DNA of 57,771 bases, taken from Prevotella sp. (lineage in GTDB: Bacteria; Bacteroidota; Bacteroidia; Bacteroidales; Bacteroidaceae). The stretch spans positions 1-57,771 of the forward strand of contig JAFVGN010000023.1 in assembly GCA_017474925.1 (NCBI GenBank), given 5' to 3'. Within the stretch, counting starts at the first letter, position 1, and each line of letters opens with the position of its first letter. This document shows positions 1 to 57,771 of the stretch, piece by piece. The position numbers and the translations under genes are program-made. The notes under the pieces are model-generated. The model worked only from the letters and a program-made list of their open reading frames with translations, did no database searches and was not told the DNA's origin.

Positions 1-2
1 AC

Positions 3-122
3 AGATCGTTTGACAACTTCATGGTTAACCTGCTTGGCGCCTTGGCTGCATACTGCTTCTTCCCCAAGAAGCCGTGCATCTCTTGTGAAAGGGCTTGGGA
101 CAACCAATTAGCATTATTCTAA
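3..122 (+). pseudogene. 3' end of a probable transposase gene (cut by window edge)
   Basis: An open frame enters from the left edge and stops with TAA after 39 codons. It reads RSFDNFMVNLLGALAAYCFF, then PKKPCI and a short tail. A hydrophobic stretch followed by FFPKKP looks like the C-terminal end of DDE transposases common in Bacteroidota, but the catalytic part lies outside the window and I cannot name the family. It may belong to an intact gene that is merely cut by the window; it is typed as a pseudogene only because it is partial here. Confidence 0.45.
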
Positions 123-345
123 ATTCGTCGAACTCACGTTATTTAACTGGTGCAAAGGTACGAAATAAAATTGGAACTACCAAATCTCAGGGGTCGTAAG
201 GGGTCATATTTAGGGGTCGTATTCGACCACTTTGTACAAAAATACCACTACTTTGATAATCAAACGATTAACCAAAATAGTGGTCTAATTAACTGATTTA
301 CAATGAATTTATAATATTCTTCTCAGCATTCAAAAGAGTTTCATT
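123..345. other. Intergenic: probable insertion-sequence end and guaA downstream region
   Basis: No gene is seen. The AT-rich sequence just after the transposase stop probably contains the end of the insertion sequence. At 151-162 there is a minus-strand TACCTTTGCA box facing into the element. Further on, GGGGTC recurs three times (about 190-230). Confidence 0.4.
237..284 (-). terminator. Possible guaA terminator
   Basis: ACCACTA at 244-250 pairs with TAGTGGT at 278-284, with further TTTG/CAAA pairing inside and a long loop. Read on the minus strand the stem is followed by a short T-rich run, as expected for a terminator downstream of guaA. The long loop makes this uncertain. Confidence 0.4.
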
Positions 346-2073
346 TCATTCCCACTCGATGGTTGCGGGTGGTTTCGAGGAAATGTCATAGCAGACGCGA
401 TTGACGCCACGGACCTTGTTGATGATCTCGTTGCTGACCTTGGCCATGAAGTCGTAAGGCAGGTGAGCCCAGTCGGCAGTCATGGCATCGGTACTGGTGA
501 CAGCACGCAGGGCCACGGGATGCTCGTAGGTACGCTCGTCGCCCATGACGCCAACGCTGCGAACCGTGGAGAGAAGGATGGCGCCGGCCTGCCAAATCTG
601 GTCGTAGAGCGACACTTCTATCTCACCGTCCTGCATCTGGGCAGGAATGCCGGCAGCCAGCACGCGACGAGCCTCATCGCCAGACAGCTTGACCTTGTAG
701 TCGCGCAGGCCACGGATGTAGATGTCGTCGGCATCCTGCAGGATGCGCACTTTCTCGGGCGTGATGTCGCCCAGGATGCGCACAGCCAGTCCGGGACCGG
801 GGAAGGGATGACGGGTTATGAGGTGCTCGGGCATCTGAAGCTGACGGCCCACACGGCGCACCTCGTCCTTGAAGAGCCACTTCAGGGGCTCGCACAGCTG
901 CAGGTGCATCTCCTTGGGCAGTCCACCCACGTTATGGTGGCTCTTAATGACCTTACCAGTAATATTCAGCGACTCAATGCGGTCGGGATAGATGGTACCC
1001 TGGGCAAGCCACTTGGCATCGGTTATCTTCTTCGCCTCGGCATTGAACACCTCGACAAAGTCGCGTCCAATGATCTTGCGCTTCTGCTCAGGATCGGTGA
1101 CCCCGGCAAGGTCGGCAAAGAACTTCTCGGAAGCATCGACACCAATGACGTTAAGACCCAAGACACGATAGTCGTCCATAACCTGACGGAACTCGTTCTT
1201 GCGCAGCATGCCGTGGTCGACGAAGATGCAGGTGAGGCGCTGGCCGATGGCCTTGTTCAACAGCACGGCAGCCACGGAACTGTCGACACCACCGGAGAGG
1301 CCGAGGATGACACGATCCTGACCCAGCTGCGCCTTCAGCTCAGCCACCGTAGTATCGACAAACGAGGCAGCGCTCCACTCCTGGCGCGAGCCGCAGATGT
1401 CGACGACGAAATTGCTGAGCAGCTGCTTACCCTGCAGGGTGTGGAACACCTCAGGATGAAACTGTACAGCCCAAATGCCTTTGGCAAGTGAAGAGTGAAG
1501 AGTGAAGAGTGAAGAATTATCGGAGCAGCGAGAGCCATCGTGCTCGCACGTTTGGTCGAGTCGTGACGATAATCGCTGCAGGCAATTTGCCACCGCCTCA
1601 GGGGAAGCCCAGAATGCAGCGTTAGTGACGTCGGCAGTAGAACCGATAACCTTGAAGTCGCTGGGAATGGCCGTGATGGTGTCTCCATGCGACATCCAAA
1701 CCTGCGAATGCTGCTCAAAGCCCTTGAAGAGGGGATTAGCCGTGTCAACGGTCTGCAGGTTGGCACGTCCGTACTCGCGGGAGTCGGCCTTTTCGACCTT
1801 GCCACCCAGGGTATGCGAAATGAACTGTGCGCCATAGCAGATGCCAAGCACGGGAATGCGTCCTATGAACTGCGAGAGATCGACCTTGAAAGCCTCGGGG
1901 TCGTGTACCGAGTAGGGCGAGCCACTCAGTATGACGCCAATGACGGAGGGGTCGTCCTTGGGGAACTTGTTGTAGGGCAAAATTTCGCAGAAGGTGTCCA
2001 GCTCGCGGACACGACGGCCAATGAGCTGTGTCGTCTGCGAACCAAAATCGAGAATAATAATCTTCTGTTGCAT
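346..2073 (-). CDS. guaA: GMP synthase (glutamine-hydrolysing), with an in-frame insertion
   Basis: Makes GMP from XMP, ATP and glutamine in the cytoplasm. The 575-residue protein has an N-terminal class I glutamine amidotransferase (nucleophile C79 in GICYGAQ; H206 and E208 in QFHPEV), then the ATP-pyrophosphatase P-loop SGGVDSS and the C-terminal dimerisation domain ending in KPPATIEWE. The spacing from nucleophile Cys to His is 127 residues, against about 95 in E. coli GuaA. The extra stretch (about residues 159-197) is encoded by four tandem AGTGAAG heptamers (1487-1514) and a region bounded by ATTATCG/CGATAAT inverted repeats. It lies 33 bp downstream of the nucleotidyltransferase gene and may be co-transcribed with it. 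Confidence 0.95.
1487..1600. repeat. Repeat element inserted in frame in guaA
   Basis: Four perfect copies of AGTGAAG (1487-1514) are followed by a segment bounded by the inverted repeats ATTATCG (1516-1522) and CGATAAT (1567-1573). It encodes about 38 residues absent from typical GuaA proteins and keeps the reading frame. The outer limits are estimated from where GuaA homology stops. Confidence 0.6.
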
Positions 2074-2106
2074 ATATTATTTAAATTAGAAATGAGCAAT
2101 TTGGAA

Positions 2107-2850
2107 TTAGCAATGATGATGACCCATGAAAGCCTCTGCTTGTTCCAGGGAGTCCAATTTACCAACGTCCAGGACATGCAAGTCGTCCTTAACAAGTCCG
2201 ACGATGCGTGAGCGATGGCACACGGAGAGGTAGAAGTCGATGATGCTGAAACGATCGGGGAAGCTCTCCATGAGCGGGAACAGCCGTGGCGAAAAAGAAT
2301 GGATGCCCGAGAAGGCGAAGGTGTTTAAAGAGGTGAGAGGCGGGAGATGAGAGCCTAATGGACTCTTGACTTCGCCCGTCTCAATATTGGTCCATCCCAC
2401 CAGGCGCATGTCGTTGTCGAAAAGCAGGTAGCGCTTGGTCTTGCGTCGGCTGACCAACAGCACGGCATCGTCGTCGGACTGATGTTGGCTGCGAAACCAG
2501 TTGAAGTCGAGGTCGTCGAGGATGTCGACATTGTGGATAAGGACAGGTTCATCGGGGTCGAAGAGCGACTGTGCCTTCTTCAGTGCGCCGCCTGTCTCCA
2601 GGAGCTGTGACGTCTCGTCGCTGAACTGAACCAGCGAAGTGTAATCCTGACAGGCGACATGGTCGACAATCTGCTGGGCAAAGTGATGGACGTTGACCAC
2701 AAAGCGGCCGTAACCCTGCCCCATCAGCCGATGGATGTTGAGGTCGAGCAAGGGCTGACCATTGACCGGCACCAAGGCCTTGGGCATGGTGTCAGTCAGG
2801 GGTTTCAGCCGGGTGCCAAGACCCGCAGCCAGAATCATTGCCTGTTTCAT
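2107..2850 (-). CDS. Sugar-1-phosphate nucleotidyltransferase (MurU-like)
   Basis: A 247-residue nucleotidyltransferase. The N-terminus has the nucleotide-binding signature AAGLGTRLKPLTDTMPKAL, and metal-binding HNVDI lies near residue 110. The length and the nearby APH-RapZ fusion gene suggest MurNAc-1-phosphate uridylyltransferase (MurU) of cell-wall recycling; mannose-1-phosphate guanylyltransferase is an alternative. Residues around SPLGSHLPPLTSLNT (2326-2375) come from a CT-rich repeat-like stretch and look like extra sequence before the conserved AFSGIH motif. The C-terminus ends in GHHHC next to AT-rich repeat DNA, so the original end may have changed. A TAACTTTGCA box lies at 2868-2877. 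Confidence 0.8.
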   Translation of the reverse strand: MKQAMILAAGLGTRLKPLTDTMPKALVPVNGQPLLDLNIHRLMGQGYGRFVVNVHHFAQQIVDHVACQDYTSLVQFSDETSQLLETGGALKKAQSLFDPDEPVLIHNVDILDDLDFNWFRSQHQSDDDAVLLVSRRKTKRYLLFDNDMRLVGWTNIETGEVKSPLGSHLPPLTSLNTFAFSGIHSFSPRLFPLMESFPDRFSIIDFYLSVCHRSRIVGLVKDDLHVLDVGKLDSLEQAEAFMGHHHC

Positions 2851-2867
2851 ACGTTTTTTCTTTTCGT

Positions 2868-2929
2868 TGCAAAGTTACAAATTATTTATCAATAACCAAT
2901 GGTCATGTCTCAATTATTTTATATCTTTG
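2868..2929. promoter_or_regulatory. Divergent promoters, nucleotidyltransferase and CotH genes
   Basis: A minus-strand TAACTTTGCA box (2868-2877) faces the nucleotidyltransferase gene. A plus-strand TATCTTTG box (2922-2929) faces the CotH gene, 35 bp before its ATG. Both match the Bacteroidota housekeeping -7 consensus. Confidence 0.65.
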
Positions 2930-2963
2930 CAGGCAGGAATCAAAAAAAGCCCGATACGACGCA

Positions 2964-5330
2964 ATGAAAATACTACGACTCTTGATAGTGGCACTACTCT
3001 GTAACCAAGCGACAGCACAAACGCTGATGATCAACGAACTCATGCAGTCGAACATTGACTGCGTGATGGACGACTTCAACGAATTTCCCGACTCCTGGGT
3101 GGAGCTCTACAACCCTACCGATGCGGCCATCAACCTGAAAGACTACAAAATAGGCCTGAAGGAAAAAGCCAGCAAAGCCTGGCAGCTGCCTGACAAGACG
3201 GTAGAGGGCAAGAGCTATGTGCTGGTGTACTGCGACAAGGAAGAAGACGGCATGCACACCGACTTCCGACTTGAGACCACCAAGGAGAGCAGCCTCTACC
3301 TGTTTCTGGGCAAGGACGTCGCAGACCAAGTAACATTCGACAAGCAACCAGCTCCCAACATTGCCTACGGACGAAAGACGGACGGTAGCGGGGAATGGGG
3401 CTATCAGCTGACTCCGACACCAGGTATGGCCAATAAGGGAGACGTGTGCGACGCAAAGCACCTGCTGGGCGAGCCTGTGTTCAGCAGGAAAGGCATCATC
3501 ATCAGCGAACCATCATCCTTTACCACCGGACAGGGCATCAGCCTGACACTATCGCTGCCGGAAGGAGCGCCCGAAGGCACCCAGATACGCTACACCCTGG
3601 ACGGCAGCGAGCCTCAAGCCAACAGTACACTCTACAGGGCCATGCTGTCGTTCGACAAGACTACCGTCGTACGGGCGAAACTGTTCTGCCAGGGATGGCT
3701 TTCGCGCCGTTCCACCTGCCATTCGTACATCTTCTTCCCCACCGACAGGAAACTGACCCTGCCCGTCATCAGTATCATGACCAACAACCGATACCTGAGC
3801 GACACCAAGATAGGCATCTACGTGGACGGCAGCTATCAGAAAGGCAAGAAAAACTACGAGTTCAACTGGCGGCGACCTGTCAACGTGGAGTACTTCGAGA
3901 CACAGGCCGAGGACAGCCGGCTCAACCAGCTTTGCGAGACCAGGGTGATGGGCGGTGCCTCCAGAGGCTCAGCTCTGAAATCGCTGGCCCTGTATGCCAA
4001 CAAGCGTTTCGGTACCAAACGACTGGACTACGAATTCTTCCCCGACCAGAAGCCCGGCATGAGAAACTTCAAGAGCGTCATGCTGCGCAATGCGGGCAAC
4101 GACTTCGACTACCTCTACATGCGCGATGCCATCATCCAGCGCACAATGGCCAGTCATGCCGACCTGGACTGGCAGGCCTGGCGACCAGCCATCATCTACA
4201 TCAACGGGCAGTACAAGGGGATGCTGAACATCCGCGAACGCTCGAACGAGGACTATGTCTTCACCAACTATGATGAGCTGGAGGACATAGACATGATTGA
4301 AAACCTGTGGGAGCTGAAGGAGGGAACATGGGACAACTTCAACGACTTCAAGGCCTTCTATGCGGAGCACAACCACACCCTTGCGGAATATGAGGAGCGC
4401 ATGGACTGCATGGAGTTCATCAACCTGATGGCCATGAACCTCTATTACAACAACCTCGACTTTCCCGGCAACAACTTCGTCATATGGCGACCGACGGCCA
4501 ACGGCGGCAAATGGCGCTTCATAGCGAAGGACACGGACTTCGGACTTGGACTCTACGACTACGATGCCAACTATCACATCCTGGAGTGGCTACACAATCC
4601 CGACTACGACCCGAACTACAAATGGGGAGCCAATAGCTATGAAAGCACGAGACTGTTTCGCAGACTGATGGAAGATGCCGACTTCAAGCGCGAGTTCATT
4701 GACCGGTGCTGCATATACATGGGCGACTTCCTGAACGAGAAATGTACCAGGGCGGTGTGGGATGACATGTACGAGAAAATAAAAACGGAATTCCCCTTCC
4801 ATAGGAAGCTCTATATGTATAACCCGTGGTGGCCGAGGCCCTATGACGACGAGCTGAATGCTGCCCGCAACTGGCTTAGACAACGGACGAGCCTGTTTTA
4901 CCAGCAACTGGGCAACTACTATCAACTGGGGACACCCACCCCACTAGCCATCAACAAGACGCAACAGAACGCACGGATATCTTTCAACGGTGTGAAGCTG
5001 ACGGAAAAGGTCTTCGACGGGAAATTCTTTGCCGGACGCAGCCTACGGCTCAGTGCCGAGACTGATGCAGGGCAAGAGATAAAAGGATGGACAGTATTGA
5101 TAGACGGAGCGGAAAGTGTCGTCACAGGCAACACCCTGGACATGGACATGCCTTCATGCCAGCAGCTGACCATCAACCCCATCGTGGGCGAAGCCACTGG
5201 CATTGACAATACGGTAAGCCGGAAAAAGGATGCAGGGGACGACAAGTACTACAATCTGCAGGGGCAGCCTGTCAGCCAGCCGACAAAAGGGATCTACATC
5301 AGAAACAACCACGTGGTCGTTGTCAAGTAG
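2964..5330 (+). CDS. Secreted CotH-family protein with lamin-tail domain
   Basis: The 788-residue protein starts at ATG 2964, which gives a clean signal peptide ending near ATAQ; a longer upstream frame is rejected because it would begin before the promoter. Order: lamin-tail-like domain (MINELMQSN ... SWVELYNPTD), chitobiase-C-like repeat (IRYTLDGSEP), then the CotH kinase-like domain (FKSVMLRNAGND, YINGQYKGMLNIRERS, DTDFGLGLYDYD). The C-terminus, YYNLQGQPVSQPTKGIYI, resembles the tails of other secreted Prevotella proteins and the two BspA-like proteins here. Substrate unknown. Its last 8 bp overlap the convergent APH-RapZ gene. Confidence 0.85.
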   Translation: MKILRLLIVALLCNQATAQTLMINELMQSNIDCVMDDFNEFPDSWVELYNPTDAAINLKDYKIGLKEKASKAWQLPDKTVEGKSYVLVYCDKEEDGMHTDFRLETTKESSLYLFLGKDVADQVTFDKQPAPNIAYGRKTDGSGEWGYQLTPTPGMANKGDVCDAKHLLGEPVFSRKGIIISEPSSFTTGQGISLTLSLPEGAPEGTQIRYTLDGSEPQANSTLYRAMLSFDKTTVVRAKLFCQGWLSRRSTCHSYIFFPTDRKLTLPVISIMTNNRYLSDTKIGIYVDGSYQKGKKNYEFNWRRPVNVEYFETQAEDSRLNQLCETRVMGGASRGSALKSLALYANKRFGTKRLDYEFFPDQKPGMRNFKSVMLRNAGNDFDYLYMRDAIIQRTMASHADLDWQAWRPAIIYINGQYKGMLNIRERSNEDYVFTNYDELEDIDMIENLWELKEGTWDNFNDFKAFYAEHNHTLAEYEERMDCMEFINLMAMNLYYNNLDFPGNNFVIWRPTANGGKWRFIAKDTDFGLGLYDYDANYHILEWLHNPDYDPNYKWGANSYESTRLFRRLMEDADFKREFIDRCCIYMGDFLNEKCTRAVWDDMYEKIKTEFPFHRKLYMYNPWWPRPYDDELNAARNWLRQRTSLFYQQLGNYYQLGTPTPLAINKTQQNARISFNGVKLTEKVFDGKFFAGRSLRLSAETDAGQEIKGWTVLIDGAESVVTGNTLDMDMPSCQQLTINPIVGEATGIDNTVSRKKDAGDDKYYNLQGQPVSQPTKGIYIRNNHVVVVK

Positions 5331-6861
5331 TGGCAGTCAATGTCTGCGTGATGCCTTGTTCGCGATGACAGATACGCACCTCAATGCCGAACTTGTCGTG
5401 GATGTGCTCAGCCAGATGCTGGGCACTATAGACTGAGCGGTGCTGGCCGCCCGTACAGCCGAAGCAGAACATGAGTGAGGTGAATCCGCGCTGTATGTAA
5501 CGGCGCACATGGGCATCAGCGAGCTTATAGACACTCTCGAGGAAGGTCAGAATCTCACCGTCGTCCTCCAGGAAGCGAATGACAGGTTCGTCGAGTCCGG
5601 TCAGTTTCTTGTAGGGCTCGTATCGACCGGGGTTATGAGTGGAACGGCAATCGAACACATAACCGCCGCCATTGCCGCTCTCGTCCTCGGGAATACCTTT
5701 GCCATAAGAGAAACTATAGACCCTGACGACCAGGGGACCCTGCGCATCGTATCTGGAGAAGGTGGCCGGTCCGTCCTGAGGATGGGGCTTGTAGGGATTG
5801 TGACTGGTGGTCTTGAAACCGTCGGCACGTGCCGCCATAGCCTCGACATGCCTGAAGCGAGGCATCTCAGTCAGCCGTTGCAGCAAACCGGTCAGATAGG
5901 GATAGGGGAAATTGCGCTCGCCAAGCAGTTCACGGATATTGTCCATGGCCGGGGGAATGCTTTCAATGAAATGAGCCTTGCGTTCAAAATAGCCCCGGAA
6001 CCCGTAGGCTCCCAGAACCTGTAGCTGACGGAAAAGGACGAAGAGCGACAGCCGCTCGACAAACAGATGGGGCGACGGTACCTCGGTGTAATGCTTCAGC
6101 GCATTATAGTATTCATAGACCAGTTCGCGGCGCAACTTGTGGGGATACTTGGCGCTGGCCTGCCAAAGGAACGAGGCCAGGTCATAGTAGTACGGTCCCT
6201 TGCGCCCACCCTGGAAGTCGATGAAGAAAGGACGTCTGTTGCCGTCGACCATCACATTGCGAGCCTGGAAGTCGCGATAGAGAAAGCACTGGGTATCGTC
6301 AGCCGCCGTCAGGTCCTTGGCCAACAGCCGGAAGTCTGCCTCGAGCTTCAACTCATGGAAATCAAGTTCGGTAGCCTTCAGGAAACAGTACTTGAAATAG
6401 TTGAGGTCAAAAAGTACGGAGTCTGAGTTGAAAACGGGCTGTGGATAGCAGTTGGAGAAGTCGAGCTCGCGGGCTCCACGAATCTGAATATTGGGCAGTT
6501 CGCGAATAGTGCGGCGCAACAGATCCTGCTCTTTCAGCGTATAGCGTCCACCAGCCTCGCGCCCGCCTCGGATGGCATCGAACAACGACACGGAACCAAG
6601 GTCGGTCTGCAAATACCTCAGTTCGTCGGTACTGACGGCCAGTATCTGGGGAACCGGCAACTGGCGCTTGGTGAAATGCTGGCAAAGATAGACGAAGGCA
6701 TGATTCTCGTCACGGCTGGTACCAATGCAGCCTACTACCGTCTGTCCCTGAGCGTCGCTCATGCGATAATACTCACGGTTGCTTCCGGCTCCGGCCAGTT
6801 TCTCCACGTCGTGGGGTTCGGCCCCACACCACTGTTTGTATAGCTCCAATAGTTTCTGCAT
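5323..6861 (-). CDS. APH-type kinase fused to RapZ C-terminal domain (AmgK-like)
   Basis: A 512-residue fusion. Residues 1 to about 330 form an aminoglycoside-phosphotransferase-type kinase, with HRD-like YRDFQARNVMV and metal-binding FIDFQGGRKGP. Residues 370-505 match the RapZ C-terminal domain, with SFSYGKGIPED, GGYVFDCRSTHNPGR and GCTGGQHRSV. Kinases of this type phosphorylate MurNAc/GlcNAc at C1 (AmgK) and partner with a MurU nucleotidyltransferase, as encoded 2.5 kb away. RapZ-C senses GlcN-6-P in enterobacteria, so the fusion may couple recycling to amino-sugar level; that is inference. It follows the HAD gene by 50 bp in the same direction. Confidence 0.85.
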   Translation of the reverse strand: MQKLLELYKQWCGAEPHDVEKLAGAGSNREYYRMSDAQGQTVVGCIGTSRDENHAFVYLCQHFTKRQLPVPQILAVSTDELRYLQTDLGSVSLFDAIRGGREAGGRYTLKEQDLLRRTIRELPNIQIRGARELDFSNCYPQPVFNSDSVLFDLNYFKYCFLKATELDFHELKLEADFRLLAKDLTAADDTQCFLYRDFQARNVMVDGNRRPFFIDFQGGRKGPYYYDLASFLWQASAKYPHKLRRELVYEYYNALKHYTEVPSPHLFVERLSLFVLFRQLQVLGAYGFRGYFERKAHFIESIPPAMDNIRELLGERNFPYPYLTGLLQRLTEMPRFRHVEAMAARADGFKTTSHNPYKPHPQDGPATFSRYDAQGPLVVRVYSFSYGKGIPEDESGNGGGYVFDCRSTHNPGRYEPYKKLTGLDEPVIRFLEDDGEILTFLESVYKLADAHVRRYIQRGFTSLMFCFGCTGGQHRSVYSAQHLAEHIHDKFGIEVRICHREQGITQTLTATT

Positions 6862-6911
6862 ACTTCAAGTCATTTACGGTTTTATCGTACCATTGTTCAA
6901 TTATCTTTTTC

Positions 6912-7616
6912 TCAAAGAATATCCATTAGCTGGCGTAGCGATGTCACTTCATAGTCCACGGGCTCAGGGGCAGGATACTGTGGATAGCGGTTGAAGTAGG
7001 CAGTAGCCAGCCCGTAGTGCTTTGCGCCCAGGATGTCTGTCTGGAAGTTGTCGCCTATCATCAACGTGGTGGTTTTCCCTGCACGGGTCTGTTGCATCGC
7101 GTAGTCGAAGAAACGTGCCGAGGGCTTGTTGGCTCCAGCGTCCTCGCTCAGTATGATGGTGTCGAAATAGTCGTACAAACCGCTGGAGCGCAATTTCCTG
7201 TACTGCACTTCGTGGAATCCGTTGGAACACATGTGCATGCGATAGCCTTGCGAGCGTAGATAGTCCATCAGCTCGTGGGCTCCCTCCACCACACCTGATT
7301 TCGTGGAAAGAAGATCCAGGAAGAGGTCGCTGACCTCCAGGCAGCGCTTCTCATCGGGTTCCAGTCCCTGTCCCTTGCTCAGCGGGCGGCGGAAGCGCTC
7401 GACAATCAGATAGTTGCGCGTTATCTCGCCACGCGAGTAACGTGTCCACAGGTCTATATTCGTCTGCCAGTATTCATCGTAAAAGACACTCGCATCCGGG
7501 AACCAACGTTCCAGATGTAACGCGTCGAACAATTCGTGCAAGGCTATCTCAGCATTGCCATACGTGTCGTACAACGTGTCGTCAAAGTCGATGAACAGGT
7601 CGGTGTATTGTTTCAT
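6912..7616 (-). CDS. HAD-superfamily hydrolase (YjjG-like nucleotidase)
   Basis: The 234-residue protein begins MKQYTDLFIDFDDTLYD, giving HAD motif I (DFDDT) at residues 10-14. Motif II lies in HMCSNGF and motif IV in MIGDNFQTDILGA. A helical cap sits between motifs I and II, and the size fits YjjG/pyrimidine 5'-nucleotidases of subfamily IA. The start at 7616 is chosen because a TAACTTTG box lies at 7626-7633, ten bases upstream; longer frames begin before that promoter. It may form an operon with the APH-RapZ gene. Confidence 0.8.
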   Translation of the reverse strand: MKQYTDLFIDFDDTLYDTYGNAEIALHELFDALHLERWFPDASVFYDEYWQTNIDLWTRYSRGEITRNYLIVERFRRPLSKGQGLEPDEKRCLEVSDLFLDLLSTKSGVVEGAHELMDYLRSQGYRMHMCSNGFHEVQYRKLRSSGLYDYFDTIILSEDAGANKPSARFFDYAMQQTRAGKTTTLMIGDNFQTDILGAKHYGLATAYFNRYPQYPAPEPVDYEVTSLRQLMDIL

Positions 7617-7757
7617 AAACGGCTGCAAAGTTACAAACTTTTTCCGAGAAAGCACGTCCCCAACCTATACCTTTTATAGATTATTCATTTTTTGCCCGCT
7701 ATTTCATGGGAAAGGAAACCTGCAATCTGCCACATTGAGGGCAGACGATTCCCTACC

Positions 7758-10619
7758 CTATTGCAGCGTGACAGCCATCAGACCTATGACGACGTCATTG
7801 GAGAGCGGACGAAGGGTGAGCGACACGAGCTTGCGCCGACTGTCAAGTGGCATACAGAGCATGGTAGCAGCACCACCTGGAATTTCGCGGCCATAGACAC
7901 CCTGTATGCCAAGCGCCTTGCCCAGGTCGCGGCTGACGGTACCCGTGCCGAATGCCACACGATAGGGCCGTGGCTGACTGACGCGGAAGGCCTTGCCGTC
8001 AACATAGTAGTCCTGCTCAATGGGGCACCAGTTGTCGGGATTCACCAGACGGAGCGTGTCGGCAGTCCCGTCTTTGTAGCGTGCTATGACAAGACCATTG
8101 ACGATACGGCTCTGCATGTGGTTGGTCGAACCGGTCATCAGCAGCCAAGCCTGTGCCGCACTGCCACTCAGGGGAATGGTCAGCGAATCGGGATAGTTGT
8201 TCCACAACGAGGTGAAGGCCACATTACTGCCTTCTACGGGAGTACGGAAGGGAACACCCATCACCGTGAATTCGTCCTTGACGATGAGCGAGCGGAATAC
8301 GGAGTCGTTGATTTCAGGCGCATATGCCGGATGGCACCACTCGCCAACTCCCTGGACGGGAATCTGCAACGTGGTATAGGGCGGGCGGGGCGAACGATAC
8401 TCGTTGCGGAATATTTCTGTCACCTTGGCGTTCAGATAGCCCCCGATGTTCTGCTTGCGATACTTTCCCTCAGGCGCAGGTTCATCGGCCCTGCCACTCT
8501 GGGCTCCGACTGTCGCAAGGTTGTCTACCAGCCGGACTTCAGGCAAAGGTACCGGCACCTTGACACGAATCGTCTGGCGGGGCTGCGAAGTACCTTCGAC
8601 ATCACGGAAGCGTCCCAGCCCCAAATTCTGGCGGATGACTATCTTCTGGGGCTGGCTGAAGTGCTGAATAACCTCATAGACAGCCTCGTCGCCCTGGCGT
8701 TCGTACCTATAATATATATATGGTGTACGGACAGAAGCAGAGTCCCACGAATCGGGGAAGCCCGGACGTATGATACAACGGCCGTGAAGGGCATCGGGCT
8801 GAATGCCAAAAAGTCCTTGGATAAGCGTGCGGGCGGAAATACCGATGCAGTCTCCGAAGTCGCGATAGCACTCGCCACGAGCAGCATCCAACCGGCTGAT
8901 TTGTCCGAAGTTGGCAGGCGACTGTCCGTAGTACATCTGGTCCAGCACGTTAGCTTTCATGAGCTTGAAGCCTTCTTCTGAACGCCCCGCCTCGAAGTAG
9001 GCCAACGCCGTATGCATAACCTCGGCAGCAGCTACGTTGTTGATACTCCACGAATAGGGCATCCAGTTACTAGTGGATATTGTCTGAAACGATGAGTGAT
9101 TCCCATCCGTAATGGGAATATGGGGTATCTCGTTGTCCACATACTGCGTGGCCCGGTAAGCCTGTTCGGGTGAACAAGCGCCACAGTCAATCGGAGTATA
9201 GATGCTCCATACGGCAGCACTCTCATGCACCCGCTGTAGTCCCATCAGGTCCTGATACTCTGCCCAATGTCCTTTCCCGTCAAGCCATAAACGACTGTTC
9301 ATGGCGTTCAGGATGGCCTTGGCCTCAGCCAGATAGGGAGCGCCATTCTGACCTATCAGTTCTGCAATGCGTGCTGCCAGCAGGTTGGCACGGTAGTTGT
9401 AAGCCGAGGAATGGGTGACGGCACCACCACTATAATAGAGGGCGTCCGATGCCCAGATACAGCAGTAGGCATCGTACAGGTGGTCGCCATCGGGATCGAA
9501 GTTGCGTTTCTCCCATGCGAGATGACTCTTCAACAGGGGCCACATCTTCAACATGTAGGAACGGTCAGCATCGTACTGAAAATGCCACAGCAACTCGTCG
9601 ATGTAGTTCAAGTTCATATCGTAGTGATGCATCTGGTCGTTACGCTCAGGATTGCGGCAGATGTAGCCGTTGCTATACATCTGGGTCCCCCACTCTTTTT
9701 TGGCACGTGCCAAATGCTGTTCCTCGTCTTGTGTCGGATGGGGCTGCTTGGCTGGTATATTTTTGACCTGACTTTTAGCATAAGCATCGAAGTGGCTGAC
9801 GGCACGTTCCGGCCAACCCAGCACGTCGCCCAGATAGCCGGCACGCCAACCAGCCAACGGTATGCGCCAACCGACACAGCCATGCTGCCAGGTCTTGCCG
9901 TCCCATGCACCATCGGCACCTGCCACCAACGCGCCACCCAAAGGATTGATATAGGCATCAGGGGTATTGAACTCCACCCGTGAAGTCAACATACGCATGG
10001 CCTCTTCGGCCTCGTCGAAACGGTCACCAGCCCTGAGGTCAACATAGACTTCTACCGCGTCGCAACCTACATAGCACTCGTCCTCAAACGACTGCGACAG
10101 ACGTTGAACGGGTTTCTTGCCGTCGGCCTCGAAAGCATCTTTCGCGTCTACCCCCAAATCACCGTTACGGCTCAGCTTGGGCTGGCGGATATTACTAACC
10201 AGCACATCCAGCCTGACAGGCTCGTCGAAACCGGTCGTCCGGAAGCGCCAGAAGCCCTGCTCTCCATTTAACGAGGCCACGACACTCAGGCGAACTGTTG
10301 CCTTTGAGCCCCAAGTCTTATGGCGTAACACGTAACTGCGCATCCCATCAACATAGCGCGACTCACAATAGTCTGTTGCGTCCAACTTGACGCCATTGAC
10401 AAGAAACTGCATATTTCGGCAGTCTTTCTTCTTGTAGATAGCAAACACGGGGCGGTCGCTGGTCTCCAGACGCCAGTCACTATGACTTCCGTATAAAGCA
10501 CGGGTATAGCGGTTCCCGCCATTTACACACACAAAGGCCCGTCCTTCAGGACGGTATTGCTGGGCTGCCAAGCCAAGCGACAGCACGAAGGCAAGCAGGG
10601 TTGTTAACGTTCTAGTCAT
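7758..10619 (-). CDS. Large secreted glycosidase-like protein (DUF4450-type)
   Basis: About 953 residues with a signal peptide (MTRTLTTLLAFVLSLGLAAQ). The N-terminal part resembles DUF4450 proteins of Bacteroidota (YRPEGRAFVCVNGGNRYTRA). The middle part (HHYDMNLNYIDELLWHFQYD, NFDPDGDHLYDAYCCIWASD) resembles an (alpha/alpha)6 six-hairpin glycosidase barrel; the C-terminal part is beta-rich. It probably acts on a plant or host glycan in the periplasm or outside the cell, but the substrate cannot be read. A TACTTTTG box at 10651-10658 lies 5 bp from an upstream in-frame ATG (10646), so a start at 10646 from a nearly leaderless mRNA is also possible. Confidence 0.7.
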   Translation of the reverse strand: MTRTLTTLLAFVLSLGLAAQQYRPEGRAFVCVNGGNRYTRALYGSHSDWRLETSDRPVFAIYKKKDCRNMQFLVNGVKLDATDYCESRYVDGMRSYVLRHKTWGSKATVRLSVVASLNGEQGFWRFRTTGFDEPVRLDVLVSNIRQPKLSRNGDLGVDAKDAFEADGKKPVQRLSQSFEDECYVGCDAVEVYVDLRAGDRFDEAEEAMRMLTSRVEFNTPDAYINPLGGALVAGADGAWDGKTWQHGCVGWRIPLAGWRAGYLGDVLGWPERAVSHFDAYAKSQVKNIPAKQPHPTQDEEQHLARAKKEWGTQMYSNGYICRNPERNDQMHHYDMNLNYIDELLWHFQYDADRSYMLKMWPLLKSHLAWEKRNFDPDGDHLYDAYCCIWASDALYYSGGAVTHSSAYNYRANLLAARIAELIGQNGAPYLAEAKAILNAMNSRLWLDGKGHWAEYQDLMGLQRVHESAAVWSIYTPIDCGACSPEQAYRATQYVDNEIPHIPITDGNHSSFQTISTSNWMPYSWSINNVAAAEVMHTALAYFEAGRSEEGFKLMKANVLDQMYYGQSPANFGQISRLDAARGECYRDFGDCIGISARTLIQGLFGIQPDALHGRCIIRPGFPDSWDSASVRTPYIYYRYERQGDEAVYEVIQHFSQPQKIVIRQNLGLGRFRDVEGTSQPRQTIRVKVPVPLPEVRLVDNLATVGAQSGRADEPAPEGKYRKQNIGGYLNAKVTEIFRNEYRSPRPPYTTLQIPVQGVGEWCHPAYAPEINDSVFRSLIVKDEFTVMGVPFRTPVEGSNVAFTSLWNNYPDSLTIPLSGSAAQAWLLMTGSTNHMQSRIVNGLVIARYKDGTADTLRLVNPDNWCPIEQDYYVDGKAFRVSQPRPYRVAFGTGTVSRDLGKALGIQGVYGREIPGGAATMLCMPLDSRRKLVSLTLRPLSNDVVIGLMAVTLQ

Positions 10620-10690
10620 GCCGAAAGTACTCATTTCTCTCATCATGCCACAAAAGTACACATTTTCCCTGACATGGCCAAACAAGCAGG

Positions 10691-10726
10691 CAAAATAAAA
10701 AACCGGCTGTCTCACGACAACCGGTT
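10691..10726 (-). terminator. Strong rho-independent terminator of the candidate sRNA
   Basis: AACCGGTTGTC pairs with GACAGCCGGTT around a GTGA (GNRA) tetraloop, an 11-bp stem with one G-U pair, followed by a T-rich run on the minus strand. Confidence 0.7.
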
Positions 10727-10829
10727 CCTAAAACAAACTACTTAAAAACTAATCTACTAAAACAAATCAAAAAAATATCTCTTTTTTGTTAAATCCTTAT
10801 ATGATATTGTCATGGCTTTTAACCTTTGA
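10692..10829 (-). ncRNA. Candidate small RNA with own promoter and terminator
   Basis: On the minus strand a TTG (10863-10865) is followed after 20 bp by TAACTTTGCA (10833-10842), and a strong terminator ends the unit about 138 nt later. The interval has no credible ORF and is AT-rich with repeated GATTTGTTTTAGTA-like stretches. It sits between groEL and the glycosidase gene, which has its own -7 box further downstream. It could be an independent sRNA; an attenuated leader is less likely. Confidence 0.5.
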
Positions 10830-10980
10830 CGTTGCAAAGTTAGATACATTTCCAACATAAAACAAGCTTTTTATGGAAAAGTTGAACACCTTTTTGATTT
10901 AAATCAATTCCAAAAGTAGCCTCATGGTAAAGCACCTACTTTTTTGACATCTTGAGGTTACAAAACTGACACAAATGAAT

Positions 10981-12686
<1,706 letters not shown>

Positions 12687-12699
12687 TTATTTTCAATGA

Positions 12700-12972
12700 T
12701 TATTTTTCAATGACTGCAAGCACGTCAGACTGACGCATCATGAGATACTTCTCGCCCTCGAATTCCAGCTCGGTACCACTGTATTTACCATACAGCACTT
12801 CGTCGCCAGCTTCAAGAACCATTTCTTCGTCCTTTGTTCCCTGACCTACGGCCTTGACGGTTCCGTGCAGGGGTTTCTCTTTTGCGGTATCAGGAATAAT
12901 GATTCCACCGATTTTCTCTTCTGCCGGTGCTGGCATTACCAGTACGCGGTCTCCTAATGGTTTGATGTTCAT
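12700..12972 (-). CDS. groS: Co-chaperonin GroES (Hsp10)
   Basis: The 90-residue lid of the GroEL chamber. It has the classic [20 protein letters not shown] start, the mobile loop [15 protein letters not shown] and the [12 protein letters not shown] strand. It is the first gene of the groESL operon. A sigma54-like promoter and an upstream motif shared with a decayed hsp20 gene lie about 60-100 bp upstream. Confidence 0.97.
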
Positions 12973-13028
12973 AATTACTTTTATTTTAATTGTTCGTTTA
13001 AAAATTTATAGATTTCTGCCCTTACTTC

Positions 13029-13070
13029 TTGCGAAAACCGTGCCAAACATACAAAACTGACACTTTGGCA
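13029..13070 (-). promoter_or_regulatory. Sigma54-like promoter and upstream motif of groESL
   Basis: On the minus strand TGGCAC, 5 bp, TCGCA matches the sigma54 -24/-12 pattern (TGGCACN5TTGC) with one mismatch. Upstream at 13058-13070 is TGCCAAAGTGTCA, whose arms (TGCCA, TGTCA) recur with the same 3-bp spacer in front of the hsp20 relic near 53.2 kb. No TAnnTTTG box is evident for groES. Confidence 0.55.
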
Positions 13071-13080
13071 GTCATAGAAT

Positions 13081-13111
13081 TTGGATGTTTAGAAAATAAT
13101 TCGTATCTTTG
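13081..13111 (+). promoter_or_regulatory. sppA operon promoter
   Basis: TTG at 13081-13083, 20-bp spacer, TATCTTTG at 13104-13111: a near-ideal Bacteroidota promoter 33 bp before the sppA ATG. It probably drives sppA-lpxK-punA-thiL. Confidence 0.75.
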
Positions 13112-13144
13112 CACGGATTAATGTTAAATTAATACATTAAAAAT

Positions 13145-14917
13145 ATGAAAGACTTTCTGAAATATGTCATGGCAACTGTCACAGGTATCATTTTAGTGAC
13201 AGTAATTATGGGTATCCTCTCTGTGATATCTCTGGTGGGTCTGGTAGCATCGAATACCGGTAATACTAAAGTTGAAGACAATTCTGTGTTCACCCTGATG
13301 CTTTCTGGCATCATGGAAGAACGGACGACTCCCGACCCCACGAGTATGCTGACAGGTGCCGTAGGAGAAGACCTGGGACTGGAAGACATCTTGTCTGCAA
13401 TTCGTAAGGCCAAGGAGAACGACGACATCAAAGGCATCTATATCGAATCAGGTATTTTCTCGTCAGACTCTCCTGCGTCCGCCCATGCCATCCGCGAGGC
13501 TTTGCTCGATTTCAAAAAGTCTGGTAAATGGATTGTTGCCTATGCCGACACCTATGAGCAGACTGCTTACTACATCTGTAGTGTGGCAGACAAATTATTC
13601 CTGAACCCACAAGGCATGGTCGACTGGCATGGAATAGCAGCCAACCCCATCTTCCTGAAAGATTTCCTGGCCAAGTTCGGTGTCAAGTTCCAGTTAAGCA
13701 AAGTTGGCAAATATAAGAGTGCTCCTGAAACGATGACTGCTGACGGCATGAGCGAGCCCAACCGTGAACAAGTGACAGCATATATCAACGGCATCTGGCA
13801 AGTCATGCTGAAAGAGGTTTCCGAAAGCCGTAAGATTCCCGTTGACACGCTCAATGCCTATGCCGACCGATTTGTCACCTTGGCCAATCAGGACGACTAC
13901 GTCAAGATGAAACTGGTGGACAAGCTCCTATATACCGACGAGGTGAAAGGCGAGATCAAGAAAATGCTGAAGATTAATGCTGACGATCACATCAACCAAC
14001 TGACGCTGTCTGAGATGCAAAATGTCAAGGAAAAGAAGCAGGAAGGCGACCAAATTGCCGTCTACTATGCTTACGGTGACATTGTAGACTCAGAGACAGG
14101 CGGACTGGCTCGCGAGGGACATAGCATCATAGCTACCGAAGTATGTAAAGACCTGGAGAAACTGGCTGAGAACAAAGATGTGAAAGCCGTGGTGCTCCGC
14201 GTCAATTCTCCTGGCGGTTCAGCTTACGCCTCTGAGCAAATCTGGCGTTCTGTCACACAGCTGAAAGCAAAGAAACCCATTGTCGTCTCTATGGGAGGCT
14301 ATGCCGCCTCTGGTGGCTACTATATCAGCTGCGCTGCCAATTACATCGTTGCAGAACCAACTACTATTACAGGTTCCATTGGCATCTACGGGATGTTCCC
14401 CGACATCAGCAACCTGTTAACGGAGAAACTGGGCATCAAGTTCGACGAAGTAAAGACCAACAATCACGCTGCATTCGGCACACGTTCACGTCCATTCAAT
14501 GCCGAGGAGATGGCACTACTTGACCAGTATATTGGCCGTGGCTACGAATTATTCCGCAAACGAGTTGCCGATGGCCGCAAACAGTCTATTGAAGCTATCG
14601 AAGAAATTGCACAGGGACACGTATGGCTGGCCAACGATGCCTTGAAAATCAAGCTTGTCGATGAAATCGGAGGACTTGACAAGGCTGTAGAGAAAGCAGC
14701 CCAACTGGCTAAGCTCAGCGAATACCACACCATCAACTATCCAGAACCCCCGGGTTGGTTTGAAAGCCTGTTGAGCATGGGCGAAAAGGGAAGCTACCTT
14801 GACGAGCAAATGCGTGCCACGCTGGGTGAGTACTATGAGCCGTTTGTATTCCTCAAGAGCCTGAACAATCAGAATAACATTCAGGCACGTCTCCCCTATT
14901 ACCTTATTATAAAATAA
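13145..14917 (+). CDS. sppA: Signal peptide peptidase SppA, 67K type
   Basis: Membrane-anchored S49 protease that digests cleaved signal peptides. The 590 residues fit the double-domain 67K form. An N-terminal membrane anchor (ATVTGIILVTVIMGILSVISL) precedes the first S49 domain with the general-base Lys (K191 in VGKYKSA); the second carries the nucleophile Ser (S389 in GGYAASGGYY). First gene of a four-gene plus-strand run with lpxK, punA and thiL. Confidence 0.93.
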   Translation: MKDFLKYVMATVTGIILVTVIMGILSVISLVGLVASNTGNTKVEDNSVFTLMLSGIMEERTTPDPTSMLTGAVGEDLGLEDILSAIRKAKENDDIKGIYIESGIFSSDSPASAHAIREALLDFKKSGKWIVAYADTYEQTAYYICSVADKLFLNPQGMVDWHGIAANPIFLKDFLAKFGVKFQLSKVGKYKSAPETMTADGMSEPNREQVTAYINGIWQVMLKEVSESRKIPVDTLNAYADRFVTLANQDDYVKMKLVDKLLYTDEVKGEIKKMLKINADDHINQLTLSEMQNVKEKKQEGDQIAVYYAYGDIVDSETGGLAREGHSIIATEVCKDLEKLAENKDVKAVVLRVNSPGGSAYASEQIWRSVTQLKAKKPIVVSMGGYAASGGYYISCAANYIVAEPTTITGSIGIYGMFPDISNLLTEKLGIKFDEVKTNNHAAFGTRSRPFNAEEMALLDQYIGRGYELFRKRVADGRKQSIEAIEEIAQGHVWLANDALKIKLVDEIGGLDKAVEKAAQLAKLSEYHTINYPEPPGWFESLLSMGEKGSYLDEQMRATLGEYYEPFVFLKSLNNQNNIQARLPYYLIIK

Positions 14918-14936
14918 AAGGCAAGTAGGAAGACGC

Positions 14937-16112
14937 ATGGAAGGTGACTTCATCAAAATCAAGAAGTGGCTGTTGCCATTAAGCTGGCTCTACGGCTTGG
15001 GCGTGAAGTTGAGGAACACGATGTTCGAAATCGGAATCCTAAAAGTCCGCTCCTTCGATGTGCCGGTTATTTCCGTGGGCAATATTACGGTCGGTGGTAC
15101 TGGTAAGACCCCACATGTGGAATATCTGGCCAATATGCTGCGAGACCAGTTCCATGTTGCCGTACTTAGCCGAGGCTATAAGCGAAAGAGCAAGGGCTTC
15201 ATCCTGGCAGATAACAAAACTACCATGGCCGAGATAGGTGACGAGCCCTATCAGATGAAGCAGAAATTCCCTAACGTTAAAGTGGCCGTAGATAAAAACC
15301 GCTGTCACGGCATCGACATTTTGATGGAGCAGGACAAGCAACTGGATGTTGTGCTGTTGGATGACGCCTTCCAGCACCGCTATGTCAATCCCGGCATCAA
15401 CATCCTACTCGTCGACTACCACCGGCTCATCACCTACGACAAATTGTTGCCTGCTGGCCGCCTACGCGAGCCACTAAACGGAAAAGACCGTGCAGACATT
15501 GTCATCGTCACCAAATGTCCGAAAGAACTGAAGCCCATGGAGTATCGTGTCATCACCAAAGCCATGGGACTCTATCCTTACCAACAACTCTTCTTCACGT
15601 CATTGAGCTATGACAAGCTGAAGCCTGTGTTCAAGGACTGTAAGCCGAAAGCAGCTCCCCTGCTGACGGAACTGGCGGACACCCATACGCTGCTACTGAC
15701 AGGCATTGCATCACCCGAACAGCTGGAGCACGACCTGTCACCCCTGATTCCCCACCTCTCTCTTCTGACTTTCAGCGACCATCACCGTTTCAGAAAGAAG
15801 GACATTCAACACATCAACAGGTCATTTGCCGCATTGGAAAGTCCCAAATGCATCATTACCACCGAAAAGGACGCCACACGTCTGCAAACGACTGAAGGAC
15901 TCAGCGATGAAGTGCGACAGAACATCTACGCATTGCCTGTCCGCATCCATTTTATGCAGGAACAGGAAGAATTATTCCACAATCACATTATAGGCTATGT
16001 ACTCAAAAATTCAAGAAACAGCATCCTGGTTAAAAACAAGGATGAACGCAAACCCCAAGACAGCAATCATTCTGGGAACCGGCCTCGGACAATTAGCTTC
16101 CGAAATAACTGA
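14937..16112 (+). CDS. lpxK: Tetraacyldisaccharide 4'-kinase LpxK
   Basis: Phosphorylates lipid A disaccharide at the 4' position at the inner membrane. The 391 residues include the Walker A VGNITVGGTGKTPHVEYLA, LSRGYKRKSKGF, LDDAFQHRYV and the C-terminal TTEKDATRL motif. The start is 19 bp after sppA. The last 116 bp overlap the first 116 bp of punA in another frame; the overlapping tail ends GNRPRTISFRNN. Both proteins look complete, so the overlap appears genuine. Confidence 0.93.
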   Translation: MEGDFIKIKKWLLPLSWLYGLGVKLRNTMFEIGILKVRSFDVPVISVGNITVGGTGKTPHVEYLANMLRDQFHVAVLSRGYKRKSKGFILADNKTTMAEIGDEPYQMKQKFPNVKVAVDKNRCHGIDILMEQDKQLDVVLLDDAFQHRYVNPGINILLVDYHRLITYDKLLPAGRLREPLNGKDRADIVIVTKCPKELKPMEYRVITKAMGLYPYQQLFFTSLSYDKLKPVFKDCKPKAAPLLTELADTHTLLLTGIASPEQLEHDLSPLIPHLSLLTFSDHHRFRKKDIQHINRSFAALESPKCIITTEKDATRLQTTEGLSDEVRQNIYALPVRIHFMQEQEELFHNHIIGYVLKNSRNSILVKNKDERKPQDSNHSGNRPRTISFRNN

Positions 16113-16872
16113 CAAACTGGAAATACCCTATTCCGATATACCAAACTTCCCCGTATCAACGGTCGAAGGCCACTCGGGCAAGTTCATCTTCGGCAAGCTC
16201 GGAGGAGTTGACATCATAGCCATGCAGGGACGCTTCCATTACTACGAAGGCTACTCCATGAAGGAAGTGACATTCCCTGTCCGGGTCTTCTACGAACTGG
16301 GTATCAAGAAACTGTTTGTTTCAAATGCTGCCGGTGGCATGAATCCCGCCTTTAAGGTTGGCGACCTCATGATCATCACCGACCACATCAACCTCTTTCC
16401 CGAACACCCTCTTCGCGGCAAGAACTTCCCCACAGGTCCGCGATTCCCCGACATGCACGAGACCTACGACAAGAACTTCATCAAAGAGGCTTCAGCCATT
16501 GCCAAGGAAAAGGGCATCCGCATTACCTATGGAGTCTATGTCGGTGTACAAGGCCCCACCTTCGAGACCCCAGCCGAGTATAAGATGTACCGCTTACTGG
16601 GAGGCGATGCGGTAGGCATGTCGACCGTTCCTGAAGTCATCGTTGCCCACCATTGCGGCATCAAGACCTTTGGCATGTCTGTCATCACAGACCTGGGCGG
16701 CTTCGAAGAACCAGTGGAGGTCTCCCACGAAGAAGTGCAGGAGGCTGCCAACAAGTCACAGCCCCTCATGACAGCTATCATGCGCGAAATGATCTACCGC
16801 TCAGAACAACTGGAGGGGAGCAAGAAGAAAAACAGAATTAACTCTGACAAACCGACAAAAGCATGGAAATAG
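15997..16872 (+). CDS. punA: Purine nucleoside phosphorylase I
   Basis: Cleaves purine nucleosides with phosphate, for purine salvage. The 291-residue protein matches the trimeric PNP family: ILGTGLGQLA phosphate loop, VEGHSGKF, MQGRFHYYEGY, VSNAAGGMNP, GPTFETPAEY and GMSTVPEVIVA. The start MYSKIQETASWL gives the usual N-terminal helix, so the 116-bp overlap with lpxK is retained. The stop overlaps the thiL start by 10 bp. The lysine-rich tail after residue 275 is not conserved. Confidence 0.94.
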   Translation: MYSKIQETASWLKTRMNANPKTAIILGTGLGQLASEITDKLEIPYSDIPNFPVSTVEGHSGKFIFGKLGGVDIIAMQGRFHYYEGYSMKEVTFPVRVFYELGIKKLFVSNAAGGMNPAFKVGDLMIITDHINLFPEHPLRGKNFPTGPRFPDMHETYDKNFIKEASAIAKEKGIRITYGVYVGVQGPTFETPAEYKMYRLLGGDAVGMSTVPEVIVAHHCGIKTFGMSVITDLGGFEEPVEVSHEEVQEAANKSQPLMTAIMREMIYRSEQLEGSKKKNRINSDKPTKAWK

Positions 16873-17963
16873 CATCTCTTGGAGAATTTGGCCTCATCGA
16901 CCGCCTGACAAAGGACATCACGCCACAAAACACATCAACCCTGTACGCCATAGGCGACGATTGCGCCGTACTTCACTACCCTGACTCAGAAGTCCTGGTC
17001 ACCACCGACATGTTGATGGAAGGCGTTCACTTCGACTTGACGTATATCGACCTCCAGCATCTGGGCTATAAGGCGGCCATGGTAAACATCAGCGACATCT
17101 TCGCCATGAACGGCATCCCCAGACAATTAACCATTTCCATGGCCCTGAGCAAGCGCTTTACGGTGGAAGACATGGAACAGTTCTACTCTGGACTACGCAT
17201 GGCCTGCGACAAATGGGGCGTCGACATCATTGGCGGCGACACAACATCCAGCTACACGGGACTGGCCATCAGCATCACCTGCATTGGCGAAGCCCGCAAA
17301 GAGGACATCGTATATCGCAATGGCGCCAAAGATACTGACCTTATCTGTGTCAGCGGTGACTTAGGTGCTGCCTACATGGGTCTGCAACTACTGGAACGCG
17401 AGAAGGCTGTCTACTACGACCAGCTGAACGAGCTTCAGAAGAAGATTGCCGAGGCCAAAGCCGCTGGCGACAGCCAGAAACTCGCCACGCTCAACTCGCA
17501 ACTTGAAACGCTTGCCACTCCCGACTTTGCCGGCAAGGAGTATCTGTTGCAGCGCCAGCTGAAAACCGAGGCTCGCGGCGACATTATCAATAAGTTGCGC
17601 GAGGCGGGCATCCGTCCTACTGCAATGATGGACATTTCTGACGGACTGTCCAGCGAACTGATGCATATCTGTACGCAGAGCCACGTGGGCTGTCGCATCT
17701 ACGAGAAGCAAATACCCATCGACTATCAGACTGCAGTCATGGCTGAGGAGCTGAACATGAACGTTACGACCTGCGCCCTGAATGGTGGCGAAGACTATGA
17801 ACTGCTGTTCACCGTACCCATTGGCGACCACGAAAAGATACAGGAACTGGACGACATTCACCTGATAGGACACATCACGAAAGAGAATCTGGGTCATGTG
17901 CTTGTCACCCGCGACAACCAGGAATTTGAGCTCAAGGCACAGGGGTGGGTACACTTAAAATAA
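16863..17963 (+). CDS. thiL: Thiamine-monophosphate kinase ThiL
   Basis: Phosphorylates thiamine monophosphate to the active cofactor. The 366 residues have AIGDDCAV, TTDMLMEGVHFDL, GGDTTSSYTGL and MDISDGLSSEL, the metal and ATP sites of the AIR-synthase-like fold, plus GGEDYELLFTV. Between residues 180 and 235 is a helical, Lys/Glu-rich insert (LQKKIAEAKAAGDSQKL) that is longer than I expect for the family. Last gene of the sppA run. Confidence 0.93.
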   Translation: MEIASLGEFGLIDRLTKDITPQNTSTLYAIGDDCAVLHYPDSEVLVTTDMLMEGVHFDLTYIDLQHLGYKAAMVNISDIFAMNGIPRQLTISMALSKRFTVEDMEQFYSGLRMACDKWGVDIIGGDTTSSYTGLAISITCIGEARKEDIVYRNGAKDTDLICVSGDLGAAYMGLQLLEREKAVYYDQLNELQKKIAEAKAAGDSQKLATLNSQLETLATPDFAGKEYLLQRQLKTEARGDIINKLREAGIRPTAMMDISDGLSSELMHICTQSHVGCRIYEKQIPIDYQTAVMAEELNMNVTTCALNGGEDYELLFTVPIGDHEKIQELDDIHLIGHITKENLGHVLVTRDNQEFELKAQGWVHLK

Positions 17964-17990
17964 CATTTTTGAAAAATATTCGGTCAAAAG

Positions 17991-18024
17991 TTTGGCAGAT
18001 TCATTTTTTCTTCGTACCTTTGCA
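17991..18024 (+). promoter_or_regulatory. tRNA-Phe promoter
   Basis: TTG at 17992-17994, 20-bp spacer, TACCTTTGCA at 18015-18024. The box continues as CCCGC, exactly as in front of the initiator tRNA-Met at 23.7 kb. Confidence 0.75.
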
Positions 18025-18064
18025 CCCGCAAACGAGAGGATTGCTGAAAATTGAACTTAATGAT

Positions 18065-18137
18065 GGTGCCTTAGCTCAGTTGGTAGAGCATCGGACTGAA
18101 AATCCGTGTGTCCCCGGTTCGATTCCTGGAGGTACCA
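18065..18137 (+). tRNA. tRNA-Phe (GAA)
   Basis: A complete 73-nt cloverleaf. Acceptor GGTGCCT pairs with AGGTACC, the anticodon loop CTGAAAA gives GAA (18098-18100), the T-arm contains GGTTCGATTCC and the discriminator is A. CCA is not encoded. Confidence 0.95.
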
Positions 18138-18156
18138 CTTTCCTCCTTTCATTATG

Positions 18157-18194
18157 AACCCCTGTCTCAGAGATTTCTCTAGCAGGGGTTTTTC
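18157..18194 (+). terminator. Terminator after tRNA-Phe
   Basis: AACCCCTG pairs with CAGGGGTT, followed by a run of T. Confidence 0.75.
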
Positions 18195-18225
18195 ATTTTT
18201 CAGGCTTCAGAAGCAGCAGTTGGTT

Positions 18226-18861
18226 ATGGACGACAGACGTTATCTCTTGGGACTCATCAGCGAAGGTGAGCATCAGCAACAGGATTTCAAGTACAAGGTT
18301 GCTGACGCTTGTAAACTGGCCAAGTCCGTTTCGGCCTTTGCCAATACCGACGGTGGACGGCTGCTCATTGGAGTGCGTGACGACGGACATTTGTCAGGAG
18401 TGCGGTCTGAGGAGGAAATATACATGATGCATCAGGCCGCCTATAAATTCTGCAAGCCTGAGGCCAGTATCAAATTCGACACTTTTCATGTGGAAGGACG
18501 GACCATTGTTGTGGCCACCGTTCCAGCCTCCGAGCGTAAACCAGTGTTTGCCATTGACGAGGAAGGCCGGAAACGGGCCTACATCCGCATTGCCGACGAG
18601 AATATCGTGGCATCGCCAGTACATTTGGCCATCTGGAAGGAGTCGCAGTCCAAGGGAGGTACGATGATGACCTATACGGACGATGTCCGTTGCCTGCTGG
18701 ACACGATGCAAAAACGACAGACACTCAACCAACTGGTCCGACACTCAAGGCTTCCCAGACATTTGGTTGTCCGTCTTCTGGCACGCCTGATACGCTTTGG
18801 CGTTGCCCAGTGGGAGCATGTGGAACAGCAGTTCCTATTCAGCCTTTGTAGCATAAAGTAG
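18226..18861 (+). CDS. AlbA_2/Schlafen-type putative nucleic-acid-binding protein
   Basis: The 211-residue protein has the AlbA_2 fold signature: EHQQQDFKYKVADACKLAKSVSAFANTDGG at residues 15-44, LLIGVRDDG, and a later RAYIRIADEN strand. A short C-terminal part (LLDTMQKRQTLNQLVRHSRL ... RLIRFGVAQW) looks like a winged helix. Such proteins often act as DNA-binding regulators; the target is unknown. The start at 18226 follows the tRNA terminator; the longer frame would run back through the tRNA. Confidence 0.75.
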   Translation: MDDRRYLLGLISEGEHQQQDFKYKVADACKLAKSVSAFANTDGGRLLIGVRDDGHLSGVRSEEEIYMMHQAAYKFCKPEASIKFDTFHVEGRTIVVATVPASERKPVFAIDEEGRKRAYIRIADENIVASPVHLAIWKESQSKGGTMMTYTDDVRCLLDTMQKRQTLNQLVRHSRLPRHLVVRLLARLIRFGVAQWEHVEQQFLFSLCSIK

Positions 18862-18948
18862 CATTTTTCATAGTCTTGATTTATGTTAATAAATTGATAA
18901 TCAATGTTATGATTCCTTTTTTTTCTTGGTAGTTCGGGAAAAACTCCG

Positions 18949-19021
18949 TACCTTTGTGCGCGATAACAATAGCATGGCAAGAGAATGTCTCGTGGTGAGA
19001 CGGCTATGCTTAAAAGGATAA
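18949..19021 (+). promoter_or_regulatory. Promoter and 15-codon leader ORF before the transglycosylase gene
   Basis: A TACCTTTG box (about 18949) is followed by a mini-ORF at 18974-19021, MARECLVVRRLCLKG, that ends 4 bp before the next ATG. The leader can fold: GTCTC pairs with GAGAC and the outer GCAT..ATGC closes a larger stem. It could couple or attenuate expression of the downstream gene; whether the peptide is made is unknown. Confidence 0.45.
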
Positions 19022-19025
19022 CACA

Positions 19026-19466
19026 ATGAAAAGAATAGCTAAGATGGCATGCCTTGTAGGCATGATTTTGATGTTAGTTCCGACGAATATGTCAGCAGGA
19101 ACTAAGGAAAAGAAAGGCTCACGATTCGACTGGAATCCCGTTATCGATGCAATTATCGAAGTGGAGAGCGAAGGTAAGGCTGATGCCGTTGACAAGAGCG
19201 GCAAGTCGTGCGGAATCATGCAAATCACGCCAATACTGGTGAAAGAGTGCAACCGCATATTGGAATTGAAGAACAGCGACAAGCGCTACACGATGAAAGA
19301 CCGTTTCAGCGTCAAGAAATCGAAAGAGATGTTCCTCCTCTTCCAGTCGTTTTACAATCCGAAGAACAACGTGGAGCTGGCCATCCGCTCATGGAATGGT
19401 GGCATGCACTACACACGTCGCGGAACTCAAAAGTATTTTGAGAAGGTAATGAGCAAAATGAAATAA
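19026..19466 (+). CDS. Small secreted lytic-transglycosylase-like protein
   Basis: The 146-residue protein has a signal peptide (MKRIAKMACLVGMILMLVPTNMSAG). The core is an SLT-type lysozyme fold, with catalytic Glu in DAIIEVESEGKADAV and the supporting motif GKSCGIMQITP, then NVELAIRSWNGGMHY. It probably cleaves peptidoglycan glycan strands in the periplasm. It is short for the family, holding just the catalytic core. A hairpin terminator follows. Confidence 0.8.
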   Translation: MKRIAKMACLVGMILMLVPTNMSAGTKEKKGSRFDWNPVIDAIIEVESEGKADAVDKSGKSCGIMQITPILVKECNRILELKNSDKRYTMKDRFSVKKSKEMFLLFQSFYNPKNNVELAIRSWNGGMHYTRRGTQKYFEKVMSKMK

Positions 19467-19489
19467 GAAGATATTTCATTCTTATAAGA

Positions 19490-19527
19490 AAAAGAGCGCC
19501 AGGTCGTCAATGACTTGGCGCTCTTTC
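19490..19527 (+). terminator. Terminator of the transglycosylase gene
   Basis: AAAGAGCGCCA pairs with TGGCGCTCTTT (11 bp) and leads into a T-rich stretch. Confidence 0.8.
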
Positions 19528-19689
19528 TATTTAACGGAAAAAAAAGCTCAAATAAATTTGGCTTTTCGCTCATTTTTTCGTAACTTTTGCTCTGCAGAAG
19601 TTCTTTGACCTAAAGGTACAAAGTGTTGCACAAATCCTCCGTCTCGAAAAAAAAGAAACGAGTTTCTTTGTTTTGTGCTCGACTTTTCG

Positions 19690-19697
19690 TAACTTTG
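19690..19697 (+). promoter_or_regulatory. GH3 gene promoter (-7 box)
   Basis: TAACTTTG 32 bp before the ATG. A similar but looser TTCGTAACTTTTGC occurs near 19578, so the gene may have tandem promoters. Confidence 0.55.
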
Positions 19698-19729
19698 CGG
19701 AGGAAACAAGATAATACTACTCACAAAAC

Positions 19730-22048
19730 ATGAAAAAGAACGTACTACTAACTGTACTGCTGACGGCAGTCACTTGGGGCTATGCCCAGAAACCAGCCAT
19801 TCCTCGCGACGCGAAGATGGAAGCAAAGATTGAGAAACAGCTCTCGAAGATGACACTCGACGAGAAAGTAGGCCAGATGCTGGAACTGAACCTGGACATC
19901 ATGGGAAACCGCGATGCCAACGGACAATGGGTGCTGAACGAGGAGATGCTCGACACGACCATCCAGAAGTACAAGATTGGTTCCATCCTGAACGCCCCAG
20001 CCACTCGGGCTGCATCTGTGGAGCAGTGGCAAAAATGGGTGAGGCTGATACAGGAAAAGTCTATGAAGTACATCGGTGTGCCTGATGTCTATGGCTTGGA
20101 TCACAACCACGGTGTAACATATACGCAAGGCGGTACGCTATTCCCCCAGCCTATCAACATGGCAGCATCGTTCAATACGGAGCTGGTACGCATAGGAGCA
20201 GAGATTACCGCCTATGAGAGCCGCGCAGCCAACTGCCCATGGGTTTATAACCCTGTGGTTGACCTGGGCCGCGATGCCCGCTGGCCACGCATCTACGAGA
20301 GCTTTGGCGAGGATGCCGTCGTGAACTCGAAGATGGTGGTGGCTGAGATCCTGGGCTATCAGGGTAGCGATCCTAACAAGATTGACAAGTTCCATGTAGG
20401 TACAAGCACGAAGCACTACTTTGCCTACGGTGCTCCTTGGACTGGCAAGGACCGCACCCCAGCCTATCTGTCGCCGCAGATGCTTCGCGAGAAGTATTTC
20501 GAGCCCTTCAAGCAAGCAGCACTGGCAGGTACGCTGACAATGATGGTAAACTCTGCCAGCATCAATGGCGTTCCCGTCCATGCCAGCTACGAGTATCTGA
20601 CAAAATGGCTGAAAGAGGATTTACAATGGGACGGCATGCTGGTCACCGACTGGGCAGACATCAACAACCTGTTCCAGCGCGAGCATGTGGCTAAGGACAA
20701 GAAGGATGCCATCCGCATCGCCATCAATGCAGGCATCGATATGTCGATGGATCCCTATAGCGTTGATTTCTGCATCCTGCTGAAAGAGCTTGTAGAAGAG
20801 GGACAGGTGAAGATGGAACGTATTGACGATGCCGTGCGTCGCATTCTCCGCTTAAAGTACCGTCTTGGTCTGTTTGACGAGCCCAACACGGGCGGCAAGG
20901 GCTACGAGAAGTTCGGCAGCGAGGAGTTTGCACAGCAGTCGCTGTTGGCAGCCGAAGAGTCTGAGGTGCTGCTGAAGAACGACGGCAACATATTACCGCT
21001 GGGAAAAGGCAAGAAGATTCTGCTGACCGGTCCCAATGCCAACCAGATGCGCTGCCTGAACGGCGGCTGGTCGTACACCTGGCAGGGTTCAAACGCAGAG
21101 GACTTGTCAGAGAAATACAATACGATTTACGAAGCGCTTTGTAACAAATACGGCAAGGAGAACATCATTCTGGAGCAAGGAGTAACCTACAACGAACACG
21201 GTCAATACTACGATGAGAACGAGCCCCAGATAGAAAAAGCTGTTCGTGCAGCAGCCCAGGCCGACGTCATCATTGCCTGCATTGGCGAGAACAGCTATAC
21301 GGAGACCCCAGGAAACCTGACTGACCTCTGGATGTCAGAAAACCAGCGTAATCTGGTCAAGGAGCTGGCCAAGACCGGCAAGCCCATCATAGTGGTGCTC
21401 AATGAAGGACGCCCACGCCTGATGGCCGACATTGAGCCATTGGCAAAGGCCGTGGTTCACGTCTTCCTGCCAGGCAACTACGGTGCCGACGCACTGGCTA
21501 ACCTGCTGAGTGGCGACGCCAATTTCTCTGCCAAAATGCCATACACCTACCCCAAGGAAATAAACTCGCTGAACACATACGACTACAAGGTCAGCGAGGA
21601 AGTAGGAACAATGGCCGGTGCTTACAACTACGACGCCAAGGTCAGTCTGCAATGGCCTTTCGGTTACGGATTGTCGTACACAACCTACGAATATGCCAAT
21701 CTGCGAGTTGACAAGCAGCAATTCACGGCTGACGACGTGCTGACCGTCAGCGTGGACGTCAAGAACACAGGCAGCCGTGCAGGCAAGGAAGCCGTCCTGC
21801 TTTATTCAAGCGACCTCGTTGCCAGCATCGTACCTGACAACAAGCGCCTGCGCGACTTTGCGAAGATTGCCCTGCAACCTGGCGAGACGAAGACTGTCAC
21901 CTTCCAGCTGCCCGCCAAGAGTCTTGCCTTTGTTGGTGCCGACTGCCGCTGGACTTTGGAAGAAGGCGACTTTACGTTAACGGTAGGACGACTGACGCAA
22001 AACATCACATGTACCCAGACAAAGGTTTGGGATACGCCAAACATCTGA
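19730..22048 (+). CDS. Glycoside hydrolase family 3 beta-glycosidase
   Basis: The 772-residue protein has a signal peptide ([20 protein letters not shown]). The GH3 N-terminal barrel carries [20 protein letters not shown], the KHYFAYG motif, and the nucleophile Asp in GMLVTDWAD (D307). The C-terminal alpha/beta domain ([27 protein letters not shown]) supplies the acid/base, and a fibronectin-III-like domain ends the protein ([12 protein letters not shown] ... [15 protein letters not shown]). It probably releases glucose or xylose from beta-linked oligosaccharides in the periplasm. It is monocistronic. Confidence 0.93.
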
Positions 22049-22070
22049 TGACCGCACGATGATTACATAA

Positions 22071-22110
22071 AGACAGGCTACTGTTCCGATTGGGAAACAG
22101 TAGCCTGTCT
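22071..22110. terminator. Bidirectional terminator between GH3 and fabG genes
   Basis: AGACAGGCTACTGTT pairs with AACAGTAGCCTGTCT, a 15-bp perfect stem between convergent genes. Confidence 0.8.
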
Positions 22111-22125
22111 TGTAAATAGAGGGAA

Positions 22126-22863
22126 TTACATATTCATGCCGCCATCGACCTGAATAACCTGTCCGCTGACGTAACTGGACATATCGCTGGCAAGGAACGT
22201 TGCCACGTTGGCAATGTCCTCAACCTGACCACCACGACGCAGAGGAATCTTGTTGATCCACTCCTTGCGAATGTCGTCAGGCAATGCCTGGGTCATGGCC
22301 GTATCAATAAAGCCCGGGGCAATGGCATTGGCACGAATACCCTTCGGTCCCATCTCCTGACCGATAGACTTGGCCAACGCTATCAGACCTGCCTTCGATG
22401 CTGCATAGTTGGCCTGTCCGGCATTACCGTGAACACCGACGACAGAGGCCATGTTGATGATGCTGCCGCCACGCTGGCGCATCATCACGGGAACACAGGC
22501 GTGAATGAAGTTGAATGCCGACTTCAGGTTAACTGCAATCACGGCATCCCATTGCTGCTCAGTCATGCGCAGCATCAGGCCGTCCTTCGTAATGCCTGCA
22601 TTGTTCACCAGGATATCAATACTTCCGAACTCTTCCTTGACAGCCTTCACGACTTCCTCAGTCTGAGCAAAGTCTGCAGCGTTCGAAGCATAGCTCTTTG
22701 CCTTAACACCTTTGGCGGCAATCTCCTTCTCTGTTTCTTCGTTTACCTCAAGGTCGGTGAACGCAATGTTGGCACCTTCCTCTGCAAATTTCAACGCGAT
22801 AGCTTTTCCGATACCACGTGCAGCACCAGTAATAAGCGCTGTCTTACCTTCTAATAATCCCAT
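22126..22863 (-). CDS. fabG: 3-oxoacyl-ACP reductase FabG
   Basis: An NADPH-dependent short-chain dehydrogenase of fatty acid elongation. The 245 residues show TGAARGIGKAIA (cofactor loop), NNAGITKDGLMLRM, catalytic Ser and YxxxK in NMASVVGVHGNAGQANYAASKAGLI, and the C-terminal YVSGQVIQVDGGM. It lies 46 bp downstream of the TetR gene in the same direction, so TetR may control it. Confidence 0.93.
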   Translation of the reverse strand: MGLLEGKTALITGAARGIGKAIALKFAEEGANIAFTDLEVNEETEKEIAAKGVKAKSYASNAADFAQTEEVVKAVKEEFGSIDILVNNAGITKDGLMLRMTEQQWDAVIAVNLKSAFNFIHACVPVMMRQRGGSIINMASVVGVHGNAGQANYAASKAGLIALAKSIGQEMGPKGIRANAIAPGFIDTAMTQALPDDIRKEWINKIPLRRGGQVEDIANVATFLASDMSSYVSGQVIQVDGGMNM

Positions 22864-22909
22864 AATCGTTTTGTTGTTATTAAAATCTATTATTCGTTGT
22901 CAATTATAC

Positions 22910-23500
22910 TCATCGTCTGCCCTTTCCCAGCGCACCATACACGAACTTGGCCACCTGCGGCTTCGTATCCTCTTCCTTCATACCATGCGCTATACGCCCG
23001 TAAATATAAGGTACTTCAAGACCCTTGATACAATAATGGGTGATGTCGGCCACCAAGTCAACATTGTCTATGTCGAACTCGCCGTCTTCCTTGCCTTCAC
23101 GGAACACCTTGCGGAAAAGTTCTATTTCTGCATCATCAAAATTCTTCCGGACTTTCTCTACCATCCAGATATTGCGAAAAAACTCAGCACGTAGATTGCC
23201 GTTACGTACCACCGTCTCGCGTATCATACTCAGGTGCATATATATCAGCTCAATAATCTTCTCCTGAGGTGGAATACGCTTTGCAGCAACCTCGTCCAAC
23301 TTGTCTGACAACCGTTCCAACTCGCTTTCGATGACGGCAAAATAAATATCCTCTTTCGACTTAAAGTAAGTATACAACGTACGGCGGCCTTTGCCTGAAG
23401 ACGATGCAATATCATTCATCGTCGTATTTTCAAGCCCGTTCTTGGCAAAAAGTTGACGGGCAACATCCACCAGTTTCTGTCGTGTCTTCGATACTGACAT
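22910..23500 (-). CDS. TetR/AcrR-family transcriptional regulator
   Basis: The 196-residue protein has an N-terminal TetR helix-turn-helix (RQKLVDVARQLFAKNGLENT, then TMNDIASSSGKGRRTLYTYFKSKEDIY). The C-terminal ligand-binding half is helical. Co-directional with fabG, so it may sense an acyl ligand and regulate fatty acid synthesis; this is inferred from context only. A candidate operator lies in its leader. Confidence 0.88.
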   Translation of the reverse strand: MSVSKTRQKLVDVARQLFAKNGLENTTMNDIASSSGKGRRTLYTYFKSKEDIYFAVIESELERLSDKLDEVAAKRIPPQEKIIELIYMHLSMIRETVVRNGNLRAEFFRNIWMVEKVRKNFDDAEIELFRKVFREGKEDGEFDIDNVDLVADITHYCIKGLEVPYIYGRIAHGMKEEDTKPQVAKFVYGALGKGRR

Positions 23501-23530
23501 AGTTCTTAACCTCCCAAATTATTTCGTCAT

Positions 23531-23560
23531 TGCACATAACAAATACGGTGTGCAAAATTA
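23531..23560 (-). promoter_or_regulatory. TetR gene promoter with candidate operator
   Basis: Minus-strand TAATTTTGCA (23551-23560) overlaps a perfect inverted repeat, TGCACA-N12-TGTGCA (23531-23554), placed between the -7 box and the start codon. That is a typical position for autorepression. Confidence 0.45.
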
Positions 23561-23664
23561 AGAAATAATGTTGAAACCTGCAAATTTTTCCTGCCTAAAT
23601 GTTCAAAAAATCCCAAATTTCAGCAAAAGTGAAGCAAATATTTGGCTAATTAAAAAAAATGTTG

Positions 23665-23672
23665 TAACTTTG
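23665..23672 (+). promoter_or_regulatory. Initiator tRNA promoter
   Basis: TAACTTTG followed by CACCCGC, the same downstream sequence as at tRNA-Phe. Confidence 0.65.
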
Positions 23673-23695
23673 CACCCGCTTAAAAGAAATAACAT

Positions 23696-23768
23696 CGCGG
23701 AGTGGAGCAGTTGGTAGCTCGCCAGGCTCATAACCTGGAGGTCGCATGTTCGAGTCCTGCCTCCGCAA
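23696..23768 (+). tRNA. Initiator tRNA-fMet (CAT)
   Basis: A 73-nt cloverleaf with anticodon loop CTCATAA. The first acceptor pair is a C1-A72 mismatch (CGCGGAG against CTCCGCA), the hallmark of bacterial initiator tRNA, and the D-loop matches (AGCAGTTGGTAGCTCG). No CCA is encoded. Confidence 0.93.
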
Positions 23769-23773
23769 CAACG

Positions 23774-23801
23774 AAGTCCGATTTTTCATCGGACTTTTTT
23801 T
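23774..23801 (+). terminator. Terminator after tRNA-fMet
   Basis: AAGTCCGAT pairs with ATCGGACTT, followed by a T run. Confidence 0.75.
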
Positions 23802-23806
23802 GTTGT

Positions 23807-23894
23807 GGCAGGGCTCGACATGCTCCCGGTCGCAGTTCTTTGACCAAGGTCAAAGCGTTTGCAAGCAAACGATGACAAGTCCTGCCTCCGCAAC
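23807..23894. repeat. Inverted and direct partial copies of the tRNA-fMet 3' end with two hairpins
   Basis: From 23807, GGCAGGGCTCGACATGC resembles the reverse complement of the tRNA T-arm and 3' end. Two abutting perfect hairpins with AA centres follow (23838-23855 and 23856-23871). Then 17 bases identical to the tRNA 3' end and the next base (AGTCCTGCCTCCGCAAC; original 23753-23769) recur at 23878-23894. A second terminator (GCAGCCC/GGGCTGC, 23898-23921) follows. This may be a decayed second tRNA gene or a scar of site-specific integration. Confidence 0.6.
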
Positions 23895-23923
23895 TATAGC
23901 AGCCCGTTGGGCTGCTTTTTTGG

Positions 23924-24982
23924 CTATTCGTAATGCCTTATTCTCACGTCGATGCCGTCAGCCTTGAGCTGTGCGGGCACGCTTGTGATGTAGGTCTGCC
24001 CGTAGTGATAAGGGAAAAGAACCTTCGGCTTCACAATCCTTGCAGCCTTTACCAGCTGATCGGTGGTCATCGTATAAGGCTGGTTGCAGGGTAGGAAAGC
24101 GATGTCGATATCCTTGACAGACTCCATTTCCGGAATATCCTCCGTATCACCGGCAATATAGATTCTGAGCCCGTCAAGGGTCAGTATATAGCCATTGTCG
24201 CGTCCTTTGGGATGGAACTGCTGACGCCCCTCCGTCGTGTTATAGGCGGGGACGGCCTCCACCGTAAAGTCGTCGGCAATTTTCAGCACATCACCATTTG
24301 CCATCACCTCGCCTGCGCCATACATATCAGCACACCGCTTATTGGTGACAAGACGCGTCTTATTGTTCGACAGCACCCTCAGGGCAGCCTGGTCGAAGTG
24401 GTCGCCATGCTCATGGGTAACAAAGATGTAGTCGGCTTTGGGCAACTTGGTACAGTCTATCACCTTGGCGCCCAACTTGGTCACAGGATCAATCTCTATC
24501 TCCTTGCCGTCATACTCAATCCTGATACTGGCATGCACCAGCGCATGGAACTTGACAATCTTGCCGCTGCTGGTCTTGAACAAATCGACTTCATACATGT
24601 CGGTAGATACCGGTTTGCCTTCGTTTTTCCAAGCCAGGATGCCACCTTTCAGATTAAAGCATTGATAGCCCTCGTTTGCAAGCCTGCCCGCAGCACTGGC
24701 TGAACGTCGACCACTTCTGCAATAGACGGCAATCTTCTTGTCCAATGGCAGGACAGCCTTCGCTTTCTCCATGAAATCGTTCTTTCCCTGGTCTATGTGG
24801 ACAGCACCCTCGATATGTCCCTCGGCATATTCATCTGCCGTACGGACATCAAGGATGACAGTACCTGCGACATCGTCCACTAACATCGAGAACCACTCCA
24901 CATCTGCATTTTCAAAATTCTTTTGGCCGCAAGCCGTTGACAACCCAAGCGTAGCCAGTAAACAGGTGATGATCTTTTTCAT
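23924..24982 (-). CDS. Lipoprotein: rhodanese domain fused to metallo-beta-lactamase-fold domain
   Basis: The 352-residue protein has a lipobox ending LSTAC (C18). Residues 30-130 are a rhodanese domain with the active-site loop CRSGRRS (C88), and the rest is a UlaG-like metal-dependent hydrolase (THEHGDHFDQAAL, YIAGDTED, FPYHYGQT). Rhodanese-MBL fusions in persulfide dioxygenases have the domains in the opposite order and another MBL subtype, so sulfur metabolism is not assured. It is probably anchored in the envelope. Confidence 0.8.
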   Translation of the reverse strand: MKKIITCLLATLGLSTACGQKNFENADVEWFSMLVDDVAGTVILDVRTADEYAEGHIEGAVHIDQGKNDFMEKAKAVLPLDKKIAVYCRSGRRSASAAGRLANEGYQCFNLKGGILAWKNEGKPVSTDMYEVDLFKTSSGKIVKFHALVHASIRIEYDGKEIEIDPVTKLGAKVIDCTKLPKADYIFVTHEHGDHFDQAALRVLSNNKTRLVTNKRCADMYGAGEVMANGDVLKIADDFTVEAVPAYNTTEGRQQFHPKGRDNGYILTLDGLRIYIAGDTEDIPEMESVKDIDIAFLPCNQPYTMTTDQLVKAARIVKPKVLFPYHYGQTYITSVPAQLKADGIDVRIRHYE

Positions 24983-25284
24983 ATTTGCTCTGTTTTTAGA
25001 TTTTCATTTGGCAAAGTAACGCAAAAATATCGAAAACCGAGCCATTTCCCTTCTTAAAAATCAATAAAAGTTAAAGAATCATCAATCATTCTTCATCATC
25101 CCTCCTACATCAGCACTCATTTTGACCTAATAGTCTAATCATAATTTCTAATTCCTAATTTCTAATTCCTAATTTTGTGCTGATCCCTCCCTTCTCTCCT
25201 ATCGCCACCGTAATCGCTTTTGTTTCAAGATTTTAGATACGGGAGAGATTTTTTTCATCTCTCCCGCATCTCTCCCGTCAAGCC
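24983..25284. other. Intergenic with tandem AT-rich repeats and hairpins
   Basis: No gene is seen. Alternating CTAATTC/CTAATTT units lie at about 25145-25176, enclosed by TCAGCAC (25110-25116) and GTGCTGA (25177-25183). At 25239-25278 ACGGGAGAGAT can pair with either of two ATCTCTCCCG copies, a probable terminator of the VapE-like gene. Confidence 0.6.
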
Positions 25285-26526
25285 TCATGCCACCTTCAAG
25301 GGGACTGCCTCGTAGTAGGCCACGTGTGAGTGTTCCTTGTGGTTGAAGCCAAGCGCTGAAATGGTCTTTCCGAGCTTCACCTTGTTGCCGATGGTGTTCT
25401 GTAGCGACGGATAGTCATTCTGCATGATGCTGATGATCTCGTCACAGTTCATCGTCCTCACCACCTCACCCTCGCGAGGCCGACGGAAGCAGGCCATAAA
25501 CATCTCGCCCAGGTCCTTCTTCTCCATGAACTCCTGGTTCAGTTGCTGAATGCGGGCCACCTCCTGATTGTTGAACCAGTAGGGTGCCTTCTGTTCCAGC
25601 AACTCATACCTCAGCTGAGCATACAGCTGACCGTAGTTAATGTCGCCCGTGTTGTCAATCATCCGTCCGTCAGGAATCATGATGCAGATGTAACGGCGCG
25701 AACCCGTGACGTCCTTCAGCGGATGGCGATTGTTGGTGGTTGCCACAAACGACGCAAAACGCGTACGGTCCTCCTGCGCCCGTCCGAAGATGGGACGTCC
25801 GTTCACCTTACTGACCGACAGCGTCTGTTTCAGCGATGACTGCTGGGAAGGGCGGATGGCATCGAGTTCGTCCAGGTTAACGAAGAGATTATTCGTCAGC
25901 GCCATATCCTTGTCAAACTTGTTCGATAGGTTCAGGTGGTCCAGATAGTACTCACGCAGCTGTTGGGGCAGCAGCCTGCGTACGAAGGTCGTCTTGCCAC
26001 AGCCCTGCGCCCCAATCAGCGTAGGCACACACTCGTTGCCGTGCAGCATGTCCATCTGCATCCAGTGGGCCACGGCCGATCGCAGCCAGATGGTCAGGTA
26101 GTTCAGTTGCTCAGACGTGATGCCAGGAATGCGTTCGAAGATGCTGGCGATGTGGTTCTCGCCATCCCACTTGGGCAGGCTGTCCAGAAATTCCAGAACA
26201 GGATTGTGCTCTGGCACCTCCTCCGACTGCACATACTCTGTAATCTCCGTCTTCGGACTACCCTTTTCGAGCACCTGTTCGCGCTTGGCACGAATCACGA
26301 TGCTGTTAAGGGCAGCCTGCGTCAGCGGCCTGAAATCCAAATCAGCCTCTTTCGAGGCGCTTGAGAGAGATGCCCCAGTTCCCTTGGGCATAATTGCAAA
26401 CTCTACCTTCCCGTTCAGAACGTTCCTGCGGAAGCGGTAGTTCTCGTTGAGGAACAGCTCGATGACGAGCGTTGCCTCCTGTGAGGCAGCGAGTGCCTCA
26501 CCATTGTTGATCATGTTCTTGTCCAT
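25285..26526 (-). CDS. VapE/D5-like ATPase (virulence-associated E family)
   Basis: A 413-residue P-loop ATPase. Walker A is GAQGCGKTT (about residues 172-180), Walker B is LFVNLDELD (214-222) and a later TTNNRHPLKDVTGSRRY is typical of VapE/D5 helicase-like proteins. A C-terminal winged-helix-like part ends GFNHKEHSHVAYYEAVP. Relatives are replicative helicases of phages, satellites and mobile islands, and here the primase half is absent. The start at 26526 is chosen because a TACCTTTGCA box lies at 26560-26569. Tandem repeats flank it on both sides. Confidence 0.82.
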   Translation of the reverse strand: MDKNMINNGEALAASQEATLVIELFLNENYRFRRNVLNGKVEFAIMPKGTGASLSSASKEADLDFRPLTQAALNSIVIRAKREQVLEKGSPKTEITEYVQSEEVPEHNPVLEFLDSLPKWDGENHIASIFERIPGITSEQLNYLTIWLRSAVAHWMQMDMLHGNECVPTLIGAQGCGKTTFVRRLLPQQLREYYLDHLNLSNKFDKDMALTNNLFVNLDELDAIRPSQQSSLKQTLSVSKVNGRPIFGRAQEDRTRFASFVATTNNRHPLKDVTGSRRYICIMIPDGRMIDNTGDINYGQLYAQLRYELLEQKAPYWFNNQEVARIQQLNQEFMEKKDLGEMFMACFRRPREGEVVRTMNCDEIISIMQNDYPSLQNTIGNKVKLGKTISALGFNHKEHSHVAYYEAVPLKVA

Positions 26527-26640
26527 AAATATGTTTTTCAAAAAGATTATTAATTCGTATGCAAAGGTACAAAAAATATTCCAATCCTGCAAGTTTTCAC
26601 CCCAAAAATTTGCAAAATAATTTCAATTGTTAAAATCAAA

Positions 26641-26770
26641 TTCATAACACCCGACGGGAGAGTCGACGGGAGTGTTATGGGAGGGATGACAGGAGAGATG
26701 AGGGGAGAGATGAAAAACGTAGAATCCCTTTATTTAAAGGCTTTTCCGCTATCCGACGGGAGAGATGGGC
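26641..26770. repeat. GGGAGAGATG-type repeats upstream of the VapE-like gene
   Basis: Variants of (GAC)GGGAGAGATG occur about six times between 26653 and 26767. The same motif forms the hairpin on the other side of the gene (25239-25278). Confidence 0.55.
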
Positions 26771-26779
26771 ACTTTCTCA

Positions 26780-26884
26780 ATAACGCGGCATTAATTTAAA
26801 ATACTGCGGCATTAATTTTCAATACTGCGGCAGTATTTTTCAATAAGGCTGCCTTAATTTCTGATAACCCCGCCTTAATTGCGT
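26780..26884. repeat. Five exact 21-bp tandem units (iteron-like)
   Basis: Units begin at 26780, 26801, 26822, 26843 and 26864. The type unit is ATACTGCGGCATTAATTTTC plus A; each has ATAA or ATAC, a GC-rich centre (GCGGC or GCCGC-like) and TTAATT or TATTTT. Unit 3 is itself palindromic (AATACTGC/GCAGTATT). The array lies between the VapE-like gene and the phosphoribosyltransferase promoter. No ORF covers it. Confidence 0.8.
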
Positions 26885-26951
26885 CCCTTATTTGCGTCTT
26901 ATATGCGTCACACTTTTTTTCCTAAATCCTTTTTCTTTCAGAAAAAAGTTG

Positions 26952-26959
26952 TATCTTTG
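26952..26959 (+). promoter_or_regulatory. Promoter (-7 box) of the phosphoribosyltransferase-like gene
   Basis: TATCTTTG 19 bp before the ATG at 26979. Confidence 0.6.
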
Positions 26960-26978
26960 CAAACGAAAATATATCGAT

Positions 26979-27779
26979 ATGGGTGTAACATTCGACGATA
27001 CAGAGAAAAAGTTTGTGTTCGATTTCGAGCATGATGGCGCTGAAGACATTGTCAGTCTGACTGGTGATGGCTATCAGGTAGAGGCATTCGGCAAATGCTT
27101 CTACTATGGTTATGAATTCTCTGATCAGGTAGAAAGTTCAGTACGTACTGCTTTTATTAAATATGTAAAATTCACAGAGGCGTTACAAGACACACCTGAC
27201 TTGACGAATTTCATTAAGAAAGCCATTGATAATCTCGACAAGCATATCAATCTGTTCAATTATGATTTGGTCGTCATGCCAGAATCATCGAGTAAGGTGA
27301 ACCAATATATGTTGCGCTATATCTACAGGTTTGCACAGCCTACCCTGAGAAAGATGGAATTGGTGAAAGCACTTCCATCAAACATATCGTTCGACATGGA
27401 TGGCTTTGAACAGTCGTATCTGAACGACGTGCTAGAGAATGGACGGCCCCGTTATACTGAAACTCAGAAAGAAGAAGTCAGGCAGTCTATCAACAAGATG
27501 CTTGATCTCATTCACCAAAAAGACTATTTCACCATAGCAAAGGACGTTAAGAAAAGCCGTTTCCGCCCCTATATGATTCAGTTTCTGAAGTTTGCTTCAG
27601 AAGCCGACAAAGAGCTTTATGCAACGATCCGGAAACAGAACGTGTTGGTAATTGACGATGTGACCACCAGCGGCTCGACCCTTAACGAAATCCTTCGTTC
27701 CCTTCGAATAGTCAATGATGACAACAACATCACCATTTTCAGCCTCTTAGGACGCAAGGATCTGATGGCTGATTCTTAA
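26979..27779 (+). CDS. Phosphoribosyltransferase-like protein
   Basis: The 266-residue protein carries the PRPP-binding motif VLVIDDVTTSGST (222-234) of type I phosphoribosyltransferases. The N-terminal 200 residues are not recognisable but contain a conserved-looking VVMPESSSKVNQYML, so it is not a plain purine or pyrimidine enzyme. Its position beside the VapE-like ATPase and the repeat array suggests an accessory module; defence islands and conjugative elements carry orphan proteins of this kind. The start follows a TATCTTTG box. Substrate unknown. Confidence 0.65.
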   Translation: MGVTFDDTEKKFVFDFEHDGAEDIVSLTGDGYQVEAFGKCFYYGYEFSDQVESSVRTAFIKYVKFTEALQDTPDLTNFIKKAIDNLDKHINLFNYDLVVMPESSSKVNQYMLRYIYRFAQPTLRKMELVKALPSNISFDMDGFEQSYLNDVLENGRPRYTETQKEEVRQSINKMLDLIHQKDYFTIAKDVKKSRFRPYMIQFLKFASEADKELYATIRKQNVLVIDDVTTSGSTLNEILRSLRIVNDDNNITIFSLLGRKDLMADS

Positions 27780-27791
27780 ACTCTTTGACCT

Positions 27792-30700
27792 TTATTTGAC
27801 CACCTTTTTCTTTCCGTTCATAATGTACACACCCTTCTTGGAAGGACTCTCCACTTTACGTCCCTGTAGGTCGTAGACAGCGTCTTCTATCATCCATCTT
27901 CCATCAACCATCTGCTTGATTCCTGTTGTCATATCCTCAAACACGCCAATGGCATAACGTGGAGCTGAGGATGAACTGGTCAGATATGCCTCAAATGGAT
28001 GAACATTTCGCAACCTCCATACAAACATGCTGCCCTCCGTCATCCCACTATTGTTTGTTTCCCAGTCGTTGTTGACGTTCAACGCATAGAAACCTTCATC
28101 AACCTTTTTCCCTGCGAAACAAGGAATAAATGTCCTGCCATTAAAAACTGACTGGTTCATATCCTCCGTCTTACCCACAGTAACGCTTGACGCAGCAAAT
28201 GTCACCTTACCATTCAGCAACCATTGACTATCGTACTGTGGATGATTCGGCATACTGATAATATAAGGCGTATAGGCCTTGATGCTGCCAGCTTCCACAA
28301 ATCCTGTGCCAGTCAGTTCCATCAGCCAGAAAGGCTTAGACGTGTCACCATTCTTCCAATTGGCAAAAGGCACTATCGTTCCCTTTGTTTCATGAGTAAT
28401 GGTTTGAACGTCAAACGGAAGAGCTATCGTCTCCCAACCTTTCGACTCGCCCAGTCCTGTCTGCATCTGGTAGTTATGCGTAAAGCTAATATGCTGGGCG
28501 GTAAATGTCTGCGGACAGTAGAAGTCATTGCCGTCAACAGCCTCAACCAGCGTGATGTCGGCTGCTGTTCCGTTTACCACTACATTATGAATGGCTCGTG
28601 GCGCATACGACTCTGACTTCACATAGAGCAACAGGTTGGGATTGCTCACTGTTGCCGTGAAGGCTACTTCCGGTTCCCAGATGACAGCTGCCAGCCCTAC
28701 ATTATCCTTCAGGGCATCTGTCTCGATGCCCGTCACCTGCCAGGTACGGTCTACTGCTGTAAAGGATGCAGGAACTGTCAGTACCTGACCGTAGTTTCCT
28801 TCCGCCACCTTTACCGTTCCCTCGTCCTGCGACACCACCGTATAGTTCACACCATCATAAGCCACTACGCTGATAATCTCCTCAAACGCGGCCACTATCG
28901 TCACATCTCCACTTATATTTGCAATGGTATAGCGATAGTTCTCTATGCTTGCTGTCACGTCTTGTCCATTCACCGTCACTGTGGCAATCCTGTTCCCACC
29001 GTCTGGGCTGAATGTCACCGTGCCAGATGAACCTTCTTCCACTTCAACAGCACTGGTCTGATTTCTGACCGTTGTACTGCCATATTGCACGTCGCCATTG
29101 CCTGATGCAGTAATGGTCAGTGTGTACATCGTCGGAGGAATGGCCTCAAAGACTACAGACAGGGTAGTATTGGCAGTAATATTGATAATGGTGTACCTAT
29201 TATCTGAAACATTCAAAGTCACATCTATATCATTGACCTTCACGCTGGCTATACGATAACCGCTGTCTGGGTTAAACGTCACGGTAGCATAGTCGCCTTC
29301 ATTCACAGTAAACGAACTGGTGTTACTGCGAATAGTTGTTCCACCATAAGCGGCAGAGCCATTGCCGGAGGCAGTGATGCTCAATGTATAGGTAGTTGGA
29401 GGAATGGCCTCAAAGACTACTGACAGGGCAATATTCTCTATGATGTTACTAATGGTATATTTACCATTTGACACATCCGATGTAATATCAACATCGTTAA
29501 CTTTCACACTGTTAATTTCGAAACCGTCATCTGGAATAAGCTCTATTGTTGCTGAAGAGTTTTGTTCAACAGGAAATGACGTCGTTTGATTTCTTATAAT
29601 TGTAGAATGATACGAAACACTACCACCACCAAAGGATGTAATAGATAGAGTGTAAGTAATAGGGGCTGACTCTACTATTTTTTTAAAACGAACTCCCCAT
29701 CCATGTTTCGAATATTCATTCATCGTCCCATAAGGCACAAATAAAATTGCGTTTTCAGCTATACTACTAAAAACAGAACTAGATATATCGAAAGGAGATG
29801 TAATAAGAGTACGAACTTCGTTAAGATTTTTGCACTCAGCAAAAGCGGAAGCACCGATGGATGTCACAGAATTCGGAAGCGTTATCGAAGTAAGGCCATA
29901 ACAATAATAAAAAGCGGTACTTCCGATAGATTTCAAAGAATTCGGAAGCGTTATCGAAGTAAGAGCTCTACAATACTCAAAAGCAGAACTTCCGATAGAC
30001 TTCAAAGAATTCGGAAGCGTTATCGAAGTAAGAGTCCTACAACCTGAAAAAACATAATTTCCAATGGATGACACAAAACCAGGAAGGTTTATCTTAGTAA
30101 GGCTAGTACAGTTCCTAAAAGCAGAAGCCCCGATGGATGTCACTGAGTTCGGAATCTCTATCGAAGTAAGAGCACTACAATACTCAAAAGCAGAACTTCC
30201 GATGGATGTCACTGAATTCGGAAGCGTTATCGAAGTAAGAGTCCTACAAGACCCAAAAGCAGAACTTCCGATGGATGTCACTGAATTCGGAAGCGTTATC
30301 GAAGTAAGGCCATCACAACTATAAAAAGCGGAATTTCCAATGGATGTCACAGAATTAGGAATCTCTATCGAAGTAAGGCCATCACAACTATAAAAAGCGG
30401 AATTTCCAATGGATGTCACAGAATTAGGAATCTCTATCGAAGTAAGAGTACTACAATCCGCAAAAGCATAATCTCCGATGGATGTCACTGAATTCGGAAG
30501 CGTTATCGAAGTAAGACTTCTACAGTTATAAAAAGCGTGCTCTTCAATGGATGACACTGAACTTGGAATCGTTATCGAAGTAAGGCTTGTACATTCTGAA
30601 AAAGCAGATTTTCCAATGAATGTCACAGAACTAGGAAGGTTTATCTTAGTAAGGCTAGTACAATTCTGAAAAGCAGAAGCACCGATAGATGTTACAGAAC

Positions 30701-31721
30701 TAGGAATAGTCGAATTTTTACAACCAATAACAAGTGTATTTGAAGATGTCTCTATAACTGCATTACAGCCATCTCGAGAATCATACTTTTTGTTGTTTCT
30801 TTCCACTTCAATCTGAGTAAGATTAGTACAACCAGAAAAAGCATATGTCCCGATGGATGTCACTGAACCAGGAAGGTTTATCTTAGTAAGGCCACTACAG
30901 CCAGAAAAAGCGGAATTTCCAATGGATGTCACAGAATTAGGAATCTCTATCGAAGTAAGAGTACTACAATGCGCAAAAGCATTATCTCCGATGGATGTCA
31001 CAGAATTCGGAATCTCTATCGAAGTAAGAGCACTACAACCTGAAAAAGCAGATTTTCCAATGAATGTCACAGAATTAGGAATCTCTATTGAAGTAAGGGT
31101 TGTAATTTCTGAAAAAGCATAATCTCCGATGGATGTCACAGAACTAGGAATTGTCGTGCTTTTACATCCTAAAACAAGAGTATTAGAAGATGTCTCTACG
31201 ACTGCACTACAGCCATCTCGTGAATCATACTTTTTGTTGTCTCTTTCCACTTCGATCTGAGTAAGATTAGTACAACTTGCAAAAGCGGAATTTCCAATGG
31301 ATGTCACAGAATTAGGAATAGTTATCGAAATTAGGCCACTACAGCCAGAAAAAGCGGAATTTCCAATGGATGTCACAGAATTAGGAATAGTTATCGAAAT
31401 TAGGCCACTACAGCCAGAAAAAGCGGAATTTCCAAAGGATGTCACAGAATTCGGGATCGTTATCGAAGTAAGGCCATCACAACTATAAAAAGCGGAATTT
31501 CCAATGGATGTCACAGTATATTCCCTACCATTAAACCTAATTTTCTCTGGTATTATAACTACACCTGAATATTTATGACCATTACCAAATGACACTTCAA
31601 CTCGATTACCTAAAAGCAAATTATAATATATCCCATCCACCTCGAAATCATAGGCATAAGTATAAAGGCTGCCAATCAATGCCAGCAATAAAAGACAATA
31701 TCTATGCACCCTAACGATCAT
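27792..31721 (-). CDS. BspA-like leucine-rich-repeat surface protein (1309 aa)
   Basis: After a signal peptide ([21 protein letters not shown]) come more than twenty 23-residue TpLRR/LRR_5 units of the form [20 protein letters not shown]. Three InlB/Flg_new-like repeats follow ([20 protein letters not shown], about 80 residues each), then a beta-rich region and the tail [12 protein letters not shown]...[10 protein letters not shown]. BspA-type proteins mediate adhesion to host matrix or bacteria; the tail is probably a secretion/anchoring signal. Several 69-bp LRR units are nearly identical. Last gene of the four-gene surface operon. Confidence 0.9.
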
Positions 31722-31784
31722 TGTAGTACTCTTTATTTCTATTAATACCTATCTTACTAACGCTCTTGTTTGAAGATTGATCGT

Positions 31785-32717
31785 TCAACTTGGAGGTATG
31801 TTGTCGTCGGAGCCTGGCTCGTGGGACTCACCTGGCTGTTGAGTAACAGCAATAGTGGCAGCATCCACCCCTTCGCCATTGATGACAATCTGACCTGTGC
31901 GCTGCTCAGTCGTTGTGTTCTCACCGGCTTCAACTGTTATGGTAGCATTGCCATTTCCTGATGTGGTTGACAAGCTGCACCAAGCAGGACAAGAAATAGT
32001 CCAGCTAATATTACTGGTAATGACAAAGCTCTGCTTGCCACCCTTGGTTTCAAAGTTCAGTGTAGTAGTGTTGACTGCCAGGGAAGGCACCTTAGCCTGT
32101 TGGGTGACGTTGATGCTGGCACCATCCACCCCTTCGCCATTGATGACAATCTGGCCTGTACGCTGCTCTATCGTTGTGTTCTCACTGGCATCAACCGTTA
32201 TGGTTGCATTGCCACTTCCTGACGTGGTTGACAGGCTACACCAAGCAGGACTTGAGATAGTCCAGTTGGTGTTACTGGTAATGACAAAGCTCTGCTTGCC
32301 ACCCTTGGTTTCAAAGTTCAGCGTAGTAGTATTAACGGACAAAGAGGGCGCTTCTGGAGTATCATTCGCCTTTGCCTGTGTTACAGTCACGGTTCTGACC
32401 AGCGATCCTCCGCTGACTGTCAGTACTGCCGTACGTACGTCACCTGTTGTATTCTTGGTGGCAGATATAATAATGCTCTGATTGTTTGCTCCTGACATAG
32501 GATTGACTGTCAGCCAGTCGCCATCCTTGGTAATTGTCCACCGACAATTAGCAGAAATCGTAATCTCTGTTGTCTGACCATCGGCCAGCAGCTCTAAGCT
32601 GGGCGGAACGCTCAAATAGTCTTTCGAGGGAGCTGGTGCGTTACCTCCTTCACTACCATCACCTCCACAGGCTGTAATAAATATCACTAACAAAAATGGC
32701 AAAATATACTTTTTCAT
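31785..32717 (-). CDS. Lipoprotein with three BACON domains
   Basis: The 310-residue protein has a lipobox (FLLVIFITACGGDG) and three consecutive BACON domains (about residues 38-115, 125-205 and 210-292), each ending in a TVTQ or VTQQ strand. The second and third are near copies (VNTTTLNFETKGGKQSFVIT, AWCSLSTTSG). BACON domains are thought to bind mucin or carbohydrate. It lies 11 bp from the barrel gene, within the BspA operon. Confidence 0.88.
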   Translation of the reverse strand: MKKYILPFLLVIFITACGGDGSEGGNAPAPSKDYLSVPPSLELLADGQTTEITISANCRWTITKDGDWLTVNPMSGANNQSIIISATKNTTGDVRTAVLTVSGGSLVRTVTVTQAKANDTPEAPSLSVNTTTLNFETKGGKQSFVITSNTNWTISSPAWCSLSTTSGSGNATITVDASENTTIEQRTGQIVINGEGVDGASINVTQQAKVPSLAVNTTTLNFETKGGKQSFVITSNISWTISCPAWCSLSTTSGNGNATITVEAGENTTTEQRTGQIVINGEGVDAATIAVTQQPGESHEPGSDDNIPPS

Positions 32718-32728
32718 AGTTTCGTTGT

Positions 32729-33643
32729 TTAGAAATAATAAATTAGTCCAATGTTCAAGTTAAAGCCTTCAGTCCAACTCTTAAACTTATCATCAAACCC
32801 CATCAGCATATCAGCCTTTTTGCCCTTGTAGACGGCAAAGTCATACTCCGGTGTGATATGCAACTTGAATTGGTCGTTAAACGAGGCAACCAGTCTAACT
32901 GCTCCCAGTAACGACATCGTATTAGCAGAGCCGTAGTCGCTTGTACCCTTAACTATCTCCGAGCCATTATAAAAATTCAAGGCTCCGCCCACCTGTGGCA
33001 TGATGCTGAAGAAATCGGTCACTCTCACATCGTAGCCATAGCGCAACTGTACCCTGATGGCATTGTAGTTATAGCCACCCACGATGTTCGAATTGGAATC
33101 ATAGAAATATATGTCGTCCGTCTTGTTCAGTCCAAATACAGCCCCCAGTTCAATGATATGACGACTGATGTCGAAGCCCAGCGCAATAGACGGTCCGGAA
33201 ATAGACAACACGTTATAGCCTGCCCCAACATAGACGTTATGTCCCTTGTTAGCCTTGCTCCTGTTCTGTGCCTCGTCAGTGACGGTCAACACCACATCGT
33301 AGGTCACCTTGGGTTCAATGGTGACAGGTATCTCGTAGCCTGTAAGCGGCATTCTGTCCTTTTGTCTGACAGTCAGCCGCTTAGTACCCTTGGGGACATA
33401 CATTCTAATCTCGCCTGGCAGTACCTCACGTTTCACCACGCCCAGGTTAGGCTCAATGATAAAGTCCGTTTCACGGACAAAAAACCTAAGTACGGCACAG
33501 GCTTCCCCTGTATTGTCATAAACAGGATTCATGCTGGCAATCAGGCTGGTGAAGTTACGTTCAAACTTCGTAATCTGAATGTCCTGTGCCTTTATCCCGT
33601 TTGCAGCAACTATCAGCAATAGCATTATTACTATCTTCTTCAT
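32729..33643 (-). CDS. Outer-membrane beta-barrel protein with PEGA-like N-terminal domain
   Basis: The 304 residues begin with a signal peptide (MKKIVIMLLLIVAANGIKAQ). Residues 20-130 look like a PEGA-type beta domain (GEIRMYVPKGTKRLTVRQKD, TYDVVLTVTD). The C-terminal half has alternating aromatic strands (HNVYVGAGYNVLSISGPSIALGF, ending NLNIGLIYYF), typical of a small outer-membrane barrel. In the operon it could anchor or export the BspA and BACON proteins; that is inference. Confidence 0.72.
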   Translation of the reverse strand: MKKIVIMLLLIVAANGIKAQDIQITKFERNFTSLIASMNPVYDNTGEACAVLRFFVRETDFIIEPNLGVVKREVLPGEIRMYVPKGTKRLTVRQKDRMPLTGYEIPVTIEPKVTYDVVLTVTDEAQNRSKANKGHNVYVGAGYNVLSISGPSIALGFDISRHIIELGAVFGLNKTDDIYFYDSNSNIVGGYNYNAIRVQLRYGYDVRVTDFFSIMPQVGGALNFYNGSEIVKGTSDYGSANTMSLLGAVRLVASFNDQFKLHITPEYDFAVYKGKKADMLMGFDDKFKSWTEGFNLNIGLIYYF

Positions 33644-33653
33644 AATCGTGTCT

Positions 33654-36650
33654 TTATTTGATTATTTTTTTCTTTCCGTTCATAATGTACACACCCTTCG
33701 TTGAAGGACTCTCCACTTTACGTCCCTGCAGGTCGTAGACTGCCTCTACCATCATCCAGCTTCCATCGACCATTACCCTGATGCCTGTCGTCATATCCTC
33801 AAACACGCCAATGGCATACCTGGTATTCGAAGCTGTCGTCATATAGGCTTCGAAGGGATGTATACGACGCATGTTCAGCACAAACTTACTACCCTCCGTC
33901 ATTCCACTGTTATTGGCGCAGTAGTCGTTGACAACGTTCAAGGCATACAGACCTTGGTTGGCTTCCTGGGTCTGGAAGTTCGGAACGAATGTTCTCTCCT
34001 GATACTGTGACGTCTGCACGTTGTCTGTCATGCCTACTGTTACATTCGAGGCCGCGAACGTCACGACACCACTCAACAGCCACTGAGAGTCATACTGAGG
34101 ATTGTTGGGCATGCTGATAATATATGGCGTATAGGCCTTGATGCTGCCAGCTTCCACAAATCCTGTGCCTGTCAGCTCGTAAAGCCAGAAAGGCTTAGAC
34201 GTGTCACTATTCTTCCAGTTGACAAAAGGTACTATGCTGCCCTTCGTCGAGTGTGTCACTATTTGAACGTCGAAGGGAAGGGCTATCGTCTCCCAACCTC
34301 TCGACTCCCTGATGCCTGTCTGCATACCGTAGGAGTGGCTATAGCTTATCTTCTGGGCGGTGAATGTCTGCGGACAGTAGAAGTCATTGCCGTCAACAGC
34401 CTCAACCAGCGTGATGTTGGCTGCCGTTCCGTTTACCACCACATTATGGATGGCTTGTGGCGCATACGCCTCTGACTTCACATAGAGCAACAGGTTGGGA
34501 TTGCTCACTGTTGCCGTGAAGGCTACTTCCGGATCCCAGATGACAGCTGCCAGCCCTACATTGTCCTTCAGGGCATCTGCCTCGATGCCCGTCACCTGCC
34601 AGGTACGGTCAATTGCAGTAAAGGATGCAGGAACTGTCAACACCTGACCATAGTTGCCTGCCGCCACCTTTACCGTTCCCTCGTCCTGCGACACCACCGA
34701 ATAGTTCACACCATCATAAGCCACTTCGCTGATAATCTCCTCAAACGCAGCCACTATCATTATATCTCCACTTATATTTGCAATGTTATAGCGATAGTTC
34801 TCTATACTTGCTGTCACGTCTTGTCCATTCACCTTCACAGTGGCAATCCTGTTTCCACCGTCTGGGACAAAAGTCACGATGGCCGAAGAACCTTCTTCCA
34901 CTTCAACAGCACTAGTCTGATTCCTAACCGTTGTACTGCCATATTGAACGTCGCCATTGCCAGATGCAGTAATGGTCAGTGTGCGGCGCATTGTTGGAGG
35001 AATGGCCTCAAATTCGACTTCTACTGTCGTATTCCGAGTAATACTGGAAATCACATACTTGTTTGAAGAGATGTATGAAATAACGTTCGTACCATTCTCC
35101 TTGACACTCTTTATCCTATAGCCATTATCAGGCATTAGGGATATCGAAACAGACGATCCTTCTGTCACTGTAAATGACCTCGTTGTATTACGAACAAAAG
35201 TGCCATTATATGAGGCGGAACCGTTGCCAGTAGATTTTACTGATAAAGTATAGGTCACAGTAGGAATTGCCTCAAATTCAACTTCAAGCGTAGTATTCCT
35301 GCTAATGTTACTTATAGTATACGAATTATTAAGTATTCTTGAAGTAACATCATTATTGTTCACTTTCACATTCTTGATTCTATATCCATTATCAGGCGAG
35401 AATGTTACGTCAGCACTAATACCCTCATTAACTGTGAATGATGTAGTTTTACTGCGAATAGTCGTTCCGCTATAAGTAACATAACCTTGACCTGTTGAAG
35501 TAATTGATAAGGTGTAAGTGGTTGTGGTTCCTTGTCCTTCTTCTATAACTTCTTTGAAGTTCTTTGTCCAGCCTGAATATTGTTGATATAAACTTTTAGT
35601 GCCTTGGGGGATTTGTAATACTGCATTGGATGAGATATCATCAAATACATTCTCATTAATGCTAAATGGAGTGTCTATTTGCGAAATTACTAATGCCAAA
35701 TTCTTACAGCCAAAAAAAGCTCGCTCTCGTATGTTTTTTACTGATGAAGGAATGATAATAGAAGCAAGACCTGAACAGCCCCAAAATGCACTTCTATCTA
35801 TTGTGACTACCGATGGAGGTATTAATATAGAAGTTAATTTTTCGCATTGTTCAAATGCATCAGCGCCAATGCTGATAATAGAATTGGGCATATCCACAAA
35901 ATTCAGATTATCACAATATGCAAACGATTTAAATCCGATGCTAGTTACAGAGGATGGTATAGTCATAGAAGTTAATCCTCTACACGCAGCAAAGGCATAA
36001 TCTCCAATTTTGATAACAGAGGATGGAATTACACTCCTCTTACATCCGACTATCAACGTGTTAGATGATGTCTCAATAATCGCGTTACATTTATTGCGAG
36101 AATCATATATCATATTTCCACTTTCTACTGAAATGGAAGATAATTCGTAACAAGCAAAAAAAGAGTTATTCTCAATATTACTTACAGCCTTTGGAATTAT
36201 GACTTCCTGTAAGGAGGTCCCCTCAAGAGATCCGGCACCTATTGAATTAAGTTTTGATGGGAATATGATGTTTTTTATCCCATTACAACCAGAAAAGGCA
36301 TTGTCTCCTATGTATAAAATATTCGTGGATAAAGTAATTGATTTCAAATCACTATTATTTCCCCAACTAACACATTTCCCTTGAGAATCTACAGCCCCAA
36401 CATCAACAAATGCATGTTTCCCAATACCTACCACGTCGTAATTTTTTGATTTATATGAAACCGTATTGGGAACCACGATATCTCCGACATAACAAATACC
36501 AATTGATTCCCATGTAACCTCTACAGTATTATTTGTCACTGAAATAATGTTATAGCACAACCCATTGACTTTGAAGTCGTATGCAAAAGAAATAATATTT
36601 TGTGATAAAAGTACTAATGCTAAAAGTATTTTATATAAGTAGTTCTTCAT
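33654..36650 (-). CDS. BspA-like leucine-rich-repeat surface protein (998 aa)
   Basis: Signal peptide (YKILLALVLLSQNIISFAYD), about ten divergent LRR_5 units (SSVTSIGFKSFAYCDNLNFV), three InlB-like repeats ([20 protein letters not shown]), and a beta-rich region and tail nearly identical to the 1309-aa protein downstream ([39 protein letters not shown]). The LRR part differs, while about 1.3 kb of the 3' half is conserved at DNA level. First surface gene of the operon, 27 bp after the AbiH-like gene. Confidence 0.9.
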   Translation of the reverse strand: MKNYLYKILLALVLLSQNIISFAYDFKVNGLCYNIISVTNNTVEVTWESIGICYVGDIVVPNTVSYKSKNYDVVGIGKHAFVDVGAVDSQGKCVSWGNNSDLKSITLSTNILYIGDNAFSGCNGIKNIIFPSKLNSIGAGSLEGTSLQEVIIPKAVSNIENNSFFACYELSSISVESGNMIYDSRNKCNAIIETSSNTLIVGCKRSVIPSSVIKIGDYAFAACRGLTSMTIPSSVTSIGFKSFAYCDNLNFVDMPNSIISIGADAFEQCEKLTSILIPPSVVTIDRSAFWGCSGLASIIIPSSVKNIRERAFFGCKNLALVISQIDTPFSINENVFDDISSNAVLQIPQGTKSLYQQYSGWTKNFKEVIEEGQGTTTTYTLSITSTGQGYVTYSGTTIRSKTTSFTVNEGISADVTFSPDNGYRIKNVKVNNNDVTSRILNNSYTISNISRNTTLEVEFEAIPTVTYTLSVKSTGNGSASYNGTFVRNTTRSFTVTEGSSVSISLMPDNGYRIKSVKENGTNVISYISSNKYVISSITRNTTVEVEFEAIPPTMRRTLTITASGNGDVQYGSTTVRNQTSAVEVEEGSSAIVTFVPDGGNRIATVKVNGQDVTASIENYRYNIANISGDIMIVAAFEEIISEVAYDGVNYSVVSQDEGTVKVAAGNYGQVLTVPASFTAIDRTWQVTGIEADALKDNVGLAAVIWDPEVAFTATVSNPNLLLYVKSEAYAPQAIHNVVVNGTAANITLVEAVDGNDFYCPQTFTAQKISYSHSYGMQTGIRESRGWETIALPFDVQIVTHSTKGSIVPFVNWKNSDTSKPFWLYELTGTGFVEAGSIKAYTPYIISMPNNPQYDSQWLLSGVVTFAASNVTVGMTDNVQTSQYQERTFVPNFQTQEANQGLYALNVVNDYCANNSGMTEGSKFVLNMRRIHPFEAYMTTASNTRYAIGVFEDMTTGIRVMVDGSWMMVEAVYDLQGRKVESPSTKGVYIMNGKKKIIK

Positions 36651-36677
36651 TTTTTATACCACTTTAGTAAACATTGT

Positions 36678-37589
36678 TCATTGATTAGCAATCCTTGCAA
36701 AAAATCTTTTCATATCAGATTGATTGACATTTCTGTCATAGTCTTCCGTAAAAATAAATGAAACGACAGAATTCTTCTTCAATTCATTTATTTGTACTTC
36801 TGCATACTTTTCTATATTATTTTTTATTTGCACCATGTCTTTATCATCTTTTGTGATAAAAGTTAGACGCCGTTGTGATTTATTAGTTGAAGAAAAGTGC
36901 TGAAGAAAAGCCTTGAAGTATCCCATATCGATCCTATTCATAGAGTGACCAAAGATGACAACTTCATCCGCATTAAATAGATTTTCTTTCATTCTTCTCA
37001 CCACATCATAGGGATAGCCATTTTGATTCTCCTTAACTAAAAAAGAGTATTCTTCCATTGTACAATCTTCCTTAGTAATACCAAAAATAAATACATTGTT
37101 CATTCCATGAATATTATCGACTCCTGGCAAATACTCTATTTCACCATCCGAATAAAGGTCTAGATCCATATAATTTGAACAGTTAAAACTATAAATGTAC
37201 TCAAAACATTTTTTTTGATTTTGGTATTCTATTAACCTTTTGGCAATCCCATGTTTAACGGGTTTACTATTTAAATCATTGATTATTTCTATCCATCGTT
37301 TTATTACAAATTCATAAAAAGTAGTTTTTAACTCATTTAGGAAACATCGATCAGTTTCAACAATGGATTCATAAATCTTTCCTGTTTGACTTTTTACATA
37401 TCTAGCCATAGACTCTTCTAAGTCTGCCCATCTGTTAATATTACAATCGCCTCTCTTTAGATATGCCTCCAAGCTGCCGGGTACGACATGCATATTCTTA
37501 CGGAACTCACTATTTTCATAGAAGTCTATGTAAGAAGTTCTTAGGCCTAAATCCATGTCAAATCCGTTACCAATAACCAAAACTCTCAT
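36678..37589 (-). CDS. AbiH-family abortive infection protein
   Basis: The 303-residue protein begins with the AbiH signature MRVLVIGNGFDMDLGLRTSY, followed by DFYENSEF and, later, YIYSFNCSNYMDLDL and VVIFGHSMNRIDMGYF, motifs seen in bacteriophage abortive infection AbiH proteins. The mechanism of the family is unknown. The gene is much more AT-rich than its neighbours, suggesting recent gain. It lies 27 bp upstream of the BspA operon on the same strand, so it may share transcription. No clear TAnnTTTG box is seen upstream; 37590-37809 otherwise holds nothing I recognise. Confidence 0.75.
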   Translation of the reverse strand: MRVLVIGNGFDMDLGLRTSYIDFYENSEFRKNMHVVPGSLEAYLKRGDCNINRWADLEESMARYVKSQTGKIYESIVETDRCFLNELKTTFYEFVIKRWIEIINDLNSKPVKHGIAKRLIEYQNQKKCFEYIYSFNCSNYMDLDLYSDGEIEYLPGVDNIHGMNNVFIFGITKEDCTMEEYSFLVKENQNGYPYDVVRRMKENLFNADEVVIFGHSMNRIDMGYFKAFLQHFSSTNKSQRRLTFITKDDKDMVQIKNNIEKYAEVQINELKKNSVVSFIFTEDYDRNVNQSDMKRFFARIANQ

Positions 37590-37809
37590 GTTATAACGTT
37601 TTTGTCTTCTTTATCTTGTTTTCTTTATCATGTTGTCCTCAGACATTGCGACACAAAATACGAACTGAAAGCGTTTGCCCTCAGAAGTATCAGGAAGTTT
37701 ATCGGCAATAAGGATTTACTTATCGTTTTCTTCTTTTGTGTCACTATGTCAAAGAGCGCTGTTTATATTTGTGGTTCAACTACGTATAAGCGGAATAGGG
37801 AACTCACCG

Positions 37810-39399
37810 TCAGTTTCCTACAACCCACTCTTCAACCGTGCGATTCTCGCCATTCATACTCACACCGACCTTCACCACTGGACGGCCATCGGTCTTGTAG
37901 GGTATGGCATAGCCCTTCGAGTCAATCTGCTTCAGGGCGTTTTCTGCCGTATCGTTAACCTTTAGTTCAAAGACATAGATGGCATCGGGCATCCATACCA
38001 CCATATCAGCACGCCCTCCAGAACACTTGACCTGGGTGCGGGCATAGACGTTGAGCATGGAGAAGATGAGGTACATGGTGTACTCGTAGAAGCCCTCGCG
38101 GTTGGACACGTCCTTCAGCTTTTCCTTGAAGCCCTCGACGTAGGGGATGCTGGCAAGATAGGCCTGCATCTCGTGCATGGCCTGATTGATATCATTTTTC
38201 TTCAGCGCGCGCCAGAATTTCAGAGCGAAGCCTGCCTGCACGTCCTCACCTTCCAGTCCCACGAAAGTCGGCAGCAGACCGTCAGCATAACCGATACGCA
38301 CCTCTATGTTGGGAATTGACAGCGTGTAGATGTCTGACTCTTGGTCGTAATCCTTGATAGTAAGATATCCGCTCTGGTATAGCAGCGGCACCATGGTCGT
38401 CATGGCCTCCGTAGGACGATTGATGGCATAGTCCGTCGTCTCGATATCATCCATGACTGTGATGTCGTACTTGAACTTGCGCATCATCTGTATAAGGAAG
38501 GTAGGAGTTCCGGTCTCAAACCAATAGTTGCTTATTTTCTGGTTGACAAAGGCACTGAACAGGCTATAGGGGTTATAAATATCGGGCGACTTACTGGAAA
38601 AATGATAGCCGTCGTAACGAGTCTTTAATTTCGTGCGCATCTCCTCAGTCGTGCAACCGTATTCATCAGCCAGCAGTTCAATATCCGTCTGCAAGGTGGT
38701 GTACAATTCATCTTCCGTGATTCCGCAAAGAGTGGAGAACTTTGGAAGAAGAGAGACATTGGTGAGATTGTTGAGAGTGGAGAAGATGTTGATCTGGCTT
38801 AGTCGCGTGATGCCTGTGATGAAGCAGAATCTGAGGAATCGCTCGTTGGCCTTCAGGGGCTGATAGAACTCCTGCATCACACGACGCATGGCATCGAGCG
38901 TCGATTCTTCGTGGAGCACTTCCAACAATGGTGCATCATATTCGTCGATGATAACCACCACCTGCTTGCCAGTCTGTTCTGAGGCGCGCTTGATAATACC
39001 TTCAAGCATAGCCCCAGGCGTTACCTCGCCTTCATCGTTGCCATAGAGCTTTGTGTAGTCTTTCAGAATATGCATGAGCCGTGCCCGCAAGTCAGCAGCA
39101 GTCTCCTGCCCCTTGGCTGTGCTCAAGTCAAGATGTATCACCGGGTACTGAATCCACTCCTGTTCCAACGGCATAATCTTCAGGCCCTCGAACAGCTCAC
39201 GCTCACCACTGAAATAGCTGTTTAGCGTCGAGGAAAGCAGCGACTTGCCAAAGCGGCGTGGACGGCTCAGGAAGATGTACTTGGCATAATGAGCCAATTG
39301 CCACATCAGGTCTGTCTTGTCAACATACACATATCCGTTCTTGATTATCTCAGAGAACGTCTGCAAACCTATGGGATATTTCCGTTTTGTATTCATCAT
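37810..39399 (-). CDS. AAA-ATPase/PD-(D/E)XK nuclease family protein (DUF1703)
   Basis: The 529 residues begin KRKYPIGLQTFSEIIKNGYVYVDKT, then Walker A-like SRPRRFGKSLL, Walker B VVVIIDEYDAPL and the C-terminal nuclease motif DMVVWMPDAIYVFELKV. Such proteins occur in many copies in Bacteroidales; their role is unknown, and some are proposed to be mobile or defence-related. A TAACTTTGCA box (39402-39411) ends 5 bp before the first ATG, so translation may start on a leaderless mRNA; MNTKRKYP at 39396 is the alternative start. Confidence 0.85.
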   Translation of the reverse strand: MMNTKRKYPIGLQTFSEIIKNGYVYVDKTDLMWQLAHYAKYIFLSRPRRFGKSLLSSTLNSYFSGERELFEGLKIMPLEQEWIQYPVIHLDLSTAKGQETAADLRARLMHILKDYTKLYGNDEGEVTPGAMLEGIIKRASEQTGKQVVVIIDEYDAPLLEVLHEESTLDAMRRVMQEFYQPLKANERFLRFCFITGITRLSQINIFSTLNNLTNVSLLPKFSTLCGITEDELYTTLQTDIELLADEYGCTTEEMRTKLKTRYDGYHFSSKSPDIYNPYSLFSAFVNQKISNYWFETGTPTFLIQMMRKFKYDITVMDDIETTDYAINRPTEAMTTMVPLLYQSGYLTIKDYDQESDIYTLSIPNIEVRIGYADGLLPTFVGLEGEDVQAGFALKFWRALKKNDINQAMHEMQAYLASIPYVEGFKEKLKDVSNREGFYEYTMYLIFSMLNVYARTQVKCSGGRADMVVWMPDAIYVFELKVNDTAENALKQIDSKGYAIPYKTDGRPVVKVGVSMNGENRTVEEWVVGN

Positions 39400-39457
39400 G
39401 CTGCAAAGTTAAGCATTTTATTCGAAAATCGTTTGAAATTTCCAGTTATAATAATTC

Positions 39458-40450
39458 CTACAGGTCGAAATCGCCCAAGGTGAACACATCATTAGGGTTG
39501 AGCTTCTGGCCATGCTCCTTGTCAATATAGTCGGGCTGCCAGGTGCGGACGTGAATCTGGGGGGTATCAGGATTGCGGAAATCCCATACCATAAAGACAT
39601 AACCTTCATCGCTATAGCGGGTCGTGTTCCACTTCTGATGGACGGTAACGCCATAGATGCCGCGAATGGTGGGATGTTCCACAATAGCCACATCGTCGAA
39701 AGTGACCTTGATATAGCTGTTGCTCTTGAAAGCCTTAGAAAGGTTTTCCAGATACTGCTGCTTGGTCTGGGTTGTATAGATGACTTTTTTGCCAGAGGGA
39801 ACGACTTCCGACTTGCGCACTTTGACAACACGACCGGTAATAATAAGAGCATCGTCAGAGAAAACTTGTCGTAAGAAGCGGAGGTCTTTCTGATTGTAGG
39901 AGGTACGGAAGTGCTCCACATAGTCGAGGATCATCATACGATCCTTGATGTCCGTTACCTCATAGCGACGGTTCTGCATCTGATCCATGCGCAACTTGGA
40001 ATAAAGCTCAGGATTGATGGTGTAGTAGAAACTGGTGATAACACCCTGCTTGTCGAAATTGATGACAGCTTCCTGATAGCCCAGCACTTCTCCACCTGCG
40101 GTACTGTTGACAATAAGAGGAATGTTGCGCACCTGATAGCCTTGATAAGTAGTCAGGACACGCTCGACCACTTCTTCCTCGACACAGCGCATACGGTCGT
40201 TCTGCCATAGCAGGTTCAGTTCTGCCTGGGCTTCCTTGTACATATAGGTTGCAGGAAATGACAGCTTGTCGAGATTTTGTTCGTGCGAACGGTTAATCTC
40301 TGTCATCACAGCCGATACTGACTTCTCCATCTGCTGTTTGAGCTGCGGATTGCTGACGCCGTCTTTGATGACAAGGCGTACCTGATTATAGGCAGCACAG
40401 TACGAACAATAACTGACGAGTAATGATAAACTCAATAATAGTCTTTTCAT
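39458..40450 (-). CDS. Secreted protein of unknown function (330 aa), LytTR operon gene 7
   Basis: Starts at ATG 40450 with a signal peptide (MKRLLLSLSLLVSYCSYCAA). The middle and C-terminal part (VEHFRTSYNQKDLRFLRQVF, KVIYTTQTKQQYLENL, RGIYGVTVHQKWNTTRY, GYVFMVWDFRN) resembles an NTF2/SnoaL-like fold, often seen in periplasmic adaptor domains. No catalytic motif is recognised. Last gene of the seven-gene operon headed by the LytTR regulator, 13 bp after its neighbour. Confidence 0.75.
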   Translation of the reverse strand: MKRLLLSLSLLVSYCSYCAAYNQVRLVIKDGVSNPQLKQQMEKSVSAVMTEINRSHEQNLDKLSFPATYMYKEAQAELNLLWQNDRMRCVEEEVVERVLTTYQGYQVRNIPLIVNSTAGGEVLGYQEAVINFDKQGVITSFYYTINPELYSKLRMDQMQNRRYEVTDIKDRMMILDYVEHFRTSYNQKDLRFLRQVFSDDALIITGRVVKVRKSEVVPSGKKVIYTTQTKQQYLENLSKAFKSNSYIKVTFDDVAIVEHPTIRGIYGVTVHQKWNTTRYSDEGYVFMVWDFRNPDTPQIHVRTWQPDYIDKEHGQKLNPNDVFTLGDFDL

Positions 40451-40463
40451 ATTAGGATTCAAT

Positions 40464-41234
40464 TTATTTCGATAACGAATATTTTTCATTTAAAATAAAC
40501 CATAGGGCACCACAGCCACGATAGTTGCGGATGCTGTCGTCACGGCCCGTATTCAGGTTCTTACGCACATCGTCGCCCTTACCCAGCAAGGCACGGATGT
40601 TACCAGCAGGGTCATAGACAATGAGATAACACTCCTCTGGATGCTGGGCTGTGACATACTTGCCATAGTCCATGATCTTACCTTCTTCCTTCAGTGGCAA
40701 CATGATTTCCTTCAGTTCAAAGAAGGTCTTAGCTTTCTTCAATCGATTGAGGGCATCGTTCTGGCGCTTGCTTAAGAAACGCTGCTTGATGAAATTTTTT
40801 ACGCTGTCGTTCACCAGTGAATCAGCAGGTGCCTTAGCGGGTTTCACAATCTTAACCGGCTGAACAGATTTGACTGTATTGACAGTATCTTCCTGCTGAG
40901 GCAGGCACGAGGACATGAGGGCAGATTTCCTGACGTAGGCAAAAACCCTGTACATGTCAGCACGACGCGTCATGATGGTATCAGCCAGACGATTGATGTC
41001 TGTCACGGAGGTCACCTTCAGCTGGATACTATCGTTCTGAGCCCAGCCAAAAACTTCCTTCTGCAACAGTTCATAGGCAAGGGACGTGGCATCGGCCTTG
41101 GTGGCCAACGTAGCCTCGCCATAGAGATAGTCAGCATTCTTCTTGATGGCATTAATCTGTGCCAGTCGTGTGTCTTCCCCCAAAGCTGTTGAAGCAAGGC
41201 ACGCCAACAATAAGGCTGTAATAAGTCTGTTCAT
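40464..41234 (-). CDS. Secreted protein of unknown function (256 aa), LytTR operon gene 6
   Basis: Signal peptide MNRLITALLLACLASTALGE. A helical region (residues 25-110) is followed by a Lys/Pro-rich linker and a C-terminal domain (YLIVYDPAGNIRALLGKGDD ... YRGCGALWFILNEKY) that might bind a partner. It overlaps the preceding gene by 4 bp (ATGA), a sign of translational coupling. I do not recognise a family. Confidence 0.75.
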   Translation of the reverse strand: MNRLITALLLACLASTALGEDTRLAQINAIKKNADYLYGEATLATKADATSLAYELLQKEVFGWAQNDSIQLKVTSVTDINRLADTIMTRRADMYRVFAYVRKSALMSSCLPQQEDTVNTVKSVQPVKIVKPAKAPADSLVNDSVKNFIKQRFLSKRQNDALNRLKKAKTFFELKEIMLPLKEEGKIMDYGKYVTAQHPEECYLIVYDPAGNIRALLGKGDDVRKNLNTGRDDSIRNYRGCGALWFILNEKYSLSK

Positions 41235-42289
41235 CGGCTAACAAAGGTTTTAGGGTTCGACTTACGATAGTTGGCAAACATGTTCTGGACATTGTGCATC
41301 GGAACATAGGGATAGAGACGGGCTTCAATCACCCCCTGACGTCGGCCTATGACCTCGGCAGGAATAGTGACGGTCAGCACGTGGTTATAATTCTCAGCAC
41401 CATTGACGGCCAACACCACGGCATTGACCTCGCCCTCGCTGCCAATGTTCTCCACACCAAAGTAAAGCTGGCAGCCATTGTTCCGGCAAAAGGCTATCCA
41501 CTGGTGCAAAGGCACCTGAAAAGCCTTTTTCTGAAAACCGTATGATATTTGTGTCAGGCTGATGTCGTACCGTCCTTTGGCATGAATGCTGAGCATCATG
41601 TTGGCTGCAGTCTCGATGGGATGTTGACTGTTGGCAATCAAACGGCCTTTCTGATAGTAAAGGCGATTGCTGAAGCAGTCGTTGATATAGTGGTCGTCAC
41701 GCTGGCTGTCATCAGGCAAGAAAGTGGGAAGAGCCGTCTGCTGGACATCAGCCTGCAGGTTTTCTTCGGCTTCAATCTTATTCTCGCCACTGATCAGCTC
41801 GTACTCAACAGGAAACGAGACGGACAGCAGGATGCGACCCTCACGACTCCAAGTGGCCGTATAGCGATGATTGTCGTTGCTGAACGTAAAGTCGTCAGTA
41901 GGACGCAACTGGTCGATGACCGCCATACTGCCTGTGACAAAGCGGAACTCGTCATCGCGTATCATGTTGGAGGCCGTCTTTACCGTTGGCGGGTACTTGA
42001 GCTGGAGGAAGTAACGCTCCAGGAAATCGAAGATGGGTGAGCCTGCCGTTGTACGCAGTTCGTCATTAAAGAGCTGAAGTCCGATATGGTCAATGGTCTG
42101 CTCTTTGACATGAGCTGTCAGGCTGAGGCCTTTGGCTGTGGGATGGCTGTAGCCTTCGGGCAGCGTAATGGCATCCAAGGCCAGCACGTTGGCCAGCCGC
42201 CTTAGCTCCGTGGTACGGAACCGTGGCTGGGCCATAGCCGTAAGGACTACCATGATACCTATTACAATATATAGAAATGTACGTTTCAT
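41231..42289 (-). CDS. Secreted protein of unknown function (352 aa), LytTR operon gene 5
   Basis: Starts with a hydrophobic signal sequence (FLYIVIGIMVVLTAMAQ). The remainder is soluble, mixed alpha/beta (LRRLANVLALDAITLPEGYS, DHYINDCFSNRLYYQKGRLI, LYPYVPMHNVQNMF) without motifs I can assign. The stop overlaps the next gene by 4 bp. Probably periplasmic or outer-membrane associated, like genes 6 and 7. Confidence 0.75.
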   Translation of the reverse strand: MKRTFLYIVIGIMVVLTAMAQPRFRTTELRRLANVLALDAITLPEGYSHPTAKGLSLTAHVKEQTIDHIGLQLFNDELRTTAGSPIFDFLERYFLQLKYPPTVKTASNMIRDDEFRFVTGSMAVIDQLRPTDDFTFSNDNHRYTATWSREGRILLSVSFPVEYELISGENKIEAEENLQADVQQTALPTFLPDDSQRDDHYINDCFSNRLYYQKGRLIANSQHPIETAANMMLSIHAKGRYDISLTQISYGFQKKAFQVPLHQWIAFCRNNGCQLYFGVENIGSEGEVNAVVLAVNGAENYNHVLTVTIPAEVIGRRQGVIEARLYPYVPMHNVQNMFANYRKSNPKTFVSR

Positions 42290-42299
42290 TAGCGGGTTG

Positions 42300-43226
42300 T
42301 TATCTTTGTTCTCTTAAGATATTTCCTGCAGTACTACTGCCGTTGGCAGCTGACTGCTGTAAGGCAGTGAAGACGTTCTGCAAAGCCTGGCTGGCTTCTG
42401 CAGAACCATTGCGGGCTGCCAGCTTGAGATATTTGATTCCCTTCACGACGTTGATGCTGTCGTGGAGATTGACCCAACGCCTGCCCAACTGATACTGGGC
42501 CTCCACATGGCCGCTCATAGCCAGTTTCTCCAATTCGTAGTTGTTAAGACTGGTGATGTCGGTGCTGCCAGCCTCAGTCGGCTGAGGCTCCTTGTCCTTC
42601 TTCTGCTGTTGCTCCTGTCTGAGCTGGCTGGCAGGTTTCTTGTCCGTAGAGTGACGGTAATCCCTACCCTTCATCGTGTCGGACACTTCATACCGTACGG
42701 AAGCTGGTACTTGCTGACGGGAGGACTGTTTCCAAAGTACGATAGCCAGTAAGAGTATTACAACAACGGCAGCGGCATAGTAAGGCAAATAATTACGAGG
42801 CTTGACTTCAGGGGCTGGCTGATCTACAGTCTGCGTTTGGCGTGGCAAAGGTGTCTCCGTTTCCGGCTTCTGAACTGTGTCCTGAGTCTGGCGCATCAAT
42901 GGCGTAGTCGGTGTCACATCTTTGCCATCTACTTCCAGCCTATCACCAGGTGAGAGCACTACCTCATCGTCTTTCAGCAACGGGCTGCCATTGACTTTCA
43001 CTTCATGTCCTTCTGTCAGTACACGGATGATGGTTTTTGTGCTTCCGTCAGCCAGTTGAACCATCTTGATCTCTACGAACTGGGCAGGCTGGGCCTCTTC
43101 GCGGAAAGTCACAGCCAGCTGCTTCTTGCAATGTGGGCAGACTATCCGCTTGACGGCTTCGTTCTTGGAATTTCTCACGTCGAGAATAATCCCACACGAA
43201 GGACATTTTATGCGCAGCTCTTCCAT
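42300..43226 (-). CDS. Zinc-ribbon, single-TM protein with Sel1-like repeats, LytTR operon gene 4
   Basis: The 308 residues start with a zinc ribbon (CPSCGIILDV ... CPHCKKQLAV, residues 9-40), then an FHA- or S4-like beta module (VKVNGSPLLKDDEVVLSPGDRL), a Pro/Gln-rich linker, one membrane helix (YYAAAVVVILLLAIVLW) and a Sel1/TPR-like C-terminal part (EKLAMSGHVEAQYQLGRRWV, KYLKLAARNGSAEA). The topology suggests a cytoplasmic sensor domain joined to a periplasmic protein-interaction domain. Confidence 0.78.
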   Translation of the reverse strand: MEELRIKCPSCGIILDVRNSKNEAVKRIVCPHCKKQLAVTFREEAQPAQFVEIKMVQLADGSTKTIIRVLTEGHEVKVNGSPLLKDDEVVLSPGDRLEVDGKDVTPTTPLMRQTQDTVQKPETETPLPRQTQTVDQPAPEVKPRNYLPYYAAAVVVILLLAIVLWKQSSRQQVPASVRYEVSDTMKGRDYRHSTDKKPASQLRQEQQQKKDKEPQPTEAGSTDITSLNNYELEKLAMSGHVEAQYQLGRRWVNLHDSINVVKGIKYLKLAARNGSAEASQALQNVFTALQQSAANGSSTAGNILREQR

Positions 43227-43238
43227 AGTTCAGAGGAA

Positions 43239-43988
43239 TTAAGCATCGAAACCATCAACAGGGATGTTGTCTACGGGAATCTCGTCATTGGTGAAAGTCA
43301 GGGCTTCACCAGTATGCAGGTCGATGACTTCACCCTCGTCCATCTGGCGGTTATTGTTCAAGTCACTCATGGCTATATCGGGCGTTCCATCATGGTCGAG
43401 GTCTATCACAGCCACACGCTGACCATTGAAGTCCATTTCCTGAACCGTTATAACTCGGCCGTCTTCCAGAGTCACGTCCCCAAAACCTACTATCCGCACG
43501 TCATCGTCGGCATTTTCTTCTTTTCCTTCTGTGTTGTTGGATGCCGTAGTCAGCTCAGGTTTTTCTACAGGATCATTAGCAATTGACACATCGGGGTCGT
43601 CTTCTACGGCCTGTGGCTTTACGATATCGGAAATAGTTGATTCATCGATGTCTTGTGCACTAATCTCTGGGGCGACCTCTTCAGTAAACTGCTCCTTTTT
43701 AGCATCCGACATAGACTGCCACTCAGCGGCAGTATAAGTGTTGTACAGGTTGCCACGCCAGGTAAACACGCCACCAGGCCCCATCTCGGCACGTGCCGTG
43801 TCGAAAGCCTCACGGAAACTGAGATCGTCGAGAGAGTTCTTTTCTGATACAGGCTCTTCACCATTAACATTTGCTGCAAAAGCAGTACTCTGAGCGAGGT
43901 GCATAGCACCGGCTCCCATTAAAATACCAGTGAATCCACCGATGGTTACTGGCTTCCAAGTTTTGCTGTTCGTTTTCATACGCTTCAT
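43239..43988 (-). CDS. Secreted or anchored protein with EF-hand-like motif, LytTR operon gene 3
   Basis: The 249-residue acidic protein has an N-terminal hydrophobic segment (PVTIGGFTGILMGAGAMHLA). GPGGVFTWRGNLYNTYTAAEW at residues 71-91 looks like a distinct small module. Near the C-terminus, DLDHDGTPDIAMSDLNNNRQ has two Asp/Asn-rich loops like dockerin or EF-hand calcium sites. An 85-bp gap separates it from the FHA gene. Function unknown. Confidence 0.72.
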   Translation of the reverse strand: MKRMKTNSKTWKPVTIGGFTGILMGAGAMHLAQSTAFAANVNGEEPVSEKNSLDDLSFREAFDTARAEMGPGGVFTWRGNLYNTYTAAEWQSMSDAKKEQFTEEVAPEISAQDIDESTISDIVKPQAVEDDPDVSIANDPVEKPELTTASNNTEGKEENADDDVRIVGFGDVTLEDGRVITVQEMDFNGQRVAVIDLDHDGTPDIAMSDLNNNRQMDEGEVIDLHTGEALTFTNDEIPVDNIPVDGFDA

Positions 43989-44073
43989 GTTTTAATTGGT
44001 TTCCGAGTGCAAATATCAGGATTTATTTTAAACTGGCCATCTTTTTCATTTCATATTCCACGAAATGGTGGGG

Positions 44074-44751
44074 TTAATGTATGAATTTTGCCTTACAGTA
44101 GGGACAATGGTCGTTTTGGGTTACAATTTCGTACGACTGGTTGCCCAGGAAATGCCCACAATGCGGACAAGTATAGTCCTTCTGGAACTGACGGGTCAGC
44201 TGCTGGCGTTTCTGGGGTATCTTGGACGAGTCGAGATAGGCTTTCACGAAAAAGACAAGCGAAATAACGATTGCCACGCCATAAAGCACAAGATACCAAA
44301 AACTACGTCCACCAGTGGCAATGCTGAGGGCAATGGCAGCCATTGTGATAAGACCCGTTGCAGAACGGAGGGTATTAAAACGACGTTCTTCTATCTGGAG
44401 ATGGATGTTCTGGCCTTCATATTCATTCCATACACTTTCAAGAGTACGGATATCGGCCACAGGAGTTATCAGACCGTCAAGTGCACGCCAGTCGAAAGGA
44501 TAACGGTCGCGGCCCAATGTTATTTTGTCGGCCTTGGTAATCGTCTTCGACTCCACAGCCTGACCGTTGACATAGGTATAGGCATTGATATCGATGTTCT
44601 GAATGCGGATGATGTCATCGGTTATTCTCAGTCTAGAGTGTTCCTCACATACGGTAGCAGGTAAAGGTTCTGAACCATAGAGCACGCCTTTACCGTCTGC
44701 CGTCAGTCGAAGCCTGAATGTTGTCGGGTCTCTGCCTATCACTACCTCCAT
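44074..44751 (-). CDS. FHA-domain membrane protein with C-terminal zinc ribbon, LytTR operon gene 2
   Basis: The 225 residues begin with an FHA domain (VVIGRDPTTFRLRL, then EEHSRLRI and TYVNGQAVESKTI), which in known cases binds phosphothreonine. Two membrane helices follow (ATGLITMAAIALSIATGG, WYLVLYGVAIVISLVFFVKA), and the C-terminus is a zinc ribbon (CPHCGHFLG ... CPYCKAKF). No Ser/Thr kinase gene is in the window. It lies 13 bp after the LytTR gene. Confidence 0.82.
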   Translation of the reverse strand: MEVVIGRDPTTFRLRLTADGKGVLYGSEPLPATVCEEHSRLRITDDIIRIQNIDINAYTYVNGQAVESKTITKADKITLGRDRYPFDWRALDGLITPVADIRTLESVWNEYEGQNIHLQIEERRFNTLRSATGLITMAAIALSIATGGRSFWYLVLYGVAIVISLVFFVKAYLDSSKIPQKRQQLTRQFQKDYTCPHCGHFLGNQSYEIVTQNDHCPYCKAKFIH

Positions 44752-44764
44752 ATACCTAACTATA

Positions 44765-45124
44765 TTATATACGAGGTTGTAACATCAAATCCTTCACCTT
44801 GCGCAAGGCATCTTTCGAGATGGATATCTGAAAGGCAAAGTGGTCGTAATCAGAAAGGATCATCTGCTGTTTTAGCACATTGATCTGGTAGATATAGCGC
44901 ATATTAATGATGAAACGCTTGCCGATGCGCATAAAAGTATTCTCTTCCGGCTTCAACTGCTGGGCTATGGCCTTCTCCATCTCGCCTAAGTTCATACAGA
45001 TGGTCGCACGGAGCTTGTTGACCATGACAATATCAGTATAATTGCCGTCAGACTCGAAATAGACAATCTTGGCAACGTCTATCCGATTCAGTTCATCACG
45101 GGTGTTAAAGAAAAGCTCTGTCAT
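44765..45124 (-). CDS. LytTR-type DNA-binding regulator, LytTR operon gene 1
   Basis: The 119-residue protein is essentially a lone LytTR domain (DVAKIVYFESDGNYTDIVMV, FMRIGKRFIINMRYIYQI) with no receiver domain. It heads the seven-gene minus-strand operon and so probably regulates it. A TATCTTTGCA box lies at 45176-45185, and between it and the ATG are GGTATATTAATACC and an ACCAC..GTGGT inverted repeat that could be its binding sites. Confidence 0.85.
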   Translation of the reverse strand: MTELFFNTRDELNRIDVAKIVYFESDGNYTDIVMVNKLRATICMNLGEMEKAIAQQLKPEENTFMRIGKRFIINMRYIYQINVLKQQMILSDYDHFAFQISISKDALRKVKDLMLQPRI

Positions 45125-45448
45125 ATCTTTGGTATATTAATACCACCAGTCTTCCTAGTGGTTAACAAGCGATTTTGCAAAGATAAGAAAAAAAAATAAT
45201 ACAACCAAGAAATCATAGAAAAATCATTTGAATACCTGTTGGTTGGATTAAAAATGTGGTAACTCTTAATTTCTATCACTTTTTTTTGATAGTGTTTGAA
45301 TAAATGAACAAAGAAGAGAAATATGTTTTTCTTATTGGCACGTCTGGGGAGAATGCACAAGTTTGGGAAATGGAGAAAATCACCTTCTATACAAAGATTT
45401 TCGTGCAAACATACCTTAGTTAAGAAAAAATGTGGTAATTTTGTACCG
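45125..45448. other. Divergent intergenic region, LytTR operon and Fic gene
   Basis: Holds the LytTR promoter (minus TATCTTTGCA, 45176-45185), a palindrome GGTATATTAATACC (45131-45144), an ACCAC...GTGGT hairpin (about 45143-45163), an AT-rich stretch with a run of A, and at the right end the plus-strand TAATTTTG box (45436-45443) of the Fic gene. No further gene is seen. Confidence 0.55.
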
Positions 45449-46228
45449 ATGTTTGAGAAAGAAATCAGCGAATACGAGAGCATCCGACAGGAATATCAGG
45501 AGAAGATTGCCGACAGGATGGGACATGAGCAGTGGATGGAATACAACGAGATTCTATTCACTGCTTATTCATGTGCCATTGAGGGTAATTCATTCACGGT
45601 GGATGATACGAGGATTCTTCGTGAACAAGGAATGGCAATGATTCCTGTAGGGCGTTCGCTATTGGAGTGTACGGAGATGGCTGACCACTTCCGTGCATTC
45701 GACTATATGGTGAGCCATCTGGAAAGCCCTTTTGATGAGGCTTTATTGAAAGAGATCAACAGATTGGTAACAGAGCACACGCTTGCATATCGTGCACCAG
45801 AAGCGATTGCTGGCGAATATACCACAGTGGACATGGTAGCAGGCGATACTGTTTTTGGTAATCACGAAGAATTGATTGCCCGTGTTCCGAAGCTGATGGT
45901 GTCTACGCAAAAAGCCATTAATGGAGGACTGCATCCTTTGATTGTTGCTGCGAAATGGCACGGCTATTATGAATACCTGCATCCCTTCCGTGATGGCAAT
46001 GGCAGGACAGGACGGCTGCTCTCAAACTTCATTCTGTTGCGTGCAGGACATCCTTTGTTAATCATCAAGCTGGAAGACCGCTCTGAATACATCTCGGCTC
46101 TTAAACAGATTCGAACAGAGGGATCTGATGAGTTTCTTATTGCATTCTTCTTGAAAACATCCATCAACCGCATGAAGAGTGAACTGGCACAGAAGAAAAA
46201 GAACTCTCTTCCCACCATGTTCTTCTAA
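45449..46228 (+). CDS. Fic-family protein (AMPylase-like)
   Basis: The 259-residue protein has the canonical Fic motif HPFRDGNGRTGR (residues 178-189) and an N-terminal inhibitory helix motif SCAIEGN (41-47, S/TxxxE(G/N)). This indicates an active, autoinhibited class II enzyme that transfers AMP to a protein. The C-terminus (SELAQKKKNSLPTMFF) is short. The start at 45449 is 5 bp after a TAATTTTG box, suggesting a leaderless or near-leaderless mRNA. The target is unknown; the neighbouring FtsZ paralogue is only a suggestive candidate. Confidence 0.9.
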   Translation: MFEKEISEYESIRQEYQEKIADRMGHEQWMEYNEILFTAYSCAIEGNSFTVDDTRILREQGMAMIPVGRSLLECTEMADHFRAFDYMVSHLESPFDEALLKEINRLVTEHTLAYRAPEAIAGEYTTVDMVAGDTVFGNHEELIARVPKLMVSTQKAINGGLHPLIVAAKWHGYYEYLHPFRDGNGRTGRLLSNFILLRAGHPLLIIKLEDRSEYISALKQIRTEGSDEFLIAFFLKTSINRMKSELAQKKKNSLPTMFF

Positions 46229-46242
46229 CAAAAAAATGTATT

Positions 46243-46268
46243 TCTCCGCAAGGCTTGCGGAGATTTTT
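46243..46268 (+). terminator. Terminator after the Fic gene
   Basis: CTCCGCAAG pairs with CTTGCGGAG around one base, followed by ATTTTTAT. Confidence 0.75.
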
Positions 46269-46287
46269 ATTTATCGGAAAAGTTTCG

Positions 46288-46297
46288 TACCTTTGCA
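46288..46297 (+). promoter_or_regulatory. Promoter (-7 box) of the ftsZ-like gene
   Basis: TACCTTTGCA 23 bp before the ATG at 46321. Confidence 0.65.
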
Positions 46298-46320
46298 GGA
46301 AAAATCAAGAAAACGAAGAT

Positions 46321-47532
46321 ATGGGTGATGATACATTATTGGATTTTGGCCCTGTAGAAGATAAGATGCAGGGCATCATCAAGGTAATTGGTGTTGGTGG
46401 TGGCGGTTGTAACGCTGTCCGCAACATGAACGACGAACATATTCCTGGCGTGACGTTTGCCGTATGTAATACGGATAGCAAATCGTTAGCCCCCTCGCCT
46501 GTTCCTGTCAAAATATTGTTGGGAGAGGGACTTGGAGCTGGAGGCAAACCTGAAGTCGGGCGTTCGGAGGCAGAGAAGAATATTGCTGATATAGAGAAGC
46601 TGCTGAGCGACGGCACTAAGATGGTTTTCATAACGGCAAGCATGGGTGGTGGTACGGGTACTGGCTCAGCTCCTGTTGTGGCCAGTGTAGCCAAGAGAAT
46701 GGGTATGCTGACCATTGGCATCGTTACCATTCCTTTCTACTTTGAGAAGAACCAGAAGATAATCCGTGCGCTGAAAGGTGTTGACGAAATGCGAAAGAAC
46801 GTCGATGCAATCCTGATTATCAACAACGAACGTCTTTGTGATGTATATGCGGACACTCCCATCTCCGTGAAAGAGTCGTTTGCCAGGGCTGACAATATCC
46901 TGAAGGAAGCGGTAATAGGCATTTCGGAACTGATAACCGTCAACAGCAATGGGGGTATCGACCTGGACTTCCGCGATGTGGAAACGACCATGCGTGATGG
47001 AGGTGGTGCCATTATGGCCATGGGAAGGGCTAACGGAGAAAGGCGTGTGGAGAGGGCAATACAAAACGCCCTGAATTCTCCTCTGTTGTATGGCAGCGAC
47101 ATCACGAAAGCCAAGCGCATACTTTTCAACATCTACTCCAGTGAAGAAGCGCCCATCATGGTGCCAGAGATGCAGGAGATAGATGATTTCTTCGATAAAC
47201 TAGACCCAAAGATTGAAGTGATATGGGGTATCTCGACCGATAATTCCATTGGTCAAGATGCTAAGGTGACCATTCTGGCAACTGGTATGGAAGAAGTTGG
47301 CAGCAATGAGGATGAAGAAAAGAATGATGCCTATTATGAGAGCCTGATTCCGCTTCTTTACAGACCAATAGCCAAGCCTACACCTGAGCCTGCACCAGAG
47401 CCGGTATTTATTGTTGAAACGGCTAAAGAGCCAGAGCCGTCAGTTGTCGTAGAAGAGCCCATACGCAGGCCAACTGTTTTTGAGAGGTTTACCCAATGGC
47501 TGAAAAGTATCGCTCAAGAAACTGATGAATAA
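46321..47532 (+). CDS. FtsZ-family GTPase outside the dcw cluster
   Basis: The 403-residue tubulin homologue has [14 protein letters not shown], the G-box [11 protein letters not shown] (108-118), NNERLCDVY, and the T7-like loop [17 protein letters not shown], so GTP binding and polymerisation look intact. The C-terminal linker is Pro/Glu-rich and the end is [21 protein letters not shown], without the FtsA/ZipA-binding peptide I would expect. No ftsA, mur or fts gene is nearby. It may be a second FtsZ; whether a dcw copy exists cannot be seen here. One base overlaps the next gene. Confidence 0.88.
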
Positions 47533-48134
47533 TGATGATGACTGACAGGACTCCTGAAGAGATTGCTGCAGAACTTTCCCCTTTGGTTAGGGAACTTGTA
47601 GCTGCTGGACGCAACGATCTGCTGTTGCGTTCTATTGGTGTGTCTGTCTTGGAGGAACTGCGGATAGAAGCAGCGAAGAGCCGTTTAAGCCGAATGCTAA
47701 TCACACCAGATTATAGGATAATCCTAGTAGACTATGACAACAAGGAGGTAGAGATGCCCCCTGTTCACAAAGCGGTCTATCTGTTGTTCCTGAATCACCC
47801 CGAGGGCATTGAGTTCAAGAAGCTCTGTGAATATCGCGAGGAACTTCTCCAGTATTATATGGCCACCGCGAAACTGATGGACAAACAGAGTATTACGGAG
47901 AGTGTTGACATGCTGGTCAATCCGCTGAACAACTCCATCAACGAGAAATGTTCGCGCATCAAGAGTATTTTCCTCAGTATGATGGACCAGTACACCGCCA
48001 ATTATTACATCATCAGCGGACACACACAAAAGCATTTCGCTGGCTCTTCCAAGGTATGGTATGAAAGACTGAAGAATATTAAAATACCAAGGGAGCTTGT
48101 AATAAGAGAAGAAAAGCCATTCAACTTTCGCTAG
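47532..48134 (+). CDS. Conserved protein coupled to the FtsZ-like gene (possible winged helix)
   Basis: A 200-residue protein whose ATG overlaps the ftsZ-like stop (TAATG), with two more in-frame ATGs directly after. Residues 70-110 (EVEMPPVHKAVYLLFLNHPE, GIEFKKLCEYREEL) resemble the winged-helix part of some regulators. The rest is helical. No family is assigned. The strict coupling suggests it acts with the FtsZ paralogue. Confidence 0.75.
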   Translation: MMMTDRTPEEIAAELSPLVRELVAAGRNDLLLRSIGVSVLEELRIEAAKSRLSRMLITPDYRIILVDYDNKEVEMPPVHKAVYLLFLNHPEGIEFKKLCEYREELLQYYMATAKLMDKQSITESVDMLVNPLNNSINEKCSRIKSIFLSMMDQYTANYYIISGHTQKHFAGSSKVWYERLKNIKIPRELVIREEKPFNFR

Positions 48135-48199
48135 TTCCGCTTGCCCGTATTGCGAGTTGGATCAACGGCCAACAATGTTATAATCAGCTTTTTCTTCAT
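48131..48199 (-). pseudogene. Truncated gene start (22 codons, signal-peptide-like)
   Basis: MKKKLIITLLAVDPTRNTGK plus two residues, then stop. The first dozen residues look like a lipoprotein or exported-protein signal, and a minus-strand TACCTTTA box lies at 48229-48236. It probably is the remnant of a deleted gene with promoter and start retained; a real micropeptide is the alternative. The region 48200-48420 otherwise holds the RidA promoter (TACCTTTG at 48259-48266) and a leader of about 150 nt with no recognised riboswitch. Confidence 0.4.
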
Positions 48200-48420
48200 A
48201 ATTTCACAAAACATATTAAATTTGCGCGTAAAGGTACGAAAAAGCGAAGATTTATTGCTACCTTTGCTGCAATAATTAACAAAAGTTGATTGTTGACGCA
48301 GCTCGGCCAATCTGGTTGCTCGCCTATATGACGAGACTACCATCCATCGCGACAATTTCGTGAAGTAGGCTGACAAACCCGTAGATGATATTGAAATGAG
48401 AATAACAGTAATAGAATAAC

Positions 48421-48810
48421 ATGATGAAAAAAGTAATCAACACGTCAAAGGCTCCTGCTGCCATTGGCCCGTACAGTCAGGCCATCAAAGTAGGTAATCT
48501 TGTATTTACTTCTGGCCAGATTCCCATCAATCCAGCCACTGGCAGTTTTGTTGAGGGAGGTATCAAAGAACAAACCCGCCAGTCACTAACCAACGTGAAG
48601 GCTATTCTGGAAGAAGCTGGTCTGACAATGGCTCATGTGGTAAAGACTACGGTTTTCATGGCTGACATGAATGACTTTGCCGACATGAATGCTGTCTATG
48701 CAGAGTTTTTCTCAGAGCCATATCCAGCACGTTCCGCTGTGGCTGTGAAGACTTTGCCCAAAGGCGCTTTGGTTGAAATAGAAGTTGTGGCTGGGACAGC
48801 ATTGGCATAG
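48421..48810 (+). CDS. ridA: RidA enamine/imine deaminase
   Basis: The 129-residue protein (128 if the second Met is used) removes reactive 2-aminoacrylate and related enamines. It has the full YjgF/RidA pattern: [48 protein letters not shown] and the ligand Arg in [21 protein letters not shown]. It has an unusually long leader of about 150 nt. Confidence 0.95.
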
Positions 48811-48841
48811 GACAGTCTCACATTTCCTTCGAAGAAGGCAG

Positions 48842-48933
48842 GCTCTAGCCATACTCTAGGCATACTGTTTGAGTATGGCTAGAAGCAGCCTAGAAGCAAC
48901 TTAAAAGCAGCCTAGAGTATGGCTAGAGTATGT
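48842..48933. repeat. Inverted and tandem AGCCTAGA/AGTATGGCTAGA repeats
   Basis: CTCTAGCCATACTCTA (48843-48858) has a perfect 16-bp inverted copy at 48913-48928. Between them are AGTATGGCTAGA and AGCAGCCTAGA-type units with a period near 11. Intergenic, between ridA and the Nudix gene. Confidence 0.7.
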
Positions 48934-49011
48934 GAAAGGGAAGAATGGCCCCAGGTGGGAGAAAAGAACTTCGTTGTCTGAAGAACAGAAAGAAGATTAC
49001 CCATTTAAATT

Positions 49012-49476
49012 ATGAAACAAATAGAAGTTGTAGCAGCGATAATTCGCAAAGGAGATAAGATCTTCGCCACGCAGCGAGGATATGGCGAGTGGAAGGCTGC
49101 GGATAAGCGAGGGCAGAGCGATGCTTGCATCAGTTATGCCGAGCGAGAGCAGGCTCGTCTGGAAGGCAAAGCTGGGTGGGAATTTCCTGGCGGAAAGATG
49201 GAGGCTGGGGAAACACCGAAGGAGGCGCTCGTGAGGGAGATTCGCGAAGAACTGTCTGCGGAGATTAGCGTAGAGGAGTTTCTGTGTACGGTGGAGCATG
49301 ATTATCCAGCCTTTCATCTCACGATGCATTGCTATCTGTGTTCACTAATGACAGAGGCGCTGCATCTGAATGAGCACGAAGCTGCGAAGTGGCTGGGCAA
49401 GGATGAGCTGAATAGCGTGAAGTGGCTGCCTGCGGATGAGAAAGTAGTGGAAACGTTATTACTTTACCATGGATAA
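49012..49476 (+). CDS. Nudix hydrolase (MutT-like) with in-frame repeat insertion
   Basis: The 154-residue protein has a Nudix box GGKMEAGETPKEALVREIREEL. The N-terminus (MKQIEVVAAIIRKGDKIFAT) and end fit 8-oxo-dGTP diphosphatases of about 130 residues. Between RGYGEW and GWEFPGGK, where MutT proteins have a short turn, lie about 25 extra residues (28-52, containing EREQARLE) encoded by the 73-bp repeat. The 3' end overlaps vsr by 8 bp. Confidence 0.88.
   Translation: MKQIEVVAAIIRKGDKIFATQRGYGEWKAADKRGQSDACISYAEREQARLEGKAGWEFPGGKMEAGETPKEALVREIREELSAEISVEEFLCTVEHDYPAFHLTMHCYLCSLMTEALHLNEHEAAKWLGKDELNSVKWLPADEKVVETLLLYHG
49095..49167 (+). repeat. 73-bp interspersed repeat, copy 1 (inside the Nudix gene)
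   Basis: Aligns without gaps to the reverse complement of 50597-50669, 57 of 73 positions identical when counted by eye. The best conserved part is CCGAGCG(A/T)GAGCAGGCTCG. In this orientation it encodes AADKRGQSDACISYAEREQA and RLE. Confidence 0.8.
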
Positions 49477-50026
49477 ACTCTCAGCACAACAGCGACACGC
49501 CAATATGGCAGCAATTCGGTCGAAAGACACGAAGCCTGAGATGATTGTGCGTCGCGGGTTGTGGAAGAGAGGCTTCCGTTATAGGCTGAACCATAAGCGA
49601 TTACCTGGGCATCCGGACCTGGTGCTAAGGAAATACAGGACATGCATCTTTGTGAATGGGTGTTTCTGGCATGGACACGGGGTGACGATGTCACCAGTTG
49701 ATAGTTTAGAGTTGAAAGTTGAGAGTTCTTTGTGCTGTAAGATTCCGAAGACGAACAGGGAGTTCTGGGTGGCGAAAATTCGCAGGAACAAGGAACGGGA
49801 TAAGGAGGAACAGCGGAAGTTGGCGGAGATGGGTTGGCATTGCATCACAGTTTGGGAGTGCGAGCTGAAGCCTTCGAAGCGTGAAGAGACGCTGGACTCG
49901 ATTGCATTCACCTTGAACCATATATGGTTGCAGGATCATGGGGCCAAGACAGTTCCATATCAGAAAGTGGAAGAGGAAAATGAGAATTACCTAAAAGCTG
50001 CGGAGGAAGAAGTAAGCGAGGACTGA
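49469..50026 (+). CDS. vsr: Vsr very-short-patch-repair endonuclease with insertion
   Basis: The 185-residue protein nicks DNA at T:G mismatches. MAAIRSKDTKPEMIVRRGLW, catalytic D50 in LPGHPDLVL, and H68 in FVNGCFWHGH are present. Between HGH and IPKTNREFW, residues 71-90 are extra compared with Vsr proteins, where HGH and PKT are only about ten residues apart. They come from GTTGAAAGTTGAGAG-like repeat DNA. No cytosine methyltransferase gene is nearby, so it may be orphan. Overlaps the Nudix gene. Confidence 0.9.
   Translation: MDKLSAQQRHANMAAIRSKDTKPEMIVRRGLWKRGFRYRLNHKRLPGHPDLVLRKYRTCIFVNGCFWHGHGVTMSPVDSLELKVESSLCCKIPKTNREFWVAKIRRNKERDKEEQRKLAEMGWHCITVWECELKPSKREETLDSIAFTLNHIWLQDHGAKTVPYQKVEEENENYLKAAEEEVSED
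49683..49735. repeat. Repeat-like insertion inside vsr
   Basis: GGTGACGATGTCACC (palindromic, about 49680-49694) is followed by AGTTTAGAGTTGAAAGTTGA-type heptad-like DNA. The reading frame is kept. Confidence 0.5.
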
Positions 50027-50095
50027 GCGATGTTAGTAGTCCATTTCACAAATTCACTTAAAACCAAGGGCAAAGGTACTCATAATTCCACGATT

Positions 50096-50145
50096 ATTTG
50101 TACCTTTGCACCAATTATTAGGATTGTTTATGAAAGATTCGATTA
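50096..50145 (+). promoter_or_regulatory. Promoter and leader of the aminotransferase gene
   Basis: TACCTTTGCA (50100-50109) is followed by ATTATTAGGATTGTTTATGA, closely similar to the leaders at 52.96 kb and 55.54 kb. A 9-codon ORF begins at the end of the motif (MKDSIKDCY). Confidence 0.5.
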
Positions 50146-50162
50146 AAGACTGTTATTGAATA

Positions 50163-51407
50163 ATGAGACCACTTTCCACACGCACGGCAGGCTTCACGGA
50201 CTCCATCATCCGGCGAATGACACGTATCAGCAACCGCTACGAGGCTATCAACCTCTCGCAGGGATTCCCCGACTTCGACCCGCCACGGGAGATTACCGAC
50301 CGTCTGGCAGAGATAGCACCACACGGCCCTCATCAGTATGCAATCACCTGGGGAGCACAGAACTTCCGCGAGGCATTGGCCAAGAAACAGAGCCGCTGGA
50401 CGGGGCTGCCGATAGATGCCAACAAGAACATCGTTGTGACGTGCGGCTCGACGGAGGCGATGATGGCGGCGATGATGACCGTTGTGAACCCAGGCGACAA
50501 GGTGGCTATCTTCTCGCCGTTCTACGAGAACTATACAGCCGACACGATTCTCACAGGGGCCGAGCCAGTATATATCCCGCTCGTACCGCCAACATTGGCT
50601 TCCAGCCGAGCCTGCTCACGCTCGGGAGACTCGAAGCAAGCTTCGGTCTCCTCTCGCTCAATCGCAGCCTTTTCGTTTGATGCCAACCTGATTGAGGATG
50701 CTTTCAGACAGGGAGCCAAGGCGCTGGTGCTGTGCAACCCGTCCAATCCCTGCGGCAAGGTGTTTACTCGCGAGGAGTTGCAGGAGATAGCCGACATCGT
50801 GATTCGATACGACGGTTATGTGATAACAGATGAAGTGTATGAGCACATCGTCTATGCCCCTCACCGGCATGTCTATATCTCCACACTGCCCGGCATGTGG
50901 GAGCGCACCATATCGTGCAGTTCGCTCTCGAAGACCTACTGTATCACGGGCTGGCGATTAGGGTATGTTATTGCCCCAGAACACATCATCGACCGCGTGA
51001 AGAAGGTGCATGATTTTCTGACCGTTGGCGCAGCGGCTCCTCTGATGGAGGCAGCCACCGTCGGACTTTGCTTCCCTGACAGCTACTACGACGAACTACA
51101 GGCACATTATACCCACATGAAGCAGCTCTTCTGCGATGGACTAAGACAGTTTGGACTGACGTTCACTGATCCGCAAGGAGCTTATTACGTGCTACTCGAT
51201 GTCTCTAAGTACGGTGTGAAGGACGACTTGCACTTCTGCGAGTGGCTGGCCGAGCATGTCGGTGTTGGAGCAGTCCCAGGCAGTTGCTTTTTCAGAGAGG
51301 ATGTGAATCACCTGATTCGCTTCCACTTCGCCAAGCGTGACGAGACACTTCTCGCTGCCCTCGATCGCCTCTCAGAAATGGAAGCAAAAGCAAAGAATTA
51401 TCGTTAA
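50163..51407 (+). CDS. PLP-dependent aminotransferase (class I/II) with in-frame repeat insertion
   Basis: The 414-residue fold-type I aminotransferase resembles methionine/kynurenine aminotransferases (YbdL type): INLSQGFPDF, HQYAITWGAQNFREAL, ITDEVYEHIVY, PLP lysine K257 in SLSKTYCITGWRLGY, and LIRFHFAK. After YIPLVPP the family continues directly with FxxD; here residues 145-169 (ASSRACSRSGDSKQASVSSR) are extra, encoded by an inverted copy of the 73-bp repeat found in the Nudix gene. Whether the enzyme tolerates it is unknown, but the frame is intact. Confidence 0.88.
   Translation: MRPLSTRTAGFTDSIIRRMTRISNRYEAINLSQGFPDFDPPREITDRLAEIAPHGPHQYAITWGAQNFREALAKKQSRWTGLPIDANKNIVVTCGSTEAMMAAMMTVVNPGDKVAIFSPFYENYTADTILTGAEPVYIPLVPPTLASSRACSRSGDSKQASVSSRSIAAFSFDANLIEDAFRQGAKALVLCNPSNPCGKVFTREELQEIADIVIRYDGYVITDEVYEHIVYAPHRHVYISTLPGMWERTISCSSLSKTYCITGWRLGYVIAPEHIIDRVKKVHDFLTVGAAAPLMEAATVGLCFPDSYYDELQAHYTHMKQLFCDGLRQFGLTFTDPQGAYYVLLDVSKYGVKDDLHFCEWLAEHVGVGAVPGSCFFREDVNHLIRFHFAKRDETLLAALDRLSEMEAKAKNYR
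50597..50669 (-). repeat. 73-bp interspersed repeat, copy 2 (inside the aminotransferase gene)
   Basis: Inverted relative to copy 1 at 49095-49167. Its minus strand would encode AAIEREETEACFESPEREQA and RLE, aligning residue by residue with copy 1, but the host gene reads the other strand. Confidence 0.8.
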
Positions 51408-51454
51408 GCATCTACTTCTGCGAATACAGATTAACAAGAAGTAAGTATATATGG

Positions 51455-51823
51455 CTATACGACCTCCATACCGAATGGTGACAGGGCCAGCTTTGCCAAG
51501 CGGAAGTGCATCTTTCCCCAAGGGATACCGATGATGGTGATGCAGAGCAGCAGGCCGTAGAAGAGGTGGGTGAGACAGATCCAGATGCCGCCTACGAAGA
51601 ACCACAGTACATTCATGAATATGCTCAGACAGCCTGGCTGCGACTCTTTCCACTTCACCTTCGAGCCAAAGGGCCAGATGGCCAGCATGCCCAACTTCAT
51701 ACTCTGCAAGCCGAACGGGATACCGATGATGGTTATCATCAGAAGCAGTCCTGCGATGAAATACTCAATGGCAGTATGCAGCCCGCCAAAAATTAACCAA
51801 ATGATGTTGCCTAATATCTTCAT
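51455..51823 (-). CDS. YccF-family inner membrane protein
   Basis: The 122-residue protein has two repeated YccF domains: LGNIIWLIFGGLHTAIEYFI with TIIGIPFGLQSMKLG, and MNVLWFFVGGIWICLTHLFY with TIIGIPWGKMHFRLA. There are four predicted membrane helices. Function unknown; some relatives are linked to stress tolerance. Confidence 0.9.
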   Translation of the reverse strand: MKILGNIIWLIFGGLHTAIEYFIAGLLLMITIIGIPFGLQSMKLGMLAIWPFGSKVKWKESQPGCLSIFMNVLWFFVGGIWICLTHLFYGLLLCITIIGIPWGKMHFRLAKLALSPFGMEVV

Positions 51824-51893
51824 GTTCGTTCTCTTTCAATTCTCTGATTATTAGACGTAGGAACAAAGCAGAAAGTTGCACTATATCGTCATT

Positions 51894-51961
51894 TTAATCC
51901 CTAACCAGTATGCAAAAGGTCACGACGTTGATGACTATCAATATAGCAACGCTCCTGTCAT
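51894..51961 (-). pseudogene. Frameshifted 23-codon membrane micro-ORF
   Basis: The ATG overlaps the stop of the lipoprotein gene (ATGA). It reads MTGALLY then stops, but inserting the 4 bases ATCT found in the paralogue at 53909-53980 gives MTGALLYYLIVINVVTFCIL plus VRD, again 23 residues. So this is a copy of that micro-ORF broken by a 4-bp deletion. Confidence 0.55.
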
Positions 51962-52884
51962 TTCAGTTCCTTTGCGGGCCAACCGTAGTCCTGATACATG
52001 GTGGCTGTGAGACCGTGGTCGCGAACGAATATCCGAAGCACATCTGCCCTCTCCACTTCGCGATTATCGGCATCGCTGTGGTGTAGTTGGAACGATTCGA
52101 AGTATTCGCCAAATATCTGCTTGGCACTCGGAAGATAACGAGAGCCATCTTCTACCTGGTCAAAGCGAGACACATAGAAGTTCTCGTCAGTCTTACAGAT
52201 ATGTATCAGCCCTGGATGGCTTCCTCCAGAGACGCATTTCAGCGTGTCGCCCACCTGTTTGTAGTTGTACACCCAGAAATCTCCCCACAGACGGATATCC
52301 GTGGAGTCCTCATCGTTGACAGCTACGATATCAGAGAGAGGTACGGTGTATTCGCCAGGAGCATAGTGCCCAGCAATCTGCTCTGTCAGATAACGCTCAA
52401 GGGCGACGTAGTAATCTTTTACCTGCTCGTTAATCATCACCACCTCCTTGTCGATATACTTCTTGTCGAGAATGACGAGCGATATGGGTTGTGTGCTGTA
52501 TGATTGTGCTTCGCCCACTTTTGCATCATAGAAATAGAAAAGCGTGTCGCCCTTCTCTTCAAGTCTGTCTGGAGTGATTTCCGTGCCAAGATTCGTTACA
52601 GGCAGTACGATGGCCAGCACGAACTGCTTGGTGAAGTCTATTGGTGTAGGCTTGCCATCTTCACCCATAGTTGTTGCCATGCCGAAAAGTTTTCCAAACT
52701 CTTCCGCAGTCGTAATCTTTGGACTTGAAGGTATCTCCTGGCCATTTTTGAAGAAGTAGTTCTTGGCCACCTCAAAAGCCACCTCATTACTTGCTCCGTC
52801 GCCTTCAGCAGGTGCGACTACTTGTTTGTTACCACATGCTGCCAATGCAATCATAGCAGCGAAAACGAATAAAATCTTTTTCAT
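51958..52884 (-). CDS. Secreted lipoprotein of unknown function (308 aa)
   Basis: Starts at 52884 with lipobox FAAMIALAACGNKQ. The mature part has no clear family signature. KITTAEEFGKLFGMATTMGE resembles a MliC- or heat-shock-lipoprotein-like strand, and the C-terminal part YEVQ-like strands bind nothing recognisable. A minus-strand TATCTTTGCA box lies at about 52921-52930, within a duplicated divergent promoter. Confidence 0.75.
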   Translation of the reverse strand: MKKILFVFAAMIALAACGNKQVVAPAEGDGASNEVAFEVAKNYFFKNGQEIPSSPKITTAEEFGKLFGMATTMGEDGKPTPIDFTKQFVLAIVLPVTNLGTEITPDRLEEKGDTLFYFYDAKVGEAQSYSTQPISLVILDKKYIDKEVVMINEQVKDYYVALERYLTEQIAGHYAPGEYTVPLSDIVAVNDEDSTDIRLWGDFWVYNYKQVGDTLKCVSGGSHPGLIHICKTDENFYVSRFDQVEDGSRYLPSAKQIFGEYFESFQLHHSDADNREVERADVLRIFVRDHGLTATMYQDYGWPAKELK

Positions 52885-52919
52885 TTTAATCATATATAAT
52901 TCTCTTTTCAAACTTGAAT

Positions 52920-53020
52920 TGCAAAGATAGTCAAAAATCCCATATTATTCGTACCTTTGCTCCGATTATTAGGATAGTTTAGGATTTATAGCATGAAGGA
53001 ATTACCCTTGGCCTGCATTG
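52920..53020. repeat. Duplicated divergent promoter with crcB-like start, copy A
   Basis: Closely similar to 55500-55600. Both have a minus-strand TA(T/C)CTTTGCA box at the left, a plus-strand TACCTTTGC box, ATTATTAGGATAGTTTAGGA and an ATGAAGGAATTA start. Here the plus-strand frame MKELPLACIAAGRG quickly loses any resemblance to CrcB. Confidence 0.75.
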
Positions 53021-53059
53021 CTGCAGGTCGGGGTCTTGCTGTTTTGAAGTGGAATCACT

Positions 53060-53201
53060 TTATGATACCTCGATGGCCTTGGTGACCTTCTGCTTCGGCT
53101 CGGACTTCGGCATGGTGACGGTCAGGATGCCGTCCTCGACCTTGGCGGCTCCAGCTCTCACACACCAAAAAGCAAGTTATGTGCCGAATGACAAAGTGGC
53201 A
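53060..53201 (-). pseudogene. hsp20 relic: sigma54-like promoter joined to the C-terminal coding end
   Basis: Codons 53060 to about 53155 read AKVEDGILTVTMPKSEPKQK and end AIEVS, which is the conserved C-terminal strand of Hsp20/alpha-crystallin proteins. Directly upstream are CGGCAC-N5-TTGC (53172-53186, sigma54-like) and TGCCACTTTGTCA (53189-53201), matching the groESL upstream motif. The start codon and the N-terminal two thirds of the gene are missing, so an internal deletion fused promoter to tail. Confidence 0.65.
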
Positions 53202-53285
53202 TGCAGATGAGGTCATTATGGCATCGAATTTAAACTACGATAAACATTGCTGCCAATTTCTTAATCTCGTTTAAACATTGGCAGT

Positions 53286-53363
53286 TCAGAAGATGGATGC
53301 CACCAATGAATACAGGTAGCAGCCGAAGCTGACGAGTGCCCATATCATGAGGGCAATGAACAT
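53286..53363 (-). CDS. 25-aa hydrophobic micro-ORF after the exonuclease gene
   Basis: MFIALMIWALVSFGCYLYSL plus VASIF: one likely membrane helix. Its ATG directly follows the exonuclease stop (TAAATG), so ribosomes finishing the exonuclease could reinitiate. Last ORF of the compact operon. It could be a chance ORF, but the same spacing pattern is seen for two other hydrophobic micro-ORFs in this operon. Confidence 0.45.
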   Translation of the reverse strand: MFIALMIWALVSFGCYLYSLVASIF

Positions 53364-53912
53364 TTATAGGATATACAGGGCTATGGCAGCGCAGGCTTCG
53401 GCATCGGCCAGGGCGTGATGATGATTCTGGAGGTCATAGCCGCAGGCAGCTGCAACTGTGTGAAGCTGGTGATTGGGCAGCGAATGGCCGAACTGTCGGC
53501 GGGCGGCTGCAAGGGTATCGTAAAAACGGTAGTCTGGATAATCCATCTGATAGACCTTGAACACTGCTTTCAGACATCCTTCATCGAAACGGGCATTGTG
53601 AGCCACGAAAGGAACGGATGCTATCTGATAACGGAGATCATCGATAGGTTGGTCAGAGAAATAAACATCAGCGATGCATTCCTCCAATTTCTCCCATACT
53701 TTTGAAAATACAGGTGCATCGTCCGTATCGCATTGGCTCAGTCCATGTACCCGCTGACACCAGTAATTGTAGTAGTTCGGCTCCGGCTGTATAAGACTAT
53801 AGAAACTGTCAGCCACCTGACCATTACGCACCATGACCACTCCTATGGAGCAGACACTCGACGGTTGCTGATTGGCCGTCTCGAAGTCTATGGCAATGAA
53901 GTCCCGGATCAT
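53364..53912 (-). CDS. DnaQ-like 3'-5' exonuclease
   Basis: The 182-residue DEDDh exonuclease starts at MIRDFIAIDFETAN (ATG 53912), giving the first Asp/Glu pair (D9, E11). FVAHNARFDEGCL supplies the second Asp, and HHALADAEACAAIAL the catalytic His and last Asp. It resembles the epsilon-like exonucleases that stand alone in Bacteroidetes. The start overlaps the 23-aa micro-ORF stop (ATGA). The frame open further upstream does not belong to it. Confidence 0.88.
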   Translation of the reverse strand: MIRDFIAIDFETANQQPSSVCSIGVVMVRNGQVADSFYSLIQPEPNYYNYWCQRVHGLSQCDTDDAPVFSKVWEKLEECIADVYFSDQPIDDLRYQIASVPFVAHNARFDEGCLKAVFKVYQMDYPDYRFYDTLAAARRQFGHSLPNHQLHTVAAACGYDLQNHHHALADAEACAAIALYIL

Positions 53913-53980
53913 GAGATGAAATAAATGAAGGTCACGATGTTGATGACTATCAGATAATATAGCAGAGCGTTTGCTATCAT
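53909..53980 (-). CDS. 23-aa membrane micro-ORF between two operon genes
   Basis: MIANALLYYLIVINIVTFIY plus FIS. It overlaps the upstream gene stop and the downstream exonuclease start by ATGA on both sides, a strong sign of translational coupling. It resembles the N-terminal helix of DUF1294 proteins, so a truncated DUF1294 gene is an alternative origin. A frameshifted paralogue of the same length lies at 51894-51961. Confidence 0.55.
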   Translation of the reverse strand: MIANALLYYLIVINIVTFIYFIS

Positions 53981-54468
53981 TGCTTTTTCTTTTTAATATC
54001 ACGATAGTCAGAGAGCAGATTCCAAATACCATCTTCTGATAGTACTCCGCGTTTGAGGTCAAGGGGAAGATTCCCTGCTTCATCAGCAGCAAAGTCCAGT
54101 TTCCACAACTCACTGCCATAGTATTTGCTGAGTTCGGCAACATCTTCTTTGATAGCCTTCAACGAAACAGCAGACCCATCCTTGATGGCTGCCAAGGCAT
54201 TATTGAAGCGTTGTTCCATCCACTTGATTCGCTCAATTTGCAAAAGCTCACAAATCGCGTCCTCTCTGATAATCTTTGGTGCAGACTTACCTGCCAAAAC
54301 CAATACCTTTTGGCCATTGCGGTAGATATGTAGCTGGCGAGAACGGACAACTGCAGTCAGTTCTGGATCATCCTGCATAGCTATCCAAAGAGAATGATAT
54401 ATGCCATCCTTTTCGAATAGCTTGCGTTGCAGGTGCGAACACATATTTGTGGTGTCAATCGTCAGCAT
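53977..54468 (-). CDS. Protein of unknown function (163 aa), compact operon
   Basis: No family recognised. The N-terminal half (HLQRKLFEKDGIYHSLWIAM, RQLHIYRNGQKVLVLAGKSA) is mixed alpha/beta; the C-terminal half is helical and ends in a lysine run (DIKKKKQ). The start is 2 bp after the 44-aa membrane ORF, and the stop overlaps the next ATG. Confidence 0.72.
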   Translation of the reverse strand: MLTIDTTNMCSHLQRKLFEKDGIYHSLWIAMQDDPELTAVVRSRQLHIYRNGQKVLVLAGKSAPKIIREDAICELLQIERIKWMEQRFNNALAAIKDGSAVSLKAIKEDVAELSKYYGSELWKLDFAADEAGNLPLDLKRGVLSEDGIWNLLSDYRDIKKKKQ

Positions 54469-54470
54469 AC

Positions 54471-54605
54471 TTAATCAAACAGCTTCTTCCAAATCCACAA
54501 TACTATTACAGCACCAATGACGCAGAACACGAAGTTGGTGAGATAGCCTACCAAGATGCCAGTCAGTATAGGCCAGGCCGTGAAGTCTGCAATTTGTTCT
54601 AACAT
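54471..54605 (-). CDS. 44-aa membrane protein, compact operon
   Basis: MLEQIADFTAWPILTGILVG then YLTNFVFCVIGAVIVLWIWK and KLFD: two short or one long membrane helix with a basic end. It begins 1 bp after the stop of the 176-aa gene and ends 2 bp before the next gene. Context supports a real gene although the length is small. Confidence 0.6.
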   Translation of the reverse strand: MLEQIADFTAWPILTGILVGYLTNFVFCVIGAVIVLWIWKKLFD

Positions 54606-54606
54606 A

Positions 54607-55137
54607 TCAGTTCATCTTCGTCATGTGATAGCCCATTCGTTTCAACTGCATTGCGGCTCCAAACAGGTAGAGCTGGTGCAGGCAGGCCACATAGCCGTTG
54701 AAGGCCTCCTTCGTGCCAGGTTCGAGCCGCTGGTGCATCAGAGCATTATAGACCCGCGAGGCACACTCGCCAGTCACCTTTTCTAGAACGGTGTAGTCCA
54801 CACCCTGCAACATCAGCACCTCCTCGCGGATGTATTCGTCCATCGCATCGTAGCCCCGCTTGTCGCGCATATAGGCGTAAAGGTCTTCAATCTTTGAGTA
54901 TATTTCCCATTCCGTGTCCCACATCTTGGCTACAGCCATGCCGATATACATCATCCAGCCGAGCGAGGCCGATGGGAAGTCTTGAAACTCGCGGATGCCA
55001 TCGGGGATGTAGGACTTGGCTATCTCCTCCCACTTCTCTTTCACATCGGGACACTCAGGCATCCTTTCATCCACCTCCTTCATGCTCAGCAGGAACTGAT
55101 GCAGGTCTTTTCTCAATTGCTCTTCAAAATCCTCCAT
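54607..55137 (-). CDS. Conserved protein of unknown function (176 aa), compact operon
   Basis: A helical, soluble protein (EEQLRKDLHQFLLSMKEVDE, FPSASLGWMMYIGMAVAKMW, DKRGYDAMDEYIREEVLMLQ). I recall no assigned function. The ATG lies 5 bp after the stop of the 41-aa ORF. Confidence 0.75.
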   Translation of the reverse strand: MEDFEEQLRKDLHQFLLSMKEVDERMPECPDVKEKWEEIAKSYIPDGIREFQDFPSASLGWMMYIGMAVAKMWDTEWEIYSKIEDLYAYMRDKRGYDAMDEYIREEVLMLQGVDYTVLEKVTGECASRVYNALMHQRLEPGTKEAFNGYVACLHQLYLFGAAMQLKRMGYHMTKMN

Positions 55138-55142
55138 ATTTA

Positions 55143-55268
55143 TTATAGCATCTTTTCAAGTATCTCCACAGCCTTGGTGATGTCCTCCTGAAACCGTTTG
55201 TGGTCGCGGAGGAGCCCCCTTGGCGGAAGCCGCAGCCCCCGTTTGTCGGGGGCGCTCCGTGTTATCAT
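55143..55268 (-). CDS. 41-aa ORF carrying a GC-rich hairpin repeat, compact operon
   Basis: Begins by ATGA overlap with DUF4250. It reads MITRSAPDKRGLRLPPRGLL then RDHKRFQEDITKAVEILEKM and L. The last part looks like a genuine helical protein end, while the first is encoded by a GC-rich palindromic repeat unlike the neighbours. Probably a small gene disrupted or extended by a repeat insertion that keeps the frame. Confidence 0.45.
   Translation of the reverse strand: MITRSAPDKRGLRLPPRGLLRDHKRFQEDITKAVEILEKML
55209..55258. repeat. GC-rich palindromic repeat
   Basis: GCCCCCG/CGGGGGC and GGAGCCCCC/GGGGGCGCTCC arms with a nested GGCGGAAGCCGC hairpin. Composition differs sharply from the surrounding genes. 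Confidence 0.65.
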
Positions 55269-55474
55269 CTTGTTACTGAATCATAACCTATCGGACGGAA
55301 CTGTTTCTGTTTCTCGCTGTACACGAATCCGTGTCCGTATAGGTAGTTCTTTATCTCTTTTGGCTCTGTGCCGAACTTATAGCACAGTGATTCCAGCGTG
55401 TCAAACTCCTCGTCTCTCAGGAGCATATTCACGCTCGAAACCAGTATGGTAGGATCTTTCGGCAGGTAGTCCAT
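55265..55474 (-). CDS. DUF4250 family protein
   Basis: The 69-residue protein MDYLPKDPTILVSSVNMLLR, then EEFDTLESLCYKFGTEPKEI, fits DUF4250, a short domain of unknown function found in Bacteroidetes and Firmicutes. The start at 55474 gives the usual LPKDP beginning; a longer frame would enter the promoter. First gene of the compact operon, behind the minus-strand box of the duplicated divergent promoter. Confidence 0.82.
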   Translation of the reverse strand: MDYLPKDPTILVSSVNMLLRDEEFDTLESLCYKFGTEPKEIKNYLYGHGFVYSEKQKQFRPIGYDSVTR

Positions 55475-55499
55475 ATCACAAATCTTATTAAATCGAAAT

Positions 55500-55600
55500 G
55501 CAAAGGTAGTCAAATATCCTATATTTTTCGTACCTTTGCACAGATTATTAGGATAGTTTAGGATTTAAAGCATGAAGGAATTATTCTTAGTCTGCATCGG
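55500..55600. repeat. Duplicated divergent promoter with crcB start, copy B
   Basis: A minus-strand TACCTTTGCA box (55500-55509) drives DUF4250. The plus-strand TACCTTTGCA box (55531-55540) drives the crcB relic. The sequence from the left box to the start codon and beyond is shared with 52920-53020. Confidence 0.75.
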
Positions 55601-55785
55601 CAGTTTCTTTGGAGGTGGCGCTGGTCTTGGTGACAGGCTTTTGTGGTGGCTTTACTACCTTCTCGACGTTTATGAACGAAAATCTGCTCTTAGGTCGTGA
55701 TGGAGCAATGCTTTCCGCTGTGCTATATACATTGCTCAGCCTCGCTCGAGTCAGCTTTTTGGGATGACTTCGACAACCTTCAGAA
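55572..55785 (+). pseudogene. crcB: crcB (fluoride channel) pseudogene with internal deletion and frameshift
   Basis: The start MKELFLVCIGSFFGGGA is typical of CrcB/Fluc N-termini. About 15 codons later the reading continues in another frame as LVLVTGFCGGFTTFSTFMNE, which contains the diagnostic GFCGGFTTFSTF pore motif, then SAVLYTLLSLARVSFLG. Roughly half of the usual 125 residues is missing and the frame changes at the deletion joint. A minus-strand ORF over the same bases is only its shadow. Confidence 0.7.
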
Positions 55786-55800
55786 AGCAAAGATAGTCAG

Positions 55801-56505
55801 ATGAAAAAAAATGCATTGAACCTGCGCGACCTTGGCGGCATACCTTTGCAAGACGGTAAAGGCAAGACTCCTCGTGGTTTGTATCTGCGAAGCGGCAAAC
55901 TCAGCACGCTTACTCCTGAAAAGTGCAAAAAGTTGTGCCAGGAATATCACATTGCCTGCGTCATAGACCTGCGTACGCCTATTGAGGCTCAGGAATTCCC
56001 TGACCCGCTGCCAGATGGTGTTGAATACAAGCTGATCTCCTTGCTGAAAGATTCTGCCATCGGCATCACTCATGAGACCGGCTCTGACCCTATGACTATC
56101 ATCCGAAGTCTTCGCAAACAGCCTGAGAAGCTAAAGCAGATGATACCCTGCTTTGCTTCCATGTATGAGCAGATTGTTACTGACGAATATAGCCGTGGGC
56201 AACTTGACTTGGTGGTGAACCATCTTAGGAAGAATGCGGCAGAGGGAAAGTGCACACTCTTCCATTGCACAGCGGGCAAGGATAGGACGGGTATCGTCAG
56301 TATGGCTCTGCTGAAGTCATATGGTGTCGCCGACGAAGATATCATCCGTGACTATATCCGAACCAACCGCTATGCTTTCTGGCCAACCATTAAGAAATGT
56401 CTGGGTGTGCTAATGCTGACCCACAATTGGGAGTTGGTCAAAATGTGCTATACTTCATTCATGGCACAACGTGAACTGATTGAAACGGCAATTAGAAAGT
56501 ATTGA
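55801..56505 (+). CDS. Tyrosine phosphatase-family protein (DSP type)
   Basis: The 234-residue protein begins with the NLRDLGG motif and has the P-loop HCTAGKDRTG (residues 155-164, nucleophile C156), CVIDLRTPIEA and LLKSYGVADEDIIRDY. This matches the secreted or cytoplasmic protein-tyrosine/lipid phosphatase group Y_phosphatase3. No signal peptide is seen. The ATG follows GCAAAGATAGTCA, a fragment like the left end of the duplicated promoters. Confidence 0.9.
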   Translation: MKKNALNLRDLGGIPLQDGKGKTPRGLYLRSGKLSTLTPEKCKKLCQEYHIACVIDLRTPIEAQEFPDPLPDGVEYKLISLLKDSAIGITHETGSDPMTIIRSLRKQPEKLKQMIPCFASMYEQIVTDEYSRGQLDLVVNHLRKNAAEGKCTLFHCTAGKDRTGIVSMALLKSYGVADEDIIRDYIRTNRYAFWPTIKKCLGVLMLTHNWELVKMCYTSFMAQRELIETAIRKY

Positions 56506-56507
56506 AG

Positions 56508-56744
56508 ATGACTGACTACGATTCCATATGGCGTACGCAAGATGAGATTAGAACGGTGGTGAATGCCGTTCTGGGTGAATGTATCTGGAATCTTAGTTAC
56601 AGCGAGCGACGCATGGCCATTGAACTGGAACTGACTATCACACTCGATGATGATGCCATCAGCAACCTCTGCTGCCAATTTCCCACTACTGCCGACTACG
56701 ACGGCATCGGAGCAAAAGGCTCGAAATTTGCATTCTATCTTTGA
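56508..56744 (+). CDS. Hypothetical protein (78 aa)
   Basis: MTDYDSIWRTQDEIRTVVNA ... KGSKFAFYL, starting 2 bp after the phosphatase stop, so probably co-translated. No family recognised. After its TGA the same frame stays open for another 55 codons to 56912 (FFDHWRYFFTRRDKVGVCTE ... PPKKWV), raising the possibility of a longer gene cut by a nonsense mutation. Confidence 0.55.
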   Translation: MTDYDSIWRTQDEIRTVVNAVLGECIWNLSYSERRMAIELELTITLDDDAISNLCCQFPTTADYDGIGAKGSKFAFYL

Positions 56745-57198
56745 TTCTTCGACCATTGGAGATACTTTTTTACGAGGCGAGACAAAGTAGGAGTCTGCAC
56801 TGAGCCTATCAAGATCCTGACAGCACTGATTGACAAATCGATAAGGAACAAGGCCATGACCACAGATGAACTGTCTACTATGGATACGCTGCCCCCCAAG
56901 AAGTGGGTGTAAAACTGGGTGTAGACCTATAAACGAAAACGCAACCATTTGTTTACCAAACGATTGCGTTTTTCTTTGCGGAGAGAGAGGGATTTTTTTG
57001 AACCTTTCATAACCGCTCTTTGAGTTTCACAAACTGTCAGTCCCACTTTGACGAACCCCGTAAATAGGGGCTTTTTCGTCGTTTTCAGTAAATCAAAATA
57101 TCTTCTGATAAATTTGCGTATCCCATTTTTTGGGGGTAATTTTGGGGGTAACATAAGGTATCTCCGAAGAGATCGCGGCTGGGCTTTGATTAATCATA
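56745..57198. other. Non-coding junction region with possible tRNA-Ser 3' fragment
   Basis: No convincing gene. Left part: in-frame continuation of the 78-aa ORF. Then a hairpin AACGCAACCA...TGATTGCGTT-like (about 56938-56971), a TGCGGAGAGAGAGGGAT stretch (56978-56994), AGCCCC/GGGGCT-like hairpin near 57060, and two similar G-rich runs (GTGGGTGTAAAACTGGGTGT at 56904-56923; TGGGGGTAATTTTGGGGGTA at 57131-57150). Confidence 0.5.
56976..57003 (-). repeat. Possible 3' end of tRNA-Ser (attachment-site remnant)
   Basis: On the minus strand GGTTCAAAAAAATCCCTCTC continues TCTCCGCA, matching a serine tRNA T-arm and acceptor 3' strand except for an altered T-loop. A hairpin with a T run follows downstream on the same strand. 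No 5' half of a tRNA is present, as expected for an integration footprint. Confidence 0.4.
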
Positions 57199-57771
57199 TC
57201 AAGCCTTTCCTTTAAATGTATATCCGATACCCTCGACCGCTGTGCGGATGGTTTCTTCTGTGGCAGAGCCTTTGATGGTGAGGGTGTTGGCAGAGGCACT
57301 GGCCTTGGCTTTCTCTACGCCAGGCAAATCCTCAACGGCACGGACTACGGCTGCCTCGCAATGGCTGCAATGCATGTCCTCAACACGGAAGACGGTCACT
57401 TCAGGATCTAAGGGCTTTTGGGCGGTAAACTTGCTGAAAAACTTCATCATAAGAGCAAATATAATTAATAATGTTAATACTGTGGCGCAAATAATCTTGA
57501 ACGGACTGGGCAAGGCGGATGTGCTCATGCAGCAAGCATCTTGGGCAGCGACGGAGAAGTCGATTCCCGTAGCATTGAGCAGCAGGCCGAATAGAACTGC
57601 GAAACCAACAATGGTCATCAGATAAATCGATGTAAAGCGACGCCCCATCGACTTATGAACCACGAGGATAGAGGCGAGATTTACCGCAGGCCCGGCCATC
57701 AACATCACTAGTGCCGCTCCTGGCGAGAGTCCTTTCATCATCAGGGCTGCTGCCACGGGAATACTACCCGT
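57199..57771 (-). CDS. Metal-efflux permease with C-terminal HMA domain (5' end outside window)
   Basis: The 190 residues visible are the C-terminal part of a permease of the SO_0444 Cu/Zn efflux type. Membrane segments include TGSIPVAAALMMKGLSPGAA, LVMLMAGPAVNLASILVVHK, YLMTIVGFAVLFGLLLNATG and the last helix IICATVLTLLIIFALMMKFF. A heavy-metal-associated domain follows (VFRVEDMHCSHCEAAVVRAV) with the CxxC metal site CSHC. It probably exports copper or zinc. The N-terminus lies beyond 57771. Confidence 0.85.
   Translation of the reverse strand, partial: TGSIPVAAALMMKGLSPGAALVMLMAGPAVNLASILVVHKSMGRRFTSIYLMTIVGFAVLFGLLLNATGIDFSVAAQDACCMSTSALPSPFKIICATVLTLLIIFALMMKFFSKFTAQKPLDPEVTVFRVEDMHCSHCEAAVVRAVEDLPGVEKAKASASANTLTIKGSATEETIRTAVEGIGYTFKGKA

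Follow-up and report, generated by a model that had tools for sequence, protein, structure and literature searches.

The window analyzed here, a 57,771-nucleotide stretch of Prevotella sp. DNA (contig JAFVGN010000023.1), contains two unrelated host genes, an element copy in each, a more divergent copy near its start and two weaker candidates:

49012..49476, plus strand: host gene 1, Nudix hydrolase, 154 aa (Pfam NUDIX_4 and NUDIX; orthologue alignment)
49093..49167, plus strand: first element copy, net length 75 bp, lying in frame within the Nudix gene; AA again at 49168-49169
50163..51407, plus strand: host gene 2, class I/II aminotransferase, 414 aa (Pfam Aminotran_1_2; orthologues)
50597..50671, minus strand: second element copy, net length 75 bp, lying in frame within the aminotransferase gene on the opposite strand; AA again at 50595-50596
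1515..1583, plus strand: third copy, divergent, with P1 ATTATCG / CGATAAT; a 7-bp tandem array (1487-1514) immediately precedes it
19618..19696, minus strand: weak candidate for a degenerate relic, AAAGTTAC subfamily (R1 20.6 bits, E 0.0016)
19514..19587, minus strand: weak candidate for a degenerate relic, AAAGTTAC subfamily (R1 20.0 bits, E 0.0022)

The segments in the Nudix and aminotransferase genes align without gaps over 73 columns with 57 identities (49095-49167, plus strand, against the reverse complement of 50597-50669), reproducing exactly an alignment made by eye in an earlier sequence-only reading. BLASTN against the window stretches the match to 83 columns at 78% identity (E ~7e-15), which excludes chance; both segments represent a single element. 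That reading had given the element 73 bp, or 24 codons plus one base with flanks that keep the frame. The net insert is instead 75 bp at both sites (49093-49167 plus, 50597-50671 minus), or 25 codons, and the length itself therefore keeps the frame. Both net inserts open with AA and are directly followed by a second AA. The family covariance model scores both copies at 90–92 bits, a value that is not independent, as both were part of its training set. The third copy is 84% identical over 64 columns to a copy elsewhere in the same genome (C30:34126), and gives only a weak core match to the R1 model (12.3 bits, E 0.35).

The Nudix insert lies after GEW and ahead of the conserved WEFPGGK, and the aminotransferase insert at approximately residues 146–169. 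Both had been read as additions to their genes, and insert-free relatives were indeed found for each, with orthologues at both sites lacking exactly 25 residues. The Nudix insert occurs in none of 23 usable orthologues, while one of these proteins (L264 of G074) carries a 25-residue copy at a different site, an independent insertion. Six other genomes have an aminotransferase match at E<=1e-60; the insert is missing in five (G090, G035, G074, G063, and G020) and is common to the window genome and G081 at the same site. Some inserts are thus probably inherited, judging by this shared position. An aminotransferase paralogue in the window's own genome (contig C18) is without the insert. Further in-gene hosts, varied in their Pfam families, include glutamate synthase, type III glutamine synthetase, and a DEAD-box helicase.

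The window's own genome, a metagenome-assembled genome of 2.28 Mb in 66 contigs and 63.65% complete, has 63 covariance-model matches at E<=0.01, some of which belonged to the training set, giving a background density of one per 36 kb. The search for more copies suggested by the sequence-only reading found many, in this genome and across genus and family. Same-genus genomes have matches in 92 of 100 cases by covariance model and in 143 of 200 by BLASTN, and same-family genomes in 124 of 201, spanning 21 of 30 genera. A phylum-wide draw yielded matches in 2 of 247 genomes, both from the same family as Prevotella, so that in the draws made matches are confined to that one family. Copies are dispersed, up to tens per genome, and near-identical sets are present in G055, G037, and G063. 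Near-complete genomes of few contigs also match (G024: 1 contig, 10 matches; G010: 3 contigs, 26 matches), as do 23 named record stretches from several projects. Plasmid and phage collections returned no element match by BLASTN; an exact element 25-mer is present in four IMG/VR stretches, one of which (L341, 261 bases) shows the element-in-array pattern seen in G055. In a search of the open-licence PMC literature no paper was recognized as describing the Prevotella element; an excerpt of one paper (PMC8040213) names two Prevotella-only candidate structured RNAs near uvrC.

The unit follows the plan A-P1-GATTAAGCGAG-P2-loop-P2'-CGAGCGTGAG-P1'-(T)CG-P3, then AA, and is mostly 75 bp long (66–84 bp among well-resolved copies). 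P1 and P2 together make up a long, imperfect hairpin interrupted by a conserved CGAG/CGAG internal loop, and P3 is a second, small and variable hairpin. Tests of the consensus pairs, P1 and P2 support this palindromic secondary structure. Two-sided (compensatory) changes occur at 12 of 19 consensus pairs; the Watson–Crick fraction is 0.826 in P1 (permuted maximum 0.648), 0.810 with the commonest P1 left out (permuted 0.560), and 0.951 in the outer P2 (permuted 0.853). A P3 stem of at least 4 bp is found in 0.716 of copies and 0.038 of shuffles. DNA folding of the window's Nudix copy alone was not better than that of shuffles (z 0.56), and an Rfam search of 10 loci (29,383 bases, E<=1) gave two matches, none on the element.

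Since the unit lies directly 5' of AA, this dinucleotide is found on both sides; it stands to the right of the element in 167 of 185 copies. Terminal inverted repeats were not found (mean 1.8 of 10 matching bases), and no constant target duplication longer than AA is apparent. Full 8-nt flanking repeats occur in 8 of 147 cases against a permutation maximum of 3, some of them perhaps tandem copies, and an 8-base duplication was rejected as a general rule on this count. Joining the flanks restores arrays of period 6–8 at 26 of 80 sites lacking a coding flank, compared with 3 of 1060 positions drawn at random from the same loci, intergenic and other alike. Copies also lie in period-7 arrays and next to CAAAGGTAC-like sequences, and some are arranged head-to-tail. 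A replication-strand bias was considered and rejected: of 147 genus copies, 102 are positively oriented with respect to GC skew, a bias missing from the window's own genome (33 of 61), and short flanks and gene direction confound the comparison.

Coding sequence of the same strand borders 38 copies left and right; 31 of these preserve the frame and add no stop, bearing out the view that insertions in genes are frame-preserving. Together with the further copies and insert-free orthologues, these open copies also uphold the description of the element as readable on both strands and similar in concept to Rickettsia palindromic elements (RPEs). In-gene copies, nearly always 75 bp long, contribute 25 residues that are mostly read in a single frame (KAAIKREQSQACLDSAERKQARTKLK is an example). 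Of 212 copies classified, 92 have no coding flank and 69 have one, by a home-made codon score on which the frame classes depend; these copies share ancestry and were chosen by high score or from expanded sets, making the coding share a biased estimate. Lengths among copies without a coding flank include 66, 73, 74, 75, 76, 77, 79, 83, and 84 bp. Lengths divisible by three account for 25 of 27 in-gene copies and 22 of 79 without a coding flank (p 2e-9), or 20 of 21 and 20 of 44 after removal of similar copies (p 8e-5). Because multiples of three are favored in genes and not elsewhere, the coding-adapted look comes from survival in genes, not from the element as such. The proposal of a mobile mini-element adapted to coding sequence therefore stands as regards dispersal and in-frame insertion, but adaptation to coding does not extend beyond a subset, with 92 of 212 copies free of coding flanks.

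The element is very probably a mobile, in-frame mini-element, and two readings that would deny this are each highly improbable. In one, the added residues belong to the proteins as ancestral segments or functional domains that some relatives have lost, as the shared aminotransferase site in G081 might suggest; the same DNA is found, however, in unrelated genes, in opposite orientations, in different frames and between genes, and the insert is missing from most orthologues examined. In the other, repeats were misjoined into genes during metagenome assembly or binning. The fragmented, incomplete state of the window's own genome would suit such an artefact, but matches (counted irrespective of gene context) extend to the one- and three-contig genomes and the named records of several projects, and in-gene copies mostly keep frame, which misjoins would not.

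How the element moves is less clear-cut. A REP/REPIN-type element moved by a Prevotella RAYT (REP-associated tyrosine transposase) would likewise be palindromic and dispersed with some head-to-tail copies, and a RAYT-like gene (NF047646, E 6e-7, below the curated cut-off) lies approximately 290 bp from a copy on contig C36 of the same genome. Element counts also track RAYT-like counts (rho 0.37) and Y1 counts (rho 0.24), and Y1 proteins of approximately 280 residues, a subset picked after viewing the list, occur in 18 of 51 element-rich genomes versus 1 of 22. This explanation is nevertheless unlikely. Matches occur at 2 of 30 RAYT-like loci (110 kb), one being the very locus that prompted the idea and the other cut by the locus end, and at 5 of 20 Y1_Tnp loci (166 kb), in both cases about background; 8 of the 51 element-rich genomes have hits to neither family; few of 166 insertions have a REP tag close to an end (GTAG 3, CTAC 0, CGTC 3, GACG 7); and the unit is approximately 75 bp, not 20–40. 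RAYT was accordingly set aside as mobilizer, one gene adjoining a copy yet no enrichment being found over the 30 and 20 loci. Retroposition, in which a structured RNA is copied back by a reverse transcriptase, is to be doubted to a similar degree: a fold kept by compensatory change suits RNA pairing, and absent terminal inverted repeats and insertion next to AA fit as well, but no Rfam family matches the element in the loci searched. The RAYT-like gene on C36 is apparently split over two frames (L006:218-463, 375-1223), and its halves were searched separately.

On the evidence, this is likely a mobile mini-element of Prevotella and its family, non-autonomous, defined by its structure and RPE-like in action. 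It is probably mobilized in trans. Near-identical copies suggest recent movement. The trans-acting enzyme may work on folded single strands, with a single-strand (HUH/Y1-like) transposase as the most plausible candidate; a single-strand DNA step is itself a tentative proposal. In-gene copies would survive where P3 makes the length divisible by three and the frame is free of stops. It is tempting to speculate, though the odds are firmly against it, that these are guided, frame-tunable mini-elements in which the P1' strand picks AA-containing targets by pairing and the P3 hairpin sets length. P1 subfamilies would then be directed to promoter-like sites (AAAGGTAC), to Lys-Ala codons (AAGGCTGC) or to period-7 arrays, and 75 bp would be compatible with genes, 77 or 79 bp not. 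If true, the elements would keep supplying Prevotella with new protein segments.

Rickettsia is the best-known setting for frequent in-frame selfish DNA in conserved genes; elsewhere, rarer cases involve MITEs and REPs (excerpts of PMC10969869 and PMC3733652), and a similar role in the protein evolution of other prokaryotes has been called conceivable (PMC10969869, in part). The present element provides a new setting distant from Rickettsia, namely housekeeping enzymes of abundant gut and rumen bacteria, with empty-site orthologues, in which two questions become testable: whether the inserts serve the proteins that carry them or are neutral, and what enzyme mobilizes coding palindromes. Recurrent "extra" segments of 25 residues in Prevotella proteins, which can lead annotation and structural studies astray, may have their explanation here too.

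The ends of IS200/IS605 elements (IS608) have subterminal hairpins and no inverted repeats, and insertion takes place beside a short fixed motif with no longer duplication. The Prevotella element is alike in its hairpins, its lack of inverted repeats and the short fixed motif beside it. No parent with both ends and a gene came up among the loci examined here. Classical MITEs, of which the Porphyromonas gingivalis MITE is reportedly an example, are similarly short, non-autonomous and multi-copy, but the Prevotella element is without terminal inverted repeats and shows no clear constant target duplication beyond AA. MITE-derived in-frame fusions have been reported (PMC10969869, in part). REPs and REPINs resemble it as dispersed short palindromes and clusters (portions of PMC3733652 and PMC3116915); some REPs lie within genes in several species, and CGTC repeats are found in Bacteroidetes (PMC3733652, same portion). 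Prevotella copies differ in nearly all being without a GTAG/CGTC tag, in their longer unit and in not lying beside RAYT/Y1 genes. RPEs, reported by Ogata et al. (2000, 2002) according to the available part of a review (PMC10969869) and also listed in a section of PMC2635572, come closest in kind: as described in that part of the review, they too are small palindromic repeats with no transposase gene, found in frame in many unrelated genes and in intergenic DNA, with a recurring peptide. They belong to another host group and measure approximately 150 bp (PMC10969869, same part), against mostly 75 bp in Prevotella. The two-hairpin plan, CGAG/CGAG loop, AA junctions, period-7 arrays, and CAAAGGTAC-like neighbors, compared by description, further set the Prevotella element apart. 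Membership of the RPE family by sequence or descent is not claimed, and the likeness would be one of concept: a small palindrome carried in frame by many unrelated genes.

The two window segments, one in a Nudix hydrolase gene and the other in a class I/II aminotransferase gene, align as the sequence-only reading had described: 49095-49167 aligned to 50597-50669 in reverse complement gives exactly 57 identities over 73 gap-free positions (local alignment of a window copy searched against the window, E ~7e-15). The unit length of 73 bp given in that reading requires correction, as the true units are 75 bp long.

49012-49476: host gene, Nudix hydrolase
49093-49167, + strand: element copy in the Nudix gene, 75 bp, starting with AA and followed by another AA
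50163-51407: host gene, class I/II aminotransferase
50597-50671, - strand: element copy in the aminotransferase gene, 75 bp, starting with AA and followed by another AA

Further copies, for which a search had been suggested, are present in G000, the genome that contains the window (2.28 Mb in 66 contigs, completeness 63.65%), and in its genus and family. BLASTN with a window copy matches eight places in G000, and a covariance model (R1) derived from an alignment of 36 copies, G000 copies included (A1), matches 67 at E<=0.1, 63 of these at E<=0.01. Two matches duplicated between contigs C15 and C34 were dropped, and 61 copies were kept. In the genus, the consensus is matched in 143 of 200 genomes by BLASTN (~4 candidates scored per genome) and R1 in 92 of 100, with copy counts that are lower bounds because ~47 candidates were scored per genome. 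Strict filters were applied to the family and phylum draws. Matches occur in 124 of 201 family genomes (21 of 30 genera), and in 2 of 247 genomes of the phylum draw, apparently poor in members of the window's family; these two are G000 and one other of the same family. An exact 33-mer of the element is found in 23 named stretches titled Prevotella, Prevotellaceae, Bacteroidaceae or Bacteroidales, many labeled RUG, deer, goat, or sheep.

Comparison of the host genes with orthologues, also proposed from the sequence, reveals empty sites for both. For the Nudix gene, 29 loci (L254-L282) yielded 24 aligned sequences, with L259 excluded as a non-orthologue, and the window's insert is absent from all 23 remaining orthologues in the alignment. 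In one of these loci (L264, genome G074), an independent element copy of 25 residues lies elsewhere in the gene (IIRK / GDK). The aminotransferase is present in 7 of 100 genomes (E<=1e-60), and in the six other than G000 its site is empty except in G081, where the match runs through the insert and DNA alignment confirms that the insert and its position are shared. In G090, G035, G074, and G063, the match is interrupted at the insert with adjacent subject coordinates, spanning query 1-145 (G074: 1-144) and 169/170 to 413/414; the gap is visible in the DNA alignment. The insert is also missing from the G020 gene, which is rearranged in other ways too, and from G000's own paralogue on contig C18. 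This second gene (C18 vs. C44, ~85% DNA identity) is perhaps a paralogue, or perhaps derives from a second strain in the bin.

Coding context was assessed for 212 copies, comprising the 61 from G000 and 151 from other genus genomes picked by high score or out of visibly expanded sets. Codon frequencies derived from 119 long ORFs were used to score flanks of 180 bp. Coding flanks were found on neither side of 92 copies, on one side of 69, on opposite strands for 3, and on the same strand on both sides for 38; the other 10 lie too close to a contig or locus end. Having just 81 bp of coding sequence upstream, the window's Nudix copy falls into the one-sided class. In-frame insertion, claimed for the two window genes, extends to 31 of the 38 same-strand copies, which are in frame and stop-free; two are in frame with a stop and five scored as shifted. 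Among copies with well-placed ends, 25 of 27 in genes have an AA-to-AA length divisible by three, versus 22 of 79 without coding flank (Fisher p 2e-9). As copies are not independent, the test was repeated with similar copies removed, giving 20/21 versus 20/44 (>90% alike removed, p 8e-5), 11/11 versus 17/34 (85% cut-off, p 0.003), and 8/8 versus 12/26 (80% cut-off, p 0.011). One frame of one strand is used by 25 of the 31 in-frame open copies, and stop-free frames out of six average 3.6 in genes, 2.4 without coding flank, and 2.1 in shuffles.

Pfam families were assigned to all but 2 of 26 host proteins scanned, and in several the domain match spans the insert. Hosts include GOGAT (two sites, one gene with two tandem copies), type III glutamine synthetase, Y-family polymerase, aldo-keto reductase, M28 peptidase, GH88, GH43, LysR, ThiF, AbiEii, DbpA helicase, and carboxylesterase. 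Shared ancestral insertions seem to account for the locus pairs L020/L022, L224/L228, and L220/window. One in-gene copy (L025:1477-1556) has an apparent second short insertion nested inside it, with frame kept.

The junctions are nearly constant. Both stems could be placed in 185 copies, of which 179 start with AA and 167 are directly followed by AA. Terminal inverted repeats are absent (average match 1.8/10 bases), and REP tags are rare at the ends. Head-to-tail copies with period 75 are present. In expanded genomes, identical or near-identical copies lie within arrays of 7-bp units (ATTGAAC in G055; GTGAAAA or GGTCAAT in G037; TTCAATC in G063), and such arrays host the element repeatedly (L139-L164). 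Once the element is taken out and its flanks are joined, a period of 6-8 reappears at 26 of 80 sites without coding flank and 1 of 26 in-gene sites, compared with 3 of 1060 random positions in the same loci, a control that spans more than intergenic DNA. Because joining restores the array period, the unit boundaries, from AA up to the next AA, are independently supported. The arrays may be insertion targets or, alternatively, traces left by earlier insertions. Subfamilies AAAGGTAC and AAAGTTAC adjoin sequences resembling GCAAAGGTAC, which are similar to a reversed Bacteroidetes -7 promoter box. Beside the host genes, the Vsr endonuclease gene (49469-50026) has an apparent extra stretch, SPVDSLELKVESSL, at ~49690-49735. 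It consists of AGTTTAGAGTTGAAAGTTGAGAGTT, a 7-bp-like repeat, short and imperfect, such as those hosting the element elsewhere, and is possibly an array within a gene.

RNAalifold on A1 gives 19 pairs, with two-sided changes in 12. For the stem test, P1 and P1′ of the long hairpin were taken at fixed offsets from conserved motifs; both motifs occur in 154 of the 212 copies, reduced to 95 once near-duplicates were removed. Watson-Crick pairing of P1 is 0.826 of cells versus a permuted maximum of 0.648, and 0.810 versus 0.560 with the commonest P1 excluded (51 copies, 33 different P1 sequences). For the outer pairs of P2, the fraction is 0.951 versus 0.853. Downstream of P1′, a small second hairpin (P3) has arms that vary between copies, yet forms a perfect stem of >=4 bp in 0.716 of copies versus 0.038 of shuffles. 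GAA is its commonest triloop, present in 32 of the 62 copies where a 4-bp stem encloses a triloop. C(GAA)G and the tandem G.A pairs in CGAG/CGAG, the conserved internal loop, are very stable in DNA, a lead toward a single-strand DNA form of the element. Folding of single copies is unremarkable (z 0.56 as DNA, -1.58 as RNA).

A mobile element under selection for its structure, which would be moved in trans, is the reading favored by the dispersal of the copies, the sets of near-identical ones, their constant junctions, and the compensatory fold. Of 100 genus genomes, 55 have RAYT-like genes and 64 have Y1_Tnp, and element copy number correlates positively with each (rho 0.37 and 0.24, respectively). 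A tie to either transposase is nevertheless not supported: the element is not enriched at their loci, and 8 of 51 element-rich genomes, some of them incomplete, lack both. Strand bias of the copies is inconsistent. Two protein groups were also observed. One Prevotella family (L006:375-1223, L069-L098) combines a RAYT-like N-terminal part with a long extra C-terminal part, in open frames often of 340-400 aa. Genomes often contain several diverged matches to it, and certain members align as two separate segments, as though insert-bearing. Y1_Tnp proteins of ~280-300 aa (L327-L329) have open frames all ending in DQRTVP, which may be a distinct repeat that overlaps the end of the gene.

Among the open-licence papers listed in literature searches, none was recognized as describing the Prevotella element. 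REPs too can occur within genes, according to one paper (PMC3733652); identity with REPs is unlikely, as the defining tag is rare at the ends and a RAYT link was looked for and not seen. The two hairpins, the short fixed junction, and the absence of inverted repeats resemble single-strand transposition of the IS200/IS605 type, and we infer that the element's movement may include a similar step. The likeness to Rickettsia palindromic elements raised by the sequence-only reading stands in concept, as a review describes them (PMC10969869), and the Prevotella element is filed here as of the coding-palindrome kind rather than as an RPE.
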